NCBI GenBank assembly: GCA_007124095.1 | Contig: SLFU01000094.1 | Span: forward strand, 1-39,981 | Origin: Gemmatimonadota bacterium | GTDB lineage: Bacteria; Gemmatimonadota; Gemmatimonadetes; Longimicrobiales; Gaopeijiaceae | Direction: 5' to 3' | DNA length: 39,981 bases | Part shown: in pieces, positions 1-39,981 of the stretch | Layout: each line of letters begins with the position of its first letter | Numbering within the stretch: position 1 is the first letter of the stretch | Translations under genes and position numbers: made by a program | Notes under the pieces: model-generated | Seen by the model: only the letters and a program-made list of their open reading frames with translations | Databases searched by the model: none | What the model was told of the DNA's origin: nothing

Positions 1-2
1 AG

Positions 3-608
3 GCGATCGAGGAGCACGACATCGTCATAGGGATCGGTCCGGCGGGCACGGGGAAGACCTATCTGGCCGTGGCGGCGGCCGTCGACGCGCTCTACCGAAA
101 GAGGGTCAAGAGGATCATTCTTGCCAGACCGGCGGTCGAGGCGGGTGAGAACCTGGGCTTTCTTCCGGGGGATCTCCAGGAAAAGGTGGACCCCTACCTC
201 CGCCCCCTCTATGACGCCCTCGAAGACATGATGCCCCAGGACCGGATCCAGAGGGCCATAGAGGATCGGACCATCGAAATCGCACCGCTCGCGTACATGC
301 GGGGTAGAACTCTCGCAGACGCCTTCGTGATCCTCGACGAGGCCCAGAACTCGACCGAGGCGCAAATGAAGATGTTCCTGACTCGCCTCGGACTGAACTC
401 GAAGGTGGTCATTACGGGAGACAAGACCCAGGTCGATCTCCCGAGAGCCGTGAACTCCGGACTCCTCCAGGTGGAGCGTATCCTCTCCGGGATCGAGGGC
501 ATTTCCCTCATCTACCTGGATGGGACCGATGTCATACGACACCGGTTGGTCAAGGATATCATCCGGGCCTATTCCGATGCGCAGGAGGAGGCGGAGGAAT
601 CCGCGTGA
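3..608 (+). CDS. phoH: PhoH-family ATPase, 5' end cut by window
   Basis: PhoH-like P-loop ATPases/RNA helicases act in RNA metabolism next to YbeY; the exact substrate is unsettled. The frame is open from base 3 and enters directly upstream of the Walker A motif GPAGTGKT, so the N-terminal part of the gene lies before the window; 201 codons are visible. Further family marks are a Walker B stretch [10 protein letters not shown] and the sensor-like [13 protein letters not shown]. The stop TGA overlaps the GTG start of the next gene (GTGA), so the two are translationally coupled. The order phoH, 7TM-HD gene, ybeY is a well-known conserved cluster, which supports the call. Only the missing start is uncertain. 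Confidence 0.95.
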
Positions 609-3088
609 CTCGCTCGTCTTCATCCGATCGGCGACGTGGGCGGGAGACCCCACTGGCCCGTCTCTCGCGGCCGCCCGAAAAGGGGTGGCCGGACGGCGTG
701 CTCCATCATGGAGCGCGGGTCCTGCTCCTTTTGGTCATCGCCCTCACGGTCACCCTCTTCTTTCCCCCGACCCCCGCCCCCCAGGTGGCGGGCTACCAGG
801 TCGGGATGGTTGCGGAGGAGGACATCATCGCCTCGCTGGCTTTCGGGGTCCCGAAGGACCCGGATGAGCTCGAGCGGGAGCGAGAGTCGGCGGCCTCTGC
901 GGTCCCGCCGACCTTCCGCTTCGATCCCGAAGCCGCGCTGTCGATGGAGGAGGCGCTGGACGGATTTTTCGCGGACGTTGCCTCGAGCGTCGAGGAGGAG
1001 GATCCGGACGCGGCTCTCCGGCGAGTCCTCTCGGATCTGGGACTGGTGGTCACCGAAGCCCAGCGGGAGGCGTTGCGGAATCCCCAGTCCAGAGACTTGT
1101 TGGAGAGTTCCTCGCTCAGGGCAGTCAGGGAGATTCTCCCCGAGGGAGTCCTCGACGAGGCGGCTCGGCTCGATCCGATCACTCCGAGCAGGATTCTCGT
1201 GGTGGATCCCGATGGGGGGGAGCGCTATCTCGAGCGCGATTCCGTCCTGACCTCGAGGGAGTTCTACCAAGAGGCGACCGCCCTTCTCCTCCCCGATGCT
1301 GGGTCGGAGCTGAACGAACTCGTCCGGCTCGCCCTCATCCGCTTCATGACCCCGACCCTCCGGTTTGATGCATTGGCGACCGAAATGGACCGGGAAGCGG
1401 CTCGCCGGGCGGTCCCCACTACCCGAGCGACGATCCTCCCGGGGGAGGCGATCGTTCGGGCGAATCAGCAGGTAGGCGAGGCAGAAGTGGATCGCCTCCG
1501 CGCGTATGAAGAAGCGCTGCGGGTGGAGGGCGGGATCGAGGATGATGGGGTCCACCCTCTGTCCTTCGCGGGCAGCGTGGTCTTGAACCTTCTGATCCTC
1601 GGGATTTTCGGCTTCCTCCTCTTCTTCTTTCAGGCGGACATCTACGGCAACTTCCGATGGCTTCTCCTCCAGGGAGTTCTCGTGCTTGCCTTTGCGGGAG
1701 CCGCAGGGATCGTGGCCAGGAATGAGCTTCCTCCCGAGCTCCTCCCGATCGCGTTCGTTTCCCTGGCGGTAGCCGTCTTGTGGGATGGCCGGGTGGCGCT
1801 CACCCTCGCGATCACGCTCGCAGTGCTGGCCGGGGCCCAGGTGCCCTTCCAGAGCGTGCATGCCTGGCTTCCAGTGTTCATTGCAGGCTCTGCGGCTGCG
1901 CTCTCGGTCCGGGCGGTCCGGAGGCGGGCCCAGACCTGGATCTTCATCGCGATCATCGCGGCAGCCTACCTCGTGGCACTGGGCACACTCGGCCTCCTCT
2001 TCGGCCGGGAGCCCTCGGCGGTCGCGACGTCTTTCGGCTGGGCCGGAGCCAACGCTGTGGTGAGCGCAATCCTCGCGATGGGGTTCCTCCCGGTCTTCGA
2101 GTGGTTCACCCGGATCACCACCGACCAGACGCTTCTTGAATGGGCGGACCCGAATCGGCCCCTGCTCAAGCGCCTCTCGATGGAAGCGCCGGGGACTTAC
2201 GCGCACACCATCCATGTGGCGAACCTCTCGGAAGCGGCGGCGAACGCGATCGGGGCCAACGGGCTTCTGTGCCGCGTGGGCGTCTACTACCACGATGTGG
2301 GGAAGATGCTCAAGCCGCAGTATTTCATCGAGAACCAACCGATCGGACGCAATCCCCACGACAAGTTGAAGCCGGCCACCTCGGCGACCGTGGTCCGGGA
2401 ACACGTGACCGAAGGGATCCGAATGGCGAGGGAAGCGAATCTACCCGATGCACTCGTGGACTTTATTCCGGAGCATCACGGAACGCAGGAGATCTCGTTC
2501 TTCTTCGAGCGCGCCAAGGAGGAATCGGATGAAGAGGCGCCGGATGCCGAGCGTTACCGGTATCCGGGTCCGAAGCCCCAGAGCCGGGAGACCGCGATCG
2601 TGATGCTCGCGGATTCGGTGGAATCCGCCACCCGGTCCCTCCAGGGCCCTACCCCCGAGCGCGTCCGCGATCTGATCGAGTCGATTGTTTCCGGCAAGAT
2701 CCAGCAGGGGCAACTGGACGAGGCGCCCCTCACGCTGCGCGAGATCGGTATCGTGAAGGAGCAGTTCCGGAAGGTTTTGTCCGGGACCTATCATCAGCGC
2801 ATCGATTATCCCGCGACCCGTCACCTGACCGAAACCCCGACCGCCATGCCGGATCAGCCCGGGGAGGAGGTCGATCCGGCCCCGACCGGCGACGGATCGA
2901 CTAGCGACGGATCGAGGGGCATCCGTGACGCCTCCACGAGGCACGAAGGCGAGGGGGACGAGGGCGAGGCCGCGCAGCTCCGGGAGGACCCTCCCGCATT
3001 CCTCCCGACAGACGAGGGGGCCCGGGGCTCTCGGTCGCTGGACGGTGAGGAGCGGGCTCGCAAGAACCTCGGATCGGAGGGGAGTTGA
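605..3088 (+). CDS. 7TM-HD membrane phosphodiesterase (PgpH-like)
   Basis: Predicted membrane HD-domain phosphodiesterase of the PgpH/YqfF family; characterised members hydrolyse cyclic di-AMP. In the 827 residues one sees a first membrane segment (about 38-53), a large extracytoplasmic 7TMR-HDED region (about 60-310), a cluster of hydrophobic segments (about 318-510) and a cytoplasmic HD domain (about 530-720). The HD signature is clear: AHTIH (H534, H537) and YYHDVGK with H563-D564, followed by EHHGT. The last 90 residues are charged, repetitive and probably disordered. GTG start overlaps the phoH stop; ybeY follows 4 bp after the stop. Whether this organism makes c-di-AMP is not visible here, so the substrate is inferred from family. 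Confidence 0.9.
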
Positions 3089-3092
3089 GATC

Positions 3093-3563
3093 TTGCCGTC
3101 GGTTTCCGTCCATCTGAATGTACCTCGCGGGCACGATCTCCCCGAGGCCCTCCTCGAGGGGGCAGCCCGCACGACGCTGGCCGCGGAAGGGATCGATCGA
3201 GGTGAGCTCTCGGTGACCTTCCTTCCCGACGACTCGATTCGGGAGATGAACCGACGCTGGTTGGGCCGTGACCGGCCGACCGATGTCCTGGCTTTCGCTC
3301 TCCACGATCCGTCGGATCCACCGCTGGGCGACGTCTATGTAGGAATGGAACAGGCCGAGCGGCAGGCGCAGGAGCTCGGGGCTCCATTCGACGAGGAGTT
3401 GGCTCGCCTGGTGATTCATGGGACTCTCCATGTGTTGGGGTACAACCACCCGGAGGGGGAGTCCCGTGGCAGCAGCGACTTCTACCGCAGGCAGGAGGCT
3501 CTCCTGGACACGCTCTTCTCCTCGAGGAATGCTCCCTCGACCCGATTGGACGAGGAGGGGTAG
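3093..3563 (+). CDS. ybeY: Endoribonuclease YbeY (rRNA maturation)
   Basis: YbeY is a zinc-dependent endoribonuclease needed for 16S rRNA 3'-end maturation and ribosome quality control. The diagnostic H-x3-H-x5-H zinc motif is present as HGTLHVLGYNH, preceded by the family stretch MNRRWLGRDRPTDVLAF. I place the start at TTG 3093, because it sits 8 bases after a strong Shine-Dalgarno (GGAGGGGAG, 3076-3084) and gives 156 residues, the usual family size; the frame is open further upstream but overlaps the previous gene. It lies 4 bp after the 7TM-HD gene and 3 bp before the next, so it belongs to the same operon. Confidence 0.93.
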   Translation: MPSVSVHLNVPRGHDLPEALLEGAARTTLAAEGIDRGELSVTFLPDDSIREMNRRWLGRDRPTDVLAFALHDPSDPPLGDVYVGMEQAERQAQELGAPFDEELARLVIHGTLHVLGYNHPEGESRGSSDFYRRQEALLDTLFSSRNAPSTRLDEEG

Positions 3564-3566
3564 GGC

Positions 3567-5216
3567 GTGCGGCGCCTCGGTCGTGGAGGACGAATCTTGC
3601 TGCGCCTCCTACCCTTCCTTTTCGCGTTCCTCCGGGACCGGAAGCGGTTCGTGCTTCTGGGCCGGCCGGCGCCGAGGACGGAGGAGCATCATCGGCGCCG
3701 AGCTGAAGGCCTGGCGGAAGCCATTGCCTCGCTCGGGCCCACCTTTATCAAGCTGGCGCAGATCTTCAGCGCCCGGGCGGATCTTTTCCCCGAGCCCTAC
3801 CTGACCGCGATCGGGACCCTTCAGGATCAGGTGCCTCCGGTCTCTCTTGCCGAGGTCCGGCGGGTAATTGAAGGGGAGCTGGGTCTCCCTCTCGACGACG
3901 TCTTTCAATCGTTCGAAGGTGAACCGCTTGCAGCCGCCTCTCTGGGCCAGGTCCACAGGGCCCAACTGGCCGACCGGGAGGTGGCGGTAAAGGTGCTACG
4001 TCCCGGGGTCGAGGAAATGGTGGCGCTCGACCTGGACCTCTCCTTCGGTCTCCTCTATTGGCTCAACATCCTCTTTCCGACCCACCACGTCCGGGGGATC
4101 ACGAACGTGGTGCGTGAGTTTTCGGTCCGGGTGCGGGAGGAGATGGACTTTCTGGCGGAGGCCGAGAACATGGTGCGTTTCCATCGGCTCTTCGAGGGAG
4201 TCGAGGACGTACGCGCTCCCGCGGTTGTGGGTGACCTCACTACCAGGAGGGTCCTGGTGATGGAGTACCTCAGGGGGACGAAGGTAGATCGCCTGCACGA
4301 TCGCTTCGCCTCCGGGGAACTGGATTTCGACCAGATCATGGAGCGGCTCACCGGCCTCTATCTCCGCATGATGCTCCGGGACGGGTTCCTCCACGCGGAC
4401 CCGCATCCGGGAAACCTCCTTGTCGCGGAGGACGGGGCAATCATCGTGCTCGACTGGGGGATGGTCCTCGAGGTCCCTCGCTGGACACGTGACGCGATCC
4501 TTTCGATCGCCCTCGCCGTCGAACGGGAGGATCTCGACGGGATCATCAACGGCATGTATCGGCTGGGGATGATTTCGCCCGAGGTCTCGCGTGGGGAGAT
4601 CCGGGAAGCCGCCACCGAGATCATGAGAATTCTCGAGCGAGCTCGGACCTCCACACGGGAGAGGGTCGAGGAGATCGTGCATGAGCTCTGGGACACCTTC
4701 TACACCTGGCCGGTCCTCCTCCCCCAGGAGCTCGTCTATTTCTTTCGCACTTCGGTTCTCCTCGAGGGCGTGGGGTTCCACTACGACCCGGAGTTCAACG
4801 GCCTGCACCTGATTCGCCGGGTCGTGCGAAAGCACCGGGGCGAACTCCTTCGAGAGACGGCACGGGAACCATTCACGCTCGCTCGGGACTTGATTGCGGA
4901 GTTGATCCAGGTGGCCCGGTCCGTCCGGGACATCGTCCAACGGACCGAGCGCGACGAGATCCGGGTGAGGATTCACCCCCGGGACACCCAGGCCCAGGAG
5001 CGCTTCCTCCACCTGCAGGCTCGCCGCTTCCTCCTGGCCGCTTTCGCGACCACTACAGCGGTCATCTCGGCAGTGGTCTTCGTAGCGATCCAGAGTGTCT
5101 GGCTCCTTGTCATCGGGCTCGGGGCCGCACTCGTGATGTTCGTTCTGACCCTTTTCATTCCGACGCATCTTCTAGAGAATCCATTGCGTCACGCCCGGGG
5201 GATCCGGCCGCCATGA
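3567..5216 (+). CDS. ABC1/UbiB-family atypical kinase
   Basis: ABC1 (ADCK/UbiB) proteins are membrane-linked atypical kinases/ATPases that support quinone biosynthesis or lipid homeostasis. Visible marks in the 549 residues: the signature helix around K62 (reads KLAQ where the family normally has KxGQ), the alanine-rich nucleotide loop AAASLGQVH, the VAVK lysine at K142, catalytic-loop HADPHPGN (276-283) and metal-binding DWG (296-298, usually DFG). Two hydrophobic helices close the protein (about 488-540), as in UbiB. GTG start, 3 bp after ybeY. Its TGA stop overlaps an ATG (ATGA) of the following receptor frame. No other ubiquinone/menaquinone gene is nearby, so the pathway is unassigned. 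Confidence 0.88.
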   Translation: MRRLGRGGRILLRLLPFLFAFLRDRKRFVLLGRPAPRTEEHHRRRAEGLAEAIASLGPTFIKLAQIFSARADLFPEPYLTAIGTLQDQVPPVSLAEVRRVIEGELGLPLDDVFQSFEGEPLAAASLGQVHRAQLADREVAVKVLRPGVEEMVALDLDLSFGLLYWLNILFPTHHVRGITNVVREFSVRVREEMDFLAEAENMVRFHRLFEGVEDVRAPAVVGDLTTRRVLVMEYLRGTKVDRLHDRFASGELDFDQIMERLTGLYLRMMLRDGFLHADPHPGNLLVAEDGAIIVLDWGMVLEVPRWTRDAILSIALAVEREDLDGIINGMYRLGMISPEVSRGEIREAATEIMRILERARTSTRERVEEIVHELWDTFYTWPVLLPQELVYFFRTSVLLEGVGFHYDPEFNGLHLIRRVVRKHRGELLRETAREPFTLARDLIAELIQVARSVRDIVQRTERDEIRVRIHPRDTQAQERFLHLQARRFLLAAFATTTAVISAVVFVAIQSVWLLVIGLGAALVMFVLTLFIPTHLLENPLRHARGIRPP

Positions 5217-5287
5217 CGAGGGCGCCCGCATTATCCGCAGCTGCCTCCGGAACCCTTTTTGCCGCCCAGCCTCGGGATACCCGACCG

Positions 5288-7162
5288 ATGTATACTCGGA
5301 AGCTCCGCGCTTGCAGCATCCAAGTCCTGGTGGCACTCACTGCGGTCTGCCTGCTTCCCGCCCTCCCGATCCCCGCAGGAGTCTTCCAGGGCTGGGAGGT
5401 GAAAGGTCAGGATCGCCCAATCGAGCTGGACACCCTTCCCGTGCTGGGATCGCGCGTCTCCGCTGAGCTTCCCCTTCGGACCCGGGCGGTGCAGATCCTG
5501 GATCGAGCCGCACTGGACGATCTTCCCGCCCGAAATGTCGCCGACGCCCTTCAGTGGGCGGTGGGAGTGGAATTGGGGGAGCGGTCCCCGGCCCAGTCCG
5601 ATCTCTCGATTCGGGGGGCCGGATTCGAACAGGTCCTGGTGCTGGTGAACGGGGTCCGGATGACCGATCCACAGACCGGTCATTTCAACTTGAACCTCAC
5701 GGTTCCCCTCGATCGGGTGGAGCGCATAGAGATCCTGCGGGGGCCTGCCTCCGCCTTGTACGGAGGTGACGCCGTCGGGGGGGTCGTGAACGTTGTGACC
5801 AGTGAGACTCCTTCCTGGTCCGCCTCGCTCGAAGGGGGGTCATTCGGGACGATCTCCGGGAGGGCCGATGGAGGAAGCGAATTCGCCGACGGTCTGCGTC
5901 TTCAAGGGGGAGGGGAGTGGACTCGTTCCGACGGGCACCGGGAGGGGACCGATTACGAGATCCGGCAGGGGGGGGTGGAGCTTCGGGCACCATTCGCCGG
6001 AGGTCGCCTGAGCGCCGAAGCGGGCGGGGCAAGGCGGGCCTTCGGGGCGCAGGACTTCTACGCCCCGATTCCGGCCTTTGAGACGAGCGATAGTGGGACC
6101 CTTTCCGTGGGATGGCGACCGGCGCCGGAAGCGCGAGTGAGGGTGGAGCCTCGGGTTTCATGGCGAACCCACGACGACGACTTCATCTTCTTCCGGGATG
6201 ATCCGAGCCGAGGCCGAAACGAGCACCGCTCGACCCAGTGGAGCGCCGAGGTCGTGACGCGAATTCAGCCGGCGTCGAGAGTCTCTCTCGCGGGAGGAGG
6301 TGAGGTGGGACTGGACGAGCTCGAGAGTACGAACCTGGGTGACCGGGACGAGGCGAGGGGGGCGCTTTTCGTGGAGGGAGTCTACGCAGGGTCCGGCGCG
6401 CTCACGATGGGGACTGGGATCCGGTTGGATAGCCATGAGACCTGGGGGTCCGTCCTCTCCCCCTCCGCGTCGGCCTCCTACGAGCTCACTCCGAGCGTCC
6501 GCGTCCAGGCTTCGGCCGGACGCGCCTTCCGGGGAGCGACCTGGACGGAGCGGTACTATGCGGATCCCCACCACGAGGCTCAGCCGGATCTCGAGCCCGA
6601 GAGGTCCACCTCCGCGGAAGCCGGTCTGGAATGGTCTCTCCGACCGGGGGTAGAGGGCCGCGTGACCGGGTTTCGGAGGGTAAGCCGGGACCTGATCGAC
6701 TGGGCGCGGCCGGCCGGATCAATCGATGACGAGGTGTTGTGGGAGAGCAGGAACGTCAACCGCGCCCGCTTTCGGGGTTTGGAGGTCGAAGGGTCGGTGA
6801 CGCCCCGGGAAGGTACAGGCGTGAGCCTCGCCGGATCGTTCCTTTCGCTCACCTCCGACTCCGACGCCGCGGAGGGGCTCGAGTCCAAGACGGCCCTCCG
6901 TCCGTTGGCGGATCGGCTGGTCCTGGAGGTGCGTCAACGGATCCCGGCCGGAGCCGGCGTATCGATCCGGGCCGTACAGGGCCGGCGTATAGGGGACGCG
7001 ACCTTTCGCCAGGTGGACATGCGGGTCACCTTACCATTCATGAACGGGACGCTCCATCTGGATGGGGTGAACCTTGGAGACTCCAGCCATCCGGATATCG
7101 GCGGGCAGCCGGTTGCGGGACGCTCGTTCTATCTCGGGTATCGGATGCGGGGGGCTCGCTGA
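5288..7162 (+). CDS. TonB-dependent outer-membrane receptor (BtuB-like)
   Basis: Outer-membrane active transporter energised by TonB. The plug domain is clear: IRGAGFEQVLVLVNGVRM, then RVERIEILRGPASALYGGDAVGGVVNVV; the rest is a beta-barrel rich in alternating polar/aromatic strands and ends in an aromatic-containing strand. Length (about 624 residues) is that of small BtuB/vitamin-type receptors rather than SusC or large siderophore receptors. The frame can start at ATG 5213, overlapping the kinase stop, but the signal peptide (MYTRK, then a hydrophobic core) begins at ATG 5288, which I take as start; the alternative adds 25 residues. No cobalamin riboswitch precedes it, and the substrate is unknown. 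Confidence 0.85.
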   Translation: MYTRKLRACSIQVLVALTAVCLLPALPIPAGVFQGWEVKGQDRPIELDTLPVLGSRVSAELPLRTRAVQILDRAALDDLPARNVADALQWAVGVELGERSPAQSDLSIRGAGFEQVLVLVNGVRMTDPQTGHFNLNLTVPLDRVERIEILRGPASALYGGDAVGGVVNVVTSETPSWSASLEGGSFGTISGRADGGSEFADGLRLQGGGEWTRSDGHREGTDYEIRQGGVELRAPFAGGRLSAEAGGARRAFGAQDFYAPIPAFETSDSGTLSVGWRPAPEARVRVEPRVSWRTHDDDFIFFRDDPSRGRNEHRSTQWSAEVVTRIQPASRVSLAGGGEVGLDELESTNLGDRDEARGALFVEGVYAGSGALTMGTGIRLDSHETWGSVLSPSASASYELTPSVRVQASAGRAFRGATWTERYYADPHHEAQPDLEPERSTSAEAGLEWSLRPGVEGRVTGFRRVSRDLIDWARPAGSIDDEVLWESRNVNRARFRGLEVEGSVTPREGTGVSLAGSFLSLTSDSDAAEGLESKTALRPLADRLVLEVRQRIPAGAGVSIRAVQGRRIGDATFRQVDMRVTLPFMNGTLHLDGVNLGDSSHPDIGGQPVAGRSFYLGYRMRGAR

Positions 7163-7179
7163 CCTCGGTTTCAGAGGAT

Positions 7180-7203
7180 CACCCCGGCGTCCGTGCCGGG
7201 GTG
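7180..7203 (+). terminator. GC-rich hairpin after the TonB receptor gene
   Basis: Nine-base-pair stem CACCCCGGC / GCCGGGGTG with a six-base loop, 17 bp after the receptor stop. There is no T-run behind it, so it is either a Rho-assisted or processing/stabilising hairpin marking the end of the first operon, rather than a classic intrinsic terminator. Confidence 0.45.
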
Positions 7204-7252
7204 GTGACCTCGTGTCGGGAGATGATGCATTGAAGTGGAGGCTTTGCGACGG

Positions 7253-7486
7253 ATGAACCTGTTCGTTTTCCTGGATCGGAACCGGAAGGCGGAGCGCTAT
7301 CCCTGGCTCCAATGGAAGATTCGCTTCTTCATAGTGGGCTCGGCCCTGGCGGTCGTGGGGATGGCCCGCGGATGGGATTGGCTCCTCGTAGTTGGGGTCG
7401 TAGTACTCTTCGTCGGCTTCCTCCTTCGCTTTCTGCCTTCAGGCAAAGGGGAGGATCCCGAGGAGATGGAATCGGCTCCGCGGTGA
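7253..7486 (+). CDS. Small membrane protein, unknown function
   Basis: A 77-residue protein that I do not recognise. After a charged, aromatic N-terminus (FVFLDRNRKAERYPWLQWK) it has two hydrophobic helices separated by a short turn (RGWDW), then a proline/glycine break and a highly acidic tail (GKGEDPEEMES). Start: ATG 7253 has a GGAGG 11 bases upstream; GTG 7235 is an in-frame alternative that adds six residues. It stands alone between the hairpin that ends the receptor operon and a long palindromic element. Coding is supported by the membrane-protein pattern and an RBS, not by family recognition. Confidence 0.6.
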   Translation: MNLFVFLDRNRKAERYPWLQWKIRFFIVGSALAVVGMARGWDWLLVVGVVVLFVGFLLRFLPSGKGEDPEEMESAPR

Positions 7487-7515
7487 GGGCTCCCTCAGAC
7501 GTTGTGCCGTCCGAG

Positions 7516-7608
7516 CCCAGTGTGGTGAGTCAGAGATTCGCCGGCATTCGTGACCCGGCGCGCCGAGCCCCTCGGTCCCTCGCCGAATCTCTGACTCACC
7601 ACACTGGG
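7516..7608. repeat. Palindromic element with 25-bp perfect inverted arms
   Basis: Left arm 7516-7540 and right arm 7584-7608 are perfect inverted copies (25 of 25; each outer end is CCCAGTGTGG, inner part GAGTCAGAGATTCG). The 43-bp centre can itself form two smaller hairpins: CGCCGG (7539-7544) with CCGGCG (7555-7560), and CCGAG / CTCGG (7563-7575). The whole could fold as a three-way cruciform. It sits between two same-strand genes and contains no gene. The form is that of a REP/MITE-like mobile palindrome; no second copy was found by eye in this window. Confidence 0.8.
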
Positions 7609-7620
7609 GATTGACCAGTC

Positions 7621-9333
7621 GTGTCCCGTCCGACTTTCCCGGAGCTCGTCGAAGCGCTTTCGCGTCCCGGGGCGGCACCCTCCTTCCCGGGGTCGCTGGA
7701 GTGCATCCAGACCCATATCTCTGCGGTGTTCCTGGCTGATGACAGGGTCTATAAGCTCAAGAAACCCAAGGACTTCGGCTTCCTGGACTTTACCACTCTG
7801 GAGAAGCGGTGGCACTTCTGTCATGAAGAGGTCCGCCTCAATCGACGCCTCGCGCCCCGGGTCTACGAAGGTGTGGTCCCGGTGGTTCGAGGGGTGGATG
7901 GGGGCCTTCGGTTCTCCGATGTCGTCTCGGACGACCCGCTGCAGCCTCCGCCTCCGGAGGCGGAGGTCGTTGAGTGGGCCGTCCTGATGGTCCGCCTCCC
8001 GGAGGAGAGGACCCTGAAGGCGCTCCTTCGGAATGGGCGGCTCACCTCGGAAGTGCTGGAAGGGGTGGCTGCCCGGGTGGCCCGGTTCCACCGAGAGGCG
8101 GAAAGGGGGGACGAGATATCGCGGTTCGGCGACTGGCCCACCGTTTTCGAGAACGACCGGGAGAACTTCCGACAGATCGAGCCGTTTGTTGGCCGCACGG
8201 TCAGCCGTCCCACCTTCGACCGTCTCGAGGCACTCGCGGAAGAAGCGCTTCGAAGCCATCGCGGGCTCATCGAGGATAGGGCCCGCAGCGGGATGCCCAG
8301 AGACACCCACGGCGACCTGCGGCTGGAGCACCTCTACCTTCTTCCCACGCCGACGCCCTCGCCTCAGGCTGGGGAGCAGCCGGGCGGGCGGCCCCTGTCC
8401 GAACGGGTGGGCCGCGGCGAGGAGGTCGTGGCGATCGACTGTGTGGAGTTCAACGAGCGTTTCCGGTGGGCGGACCCCGTGGCGGACGTCGCCTTCCCGG
8501 TGATGGAGCTCGAGTTCGAGGATCACCCACATCTCGCTGCCGTCCTCTCCTCCCGATACTTCGAGATTTCCGGGGATCACCAGGGGGAGGCCCTCCTTCC
8601 CTACTACACGACCTACCGGGATATCGTGCGTGGGAAGGTGCGGAGCCTGCAGGGAGCGGATGCGGGACTGGGGGAGGAGGCGAGGGAAGCTGCAGCGAGG
8701 AAGGCTACCCGACACTTCCTCCGCGCACTTTCGCGGCTCTCCGATCCCGGGGATCGTCCCCTGTTGCTCGTCGTGCACGGTCTCCCAGGGGTCGGGAAGA
8801 GCACCTTCGCCCGGGCGCTGTCCGCTTCCGAGGGTTTCGAGTGGATCGACACGGACCGCGTTCGAAAGGAGTTGGCGGGCCGCGAGAGAAACGGCGCTGG
8901 AGAGGCGTTCGAGAAGGGGATCTATACCGCGGAATGGACGGAGCGGACGTATGCGGAGTGCCGGCGTCGGGCGCGGGAAGCGATCTTCGGCGGGAGGCGG
9001 GTGCTGGTAGAGGGATCCTTCGGGAGGGACGCCTCTCGTAGGGGGTTTGCAGCGATGGCCTCAGAGCTCGGGGTCCCCGCCCTGTTCATCCATTGCTTTG
9101 TGAGCGAAGAGGAGGCTCAGCGAAGGCTGAAGACGAGATCCACCGGGCCCTCCGATGCGGACTGGAGGGTTCACCGTGAGATGGCGGCCCGCTGGGAGCC
9201 GGCTTCCAGCGAGATCGTGGGTGCCACCCACCGAATCTCGCTCGAAGAGTCTGAAGAGGTGGATGCCGTCGACCGAGTGCGGGGAATCCTGGCCCGGATC
9301 GGGCTTTCCAGAAAGGAGGTCCCGGAGGAGTAG
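7621..9333 (+). CDS. Phosphotransferase-P-loop kinase fusion
   Basis: Two-domain protein of 570 residues of the type often annotated as bifunctional aminoglycoside phosphotransferase/ATP-binding protein. The N-terminal domain is APH/choline-kinase-like: VYKLKKP near residue 45, catalytic-loop HGDLR (H230-D232) and metal-site region AIDCVEFNERFRWADP. The C-terminal domain is a small-molecule-kinase P-loop with GLPGVGKST (387-395), a lid rich in arginines and the adenylate/zeta-toxin-like pattern. The acceptor is unknown; true antibiotic resistance is unlikely for this family. An insertion of about 28 residues rich in Pro/Gly separates the HGD loop from the AIDC segment (about 8347-8428). GTG start; no near-by partner genes. 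Converges with the next gene, 13 bp apart. Confidence 0.8.
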   Translation: MSRPTFPELVEALSRPGAAPSFPGSLECIQTHISAVFLADDRVYKLKKPKDFGFLDFTTLEKRWHFCHEEVRLNRRLAPRVYEGVVPVVRGVDGGLRFSDVVSDDPLQPPPPEAEVVEWAVLMVRLPEERTLKALLRNGRLTSEVLEGVAARVARFHREAERGDEISRFGDWPTVFENDRENFRQIEPFVGRTVSRPTFDRLEALAEEALRSHRGLIEDRARSGMPRDTHGDLRLEHLYLLPTPTPSPQAGEQPGGRPLSERVGRGEEVVAIDCVEFNERFRWADPVADVAFPVMELEFEDHPHLAAVLSSRYFEISGDHQGEALLPYYTTYRDIVRGKVRSLQGADAGLGEEAREAAARKATRHFLRALSRLSDPGDRPLLLVVHGLPGVGKSTFARALSASEGFEWIDTDRVRKELAGRERNGAGEAFEKGIYTAEWTERTYAECRRRAREAIFGGRRVLVEGSFGRDASRRGFAAMASELGVPALFIHCFVSEEEAQRRLKTRSTGPSDADWRVHREMAARWEPASSEIVGATHRISLEESEEVDAVDRVRGILARIGLSRKEVPEE

Positions 9334-9346
9334 GCGGAAGCAGTCC

Positions 9347-11158
9347 TCAGGTGAATAGGTTCACCGCTGGGATCAGGACGAGAAGGAAGAGGAACGTGAG
9401 GGCGCCCCCGGCCTTCAGGAAATCTCGCACGCGGTAGCCGCCCGGGCCCATGAGGAGCGCGTTGACCTGATGGGTAGGCAGAAGGAAGGCGTTCGAGACG
9501 GCGATCGCTACGATGAGTCCGAATTGCGCCGGGTCCGCCCCGATCCCCACGGCGACGTTGACCGCGAGCGGAACCAGGAGGACGGTGGCCCCGACATTCG
9601 AAATGATCAGGGTGAATGCCGTGGCGAGCACTGCGATCACGAGCTGCATCCCCCAGCTCGGGAGCCCCCCCGCGACCGAGATCACTCCCTCGGCGATCCA
9701 AGCGGCCGTACCACTTTCCTCCACTGCCTGGCCCAGGGGGATCAGGGCGGCGAGCAGGAATACCGTCTTCCAGGAAATCGCACGGTAGGCCTCATCGGGG
9801 GTGAGCGTGCCCGTCGCGAGAATCCCGGCTGCGCCGGCCATCAGGGCGAGCGAGAGCTGGAGCTCGGTGGTCAAGACCAGGATGAGGGAGAGAGCGAAGA
9901 AGCCTAACGCGAAGGGGACCTTCTTCCATCGAGGGGGGCTCCTGGGGTGATCGCTCACGACCACGAACGAGGAATCGGCATCCAGTTCCGCGAGCCGGTC
10001 CCAGGTCGAGAAGAGGACGAGAACGTCACCGGAGGCGAGCTCGACCTCTCGAAGAACCCCCGTTAGCACTTCGCCTCCCCGGTGAATCGCGAGCACGTTC
10101 AGTCCGAGGCGCTTTCGGAGTCGCAGCTCCCGCAGTTTTCGGCCCACCGCGGGGGAGCCGGGACGGACCACTACCTCTGCCAGCCCCGCCCGGGTCTCGT
10201 CTCCGAGGGCAGAGAGGGGGCCCGGATCCGTGGGTTCGAGGTCGTGCTCGCGGATGAAGTTCCCGACTTCCGCATCTCCACCGCCGAGCGCGAGCACGAT
10301 CTCCGCCGCGATCCGGACCTCTCGAGGGGGAGCGACACGAAGGCCGTCTTCGTCCACCATTGCGGTCAACTTGACGCCCCTCCACTCCGCTTCCACGGAT
10401 TCGACGTCCCGCCCTATGAGCGGGCTTCCGTGGGGCACCCGGACGGGGCGGACCCGATGCGCGAGGCCATAGCTCTCCGCGAGATGAGCCCTCACATCGG
10501 TACCTGCCCGAGGCGTCTCCCCACGCGGGATGAGCTTTTGGCCCACCGTGGCGAAAAATGCCAGTCCGGTCAGGAGCAGCACAAGCCCGATGGGGGTGGG
10601 GGCAAACAGCCCGTAGGGTGTGATCTCGATTCCGAGGTTCCCGGCGGACCCGGCGAGGAGGTCGTTCAGGAGGATCAGAGGGCCGGAAGCGACCAGGGTC
10701 AGGGTTCCGCCCAGTATGGCCGCGAAACCCATCGGCATGAGGAGTCTGGAAGCCGAGAGCCCCGTGCGCTCGGACACTCGATCGGTAATCGGCAGGAAGA
10801 GCGCGGCGGCACCGATGTTCTGCATGAAGCCACTGATCCCTCCGGCTCCGAGGGAGATCAAGGCTCCGATCCTGCGCTCCGTCACCCCGCCCACGCGGAG
10901 GATCATCTCGGCCACGATCCTCATGACACCTGTACGATCGAGCGCACCGGCCAGAATCATGATCGCGATAATCGAGATCACCGCGTTGCTCGCGAATCCC
11001 GCGAAGAGGTCCGGAGTCGGAACGAGGCCGGTGAGTCCGAGGACGACCATCACTATGATGGCCGCCACGTCGACACGGACGAGCTCGGTGACGAAGAGCG
11101 CGACCGTACCCGCCAGGATCGCGAGGACCAGAAGCATCTCCGGGCTGAGCGCGGCCAT
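9347..11158 (-). CDS. SLC13/DASS-type carrier with RCK_C domains
   Basis: Membrane carrier of 603 residues in the divalent anion:Na+ symporter superfamily. Hydrophobic helices occupy about 1-205 and 410-603; between them lie two soluble TrkA-C (RCK_C)-like domains (about 215-395), each with the pattern of a strand, PxGSPxVGRxL helix and a final GDVLVL strand. This architecture is common in bacterial sulfate/sulfite-type permeases. The two re-entrant SNT-like motifs are degenerate: MQNIGAAALF in the first half and SNVGATVLL in the second. It is the last gene of a three-gene unit after a persulfide dioxygenase and an ArsR regulator, so export or import of a sulfur oxyanion is the reasonable inference. 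The ATG start lies 16 bp after the regulator stop. Confidence 0.82.
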   Translation of the reverse strand: MAALSPEMLLVLAILAGTVALFVTELVRVDVAAIIVMVVLGLTGLVPTPDLFAGFASNAVISIIAIMILAGALDRTGVMRIVAEMILRVGGVTERRIGALISLGAGGISGFMQNIGAAALFLPITDRVSERTGLSASRLLMPMGFAAILGGTLTLVASGPLILLNDLLAGSAGNLGIEITPYGLFAPTPIGLVLLLTGLAFFATVGQKLIPRGETPRAGTDVRAHLAESYGLAHRVRPVRVPHGSPLIGRDVESVEAEWRGVKLTAMVDEDGLRVAPPREVRIAAEIVLALGGGDAEVGNFIREHDLEPTDPGPLSALGDETRAGLAEVVVRPGSPAVGRKLRELRLRKRLGLNVLAIHRGGEVLTGVLREVELASGDVLVLFSTWDRLAELDADSSFVVVSDHPRSPPRWKKVPFALGFFALSLILVLTTELQLSLALMAGAAGILATGTLTPDEAYRAISWKTVFLLAALIPLGQAVEESGTAAWIAEGVISVAGGLPSWGMQLVIAVLATAFTLIISNVGATVLLVPLAVNVAVGIGADPAQFGLIVAIAVSNAFLLPTHQVNALLMGPGGYRVRDFLKAGGALTFLFLLVLIPAVNLFT

Positions 11159-11174
11159 TACGATGCCTGGTCCT

Positions 11175-11510
11175 TCAACCTTCTCCCCCCAAGAGCGATT
11201 CTCGGGCTCGGATCTCCTCCTCCAGGCGGTCGCAGATGATGTCGCAAAGCTCGAAGACCTCGTTTCCGGCGAGCCGATAGTAAACGTAGAGCCCTTCCCT
11301 TCGGCGGGTCACGAAGCCCGTGACATGCAGGATCTGAAGGTGCTTGGAGACGTTGGCCTGACCGAGCCCGGTGGAGTCCACGAGCTTCGAAACGGTGCTC
11401 TCCCCATCTCTCAGGGTGCTCAGGATCTGAAGCCGGGTCGGCTCCGAGAGTACCTTGAAGCGCTCGGCGACGGCTGCGAGCAGCTCAGGGGTCAGCTGCA
11501 CCTCAGCCAC
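11175..11510 (-). CDS. ArsR-family repressor with Cys-x3-Cys pair
   Basis: Small winged-helix repressor (111 residues). The ArsR fold is clear: FKVLSEPTRLQILSTL, the recognition helix STGLGQANVSKHLQIL, and the wing VTRRREGLYVYYRL. Two cysteines, C89 and C93 (ELCDIICD), lie in the C-terminal dimer helix, a position used by several ArsR members for metal or thiol sensing. The GTG start at 11510 is set by a strong Shine-Dalgarno (GGAGGGG) six bases upstream and overlaps the end of the dioxygenase gene by 8 bases; a longer frame reaches 11597 but has no RBS support. It probably represses its own operon through the dyads near 13023-13059. The sensed ligand (persulfide, metal or oxidant) is not established. 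Confidence 0.88.
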   Translation of the reverse strand: MAEVQLTPELLAAVAERFKVLSEPTRLQILSTLRDGESTVSKLVDSTGLGQANVSKHLQILHVTGFVTRRREGLYVYYRLAGNEVFELCDIICDRLEEEIRARESLLGGEG

Positions 11511-12981
11511 GCGCTTCCCCTCCGGAGACCGCCCGGGTGGCCTCGTCGCTCCCCGTCCCGGAGACGACCGGGAGCCCCTCACCGGTCCAGGCGCCAAGGT
11601 CTCCCTCCAGGTGGAGGACGGGGTCTCGGCCGTAGGCTCGCAGGGCGCCCAGCCCTACCAGCGCTCTCGCCCCGGTTCCGCAATAGACGACCAGGGGCAG
11701 GTCCCCCGGGAGGTCGGGCAGTCGCTCCGGGAGCCGGCCAAGGGGGAGGTTCAGGCTTCCGGGGATGTGTTTCGCCTCCCACTCGGAGGAGTTCCGGATA
11801 TCCACGACCCTGGCCTCTCCGCGTTGCAGCTGCTCTTCGAGTTGCTTCGGGGGAACGTTCTGCACGACTTCGAGATTCTTCCCCTTCGCCGTCCACCACT
11901 CCAGGGCTTCGGGACCCACGACTCCTTCGAGGTGATCGAGCCCGACGACCTCGAGATGTCGGGCGGCCCGGCGGGATCGCTCGGGGTCCGTGTCCGGGAG
12001 GACAAGCGCGATCGGTTTATCGAATGGGAGGACCGATCCGGCCCATGTCGCAAAGGAGCCGTCGAGGGGGATCGTGAAGGAGCCGGGGATGTGGCCCCGC
12101 TCGAAGTCGGCCCTGGGACGGGCGTCGACCAGGATTCCTCCGGAGGCCCGGAGGTCTTCCAACGCAGAAGCCGTGAGGGTCCGGGGAGGGACCGGATCGC
12201 CCAGGATCGGCGGACCGTCGCGGTTCATCCTCTTCATCTCGGCGAAATACATCGGGGGCTCCGGTTGTCCCTCGAGGATTCCGGAGACGAAGGCGTCTTC
12301 ATCCTCGTATTGGAGTGCCCAGTTGAAGCGCTTTTCGTAGCCAAGGGTGGAGGTGGGGACGGCTCCGAGGCTCTTGCCGCATGCGGATCCGGCCCCGTGC
12401 CCGGGCCAGATCTGGAGGTGGTCGGAAAGCTTCTTGAAGGCCTCGAGCGAGTGGAAGAGCTGGCGGGCTCCTGCCACCATGGTATCCGTGAGGTGCGCCG
12501 CCTTCTCGAGAAGGTCGGGCCGGCCGGCGTCGCCCACGAAGAGGAAGTCGCCCGTGAAGGCGCCCATCGGCTCATCGGCAGCCACGGTGTCCGTCACGAG
12601 GAAGACCAGATGCTCCGGCGTATGCCCCGGCGTGTGGAGGGCCTCGATCCGAACGTTCCCGACTTCGAAGGAATCCCCGTCGTAAAGCAAAACCGCATCG
12701 GCCTCTTCTGCGAAGGCGTACTGCCAATCCGGTCCCCCCTCCCCCGAAAGGTAGAGGCGGGCCCCCGTCCTCGCTACGAGCTCGCGGGCCCCTGAGACGT
12801 AGTCGGCGTGGATGTGGGTTTCTGTGACGTGGGTCAGCTCGAAGCCTTCCCGGCGGGCGATTTCGAGGTACGGCTCGATGTCCCGTATCGGGTCGACTAC
12901 CACCGCCTCCCCGCTGGCACCGCACCCTACCACATAGCTCGCCTGGGCCAGGCCGCGATCGTAGACTCTCTCGATATACAT
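11503..12981 (-). CDS. CstB-like persulfide dioxygenase-rhodanese
   Basis: A 492-residue protein in three parts. (1) Metallo-beta-lactamase fold of the persulfide dioxygenase type: THIHADYVSG (H56, H58, D60), HTPGHTPEH, and GDFLFVGDAGR, giving the His/His/Asp iron set of ETHE1-like enzymes. (2) A first rhodanese domain (about 285-380) without a catalytic cysteine (the loop reads LPDTDPER). (3) A second rhodanese domain with the active loop CGTGAR (C434). Dioxygenase, dead rhodanese and live rhodanese is the layout of staphylococcal CstB, which oxidises persulfides to sulfite and thiosulfate. Start: ATG 12981, 6 bases after GGGAGG; the longer frame to 13035 would start inside the leader. First gene of an operon with an ArsR repressor and an SLC13 carrier. 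Confidence 0.88.
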   Translation of the reverse strand: MYIERVYDRGLAQASYVVGCGASGEAVVVDPIRDIEPYLEIARREGFELTHVTETHIHADYVSGARELVARTGARLYLSGEGGPDWQYAFAEEADAVLLYDGDSFEVGNVRIEALHTPGHTPEHLVFLVTDTVAADEPMGAFTGDFLFVGDAGRPDLLEKAAHLTDTMVAGARQLFHSLEAFKKLSDHLQIWPGHGAGSACGKSLGAVPTSTLGYEKRFNWALQYEDEDAFVSGILEGQPEPPMYFAEMKRMNRDGPPILGDPVPPRTLTASALEDLRASGGILVDARPRADFERGHIPGSFTIPLDGSFATWAGSVLPFDKPIALVLPDTDPERSRRAARHLEVVGLDHLEGVVGPEALEWWTAKGKNLEVVQNVPPKQLEEQLQRGEARVVDIRNSSEWEAKHIPGSLNLPLGRLPERLPDLPGDLPLVVYCGTGARALVGLGALRAYGRDPVLHLEGDLGAWTGEGLPVVSGTGSDEATRAVSGGEARG

Positions 12982-13022
12982 GGGCGCCTCCCGGTTCCAC
13001 GTGTAGTTTTTCCCTGACTGCC

Positions 13023-13040
13023 GATCAGGAATCACTGATC
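13023..13040. promoter_or_regulatory. Dyad GATCAG-N6-CTGATC in the divergent region
   Basis: Perfect 6-6-6 inverted repeat (GATCAGgaatcaCTGATC) just downstream of the predicted transcription start of the dioxygenase operon, in its leader. Candidate second binding site for the ArsR repressor or another regulator; the assignment is inference. Confidence 0.45.
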
Positions 13041-13043
13041 AGC

Positions 13044-13059
13044 GATATGGTAATATATC
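13044..13059. promoter_or_regulatory. Candidate ArsR operator GATAT-N6-ATATC
   Basis: Five-base inverted arms GATAT and ATATC with spacer ggtaat in the only A+T-rich stretch of the region. AT-rich imperfect dyads of this kind are typical ArsR-family operators. It covers the predicted -10 box of the minus-strand promoter, so binding would block RNA polymerase. Confidence 0.5.
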
Positions 13060-13079
13060 TGGGGAATACTGTGGGTCAA
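13052..13079 (-). promoter_or_regulatory. Sigma70-type promoter of the dioxygenase operon
   Basis: On the minus strand, -35 TTGACC (13079-13074), 16-bp spacer, -10 TATATT (13057-13052); TATTAC at 18 bp is an alternative -10. The start of transcription would fall near 13045, leaving a leader of about 65 bases before ATG 12981. Confidence 0.65.
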
Positions 13080-13156
13080 CCCTCTTCGCGCGGCTGGACC
13101 GGAGCCGTCCCGTTGAGCCATGGCACGGATCCCGTCAGCGAGATCAGACTTCGAGC

Positions 13157-14437
13157 ATGAGCTGCCATCTCTCCTCCGGGCCGGATCCCCGGGCAGTCCT
13201 GCTCGATCACTTCGGGCACCCGTCCTTCCGTCCCGGACAGCGTGAACTGGTCGACACCGCGCTCACCGGCCGCGATGCGCTCGGAGTACTTCCGACCGGA
13301 GGGGGAAAGAGCCTCTGCTACCAGGTCCCGGCCCTGATTTTGGAAGACCTCACGGTAGTCGTCAGCCCACTCGTCTCCCTGATGGGAGACCAGGTGCGCC
13401 GGGCGGAGGAGGTGGGTCTTCCCGCGGCCGCGCTTCACTCGGCCCTCCCTCCGAGGGCCCGGCGGGAGGTGGAGCACAGGCTGGCGGCTGGAGCCCTCCA
13501 GCTCCTCCTCGTCGCTCCCGAGCGCTTCGGAAGCCCCGCGTTTTGCCAGATCCTGCCCCGCCTCGACGTGTCGCTCTTCGTGGTCGACGAGGCACATTGC
13601 ATCTCCAGTTGGGGGCACGACTTTCGCCCGGCGTACCGAAAGCTGGGGGAGGCACGTCGGCGGTTTTCCGCTCCGGTCATGGCCCTCACAGCGACGGCCA
13701 CGCCCATGGTCCGGCGTGACATTCGAAAGTCGCTGCGGATGTCCGATCCCCTCGAGCTGGTAAACAGCTTCGATCGAGAGAACCTCTTCTGGTCGGTGGT
13801 CCCGGCCAGCGGCCGCTCGGCCAAGGATCGCATCCTCGGCTCCCTGGCGCGTTCAGGTCGAGGAGCCCGGCTGATCTATGCGGCCACCCGTCGCCGGGTG
13901 GAGCGTATCCGAAATGGCCTCGCTCGACTCGGACTCCGCGCCGAGGCCTATCACGCGGGGCTTCCAGCGTCGGAGAGGGACCGGGTGCAAGGCTACTTCA
14001 TGGGGGCGGAGCGGCCCCTTGTCGTGGCGACCAATGCGTTCGGGATGGGGATCGATCGATCCGACGTCCGGCTGGTGGTCCACGACCAGCTCCCGGGCTC
14101 GCTCGAGGCCTACTATCAGGAGGCCGGGCGGAGCGGTCGGGACGGGGAGCTGGCCCGTTGCGTGGCGCTCTTCAGCCGACGAGACCGGTTTGTGCACAGG
14201 GCCTTCCTGGATCGATCCCACCCACCCATCCACACCCCCTGGCGCTGTTGGAGGGCCTGGAAAGAGGGGGGCCTCGTGCAACGGCTCCATCGGAGGCGAG
14301 TGGAGAAGCGAAAGCACCGGGCGGTGAACGAGTATGCTCGAACCTCTCGCTGCCGCAGAAAGGCCTTGCTCGGGTGGTTCGGCGAGCTTCCTCCGACCAG
14401 TAAGTGTAACGCCTGCGATCGCTGTGTGGCCTTTTGA
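13157..14437 (+). CDS. recQ: RecQ-type DNA helicase, short form
   Basis: ATP-dependent 3'-5' DNA helicase of the RecQ family. Motifs in order: Walker A PTGGGKS (46-52), [15 protein letters not shown] (144-147), the RecQ hallmark [13 protein letters not shown], motif III LTATAT, then [14 protein letters not shown] and [10 protein letters not shown] in the second RecA lobe. A zinc subdomain follows with C399 and the cluster C417, C420, C423. The protein stops three residues after the last cysteine, so the winged-helix (RQC) and HRDC domains of full-length RecQ (about 600 residues) are absent. The ATG start has no strong Shine-Dalgarno. Divergent from the sulfur operon. Confidence 0.9.
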
Positions 14438-14742
14438 ATTAAGTGGTTCGGCGGTACCTTGGCGGTAGCGCATCTCCTGCGCATCCGGTCCACGAGGACG
14501 CGTCATGACGCGAGGGTGGGCAAGATTGGTGAAGCAACGAGGGAGACCCTCTGAACTCTCATCGGGCGCCGGCTCGTCGGTGCGGCGTCCGAATTCCTGT
14601 AAGCTTCCTTTCGATCCCTCCGGGGTCCGAAAGGTATTCGGACGATCTTCGAGTCTGGCTGGATCTCTTCCAAGCTCTGTCGGGCCCGTCGCTCGCCTGC
14701 CCCGAGGAACCGTCGGGCAGCGGATGCGGGGTTCGGAGCATC
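14438..14742 (+). other. Structured leader upstream of RNase G/E gene
   Basis: A 305-bp stretch without a recognisable gene. It holds several perfect inverted repeats: GCGCA/TGCGC with a 5-base loop (14468-14482), a 14-bp palindrome CGCGTCATGACGCG (14499-14512), and a 7-bp stem GTCCGAA/TTCGGAC with a 5-base loop (14625-14643). Such structure in front of an RNase E/G gene recalls the autoregulatory rne leader of enterobacteria, but homology is not claimed. No tRNA or terminator with a T-run is seen. Confidence 0.5.
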
Positions 14743-16362
14743 ATGGAAAGGAGGTTACGCCAGACCCGGGAGGTCCGGGGAGCTCTGTCACAGTTGAAAC
14801 GAGAAATTCTGATCAGTGCCAGCCCGCAGGAATGCTGGGTGGCATTGATGGAGGACGACCGTCTGGTCGAGCTCATGTTGGATCGGCCGGATCACGGTCG
14901 GACCGTGGGCGACATCTACCTGGGAAGGGTTGAGGCGGTCCTTCCGGGCATTCAGGCCGCGTTCGTCGACATCGGCACCGAAAAGGCCGGCTTCCTGCAT
15001 GTCTCGGACCTTGTCCACCCCGAGGAAGACGAGGATGGCGACGAGGATGACGAACCGAACGGGGATGGCAGCAACGGCAATGGGGGGCGCCGATCCCGTC
15101 AGTACCCTCCGATCCAGACCCGGCTCCGGCAGGGCGATACGATTCTGGTCCAACTGACCAAGGAACCAATCGGGACGAAAGGGCCTCGTCTCACCGCGCA
15201 GGTGTCCCTTCCGGGGCGTTTTCTGGTCTACATGCCCTTCTCCTCCCATGTCGGAGTGAGTCGGAAGATCGAGCAGAGGGAGGAACGGGCGCGGCTTCGT
15301 AAGCTCGCCCGGGAGATCCGGCCGGAAGATTCGGGAGGATTGATCATCCGGACGGTCGGCGAGGAGTTGAGTCGTGAGAAGTTCCAGGCTGAATTCGATC
15401 GGCTTCATTCGACCTGGCAGAAGATCACGAAGCGGGCGGCCTCCTCTGGGGCGCCCGCTCTTGTCCACAGCGAGGCGACCCTCGTTTCCGGAGTCCTGCG
15501 CGACCTCTTCTCGGACAAGCTGGACGGGCTCAAGGTGGACAGCCAGGAGGTCCACCGGGAGATCGTCCAATACGTAAAGAGCGTGGACCCTGAGCTTCTG
15601 GACCGGGTGAAGCTCTACCAGGACTCTGTGCCTCTCTTCGACCGCTACGACATCGAGGAGGAGATCGGGGAGGCGTTCGAGCGGAAGGTGATGCTACCGT
15701 CCGGCGGTTACATCATCGTGGAGCCGACGGAGGCCCTCGTCTCGATCGACGTGAACACCGGTCGGTTCACAGGGAAGGGGAGGAAGGATCCGGAAGAGAC
15801 GATCCTCCAGACGAATTTGGATGCGGCCCGAGAGATTGCCCGGCAACTGCGGCTGCGGGATATCGGCGGAATCATCGTGGTCGACTTCATCGACATGAAG
15901 TCCCAGGAGAACCGGGACCGGGTCCTCCACGAGATGCGGTCCCACCTGGGGAGGGATCGCGCCCGCACCAAGGCGTTTTCGGTTTCGGATCTGGGGCTGG
16001 TGGAGATGACGCGCCAGCGGGTTCGTCCGTCTCTCTTTCAGTCGCTGACGCGGGTCTGCGAGCACTGCCAGGGGGCCGGCCGGGTTTTCACGCCCCCCAC
16101 AGTCGTGCGCCGCGTGGAGAGAAGCCTCAAGCGAGCCGTGGCATCGGGCAACGAGCAACTCATCTTGATCCGGGTCCACCCCGAGGTTGCCCTCCACGTG
16201 ATGGAGGAGGAGCCCGATTTCCTTCACCGGCTTCGCAGGCGGATGCCGATCAAGCTGGACCTCCGTGACGATCCACTCCTGAGAGAGGACGAGTTCCGAC
16301 TCCTCTCGGGGCCCGCGGAGACCGACGTGACGGAACGATACGTCACTGGGCAGCCAGGTTGA
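14743..16362 (+). CDS. rng: Ribonuclease G/E
   Basis: Endoribonuclease of the RNase E/G family, acting in rRNA processing and mRNA decay. The 539 residues show the N-terminal family start KREILISASPQECWVALMED, an S1 RNA-binding domain split by a strongly acidic Gly/Asn-rich insertion (about 92-118), the 5'-sensor region, and the DNase-I-like catalytic domain with Mg-binding D336 (SIDVNTG) and D381 (VVDFIDM), spaced as in E. coli RNase E. The Zn-link CEHCQGAG follows. The long C-terminal scaffold of RNase E is absent, as in RNase G. ATG 14743 is used; TTG 14794, just before KREIL, would give the usual RNase G start and cannot be excluded. Ribosomal L21 and L27 genes follow, a common neighbourhood. 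Confidence 0.92.
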   Translation: MERRLRQTREVRGALSQLKREILISASPQECWVALMEDDRLVELMLDRPDHGRTVGDIYLGRVEAVLPGIQAAFVDIGTEKAGFLHVSDLVHPEEDEDGDEDDEPNGDGSNGNGGRRSRQYPPIQTRLRQGDTILVQLTKEPIGTKGPRLTAQVSLPGRFLVYMPFSSHVGVSRKIEQREERARLRKLAREIRPEDSGGLIIRTVGEELSREKFQAEFDRLHSTWQKITKRAASSGAPALVHSEATLVSGVLRDLFSDKLDGLKVDSQEVHREIVQYVKSVDPELLDRVKLYQDSVPLFDRYDIEEEIGEAFERKVMLPSGGYIIVEPTEALVSIDVNTGRFTGKGRKDPEETILQTNLDAAREIARQLRLRDIGGIIVVDFIDMKSQENRDRVLHEMRSHLGRDRARTKAFSVSDLGLVEMTRQRVRPSLFQSLTRVCEHCQGAGRVFTPPTVVRRVERSLKRAVASGNEQLILIRVHPEVALHVMEEEPDFLHRLRRRMPIKLDLRDDPLLREDEFRLLSGPAETDVTERYVTGQPG

Positions 16363-16501
16363 CTAGGGGAGGGGGGGAGCTTGACCTCGGGCCGCAAAGA
16401 CGTGAGTTTGTGAGGCTAGGGGGTCGAGTCTTGGAGGGGCATTTGCTCCGGGGGTCGTCCTGCAACGAGAGGTGTACCAAGGAACCGGATCGAGGTCCAC
16501 G

Positions 16502-16813
16502 ATGTATGCGGTCTTCAAAGCGGGTGGAAAGCAGTTCCGGGCCAAGCCCGGCGAGCAGCTCCGAATTCCGTCGTTGTCGGTCGACGCGGGAGAGGTCGTG
16601 GAGTTCGACGAAGTGCTGTTGACGGCCGATGGTGACTCGATTCAGGTCGGGACCCCCACGGTCGACGGGGCGCGGGTGAAGGCCGAGGTCGTGGGTCATG
16701 GCCGGTCCAAGAAGGTCGTGGTCTTCAAGAGGAAGCGCCGCAAAGGCTACCGCCGGAAGCAGGGCCACCGGCAGGACTATACCGAAATCCGGGTGGACGA
16801 GATCCTCGGCTGA
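16502..16813 (+). CDS. rplU: 50S ribosomal protein L21
   Basis: Ribosomal protein bL21 of 103 residues, full length. It begins with the canonical [11 protein letters not shown] and carries the conserved basic end [21 protein letters not shown] followed by YTEIRVDEI. The frame is open 30 bases further upstream (ATG 16472), but the family start is clearly ATG 16502. The 139-bp leader between the RNase gene and this start is G-rich and shows no clear -10 box, so co-transcription with the RNase gene is likely. Confidence 0.97.
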
Positions 16814-16857
16814 GGAGACTCGGCCCAGGGGATCAGCGTACAGAGGGGGGTTCTCCC

Positions 16858-17112
16858 ATGGCACACAAGAAAGGTGTCGGTTCGAGCCGAAACGGACGGG
16901 ACAGCAACGCGAAGCGGCTGGGAGTCAAGCGCTTCGGAGGCGAGGCCGTGCGTGCCGGAGGGATTGTGGTCCGCCAGAGGGGCACCCGGTTCCACCCGGG
17001 CCGAAATGTGAAGCGAGGAGGGGACGATACCCTCTTCGCCGTAGTCGACGGCGTGGTCCGGTTCGAGAAGGTCCGGCGTCGTCCAACCGTCTCGGTCTAC
17101 CCGGCGGACTGA
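16858..17112 (+). CDS. rpmA: 50S ribosomal protein L27
   Basis: Ribosomal protein bL27, 84 residues, full length. The N-terminus [19 protein letters not shown] reaches the peptidyl-transferase centre; it starts directly with the mature MAHKKG form, without the cleavable extension found in Firmicutes. The core [15 protein letters not shown] is typical. It lies 44 bp after rplU. The GTPase gene obg, which usually follows rpmA, is not here. Confidence 0.97.
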
Positions 17113-17135
17113 GACGGCCCATCCCTACGGAGAGA

Positions 17136-17159
17136 TCCGTCCCCGAAGTGGGGAGCGGA
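17136..17159 (+). terminator. Hairpin after rpmA
   Basis: Stem TCCG-t-CCCC / GGGG-ag-CGGA with loop gaagt, 24 bp after the rpmA stop, followed by CCTCTTCGATCATCTT, which is pyrimidine-rich but not a true T-run. Likely end of the ribosomal-protein transcript; strength uncertain. Confidence 0.4.
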
Positions 17160-17353
17160 CCCTCTTCGATCATCTTATTGTATCAACGACGATTTCCCGG
17201 CTCGTGGGTTCTTCGCCGTCCAGGCGGAGGAGCGCGTTCGCTCTCCAGATCCAGTGATTGGAATGGAGTGCGAATTTGTTTTCAGGTGCAATGGCGCTTG
17301 GCAGTGGCAGGCAGTGGGCCGAGAGACCGATATAGATTTGAGGAGTGCAGTTT

Positions 17354-18436
17354 ATGACCCCTGAACCTCAGGAAACCCGTCCTCGAAGTATCCGCGCCAC
17401 CGATGCCGAGCCCTCGCCGGTGTCCGGTGGACTGTTTGGACTTCCCCTCCCAGTGCCTGCGAAGGGCATTCTCCGCCACGCTCCGGTGTGGTGTATCCGC
17501 TCCCTGCTCATGGGAGCGGGTCTGATCGCGGCCATTCTGATCCCGGACGGGGAGACCCGGAGCGACGCCGACCAGGCCGACCAGGATGAGAGCCTCAGGT
17601 TCGAAGTCTCGGGCCAGGCGCAGGCCCTGATGGAGGCCCGTTTGCCGATGGAGGTGAACGAAGAGGTGGAGGGATGGATCCATCGCTTCCTCTACCGGGA
17701 CCGGAGGGGCTTCGAGGGGTACCTCGTGCGTGAAGGGCTCTATGGCGAAATGATTCGGGACCGACTCCGAATACGAGGAATGCCGGAGGAGCTCCTCTAC
17801 CTGGCGATGATCGAGTCCGGCTTCTCGGCGACGGCGCTCTCTCCGATGATGGCATCGGGGGTTTGGCAGTTCATGGGCCCGACGGCTCGAGCGTATGGGC
17901 TCACCGTGGATGGGTGGGTCGATGAGCGACGTGACCCGGTGAGGGCCACTGAGGCGGCACTGGACTACCTCGAAGAGCTCTATGGCATCTTCGGCACCTG
18001 GTATCTGGCGGCTGCGGCATATAACGCCGGACCGGCCAGGGTGGCCACCGCTCTCCGGTACCACGGGGCGGCCAAGGGCCAGGGGGAGGCCCTCTACTGG
18101 GAGATCCGGCGCTATCTTCCCGAGGAAACCCGGCAGTATGTGCCGAAGATGCTCGCAGCTACCCTGCTCGCCGAGCAGGCCGAGCACTTCGGGTTCGAGG
18201 TGGAGCGCTCGCTCCCTTACCTCTTCGATCGGGTCCTGGTCCCGGGTGGGACGCCGCTGAGGGAGTTGGCGGAGGCGCTCGACCTGGCTCCGTCGCTCAT
18301 GCGAGACCTCAACCCGCATCTGATTCGCGAGCGGACGCCCCCGGGACGGTCGTCTCTAGTGCGGGTTCCGCAGGGGGAATCGCACCGCTTGGTGGCTTCG
18401 CTGGGCGGTGCCCACACGCGCGGGATGGCCGACTAG
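17354..18436 (+). CDS. Membrane-anchored lytic transglycosylase (MltD-like)
   Basis: Peptidoglycan lytic transglycosylase of the SLT/GH23 fold, 360 residues. An N-terminal signal anchor (about 41-60, core RSLLMGAGLIAAILI) is followed by the catalytic domain: LLYLAMIESGF with catalytic E154, then SGVWQFMGPTARAYGL, RRDPVRATEAALDYLEELY and AAYNAGP, all MltD/SLT hallmarks. The C-terminal part has one weak LysM-like stretch (GTPLRELAEALDLAPSLMRDL) that would bind glycan. Start ATG 17354 has AGGAG 8 bases upstream; GTG 17345 is possible but inside that Shine-Dalgarno. The 241-bp gap upstream shows no convincing -35/-10 pair. Confidence 0.88.
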   Translation: MTPEPQETRPRSIRATDAEPSPVSGGLFGLPLPVPAKGILRHAPVWCIRSLLMGAGLIAAILIPDGETRSDADQADQDESLRFEVSGQAQALMEARLPMEVNEEVEGWIHRFLYRDRRGFEGYLVREGLYGEMIRDRLRIRGMPEELLYLAMIESGFSATALSPMMASGVWQFMGPTARAYGLTVDGWVDERRDPVRATEAALDYLEELYGIFGTWYLAAAAYNAGPARVATALRYHGAAKGQGEALYWEIRRYLPEETRQYVPKMLAATLLAEQAEHFGFEVERSLPYLFDRVLVPGGTPLRELAEALDLAPSLMRDLNPHLIRERTPPGRSSLVRVPQGESHRLVASLGGAHTRGMAD

Positions 18437-18454
18437 GAGAAGCCTTCCGCAGGA

Positions 18455-18490
18455 CCGGACGGCATCTAGCGGCCGGACGGCATTTAGCGG
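18455..18490. repeat. 18-bp tandem duplication across the chorismate mutase stop
   Basis: Two adjacent 18-bp copies, CCGGACGGCATCTAGCGG (18455-18472) and the same with one C to T change (18473-18490). The second copy contains the minus-strand TAA stop of the chorismate mutase gene; because 18 is a multiple of three, the first copy supplies a back-up in-frame TAG. Confidence 0.75.
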
Positions 18491-18813
18491 CTAGGGTCTT
18501 CCTGGGTGGCTCGAGCGAATGCGATGATTCGCCAAATGACGTCCCGGATCATCTCTTCGTCCACCCCGAGCTCCCGGGCCCGGGCCGCGGCCCTTCTCAC
18601 CACCTTGGCTTCTCTGCCCGGGTCCATGACGGGGAGATTCAGCGATTGCTTCAGTCGACCGATCGCGAGAACCAGGTCGCGCCGTTCTCCGATGATCCGG
18701 ATAAGTTGATCATCGACGTCGGTGATCCGCTCCCTGAGGAGTTCCAGCTCCCTCCGGGCCTCGTGTGACGACGACTCATCGTCCCCGAGGATGGGGCCGT
18801 GGCACGGGTTCAT
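18484..18813 (-). CDS. aroQ: Chorismate mutase (AroQ type)
   Basis: All-helical chorismate mutase, which rearranges chorismate to prephenate for Phe/Tyr synthesis. The AroQ helices are visible: LELLRERITDVDDQLIRIIGERRDLVLAIGRLKQ is recognisable in pieces, with active-site R in ELLRERI, K in GRLKQ, and the REAKVVRRA segment, then the final helix EEMIRDVIWRIIAFA. It is a stand-alone domain of 109 residues, not fused to prephenate dehydratase or DAHP synthase. ATG 18813 has AAGGAG 12 bases upstream; GTG 18858 would add 15 residues without an RBS. Confidence 0.88.
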   Translation of the reverse strand: MNPCHGPILGDDESSSHEARRELELLRERITDVDDQLIRIIGERRDLVLAIGRLKQSLNLPVMDPGREAKVVRRAAARARELGVDEEMIRDVIWRIIAFARATQEDPSR

Positions 18814-18926
18814 ACCTGACTCGGGCTCCTTGGCTGAGCGGTTGTGGGCGACGGCCACCGTTCGGGTCGAGCTTCGTCCTTCGCTGTCCGGAACCGAGTG
18901 TGTACTCCATCGGCTCGGTCCGCGAA

Positions 18927-18954
18927 GCTATAGGCGCTTCTCCGGCCAGGTCAA
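18927..18954 (-). promoter_or_regulatory. Sigma70-type promoter for chorismate mutase
   Basis: Minus strand: -35 TTGACC (18954-18949), 16-bp spacer, -10 TATAGC (18932-18927). It lies in the 307-bp divergent region between aroQ and the NfeD gene and would give a leader of roughly 100 bases to ATG 18813. No equally good plus-strand promoter is seen for the NfeD gene; the rest of the region shows nothing recognisable. Confidence 0.55.
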
Positions 18955-19120
18955 GTCGGTCGACGCTGCCCGGGCGATCGGGTTGCCCTTCGGCCTGGAC
19001 CCGCCGCATCCGACGTGGGTAGTGAAGTGCGTGAAGAACGTCCTGTTCACCTCTTTCGGGAGGCGTCCGATCCATCGTTCCGCCCCGGACCAGCACCCGA
19101 ACCGTGAGGTGGTCTGAGCT

Positions 19121-20569
19121 ATGGTGCCCCGCTCGACTTTGATCCTGCTCGCAGGTTTCATCCCTGCGTTTTCCCTTTTTGGGCTCTTGGAGGGAACAGC
19201 GGCTCAGGAGGCCGATCTCCAGGCGACAGATCCGGAGGCTGCGGCGACGCCTTCTGAAGTCGAGCCTCGAAGCGGTCCCGTGTTCCGCGTTCCCATCCAG
19301 GGCGTCATCGAGTTGGGGCTCGCCCCGTTCGTGGAGCGGAGTCTCCGGGAGGCCGCCGAGGAAGGGGCGTCGGTAGTGATCCTGGACATGGACACACCGG
19401 GGGGACGGGTGGACGCTGCGGAACGGATTGCCGACGCGGTGAGCGACTCCGAGATCGAAGTCTACACCTACATCAATCGGCGAGCCCTCTCCGCCGGAGC
19501 GCTGATCGCGCTCTCCTCGCATCGAATCTACATGCGACCCGGATCGATAATGGGCGCCGCCACTCCGGTCACCGGAGACGGTCAGGTGGCTCCAGAGAAG
19601 ATCGTTTCTGCGATGCGAAGCTCCATGCGCTCCCTCGCGGAGGCGCGTGGCCTCGATCCCGCCATAGCCGAAGCGATGGTCGACCCGGAGATCGAGGTCC
19701 CCGGAGTGAGTGCGGCTGGAAGTCTCCTCACTCTGACGATGGAAGAGGCGGTCGAGGTAGACTACGCTCTTTCCGTCTCGCAGTGGGAAGACCTCATGGC
19801 CCAGATCGGGACGGACGGCAACCAGGTTGTCGACCAGGAGGTGAACTGGGCCGAGCGAGTCGTCCGGTTTCTCACACACCCGGTGGTCTCGCCCTTTCTC
19901 CTCTCGCTCGGATTCCTGGGCCTTCTCGTCGAAGTGAGGACACCTGGCGTCGGTCTCGGGGGCCTCGTGGGCGTCGTGGCCCTCGGCCTCTTCTTTGGAT
20001 CCCACTTCATCATCGGGTTGGCGGGGATGGAGGGAATCGTCATCTTCGTGTTGGGGGCGACCCTCGTTCTGGTTGAGGTCTTCCTCCTTCCCGGGATGGG
20101 TGTGTTCGGGATCCTCGGAGCGATGGGGATGCTTGCCGGCGCGTACATGTCCTTGCTGGGCGGTCTGCCCACCACAGGGGACTTTGCGCGGGCCGGTGGA
20201 GTGCTGTCGGCGGCCCTCGTCATGGTCCTCTTGAGCTCGTGGTTCCTTCTCACGCGCTTGCCGGCGAGTCGACGACTCACCAATCTCGGCATCTTCCTGA
20301 GCCAGGAAACGGGGCGAGAGACCGGGTACACGTCGTCCCTGCGCCGAGACGAGCTGATCGGTCGGGACGGGATCGCGCTCACGGACCTGAGACCGGCGGG
20401 GACGGGGGAGTTCAACGAAGAGCGGGTCGATGTGGTCTCGGAATCCGAATGGATTGAGAAGGGGAGCCCGATTCGGATCGTGGCCTCCGAAGGGTACCGT
20501 CATGTCGTCCGGCTCATCCGGGCTCCCGGAGGCGAGAGGAGCGAAATGATGGAGCACGAGGAAGTCTGA
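19121..20569 (+). CDS. NfeD-family membrane serine protease (long form)
   Basis: Long-form NfeD (STOPP/ClpP-class) membrane protease, 482 residues, working with flotillin/stomatin proteins in membrane quality control. A signal peptide (1-28) leads into a SppA/ClpP-like domain with ILDMDTPGGRVD, nucleophile S124 (ALSAGALIAL) and candidate general base K160 (APEKIVSAM), which is the Ser-Lys dyad arrangement. Four or so membrane helices (about 245-385) follow, then the C-terminal NfeD OB-fold (IGRDGIALTDLRPAGTGEF... EWIEKGSPIRIV). The flotillin gene lies 68 bp downstream, the classic partner arrangement. Confidence 0.92.
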   Translation: MVPRSTLILLAGFIPAFSLFGLLEGTAAQEADLQATDPEAAATPSEVEPRSGPVFRVPIQGVIELGLAPFVERSLREAAEEGASVVILDMDTPGGRVDAAERIADAVSDSEIEVYTYINRRALSAGALIALSSHRIYMRPGSIMGAATPVTGDGQVAPEKIVSAMRSSMRSLAEARGLDPAIAEAMVDPEIEVPGVSAAGSLLTLTMEEAVEVDYALSVSQWEDLMAQIGTDGNQVVDQEVNWAERVVRFLTHPVVSPFLLSLGFLGLLVEVRTPGVGLGGLVGVVALGLFFGSHFIIGLAGMEGIVIFVLGATLVLVEVFLLPGMGVFGILGAMGMLAGAYMSLLGGLPTTGDFARAGGVLSAALVMVLLSSWFLLTRLPASRRLTNLGIFLSQETGRETGYTSSLRRDELIGRDGIALTDLRPAGTGEFNEERVDVVSESEWIEKGSPIRIVASEGYRHVVRLIRAPGGERSEMMEHEEV

Positions 20570-20637
20570 AGTCCGACGCGGGGTTGAGAGTCAATCGGCT
20601 GGCGAGAAAACCTGCACAGTGAAAGGGAAGCATTTAC

Positions 20638-21639
20638 ATGGAAGATTTGGTCTTCGGAACCACGACGTTCATTCTGATCGGGATTGTGCTCCTGGTCATC
20701 CTCCTCTTCTGGGCGGTTCCGATCCGTCTCTGGGTCGAGGCGATCTCCGCCGGTACGAGGGTGGGGATCGGCTATCTGATTGGAATGCGGCTGAGGAAGG
20801 TGAATCCCCCCGCTGTGGTTCGGCCCCTGATCTGGGCCACGAAGGCGGGGCTGGACATCGAGGTTGGCGATCTGGAGGCCCACTATCTTGCGGGAGGGCA
20901 GGTCGATCGGGTCGTGAGAGCGCTGATTTCGGCCGACAAGGCGAACATCGACCTTAGCTTTCAACAGGCGGCCGCGATCGATCTCGCGGGAAGGAACGTC
21001 TTCGAAGCCGTTCAGGTCTCCGTCAACCCGAAGGTTATCACCACTCCGAGGGTGGCGGCGATGGCCCGGGACGGCATTCAGCTCGTCGCGATGGCCCGGG
21101 TGACGGTTCGGGCCAACATCAACCGGTTGGTCGGGGGTGCCGGGGAGGAGACCATCCTGGCGAGGGTAGGGGAGGGGATCGTTTCCTCCATCGGCTCGGC
21201 CGACTCCCACAAGGCCGTGCTCGAAAACCCGGACTCCATCTCGAAGACGGTCCTCTCCCGAGGACTGGATTCCGGCACCGCCTTCGAGATTCTCTCCATC
21301 GACATCGCCGATGTCGATGTGGGCAAGAACATCGGCGCCGAGCTCCAGACGGATCAGGCCGAGGCGGACAAGCGGGTCGCTCAGGCTCGGGCCGAGGAAC
21401 GGCGTGCTATGGCGGTCGCGCTCGAGCAGGAGATGCGCGCCAAGGTCCAGGAGATGCGCGCTCGTGTGGTGGAGGCGGAGGCCGAAGTGCCCAAGGCGAT
21501 GGCTGCGGCCTTCCGAGACGGTAATCTCGGGGTCATGGATTACATGCGCTACCGGAACATCGAGTCCGACACTTCGATGCGGTCCTCGATTGCCGGAGAG
21601 GACGAACCGCTCGAGCCGCCCCGATCCGGCGATTCATGA
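20638..21639 (+). CDS. floA: Flotillin-like protein FloA
   Basis: Bacterial flotillin FloA (formerly UPF0365/YqfA) organises functional membrane microdomains. The 333-residue length is normal. A single N-terminal membrane hairpin (about 8-27) is followed by the well-conserved family core: [24 protein letters not shown] in sections, [29 protein letters not shown] and [24 protein letters not shown], then an Ala/Glu-rich coiled-coil (about 235-290) for oligomerisation. An AAGGGAAG Shine-Dalgarno precedes ATG 20638. Its stop overlaps the start of the next gene by ATGA. Confidence 0.95.
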
Positions 21640-22454
21640 TCGACGGACTTTTCGAGCTCGTCTTCATCCTTCTCATCGTCGTCGCCTCGATCGTCGATGC
21701 GGTGAGCCGCAGTCGGAAGAAACGTCAGCGCATGGAGGAGATGGAGCAGGAGGATCAGGGCGGCTCCACCGCCGCTGCGGAGTCGGAGGAGGCGCCCTAT
21801 CGAGAACCCGAGCCCGTATCTTCCTCCCCGGAGCCGGCAACCGCTACCTCCGATTCGGCCGCAGGTGGGGAAGAGGAGGGTGAGCGAGAGACCGCAGACC
21901 GGATGGTGCCCGAAGACTTCTGGGCGATCCTTACCGGCCAGGCTCCTCCGGATGGACCGACGGAAGGGGAGGCCGGGCAACCGGAAGGGACTTTGGCCGG
22001 AGGGGCGGGGGAGAGAGATGCGGGCGGACGGACCGGACGCGACCCGACACGTGCGACCGAGCGTGAGCTTCCCGAGCAGCCGGTTCGCCGCTCGGACCCG
22101 GATCCTTCGGGCAGTCCACACATTCCAGTCCCCGTCCCCCAGGACCGCTACCGGAGCGAACCCGAACGGCCCTGGGAGACCGAAACGGGCTCGCCAGGTG
22201 GGAGCTTCCCGCATCGCGGACTGTCCCGACGCGCAGAGCGTGAGCGGGATGCGCGTCGGGAGGCGCGAAGGATGCCGGCCTTGCAACCAAGGCGCTCGCG
22301 TTCCACGCGTTACACCGAGCTCCTGAAGTCCGGCGATGTGGAGGAGCTGCGATCGGCGATCGTACTCCGGGAGGTGCTCGGTCCCCCCGCGGCGCTCCGT
22401 CCCCCGGCCGATGCGTGGAGCGACCAGGGGACCAAGCGCGGGCCGGATCGGTGA
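21636..22454 (+). CDS. Membrane-anchored acidic protein in the FloA operon
   Basis: A 272-residue protein of unknown function, translationally coupled to floA (ATGA). One membrane segment at the N-terminus (about 4-23) precedes a basic stop (SRSRKKRQR), then a long low-complexity region rich in Glu, Pro, Gly and Arg (about 30-225) that is probably disordered. A compact C-terminal stretch, [32 protein letters not shown], looks like a conserved helical motif. The yqeZ-floA-yqfB operon of Bacillus also has a third gene, but no sequence likeness is claimed. A scaffold or adaptor at flotillin domains is the inference from context. Confidence 0.72.
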
Positions 22455-22477
22455 ACCGTCCCGCGGGTCCTATATAC

Positions 22478-22500
22478 GACTTATAAGACTTATAAGTCTT
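22478..22500. repeat. 9-bp tandem repeat and 16-bp perfect palindrome
   Basis: GACTTATAA occurs twice in tandem (22478-22495), and the second copy forms the left half of the 16-bp perfect palindrome AAGACTTATAAGTCTT (22485-22500). It is a sharply A+T-rich island between the convergent stops of the FloA-operon gene and aconitase. Possible bidirectional termination or protein-binding site. Confidence 0.6.
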
Positions 22501-22502
22501 CC

Positions 22503-25367
<2,865 letters not shown>

Positions 25368-25644
25368 GGTGACTCCTTTGTCTTTCCGGTCCTGGTTGGT
25401 CCGGTCGGTCTGCGATTCGGCTGCCGAAGCCGCGGAGCGCGGGGCGCCCCCATCGGACTCCGACGGAACTCCCCAGTGGGGAGACCCTAACAGTATGAAA
25501 ATCCCGTCTCGAACGACAGGGATCGGGAGGCGGCTACCACTACGGCCGCGACCGCTGACTCGGCGCCCTCTCGATCGTCCATCGTCGTGCATTCGGGAGG
25601 AGCCGGGCGTCCCCGGTACCGACGATCAGGAGGTATAACGGACC

Positions 25645-26277
25645 ATGACTCGATTTTCAGCCCGGACCTGCTTGTGGATGATCTGCGTTCTCGTGCTCCC
25701 TCATCCTGGAGCGGCCCAGCTCGAGGGGCCGCTCCAGGCGGGACTGGAGGTGACGGCGCTGTTCGCGGAGCCGGAGAGGCTACACCTGCGGGTCGGTGAG
25801 TCCGCAACATTCCGGGTGTGGGGCGTCGACGGGAATGGTGAGCCGGTAGCGGCCATCATCCAGGCCTCCGCACCCCGCGACGCTTTGGAGATATCTCCTG
25901 AAGGGGTCACCGGGCGTGCGGTCGGAGAGCACAGAATCACCGCCTCGGTGACGCTCCCGCCGGGATCTGACCGGGAGCCCGTTACCCTCGAGATTCCGGT
26001 GGTCGTCGAGTGGCCCTCGGTCGCCGAGGTCGAGGTGGTAGGTGAGTGCGCAGGCCTCTTGCCGGGTGAGCGGATCGAACTGAGTGCCGTGGCCCGGCAT
26101 CTTGACGGCACGGAGCGGCCGCGAGCCGGCTTTGCTTGGACCGCCTTCGACGATTCGATCGCCTCGGTGGACTCCACGGGTGTGGTGTCGGCGCATGGGA
26201 GGGGGGTGGTAACGATTCACGCGGAGAAGGACGGAGTACGAGGGAGTGTCACCTGCGAGGTTGATCGGGGTCCGTAG
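25645..26277 (+). CDS. Secreted protein with bacterial Ig-like (Big_2) domains
   Basis: A 210-residue exported protein. A signal peptide (about 1-24, ending GAAQ) is followed by two beta-sandwich Ig-like repeats: about 38-120 (RLHLRVGESATFRVWGVDG... ) and about 125-208, where AVARHLDGTERPRAGFAWTAFDDSIASV and GVVSAHGRGVVTIHAEKDG are typical of the Big_2 intimin/invasin-like family. No catalytic motif. An AGGAGGT sits 10 bases before ATG 25645. Cell-surface or adhesion role is inferred from the fold only. Divergent from aconitase and convergent with the M14 peptidase, 22 bp away. Confidence 0.72.
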   Translation: MTRFSARTCLWMICVLVLPHPGAAQLEGPLQAGLEVTALFAEPERLHLRVGESATFRVWGVDGNGEPVAAIIQASAPRDALEISPEGVTGRAVGEHRITASVTLPPGSDREPVTLEIPVVVEWPSVAEVEVVGECAGLLPGERIELSAVARHLDGTERPRAGFAWTAFDDSIASVDSTGVVSAHGRGVVTIHAEKDGVRGSVTCEVDRGP

Positions 26278-26299
26278 CCCTTGCTCTCCGTGCGTGGCC

Positions 26300-28861
26300 T
26301 CAGAAGGCCGGCATGAGGAGGAGCGCGTTTGTGTAAAGGAGATAGCCGGAGTACCAGAAGCCCCGAAAGAGGGGATCGTCGGCGAAGAGGATGACCTGCC
26401 CCGACCCCAGCCTTCGATGGGCGAGCCAGGCGCTGCGGTCAAGGCGCTCGAGATTGTCCTCTGAGATCACACCGCTGATGCGGTTCACCCCTTCGGGAAA
26501 GAAGGCGACCGATTCGAAGCTCTCCGCGGGCTCGAATCCCACTCCCGAGGAGAGAACGAAGAGGCGATCGTCTGCCTGGGCGGCTCCGGCGCCGAACACG
26601 ATCGGGTGGCGAGGATCCACCGAAACCTGGAGGATCGTGCCGGGAATCCGGTCCCTCCACTGTTGAATCTCTCGCTCTTCACGGGTCATGAGAGCCCGTG
26701 CGAGTCGCTCGTCACGGTCCGGGTCGTCCTCCTCCAGGCGGACGCGCTCTTCCACTCCGGCGATGGGCTGGGCGAGGCTGCGTGCCGCTCCCGCGATGGC
26801 TACGAGGGTGCCGCCACCCCGGACCCACGCCTCCAGCGCCGATAGGCCGGGTTGGCCGAGCTCGCCCTGGGGGCTCCCGGAGGGGACGATGATGACGTCG
26901 TAGACGGAGAGGTCGAGAGACAGGACATCGGAGAGGTTCACCACGTCGAAGGGAACATCCAGGACCTTCTCCAAGAAGTGCCAGTGGGTTCCGAATCCGG
27001 TGGCCGAGGTGCCCTCACCACCGAGGAGAGCGATTCTCGGGAGTCGCAGGGAGGCCGCATCACCGGTGCCCAGATCGGGGCCGGTCGCGGTCAACCCCGT
27101 GGCGATTGGGGTCACGAGGCCGGCCAGCCCCGAGCCTTCCAGGCGTGCGTCCAGCTCCTCGTTTCGACCCCGGGGAAAGAAGACCGTCCCCCGAGGGTAG
27201 AGGATTCCATCGATGGAGAAGGTGTCGGCCATTACGATGGCGCGGCCCTCCCCTTCCATAAACCGGACCAATCCAGGGGCGCTCGAGAAGGATGGCGGGA
27301 GGAGGTATCCGTAGCTTCCCCGTGCCGAAAGTGGCGCTTCAAGGGGCGACGGGGCCTCCGTGACCGAGCTCCATGCGCCGCTCACGTCACCCGTCGCGGA
27401 GTGGGCTTCCACGCCATAGACGAAGGGCAGCGCCCAAGCGGTGATATCGTACGAAAACGTGGCGTCGAGGAGGTTGTCGGGTCGCAGAAGAGCTCCCGCC
27501 AGGCGGCCCCGTGGCTGCCGAGCCCTCACCCGGTGCGTTCCGGCGGGGAAGGTCGAGCGGGATTCGAAGCCTGGGTGCGGAACGGCGTCCACCTCGGTCT
27601 CCGCATCGGCGCGTTCCACCTCGATCTGGTGCGTCCTGAGAAAGGCAACCAGCGATTCGAGCCGTGAATCGTCCCGACCCGGCACGAGATAGATGTCCTC
27701 CAGGCCGTCGTCGATGTTTCGATGGAACTCCGCGAAGCCCAGGAGGAGGTCCGTCTTCCCCTCGGCGGCCGTCCGGATCGTTGCATTCCCGGTCGTCCGG
27801 TGGCCGAACGCCCTGTCCCGGAGGGTGAGGAGGGTCCCGTCCGGCCTTTCGATCTGGAGCCCCCCGAACCCGCCGCCCCCCTGCTCATAGGTCATTCCCA
27901 CCGCTCCCAGGAGACCGGGCCACGAGTCCCCATAGCCGGGATAGAAGAGGTCGAACTCCTGGCCCGTATAGTAGAGTAGGCCTTCCCGGTCCATCGCCTC
28001 GGCGTTCCCCCGACCGAATCGGAGCCCCCAGTCCAGGATGTGATCGGTGAATATGGGGTTTACCGGGTCCGAGGGAGGGAAGAAGAAGTAGGTGGACGTA
28101 TGTCCCATCTCGTGGAAGTCCACGTGCACCTGCGGATTCCAGTGATGGTATCGGACCAGTCGATCCCGAGTCTCACTCTGACTCAGCCATGCCCAGTCCC
28201 GGTTGAGGTCGAAGAGGTAGTGGTTGAACCGTCCACCCGGCCAGGGCTCCCGTCTCTCGCGGAGTTCGGGGTTGGGGTTCGCACGGGCGACGGAGGCCTG
28301 TCGGAAGAAGTTGACGTAACGATCCCGGCCGTCCGGGTTCGCGGCTGGATCCATCACGATGATGACCGAATCGAGGACCGTGCGAACCGACTCGTGGTTG
28401 GAGGCGAGGTCGTGCGCCGTCCACATCGCGGATTCAGGGGAAGCGCTCTCGTTCCCGTGGATCCCGTACGTAAAGTAGAGGATCGCCGGGTTCGACTCGG
28501 CGATCACGCGCGCGCGCTCTCCGGGGGTGTCGGGGTCGATGAGCTCCCGGTTGAGCTGGATGATCTCGTCGATTCGTGTGCGGTGCTCCGGGCTCGCGAT
28601 TACCACCTGCAGCAGGGGACGACCCTCGGGGGTCACACCGTAGCTGTCCAGCGAGACCAGGTCGGAGGCTTCCGAAAGGGCCCGCATGTAGCGTTCCACT
28701 CCCGCGACATCCGTGAAACGCTCCCCGATCTCGTAGCCCAACACCTCCTCCGGTGAGGGTGCCGTTGCGGAGCCGGTGGTCTGCGAGAGAAGTCCGAGGG
28801 GCAGGAGGCTCAGGACCAGAGCGGAGGCCACCGCCCTGAGAGGTGGTCTGTCGGGGATCAT
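26300..28861 (-). CDS. Secreted M14-family zinc carboxypeptidase
   Basis: Exported metallopeptidase of 853 residues. A signal peptide (1-26) leads to an M14 carboxypeptidase domain (about 40-370) with the zinc site H135-x2-E138 (YGIHGNES), the segment DPAANPDGRDRY, the candidate third ligand H250 (VDFHEMG) and catalytic glutamate E326 (MTYEQGG). The second half has a glutamine-amidotransferase-like fold (about 610-720, e.g. YDVIIVPSGSPQGEL and LEAWVRGGGTLVAIAG) and a final beta-rich part. Large M14 proteins with such a tail are frequent in Gemmatimonadota and Bacteroidota and probably digest peptides in the periplasm or outside. No near neighbour in an operon. Confidence 0.9.
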   Translation of the reverse strand: MIPDRPPLRAVASALVLSLLPLGLLSQTTGSATAPSPEEVLGYEIGERFTDVAGVERYMRALSEASDLVSLDSYGVTPEGRPLLQVVIASPEHRTRIDEIIQLNRELIDPDTPGERARVIAESNPAILYFTYGIHGNESASPESAMWTAHDLASNHESVRTVLDSVIIVMDPAANPDGRDRYVNFFRQASVARANPNPELRERREPWPGGRFNHYLFDLNRDWAWLSQSETRDRLVRYHHWNPQVHVDFHEMGHTSTYFFFPPSDPVNPIFTDHILDWGLRFGRGNAEAMDREGLLYYTGQEFDLFYPGYGDSWPGLLGAVGMTYEQGGGGFGGLQIERPDGTLLTLRDRAFGHRTTGNATIRTAAEGKTDLLLGFAEFHRNIDDGLEDIYLVPGRDDSRLESLVAFLRTHQIEVERADAETEVDAVPHPGFESRSTFPAGTHRVRARQPRGRLAGALLRPDNLLDATFSYDITAWALPFVYGVEAHSATGDVSGAWSSVTEAPSPLEAPLSARGSYGYLLPPSFSSAPGLVRFMEGEGRAIVMADTFSIDGILYPRGTVFFPRGRNEELDARLEGSGLAGLVTPIATGLTATGPDLGTGDAASLRLPRIALLGGEGTSATGFGTHWHFLEKVLDVPFDVVNLSDVLSLDLSVYDVIIVPSGSPQGELGQPGLSALEAWVRGGGTLVAIAGAARSLAQPIAGVEERVRLEEDDPDRDERLARALMTREEREIQQWRDRIPGTILQVSVDPRHPIVFGAGAAQADDRLFVLSSGVGFEPAESFESVAFFPEGVNRISGVISEDNLERLDRSAWLAHRRLGSGQVILFADDPLFRGFWYSGYLLYTNALLLMPAF

Positions 28862-29075
28862 GGCTTCCGAGGTGTCGGTCCTGGGCGAGAGCTCACGGAA
28901 GACCCGGGCCGGCGCCCCGAGCTACCGAACTGAACCGCAAGGTATTTCCGTGGTACGAGGTGTGGCAACCGGCGGCATGCGAGGGCGCGATCCTTCTCCG
29001 GAACGAGCCGTGGACGGGGGGAGCGTCAGTGACCGGGCACATCCACGATTGCCACGGTGGAAGGGGGGACGACGA

Positions 29076-29966
29076 ATGCGCAGGTCGGCGGACGGGCTGC
29101 GGGCAGCGGTCGTGACTTGCTCGCAAGTCCGGAAGCTCGACTCGGACGGAGAGGCGGTCATGGACGCGCTCCGATCCGTCGGGTTGAGTCCGGAGGCTGT
29201 TGTATGGGACGAGCCGGGGGTGGACTGGGCTGGGTTTCGCGTGGTCCTCCTCCGCTCGACGTGGGACTACCCGGAACGGTTCGAGGAATTCCTCTCCTGG
29301 GCTCGCCGCGTCGACCGGGTGACCCGGCTCCTCAACTCCTTTCCGGTTGTGCGGTGGAATGCCGACAAGCGGTACCTCTCCGATCTCGAGTCTGAAGGGC
29401 TACCGGTCGTTCCAACTCGCTTCATCTCTCCCGGGACTCCGCCCGCTCTTCCGGCTTCCCTCGACGAGTACGTGGTCAAGCCGGCGATCTCGGCCGGGTC
29501 CAGGAACACGGCGCGCTACGGGATCGGTGACGAGGAGGCAGCCCTCGCCCACGTCGAAAGGCTCCTCCATGAGGGACGGACGGTAATGGTGCAACCGTAC
29601 CTGGGAAAGGTCGACAGCGAGGGGGAAAGCGCCCTGGTCTATCTGGATGGTCGGTACCGCCACGCTGCCCGCAAGGGGCCAATTCTGGAGCGCGGATCCG
29701 GCCTCATCGAGGGGCTTTTCGCGCCGGAGAAGATCACTCCGAAGGTCCCGTCCCGGGAGGAGCGCGAGGTGGCCGACCGGGTGATCTCTTCAGTGCGGGA
29801 GCGGTTCGGCCCACCGGCCTATGCTAGGGTGGACTTCGTCCCGGGGCCCGAAGGGGCGCCCCTCCTCCTCGAACTCGAGCTGATCGAGCCGTCCCTCTTT
29901 TTCGAGGCTGCCGATGGAGACGCGGGGCCCCTCGCCGCCAGAGTCGCTGCCGACGCAGTTTGGTAA
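29076..29966 (+). CDS. ATP-grasp ligase, RimK/glutathione-synthetase-like
   Basis: ATP-grasp family carboxylate-amine ligase of 296 residues. The subfamily pattern is LRSTWDYPERFEEFLSW, LLNSFPVVRWNADKRYL, GLPVVPTRF, then the ATP-binding lysine in EYVVKPAISAGS and the Mg-binding end LLLELELIEPSLFF. Members with this WNxxKxYL signature include D-cycloserine ligase DcsG and many uncharacterised proteins, so the substrate is open. Start ATG 29076 has a GGGGGG Shine-Dalgarno about 8 bases upstream; the frame is open to 28776 but that part overlaps the divergent M14 gene and is not family-like. No biosynthetic partner genes are next to it. Confidence 0.8.
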   Translation: MRRSADGLRAAVVTCSQVRKLDSDGEAVMDALRSVGLSPEAVVWDEPGVDWAGFRVVLLRSTWDYPERFEEFLSWARRVDRVTRLLNSFPVVRWNADKRYLSDLESEGLPVVPTRFISPGTPPALPASLDEYVVKPAISAGSRNTARYGIGDEEAALAHVERLLHEGRTVMVQPYLGKVDSEGESALVYLDGRYRHAARKGPILERGSGLIEGLFAPEKITPKVPSREEREVADRVISSVRERFGPPAYARVDFVPGPEGAPLLLELELIEPSLFFEAADGDAGPLAARVAADAVW

Positions 29967-30028
29967 TAGCGTGGTGACCCACCGCCCTCGAGCTTCGCCC
30001 TACAGCCGGCCCGCACACCACCTGGAGA

Positions 30029-30061
30029 GGGCGGAGCCTCGTTTTGGAGCGGGCGGAGCCT
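30029..30061. repeat. 11-bp direct repeat between ATP-grasp and cardiolipin synthase genes
   Basis: GGGCGGAGCCT occurs at 30029-30039 and 30051-30061. An inverted partner, CCGCCCTC, lies at 29982-29989 opposite GAGGGCGG at 30027-30034, so the intergenic RNA could form a long-looped hairpin. No function assigned. Confidence 0.45.
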
Positions 30062-30125
30062 GGCCGGGGTGCGCGGGGGCGATATTTATGTTGCAGTTTT
30101 CCTCGCTCGACCGGAGCTTGGGTCC

Positions 30126-31538
30126 ATGCTGCTTGCCATCGTGATTCTGACTCATCTGCTGGGCGCGGGAAGTGCGCTTTCGGCCATCTTCACGGCCCGA
30201 ACCCCGCAGGGTGCCGTCGCCTGGTCGTTGGCCCTACTTTTCATTCCCTACCTGGCTGTCCCCGCTTACTGGCTTCTGGGTGCGTCCCGCTTCGAGGGAT
30301 ACGTGAAGGCGCGACGCCACGGCACCTCTGCATTGAACAACAGGATGGCTCCCATCCTGGGCAAGATCCGGGCGTGCCGGGCGGGTGGTTACTTGGAGGA
30401 CGGAGATGCCATCCTCGCGGCCGAGCGGCTCGCTCGGCTCCCGATACTCGGCGGAAACGCTACTCAACTCCTGGTGGACGGTGAGGCGACCTTCGAGAGC
30501 CTCTTCACCGGAATCGAGGAGGCGAAGCGCTCGGTGGTGGTCCAGTTCTACATCATCCGGGATGACAACCTGGGCAGAGAGCTCCAACGGCGGCTGATCG
30601 AGAAGGCGCGGGCCGGGATCGCGGTCCATGTCCTTTTCGACAAGATCGGGAGCCACGGCCTTCCGAGGAGGTACCTGCGGGAGCTCGAGTCCGCCGGTGT
30701 CGATGTGCACCCCTTTCGGTCCACTCGGGTGGGACGCCCCACCCGATTTCAGATCAACTTCCGAAACCACCGGAAGGTGGTGGTCGTGGACGGCCGAGTG
30801 GGATGGGTGGGGGGGCTCAATGTCGGAGACGAGTATCTCGGCCGCGACCCGGACGTGGGAGCCTGGCGAGACACCCACTTGCGAGTCGAGGGGCCGGCGG
30901 CCCTGGCTCTCCAGCTCGCCTTTGTGGAGGACTGGTACTGGGCGACGGAGACGGTCCCGGAGCTTTCTTGGGAGCCACGCAAGGCGGGAGGCGAGGGAGT
31001 CCTCATCCTCCCCTCCGGACCGGCGGATGAGGTGGCCACGGCCGGCCTCTTGATGCAAGTTGCCTTTCACAGCGCCACACGACGCATCTGGTTGGCGAGC
31101 CCCTACCTCGTCCCCGATGACGCGGTCGTGGAAGCTCTCAAGTTGGCTGCCTTCCGGGGCGTGGAGGTCCGGATTCTGACCCCCCATCACTCGGACTCCC
31201 GACTGGTGGATCTGGCTCGCTACCCCGTCATGGAACGGCTCGTGAGCCATGGGGTTCGGGTGCACTTCTACACGGAAGGCTTCCTCCACGCCAAGGTCGT
31301 CCTCGTGGACGACCGGGTCGCCGGCGTGGGCACGGTGAACCTCGACCACAGGTCGTTTCGGTTGAATTTCGAGATCACGGCCCTCCTCTTCGATCCGGGG
31401 GCCGTGGGGAGCGTGGCCTCATCCTTCGAGAGGGACTTCCTTCGGTCGCGGGAGGTCTCCCGCGAGGAGCTCGAGGCCCGGAGTTTTCCACTTCGAGCGG
31501 TGTCACGCGCTGCACACCTCTTCGCTCCCATGCTCTGA
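30126..31538 (+). CDS. cls: Cardiolipin synthase (PLD superfamily)
   Basis: Phospholipase-D-type cardiolipin synthase that joins two phosphatidylglycerols in the inner membrane. Two N-terminal membrane helices (about 1-22 and 33-52, with the family sequence TPQGAVAWSLALLFIPYLAVPAYWLLG in part) precede two HKD motifs: FRNHRKVVVVDG (H215) and FLHAKVVLVDD (H388), each followed by GG/GTxNLD. The length of 470 residues matches ClsA. I use ATG 30126, which begins directly at the first hydrophobic helix; GTG 30069 would add 19 residues. Confidence 0.92.
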   Translation: MLLAIVILTHLLGAGSALSAIFTARTPQGAVAWSLALLFIPYLAVPAYWLLGASRFEGYVKARRHGTSALNNRMAPILGKIRACRAGGYLEDGDAILAAERLARLPILGGNATQLLVDGEATFESLFTGIEEAKRSVVVQFYIIRDDNLGRELQRRLIEKARAGIAVHVLFDKIGSHGLPRRYLRELESAGVDVHPFRSTRVGRPTRFQINFRNHRKVVVVDGRVGWVGGLNVGDEYLGRDPDVGAWRDTHLRVEGPAALALQLAFVEDWYWATETVPELSWEPRKAGGEGVLILPSGPADEVATAGLLMQVAFHSATRRIWLASPYLVPDDAVVEALKLAAFRGVEVRILTPHHSDSRLVDLARYPVMERLVSHGVRVHFYTEGFLHAKVVLVDDRVAGVGTVNLDHRSFRLNFEITALLFDPGAVGSVASSFERDFLRSREVSREELEARSFPLRAVSRAAHLFAPML

Positions 31539-31569
31539 CCCGCACTTCGGTCCATATAGAGGTGGATTC

Positions 31570-31587
31570 CGGTCGCCGGGCCGACCG
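31570..31587. terminator. Hairpin between convergent cls and ATPase genes
   Basis: CGGTCG / CGACCG stem with loop ccgggc, extended by TT/AA pairs across a bulge, in the 62-bp convergent gap. A short A-run follows on the plus strand. Candidate shared transcript end for both genes; weak. Confidence 0.35.
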
Positions 31588-31600
31588 AAAAGACCCCGCC

Positions 31601-32188
31601 TTACTGGGCGACGGAATGCCATGTGGAAGCTGCGGGCAGCTCAATCCGCACGGTGTTTTCTCCCGACGCCTCGGCGGTGAGCTCAATCTTCCCCCCGTGG
31701 CGCTTCACGATCTCGTGGGCTTCCGAGAGGCCCAGGCCCCTTCCGAGCTCACTGAACGAGGGCTCGAAGATCCTGGCAGCCACCGCGGGAATGATCCTCC
31801 CTCCGGTGTCCGAAACCTCCATCCTGATCCATGGATCGATCCCTGCGCCGAAAGGGCTTCGCACCTCGATCCGGTCGACCCCGATGCGGATGACTCCACG
31901 TCCCCCGACTCCCTCCCGAGCGTTGAGGACCAGGTCCACGATCAGCTCCCTCAGCCGGTTCGGGCTCATCTTCACGGGGCAGGGGAGCAAAGGGCAGTCT
32001 GTGCAGATCGCCACGCCGGAGGGAAGCAGGCGGCTCAGCCGCATCTGGGTCAGCACGGTGCGGAGGTCCACTATCCGGATCGATTCATCATCGACAGGCT
32101 CGCCCTCCAGGTCGTAGGAGACCCGGCTCGCCGGGCGCCCGCCCATGGGCGGGCCGGGGCCTGAATAGCGCTTGAGCTGTCCGTCCAT
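31601..32188 (-). CDS. Orphan histidine-kinase-type ATPase with Cys cluster
   Basis: A 195-residue protein with a GHKL/HATPase_c domain but no sensor, no membrane segment and no clear HisKA phospho-histidine helix. The N box is RELIVDLVLNAREG, the G1 box is altered (SDTGGRIIP, with Arg where the second Gly is expected), and the G2 box is ELGRGLGLSEAHEIVKRHGG. Between the N-terminal part and the N box lies a cysteine cluster C62-x2-C65-x4-C70 (CTDCPLLPC). ATG 32188 is preceded by AAGGAGGA at 8 bases; the longer open frame to 32455 looks non-coding. No response regulator is adjacent. It may be a redox- or metal-sensitive ATPase or a kinase remnant. Confidence 0.7.
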   Translation of the reverse strand: MDGQLKRYSGPGPPMGGRPASRVSYDLEGEPVDDESIRIVDLRTVLTQMRLSRLLPSGVAICTDCPLLPCPVKMSPNRLRELIVDLVLNAREGVGGRGVIRIGVDRIEVRSPFGAGIDPWIRMEVSDTGGRIIPAVAARIFEPSFSELGRGLGLSEAHEIVKRHGGKIELTAEASGENTVRIELPAASTWHSVAQ

Positions 32189-32549
32189 TGCGGGTTCCTC
32201 CTTCGCCGCGGACCGAGGTTGCACGTTCGGATCGGATGCCCGTTGGAGAAGCATGCACCGTGCCAGCCCGCAAGGGCAAGCTCGGAATCGCCAGGTCCAG
32301 GACGAAAGAGGTGGAGGAAAAGTCAGGCACTGCAAGCCTTCTCGGCCGGTGGGCTCCCAGTCCGGGGTCGGCCGGGAGCCCTCCCCGGCCCAGCCGAAGG
32401 GATTTCCGGAATCATCACCGGAGGAGACGGAAACCGGAAAAAGCTTCCTGCTCACACGGTGGTGTTGCCCCGCTTCATCACTCCGCGGGACCGCCCGTCG
32501 TCGAGATCGCGTCGTGCAGTCGTGCGTGCGATGCGGGTGGGCATCCGAC
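32189..32549. other. Gap between 5-FCL and orphan ATPase genes
   Basis: 361 bp without a supported gene. It contains a strong 8-bp stem GGGCTCCC / GGGAGCCC (32351-32358 with 32374-32381) with a GC-rich loop, 170 bp after the end of the minus-strand 5-FCL gene, which may mark transcript end or RNA structure. Open frames here are antisense or off-frame and lack ribosome binding sites. Confidence 0.5.
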
Positions 32550-33179
32550 TCAGGGGATCGGGTGGTGAGGAGGCGGGGATACGTGGATCCCGCTCTCCGT
32601 CACGACCAGATCCATTCGGCGGTCGTGGGGCTGCGGTCGCACGCTCGGGATCCGGGCCTGATCGTAGCCCACGCCGATCACCCGGGGCCTGGTCGAGAAC
32701 GCCGCGATGGTACGATCGAAGTAGCCCCCGCCGTACCCCAGGCGGTACCCTGCCGGGTCGAAGCCCACGAGGGGCACGAGGAGCACGTCAGGTTTGAGCT
32801 CCTCGGCGCTCGCGGGTGGGGCGGGGAGATTCTGAGCGTCGGGTGTGAGCGGCTCGCCGGGCCTCCAGGCGCGGAAAACCAGCGGGTGGTGGGGCCGGAC
32901 CACGGCGGGAAGGGCGGCCCGCCCTCCCCGAGCGGGGAGGGCCTTCAGGTACTCTCGCAGGTCGGGCTCCCCCTGGACAGGCCAGTAGCCGCTTATGGTA
33001 AGTCCCCGGACATCGGCGATGGCGGAGGAGATTCCGGCGAGGATCCGCGCTTCATGCCCATCACGGGTCTCGGGGTCCATCGCAAGACGCTCGGAGATCA
33101 ACCGTCTCCGTTCCTCCTCGCGCCAGCGGGTTGGGTCTGCGTCCGGATTCCTGTCGATTTCTGATCTCCAGCGCCTCAA
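32550..33179 (-). CDS. 5-formyltetrahydrofolate cyclo-ligase
   Basis: ATP-dependent cyclo-ligase (YgfA/MTHFS) that turns 5-formyl-THF into 5,10-methenyl-THF. Family marks: the helix SERLAMDPETRDGHEARIL, ISGYWPVQGEPDL (substrate side), and the signature LGYGGGYFDR followed by GVGYDQARIP. About 209 residues from TTG 33179, the only plausible start that keeps the N-terminal helix; ATG 33080 would cut it off, and the frame is open far upstream without family likeness. No good Shine-Dalgarno marks the start, so it is the weakest point of the call. A 6S-RNA-like structure lies just upstream on the same strand, as ssrS does before ygfA in many bacteria. Confidence 0.88.
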   Translation of the reverse strand: MRRWRSEIDRNPDADPTRWREEERRRLISERLAMDPETRDGHEARILAGISSAIADVRGLTISGYWPVQGEPDLREYLKALPARGGRAALPAVVRPHHPLVFRAWRPGEPLTPDAQNLPAPPASAEELKPDVLLVPLVGFDPAGYRLGYGGGYFDRTIAAFSTRPRVIGVGYDQARIPSVRPQPHDRRMDLVVTESGIHVSPPPHHPIP

Positions 33180-33226
33180 CCAGGTCGGCGGAGGGACCGC
33201 CCGGAAGGCGGTCGCACGACGGTGTC

Positions 33227-33400
33227 CCGAGGCGGTTCGCCACCTCGGTCGGAAAGGGATGGTAGTAGGGAGTTCCACGCCCACGCAAACCCGGCACGAA
33301 GGGCCTCTTCGAGGCTTCGTCGGAAGAATGCGCAGTTGACGGCTATCCGGCCTCGTGGCAGGATCGGGGGACTCAATGAGCCCTTTCTCCCAACCCCTCG
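33227..33400 (-). ncRNA. Candidate 6S RNA (ssrS-like) upstream of 5-FCL
   Basis: Read on the minus strand, this stretch folds into one long imperfect rod. Closing stem: GGTTGG (33395-33390) with CCGACC (33252-33247), then AAAGGG (33386-33381) with CCCTTT (33258-33253). Inner pairs: GAGT/ACTC, CCAC/GTGG, GCC/GGC, GCGCA/TGCGT, separated by asymmetric loops that together resemble the 6S central bubble. Apex: ACGAAG-CCTC-gaa-GAGG-cc-CTTCGT (33320-33296). A GC hairpin CCGAGG / CCTCGG (33248-33227) follows as a possible 3' end. Position and strand match the conserved 6S-ygfA order. Pairing was done by hand; exact ends and identity are inference. Confidence 0.5.
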
Positions 33401-33427
33401 ATACGGAAGCGGAGGCGCCCGGTCTGG

Positions 33428-34471
33428 ATGGAAATCGGAATCTATAGCTTTGCTGAAACCGGCCTGGATCCGGAGACTGGATCGCAGGTCGGGGCAGGGG
33501 ATCGGATCCGGCGGCTTCTCGAGGAGATCGAGCTCGCCGATCAGGTGGGGTTGGATGTCTTCGGGGTCGGGGAGCATCATCGGGCCGACTACGCCGTGTC
33601 AGCACCCGCGGTGGTGTTGGCAGCAGCCGCGGCGCGCACCGAGCGGATCCGGCTGACGAGTGCCGTTTCGGTGCTGAGCTCCGACGATCCCGTGCGTGTC
33701 TTCCAGGGCTTCGCTCACCTCGATCTCATCTCCCGGGGTCGTGCGGAGATCATGGTGGGCCGGGGCTCGTTCGTGGAGTCTTTTCCGCTCTTCGGTCAGG
33801 ACCTCTCCGACTACGAGGATCTCTTTTCGGAGAAGCTGGAGCTCCTTCTCCAGCTCCGGGCCCGGGAGCGGATCGACTGGTCCGGCCGGCACCGGCCGTC
33901 CATCGAGGGGAGGGCCGTCTACCCACGACCGGAGCAGGATCCCCTTCCGGTCTGGGTTGCGGTGGGCGGCTCGCCGGCCTCGGTGGCTCGGGCCGGGCGC
34001 CTTGGCCTTCCGATGGCCCTGGCCATCATCGGGGGGGCCCCCGCTCGCTTCAAGCCGATGGTCGAGCTCTACCGCGACTCGGCTGAGCGGGCCGGGCACG
34101 ATCCTGCGCTCCTGCCCGTCAGCATCAACTCGCATGGATTTCTGGCCGAGGATTCCCGAGAGGCGGCGGATCTCGCCTTCCCTCCCTTTGCCCAGGTAAT
34201 GAACCGAATCGGAGGCGAGCGAGGGTGGCCCGCGATCACCCGGGCGGGTTTCGATCGCGAAACCGGGCTCGAGGGGGCCCAGGTGGTGGGAGCCCCCGGG
34301 CGAGTGATCGAGAAGATCCTCTACCAGCACGAGCTCTTCCGGCACGACCGATTTCTGATCCAGCTCACGGTCGGTCCCATGCCTCACGTGGAGGTGCTGA
34401 AGGCGATCGAGCTCCTCGGGACCGAGGTGGCTCCTGCAGTTCGCCGCGAGCTCGGGGGTCGGGCTACTTGA
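33428..34471 (+). CDS. Luciferase-like (LLM) flavin-dependent monooxygenase
   Basis: TIM-barrel flavin oxidoreductase of the bacterial luciferase-like superfamily, 347 residues. Visible family marks: GIYSFAETG at the first strand, [54 protein letters not shown] and [17 protein letters not shown]. These fit the group that is usually annotated 'LLM class flavin-dependent oxidoreductase' and whose substrate is mostly unknown. ATG 33428 starts at the expected first beta-strand. It stands alone, divergent from the 5-FCL/6S region and convergent with the Hpt gene 88 bp away. Confidence 0.88.
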
Positions 34472-34559
34472 AGAGCCCGGAGGCACGAAGCGCACCAGGA
34501 TGACCTCCTGGAAGCAGCGGAAGACTGAGAGGCGCAGCACGCCACCTCTTGCTTCAAGT

Positions 34560-34886
34560 TCACTCGACGTAGACGACGTCCGCCCGATCGAGAAACTCGG
34601 CGAGCCGCTCCACCGCGTCACGGGCGGCGTCCCGATCCTGATCGCCTCCGGAAGTCTCGAGTTCGGCACCGATGGTGGTAATCACAGGAAAGCCGAACCC
34701 ACCGCCCGTTCCCTTGATCGAGTGACCGATCGAGCGGATGGTGGCGAAGTCTCCCTCGCCCACCGCCTTTCTCAGGCGGGAGAGATCGGTTCTTCGGTTC
34801 TCCAGATAGCGTGGGATGAGGGGCCGGAGCTCAGCGGATATCTCCACCCGAAGTGGGGTGCCCGGAGGATTGTTCGAGGGTCTCAT
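34560..34886 (-). CDS. Free-standing Hpt phosphotransfer protein
   Basis: Histidine phosphotransfer protein, 108 residues. The Hpt signature is IRSIGHSIKGTGGGFGFP, with phospho-accepting H55; the rest is a four-helix-bundle pattern with RYLENRRTDLSRLRKAVGEGD before and ERLAEFLDRAD after it. It would pass phosphate between receiver domains of the hybrid kinase and the ATPase-receiver protein encoded upstream in the same operon. ATG 34886 overlaps by ATGA the stop of a six-codon mini-frame, itself coupled to the ATPase gene, and there is no Shine-Dalgarno of its own, so translation probably depends on re-initiation. Confidence 0.88.
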   Translation of the reverse strand: MRPSNNPPGTPLRVEISAELRPLIPRYLENRRTDLSRLRKAVGEGDFATIRSIGHSIKGTGGGFGFPVITTIGAELETSGGDQDRDAARDAVERLAEFLDRADVVYVE

Positions 34887-34903
34887 GTTTCCGAGGATCT
34901 CAT
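34883..34903 (-). CDS. Six-codon coupled mini-cistron 2
   Basis: Minus-strand frame MRSSET-stop, coupled by ATGA to mini-cistron 1 upstream and to the Hpt gene downstream (34886-34883). Same origin and same caution as mini-cistron 1. Confidence 0.4.
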   Translation of the reverse strand: MRSSET

Positions 34904-34920
34904 GTTTCTGAGGGTCTCAT
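34900..34920 (-). CDS. Six-codon coupled mini-cistron 1
   Basis: Minus-strand frame MRPSET-stop. Its ATG overlaps the TGA of the ATPase-receiver gene (ATGA, 34920-34917) and its own TGA overlaps the ATG of mini-cistron 2. The first four residues equal the start of Hpt (MRPS), which shows that it arose by duplication of the Hpt start region. Expression as a peptide is unproven; the likely role, if any, is in translational coupling. Confidence 0.4.
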   Translation of the reverse strand: MRPSET

Positions 34921-37163
34921 GTTGTGGTCCCTGATCGGGCCGCCTGTGGCTCTACCCTTCGATCCAGGACCCGCTCGAGTCGGAGGAGAAGGACCTTCTT
35001 GGACACCGGTTTCCGCATGTAGTCAGCTGCACCGAGGGAGAGCACTTTCTCCTCCAGGGTGTCGTCGGCGTCTCCGGTGAGGAAGATGGCCGGGACGTCG
35101 AGTCCCTGGCTCGTGATCATCTCCATGAGCTTGACCCCGTCCAGGTTCGGCATGTTGATGTCGGAAATGACGACATCGACCTCGTGGCGTGCCAGCGCCA
35201 TCAGGCCCTCCATTCCGTCAAACGCCGATACCGTCCGATATCCCGCACCGGTGAGGTAGAGCTCCATCAGGGCATGCAGGTCGGGGTCGTCGTCGACGAC
35301 GAGAACCGTGGTCGCGGCTGAGCCGGATTGGTCGGCAGAGCCCACCGTCTCGCCCACGTCAGGGGTGGGCTCGTCGGTCCTGGGGCCGGCGGCGCTCAAG
35401 GTTTCCGCCTCGTCAGGATCCGAATCGGAAGGGAGACTTGCCTTCCGATCGATTGCCCGTTGAAGCTGGAGCTCCTCGACCAGTACCTGCTCGTAGGCTT
35501 CCTGAACCGGAATCGATCGGGACCGGATCCGGTCCAACGCGTGATGCCCGATCAGATAGTGTCCCTCGGCAGCCAGGTAGGCGCGGATCTCGGCGATCGG
35601 TGCTCCCCGCTGAACCATTCGAGAGATCGCCGTGTCGAAGCGAATGACCTCGCAGACGGCGAGTCGGCCGGAGTACCCCGTGTCCCTACAGGCCGGGCAC
35701 CCCACGGCTCGGGCGACCTCCGCCGGAATGTCGTCCGTGAAGGGCTCGAGAAGCTCCCTCTCCTGGGTCGTGATCGGCCCGATCTCGCGGCAGCTGGTGC
35801 AGAGCTTCCGGAGGAGCTTCTGGGAGACGACCCCGCTGATCGCCTCGGCCATCGCACTTCTCTCGAGCCCGAGCCGCTCGAGCCGAAAGATTGCGGTGGT
35901 GGCGTTCGAAGAGTGGAGGCTAGAGATCGTGAGGTGGCCCGAGCTTGCGAAATCCAGCAGCGCCTGAGCGGAAAAGCGGTCTCGAACCTCTCCCAGAAAG
36001 AGGATGTCCGGATCCTGCCGCATGGCAGAGCGGAGAAGCGACTCAAACGTCACCCCCGCCCGTTCTCGAACCTGCTGCTGGTTGGCGTAGGGGATCCGGT
36101 ACTCGACCGGGTCCTCCACCGACATGATGCTACGGCTCTCTCCGTCCACGGTGCTCAGGAGGGTGAAAATCGTGGTCGACTTCCCGCACCCGGTGGGACC
36201 GACCACCAGGATCATGCCTTGTTGCTGTGCCGCCAAAGCGCGGAGCTCGGTGGCCTGAACCTCGGTGAAGCCGAGGTCTTCCAGGGGGACGGGTTCCAGG
36301 TTCGGCTCGAGGATTCGAACCACCAGGGTCTCACCGTCGGACGTGGCGCTGGTCGCCAGGCGCAGCTTGAAGCGCCGGTCGTCGAAGGAGGCTTCCACCG
36401 CTCCGTCCTGCGGCTTGCGCCGCTCCGCGATGTCCATCCCAGCCGAGACCTTCAGCCTGGAGACGACCCTGGCCGCCGTGGCACGATCCAGGGTGCGAAT
36501 GTCGTGCATCTCCCCATCGATCCGGTACCGAATCAGGGTTCCGCGCTCCTTGGGCTCGAAGTGGACGTCGCTGGCTCGTTCCCGGACTGCACCCCGCAGG
36601 ATCTCGTTTCCCACTGTCGCCGCCGAGCTGCGCTCCAGCTGGTCCTCCAGCTCATCGTCCGGAGCCTCGGGGGACTCGAGGGAGAGGACCCCGGCGGGCC
36701 CGGAATCCTTTTGGAGGATGTCCCCGTCGTCGGGGCCGGTTACGGTGCGAATCGTGTCCGGTTCGGCGAGAGCGATGTTCGGCGCTCCCCCTCTCCAGAG
36801 GGTACGTTCCAGGGTGTCGATGAGCGGCCAGTCGAACGGGTTCGCGATCACCACTCGACCGTCGACGAGGGGCGCCACGAGGTTCGCGTGGCAGAAGTTT
36901 CCCGAGAGGACGCCAGGGAGGACTTGTTCGGCGTGGAGACGCTCGAGAAAGGGCACTTCGAGAAATCGCGCCAGATAACGACACACCTGGTCGTCGGGAA
37001 GGTGGAGGACCCGGCCCAGCTCGTAGAGGTCGGTCGGCGACACGGCCGCGACAGCCGACCGAAGCTCGGGATCTGGGGACCGGGGCTCGAGCAGACTCCG
37101 CTTGAAGGCGGCAAAGGTTTCCGGGAGGAGCCAGCTCTCACGGCGGGCCGGGCGATCGGTCAT
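34917..37163 (-). CDS. GspE/PilB-type assembly ATPase fused to a receiver domain
   Basis: Type II secretion/type IV pilus motor ATPase with a C-terminal response-regulator receiver, 748 residues. N-terminal MshEN/T2SSE_N-like part (about 30-140); ATPase with RASDVHFEP, Walker A GPTGCGKST (322-330), Asp box SIMSVEDPVEY, Walker B ILFLGEVRD with E392, His-box LTISSLHSSNATTA, and the zinc tetra-cysteine C455/C458, C489/C492 of GspE/PilB. After an acidic Pro-rich linker (about 575-618) comes a complete REC domain: VDDDPDL, phospho-acceptor D668 (VISDINMPNLDG), LTGDA and RKPVSKK. All catalytic residues of both parts are intact. It overlaps the hybrid kinase gene by ATGA and is coupled to Hpt, pointing to direct phosphorylation control of the motor. 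Confidence 0.93.
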   Translation of the reverse strand: MTDRPARRESWLLPETFAAFKRSLLEPRSPDPELRSAVAAVSPTDLYELGRVLHLPDDQVCRYLARFLEVPFLERLHAEQVLPGVLSGNFCHANLVAPLVDGRVVIANPFDWPLIDTLERTLWRGGAPNIALAEPDTIRTVTGPDDGDILQKDSGPAGVLSLESPEAPDDELEDQLERSSAATVGNEILRGAVRERASDVHFEPKERGTLIRYRIDGEMHDIRTLDRATAARVVSRLKVSAGMDIAERRKPQDGAVEASFDDRRFKLRLATSATSDGETLVVRILEPNLEPVPLEDLGFTEVQATELRALAAQQQGMILVVGPTGCGKSTTIFTLLSTVDGESRSIMSVEDPVEYRIPYANQQQVRERAGVTFESLLRSAMRQDPDILFLGEVRDRFSAQALLDFASSGHLTISSLHSSNATTAIFRLERLGLERSAMAEAISGVVSQKLLRKLCTSCREIGPITTQERELLEPFTDDIPAEVARAVGCPACRDTGYSGRLAVCEVIRFDTAISRMVQRGAPIAEIRAYLAAEGHYLIGHHALDRIRSRSIPVQEAYEQVLVEELQLQRAIDRKASLPSDSDPDEAETLSAAGPRTDEPTPDVGETVGSADQSGSAATTVLVVDDDPDLHALMELYLTGAGYRTVSAFDGMEGLMALARHEVDVVISDINMPNLDGVKLMEMITSQGLDVPAIFLTGDADDTLEEKVLSLGAADYMRKPVSKKVLLLRLERVLDRRVEPQAARSGTTT

Positions 37164-39325
37164 CGATCGGCACCTCCGCCTTCCCGGTTTGCACGGTACC
37201 GCTCAACGATCGCGACCAGCTCGTCCTTCCGGATCGGCTTGGTCAGGTGGTCGTCGCATCCGGCTGCCCGTGTCGTCTCTCGTTCCTCCTCGAGAGCGTG
37301 GGCCGTGAGCGCGAGAATCGGGATCGGCGGGCGCTCCTCTGCCGCTTCGAGCGCACGGATCTCGCGAGTCGCCTGGAGGCCGTCCATCTTGGGCATCTGG
37401 ATGTCCATGAGGACGAGGTCGAGGTCGTCCGTCCGACGGAAGGCTTCCAGGGCTTCTCGACCATTTTCCGCCATCACGAGTTCCAGAGTCGGGTCCTTCA
37501 GGTAGAGCTTGATGAGAAGCCGATTGTCCTCGACGTCTTCGGCGACCAGGATACGAAACGGGCGGGATGCGGGTGGTGTGGGATCCGGTTCGTGGGGTGG
37601 GCCCGGCTGCGTCCGGTGGTCCGTAACTTCTGTTGTGGCGGTTTCGGGACGCTCTTCTTTGTTTGCCATATGGAGGCGTGCAAGGGCCTGCGCGAGTGCC
37701 TTGCGTTGCACCGGTTTCACCATGTAGCTGCGAACGTTGAGGTCCTTGGATCGGGCGATGTCACCCCGGCGGTCGAGGGAGGTGAGCATGAAGACGGTCG
37801 CTCCCATCTTTACGTGGTCGTCTTCGATAACCTGGGCGACCTCGAAGCCGTCCATCCCCGGCATCTGTCCATCGAGGAGGATCAGGTCGAAGGGGCAAGC
37901 ATCACGCTCCGCGCCCCGGATCAGGGCGAGAGCTTCGGGGCCGCTCGCAGCCTCGACGACCTCACTTCCCCAGCCCATGAGGAACTCGGAGAGGATCAAG
38001 CGGTTCACGGAGTGGTCGTCGACCACGAGGCTTCGGATCCCTTCCAGATCGGCGTCCTCGATTCCCCTCAGGTCATGGCGCGCTTGGTCGTGTCCCTCCA
38101 TCGGGAGGACGAACCGAAAGCGGCTTCCCCCCTGCGCGGGGCTCTCGACCAGCAGTTCCCCCCCCATGAGTCCGACGATTCGGGAAGCGATGGTCAAGCC
38201 GAGCCCGGTTCCGCCGTGCTCCCTCGTCGGCGAGCCGTCGGCCTGAGTAAAGGGTTTGAAGAGCTCGGATCGGAAGCTGTCCGGAATCCCGGGTCCGGTG
38301 TCAGAGACGATGAACTCGATGAAATGTTGCTTCTGCCTCGGCCTCGCCTTGTGCGACCCTGCCAGTTGAACTTCGACGACCACCTCGCCGCTATCGGTGA
38401 ATTTCACCGCGTTTCCCACGAGGTTGGTCAGCACCTGACCCAACCTCGTCGCGTCGCCCCGAACTGCGGTCGGGACCTCCGAGTGAATTCGGAACACGAG
38501 CTCGAGCTCCTTCTGGTGGGCCTGGACGGCGAAGACCTGGCCAATGTCCTCCAGGAGCTCGTCGAGGTGGAGCGGCTCATCCTCGAGCTCGATCCCGGTG
38601 GCCTCGATCTTCGAGAGATCCAGGACGTCGTTGATCAGATCGAGGAGGGTCTGTCCGGCGGACTGGAAGATCTCCACGTATCGCCGCTGCTCTTCGCTCA
38701 GGTCGGTCTCGGCCAGGAGGCTCGCCATCCCGATGATGGCGTTCATCGGGGTGCGGATCTCGTGGCTCGTGTTGGCGAGGAACTGGGTCTTGGTGATGTT
38801 TGCCGACTCGGCCATTTGCTTGGCCGCGCGGAGGTCTCGCTCCTCTCGCTTCCTCTCTGTGATGTCCCGATAATTGGCGTAGGTCCCCACGCGGTGGCCC
38901 TTGAAGCGAATCGGCTGTGCGAGGATCGAGACGTGGACCGGACTGCCATCCGCCCTCATGCGGATGACATCCGCCTGGATTCGATCGTCCGTGTCCTCGC
39001 TCAGCCTCTGGGTGAGCTGTCGCGCCTCCTCCTTTTGCTCGGCGGGGACGAGGAGGTCGTCGATATTCCGGTCGACACAGGCGCGCTTAGGGTGCCCGAA
39101 GAGCCGTTCGAACTCCCGGTTCACCCGGAGGATTCGGCCGCCCTTTCCCAGCAGGCAAATGGCCTCCGGCACCGTCTCGAAGAGCGCTTCGAAGAAGGCA
39201 TGCCCGAACTCCGTGTTCCCCTCCAGCCCGGCGGCGGTGCCGGCCTTCGTGAGGGCATCCTGGAGCGAATCCCCGTCCTGCGAGCCCGAGTCGGCACCCC
39301 CACTGCCGGGGTGCGGGTCTGGCAT
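37160..39325 (-). CDS. Cytoplasmic hybrid histidine kinase PAS-HK-REC-REC
   Basis: Hybrid sensor kinase of 721 residues with no membrane segment. A PAS domain (about 42-160; FFEALFETVPEAICLLG, ending YRDITERKREE) senses an unknown intracellular signal. HisKA has H188 in NTSHEIRTPMNA; HATPase shows the N box NLVGNAVKF, SDTGPGIP and GGTGLGLTIASRIV. Two receivers follow: REC1 with D485 (LILLDGQMPG) and KP, REC2 with D641 (LVLMDIQMPKMDG) and TKP. The set lacks its own Hpt, which is supplied by the last gene of the operon. ATG 39325 has GGGAG eight bases upstream. Its TGA overlaps the ATG of the ATPase-receiver gene. Confidence 0.93.
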   Translation of the reverse strand: MPDPHPGSGGADSGSQDGDSLQDALTKAGTAAGLEGNTEFGHAFFEALFETVPEAICLLGKGGRILRVNREFERLFGHPKRACVDRNIDDLLVPAEQKEEARQLTQRLSEDTDDRIQADVIRMRADGSPVHVSILAQPIRFKGHRVGTYANYRDITERKREERDLRAAKQMAESANITKTQFLANTSHEIRTPMNAIIGMASLLAETDLSEEQRRYVEIFQSAGQTLLDLINDVLDLSKIEATGIELEDEPLHLDELLEDIGQVFAVQAHQKELELVFRIHSEVPTAVRGDATRLGQVLTNLVGNAVKFTDSGEVVVEVQLAGSHKARPRQKQHFIEFIVSDTGPGIPDSFRSELFKPFTQADGSPTREHGGTGLGLTIASRIVGLMGGELLVESPAQGGSRFRFVLPMEGHDQARHDLRGIEDADLEGIRSLVVDDHSVNRLILSEFLMGWGSEVVEAASGPEALALIRGAERDACPFDLILLDGQMPGMDGFEVAQVIEDDHVKMGATVFMLTSLDRRGDIARSKDLNVRSYMVKPVQRKALAQALARLHMANKEERPETATTEVTDHRTQPGPPHEPDPTPPASRPFRILVAEDVEDNRLLIKLYLKDPTLELVMAENGREALEAFRRTDDLDLVLMDIQMPKMDGLQATREIRALEAAEERPPIPILALTAHALEEERETTRAAGCDDHLTKPIRKDELVAIVERYRANREGGGADR

Positions 39326-39728
39326 TCTGTCTACTCCCAGGTTCGTGGTAGGTGGACGCCAAAGCCCGCCCTGGGCGGGGCATACATCGGGACCATGCCG
39401 CTTCGAATGTTCGTGGCCGGAACGATCAAGGTGGCTGAGGAAGAAGCTTCCGGGAACGGTGGGCGCCGCTCGCGGGCGGCCCCTACCGAATGCTTTCCGT
39501 CGAAAAGTACATACCTCCGGCGCCGAGCGCTACCGGGTGCCGGCGGAGTTGGCTCTGGCCGATGAGTTACTGGAGACCGTGGAGAGTTCCTCCCGGACCG
39601 CGGGACTCCGTGTCGAGGCAATATGAGCCGAAGCCCGCAAATGTCCCTGCTCGTCGTGCCCTTTCTCCGTCGGCATTCGTTCCGGCAAGGCATCTTCCTG
39701 CAACCAGATAGCAGTGCCACGCAATGTC
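39326..39728. other. Divergent region between kinase operon and prepilin gene
   Basis: About 400 bp without a supported gene. It holds an inverted repeat CCCGCC-ctg-GGCGGG at 39365-39379. Open frames on both strands here are continuations or shadows with poor starts. No convincing sigma70 promoter for the kinase operon could be picked. Binding sites for a sigma54 activator would be expected in the right-hand 150 bp, but none can be named. Confidence 0.4.
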
Positions 39729-39744
39729 TGGCACACGGATTGCA
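39729..39744 (+). promoter_or_regulatory. Sigma54 (-24/-12) promoter of the prepilin gene
   Basis: TGGCACACGGATTGCA matches the RpoN consensus TGGCACR-N4-TTGCW at every defined position; the GG (39730-39731) and GC (39742-39743) doublets are exactly ten bases apart. Transcription would start near 39755, about 60 bases before the GTG start. Pilin genes in many bacteria are driven by sigma54 through PilR-type activators, so the position makes sense. Confidence 0.8.
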
Positions 39745-39814
39745 TCCCAAAGTGCAGGGGGCGCTCGCAAGAGCGGTTCATTGCACTCAGAGCATTCAGA
39801 CAGGGAGGATAGCG

Positions 39815-39981
39815 GTGCCACGGCCGGCCCGAACCGAGAGATCCGGCGGTTTTACGCTGATCGAAGTCCTGGTGAGCCTGGTGATTCTGAGCGTGGGAGT
39901 TCTCGCTCTTGGTCAGCTCTTCTGGTTCTCGTCCAGGATGAGCACGGACAGCTATCTGAGAACAATGGCCCACGTGCAGGC
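39815..39981 (+). CDS. Prepilin-like protein (PilV/GspI type), 3' end cut by window
   Basis: The first 55 codons of a type IV pilin-like or pseudopilin gene. A short basic leader (PRPARTERSG) ends at the prepilin-peptidase site G/FTLIEVLVSLVILSVGVLA, with the conserved E5 of the mature protein and the hydrophobic N-terminal helix. The GVLAL-GQLF continuation is typical of minor pilins annotated PilV. GTG 39815 is preceded by GGGAGG at six bases. It runs off the window end. It lies divergently beside the assembly-ATPase operon, tying that ATPase to a pilus or type II secretion apparatus. Confidence 0.88.
   Translation, partial: MPRPARTERSGGFTLIEVLVSLVILSVGVLALGQLFWFSSRMSTDSYLRTMAHVQ

Follow-up and report, generated by a model that had tools for sequence, protein, structure and literature searches.

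A three-gene Gemmatimonadota operon encoding a hybrid kinase, a receiver-fused extension-type ATPase, and a free Hpt protein

Gene organization of the operon

The window, the whole 39,981-nucleotide stretch analyzed here, is the entire contig C9 of a 2.83-Mb Gemmatimonadota assembly of 242 contigs (genome G000). Toward one end of it lie three minus-strand genes (Table 1). The original prediction described them as a PAS hybrid kinase with two receivers, a GspE/PilB ATPase with a C-terminal REC, and a free Hpt. Its coordinates and strands are correct, and Pfam found PAS-HisKA-HATPase-REC-REC, T2SSE-REC, and Hpt in the three proteins. The phosphorylation sites it named, H188 of the kinase, D668 of the ATPase receiver, and H55 of the Hpt, are also correctly placed.

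Table 1. Positions of the operon features and of the adjoining prepilin gene in the window
Feature	Position	Strand	Details
Hybrid kinase, 721 residues	37160-39325	-	Pfam: PAS, HisKA, HATPase_c, two Response_reg
PAS of kinase	38882-39196	-	
HisKA of kinase, H188 codon	38762-38764	-	
HATPase_c of kinase	38096-38458	-	
REC1 of kinase	37682-38029	-	D485
REC2 of kinase	37205-37552	-	D641
ATGA stop/start overlap, kinase gene/ATPase gene	37160-37163	-	
ATPase-REC fusion, 748 residues	34917-37163	-	Pfam: T2SSE (E 2e-100), Response_reg (E 1e-24)
Degenerate MshEN-like N-domain of ATPase	about residues 10-145		
T2SSE core of ATPase	35550-36617	-	
Walker A GPTGCGKST, residues 322-330	36174-36200	-	K328 invariant in 66 REC-fused ATPases
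Disordered linker of ATPase	about residues 577-614		
C-terminal REC of ATPase	34977-35306	-	D668 codon 35160-35162
Three 17-bp repeats, ATPase/Hpt junction	34870-34920	-	Repeat starts 34920, 34903, 34886
Free Hpt, 108 residues	34560-34886	-	Pfam Hpt, E 6e-10
Hpt phosphoacceptor H55	34722-34724	-	Within GHSIKGTGGGFGF
Divergent PilV-like prepilin N-terminus	39815-39981	+	GGFTLIEVLVSLVILSVG; cut by contig end

All genes had been thought to be joined by ATGA overlaps. This is the case for the kinase and ATPase genes, but the ATPase/Hpt junction is built differently. The stop of the ATPase gene overlaps an ATG, and the frame opened there runs for six codons only. A 34-bp chain of two such six-codon mini-ORFs, each ending in ATGA, precedes the Hpt gene, whose start codon (34886) is the third ATG of the repeat chain. 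In the congener (G001), both junctions are direct ATGA overlaps with no chain. Judging from the sequence, the 17-bp repeats probably arose when the gene start was duplicated in tandem, with the chain of stop-start overlaps preserved.

The signaling residues of the three proteins are complete. HisKA and HATPase of the kinase are intact, and each of its two receivers retains the phosphoacceptor aspartate (D485 and D641), the acidic pair, the Thr, and the Lys. The kinase core is closest to the curated models of BarA, TorS, and ArcB, with scores below the cut-offs of every equivalog listed. None of the 19-residue segments of the kinase reaches the hydrophobicity expected of a membrane-spanning helix, in agreement with the cytoplasmic location originally proposed, and a plausible transmembrane helix is absent from all three operon proteins. 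The receiver of the ATPase carries the full DD/D/T/K set (D624/D625, D668, T696, and K718) of a terminal receiver. The Hpt has its acceptor histidine and is free in the window operon and kinase-fused in relatives. No second stand-alone Hpt was found in the genome, where the one other Hpt domain belongs to an unrelated HK-REC-REC-Hpt kinase on contig C17; the congener likewise has a single free Hpt.

About 490 bp separate the starts of the kinase gene and the PilV-like prepilin gene. In the congener, PilV and a PilX-like gene are located at the opposite end of the operon compared with the window, so that the blocks are swapped and still adjacent. Prepilin genes also flank the ATPase-REC gene of G005 and that of one deltaproteobacterial locus. 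Other neighborhoods are of a different kind. Three ATPase-REC loci, L040 (G008), L101/L202 (G351), and L096/L203 (G323), lie by flagellar genes, which are FliL and FliM, FliW, and MotB. Downstream of the ATPase gene, the Fermentibacterota loci encode a C25 peptidase that bears a secretion tail.

Identity of the ATPase and its N-domain

The original prediction called the fusion protein a GspE/PilB ATPase. Membership in the extension-ATPase superfamily holds, as the protein has the T2SSE fold, Walker A, Asp box, Walker B, His box, and tetracysteine, and the catalytic motifs of its core are intact. The narrower assignment does not hold, since both equivalog cut-offs are missed: the protein scores 320 bits for PilB (TIGR02538, cut-off 675.65) and 340 bits for GspE (TIGR02533, cut-off 630.25). 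Among curated models and PDB sequences it matches GspE best, its PDB matches include 1p9r, 5oiu, and 5tsg, and its predicted core fold matches PilF, PilB, and GspE. A retraction ATPase of the PilT type is ruled out (138 bits, cut-off 319).

A canonical PilB (756 bits) is encoded on contig C8, together with PilT and the only T2SSF/PilC platform of the genome; no platform gene lies beside the window ATPase. The cut-offs and this separate PilB-PilT-PilC locus rule out that the window protein is the PilB or GspE of the genome. The low PilB and GspE scores and the canonical PilB on C8 indicate an additional ATPase, which may share the PilC platform or may have turned into a signaling protein. Compared with PilB, GspE, and MshE, it shares the T2SSE core with Walker A and B, the four-cysteine site, and the hexameric-ATPase fold. 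It differs from them in being far under the PilB and GspE cut-offs, in its degenerate MshEN domain without the c-di-GMP motif, and in the added C-terminal REC. In the predicted structure, the N-domain, the ATPase, and the receiver are three well-folded modules with disordered linkers. This modular model fits a tethered regulatory domain and does not indicate the sign of control.

The N-domain does not qualify as the c-di-GMP-responsive MshE type, as its MshEN match reaches 21.4 bits against a cut-off of 23.1. NF053729 is absent among the best 25 of 110 families for the window ATPase, and the c-di-GMP motif pattern is absent from all eight members of the window ATPase clade. The strict pattern occurs in 1 of 67 REC-fused and 23 of 65 unfused ATPases, in a comparison whose set is mixed and which ignores kinship. 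The canonical PilB of the same genome has a c-di-GMP motif detected by NCBIfam. Because the motif is lost from the N-domain, phosphorelay input appears to replace c-di-GMP input, and phosphorylation would have taken over as the control input of the ATPase.

Recurrence and conservation of the fusion

ATPase matches that reach into a REC were found in at least 100 of the 395 sampled Gemmatimonadota genomes, a lower bound among the matches listed. A Gemmatimonadetes genome encodes an ATPase with 90% identity to one of these matches. Outside the phylum, a contig scan with ATPase-motif patterns, which is a sample and no census, found further REC-fused ATPases in Candidatus Fermentibacteraceae, Deltaproteobacteria, and Mariprofundaceae, and one with an N-terminal receiver in Marinobacter. 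The recurrence in at least 100 genomes and in other phyla rules out an assembly join or chance as the origin of the fusion. The Marinobacter protein (sp. C7, L137, 2221-13623) is apparently an independent receiver-ATPase fusion; its neighbors encode histidine kinases, separate receivers, an Arf-like GTPase, and a REC-PAS-GGDEF-EAL protein.

The search across genomes proposed with the original prediction also covered co-occurrence with the relay genes. An HK-REC-REC kinase and an Hpt lie directly beside the ATPase-REC gene in 12 of the 67 distinct fusions with neighborhoods. In one further case, from the second clade described below, a free Hpt gene precedes the ATPase-REC gene with an ATGA overlap. 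Given the recurrence in other genera and a second phylum, the arrangement looks like a real, unstudied sensor-to-ATPase wiring. Most REC-fused ATPases of the phylum have no adjoining kinase. Such kinase-less genes (L098, L099, L080, L091, and similar) are kept in many genomes of two sister families, next to anthranilate synthase-like, his-like, and FHA-GAF-guanylate cyclase genes. In one clade (L208, L209, L211, L214-L220, L222, and L227), the operon continues after the ATPase-REC gene with a separate REC gene.

In the ATPase-core tree, the window protein and seven others form a clade (support 100, stem 1.17), two of whose members are from Fermentibacterota. HK-REC-REC and an Hpt of matching subtype accompany five of these eight ATPases; the Hpt is free in three cases and kinase-fused in two. 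The three loci with a free Hpt, encoded after the ATPase, are those of the window, the congener, and G349, a member of another genus with a full HK-REC-REC, ATPase-REC, and free Hpt operon and an ATPase identity of 38%. In the two Fermentibacterota, the same Hpt subtype forms the C-terminus of the kinase, adjoining a REC-ATPase-REC gene. A second, separate REC-fused clade contains seven HK-REC-REC-Hpt operons (G029, G020, G070, G147, G325, G360, and G164). Identity of the window Hpt is 33-51% to Hpts from loci of its own ATPase clade and 13-23% to those from the other clade. That the Hpt is fused in some operons and free in others argues strongly, at the genomic level, for a joint function of kinase, Hpt, and ATPase-REC. 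The distance matrices of kinase, receiver, Hpt, and ATPase are also correlated (r 0.63-0.92, p 0.0005), partly from shared clade structure.

All operon domains are under purifying selection between the window genome and its congener. The pN/pS values are 0.17 for the ATPase core, 0.31 for the ATPase receiver, 0.30 for each kinase receiver, and 0.53 for the Hpt, compared with 0.11 for the canonical PilB. The Walker lysine K328 and the catalytic glutamates E354 and E392 are present in 66 of 66 REC-fused ATPases, and the receiver residues D668, T696, and K718 in 64, 65, and 63 of them. The low pN/pS and the conserved residues indicate that both halves of the fusion are maintained. Two ATPases, those of G349 and G029:C102, have lost GE(I/V)RD and the His-box histidine and kept the REC residues. 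These proteins (L078, 4316-6565; L042, 8385-10589) are candidate phospho-regulated pseudo-motors.

Proposed phosphate flow and alternative functions

Multistep phosphorelays of the HK-REC-Hpt-REC type are represented by the ArcB, BarA, and RcsC families. The operon has the full set of His and Asp relay residues of such systems, whereas its terminal receiver sits on a T2SSE ATPase and not on a DNA-binding or cyclic-nucleotide output. The wiring HK-REC-REC-Hpt-REC(ATPase) is well supported by the operon conservation, the fused and free Hpt, the conserved acceptors, and the single free Hpt. In this scheme, the PAS kinase would autophosphorylate at H188 and pass the phosphate to its own receivers (D485 and D641). 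These would phosphorylate H55 of the Hpt, from which the phosphate would reach D668 on the receiver tethered to the PilB/GspE-like hexameric ATPase. Phosphorylation of D668 would alter ATPase activity or partner binding, and the ATPase most likely works the PilC platform instead of, or in competition with, PilB. We infer which way the phosphate moves, how it acts on the ATPase, and that the machine served is the pilus. The proposed path is favored because the operon Hpt is the only free one found, while the genome has about 40 receivers, so other phosphate routes and targets are possible.

We consider it more likely than not that a dedicated phosphorelay controls this accessory extension-type ATPase, which lacks the c-di-GMP motif and most likely acts on the single PilC platform. 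The relay part of the original prediction, a dedicated multistep relay with an ATPase-fused terminal receiver, is supported by comparative genomics. Its further claims, that the terminal output is the motor itself and that phosphorylation switches it fast, do not have such support: the PilB and GspE scores lie below cut-off, a canonical PilB exists elsewhere, and G349 has degenerate catalytic motifs while the relay is kept. The loss of these motifs within a full operon suggests that full motor activity may be dispensable there. The window ATPase might likewise be a signaling hub or pseudo-motor that drives no filament, with phosphorylation and nucleotide state setting the binding and release of partners. 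Its divergent clade on a long stem far from PilB and GspE, the two receiver-bearing relatives with lost motifs, the distance from any platform gene, and the intact canonical PilB would all suit such a role. A signaling PilB is documented in M. xanthus, where PilB regulates exopolysaccharide independently of pilus assembly (PMC5544727). However, the window catalytic motifs are intact, its ATPase core is more constrained than its other parts, and none of the 66 fusions departs from Walker A or the catalytic glutamate, and we regard this role as rather unlikely.

The machine served could also be other than a type IV pilus. The GspE matches, the relatives among flagellar genes, and the secretion-tailed peptidase of Fermentibacterota would suit an ATPase that serves secretion, a pseudopilus, or flagella. 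However, the T2SSF matches of the genome are confined to the PilB-PilT-PilC locus, and prepilin genes adjoin the window operon, that of the congener, the G005 gene, and the deltaproteobacterial one, so we consider a non-pilus machine improbable. Even less credit is given to the receiver being chiefly a phosphate sink or a kinase docking scaffold with the true output elsewhere. The many receivers of the genome and the separate REC gene after ATPase-REC in several loci would allow for this, but the three-gene operons contain no transcription-factor output or any other possible effector, and the acceptor machinery is complete in nearly all of the 66 fusions.

PixE with PilB1 and PilG with PilB show that extension ATPases can be targets of separate response regulators, in trans. 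In Synechocystis, the PATAN-CheY protein PixE binds PilB1 and controls phototaxis (PMC7690835). As is proposed here from the genes, the target of the response regulator there is the pilus extension ATPase itself, but PixE is a separate protein acting in trans, whereas the operon receiver is covalently attached and comes with a dedicated Hpt and hybrid kinase. The Pseudomonas Pil-Chp system, with ChpA and its Xpt domains and with PilG and PilH, acts on PilB (PMC12632253, PMC11656802), and PilG affects PilB localization (PMC12632253). Pil-Chp resembles the operon in being a phosphotransfer system that controls the localization and activity of an extension ATPase; it differs in being chemosensory, with separate regulators and FimX/PilZ intermediates. 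In the passages searched, the two reviews make no mention of a REC fused to PilB. The open-licence literature we searched knows two-component control of pilus extension ATPases through separate regulators (PilG, PixE) only, and we found no report in it of a REC fused to PilB or GspE with a private phosphorelay.

We tentatively suggest, at somewhat less than even chances, that several lineages independently made an extension-type ATPase a direct phosphorelay output, in which an attached receiver with its own Hpt and kinase replaced c-di-GMP control. If true, these independent conversions would let a kinase set filament assembly post-translationally, with neither a transcription factor nor a second messenger. 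They would widen phosphorelay outputs beyond transcription factors and second-messenger enzymes. A swap of c-di-GMP for phosphoryl input is suggested in a large, mostly uncultured bacterial family. The fused receiver and private relay make direct phospho-control of an ATPase testable with few purified proteins. Separately from the operon, contig C198 of the same genome encodes a further PilB-like ATPase of 611 residues (L047, 4898-6733), which has the c-di-GMP motif and lies on a contig without a platform gene.
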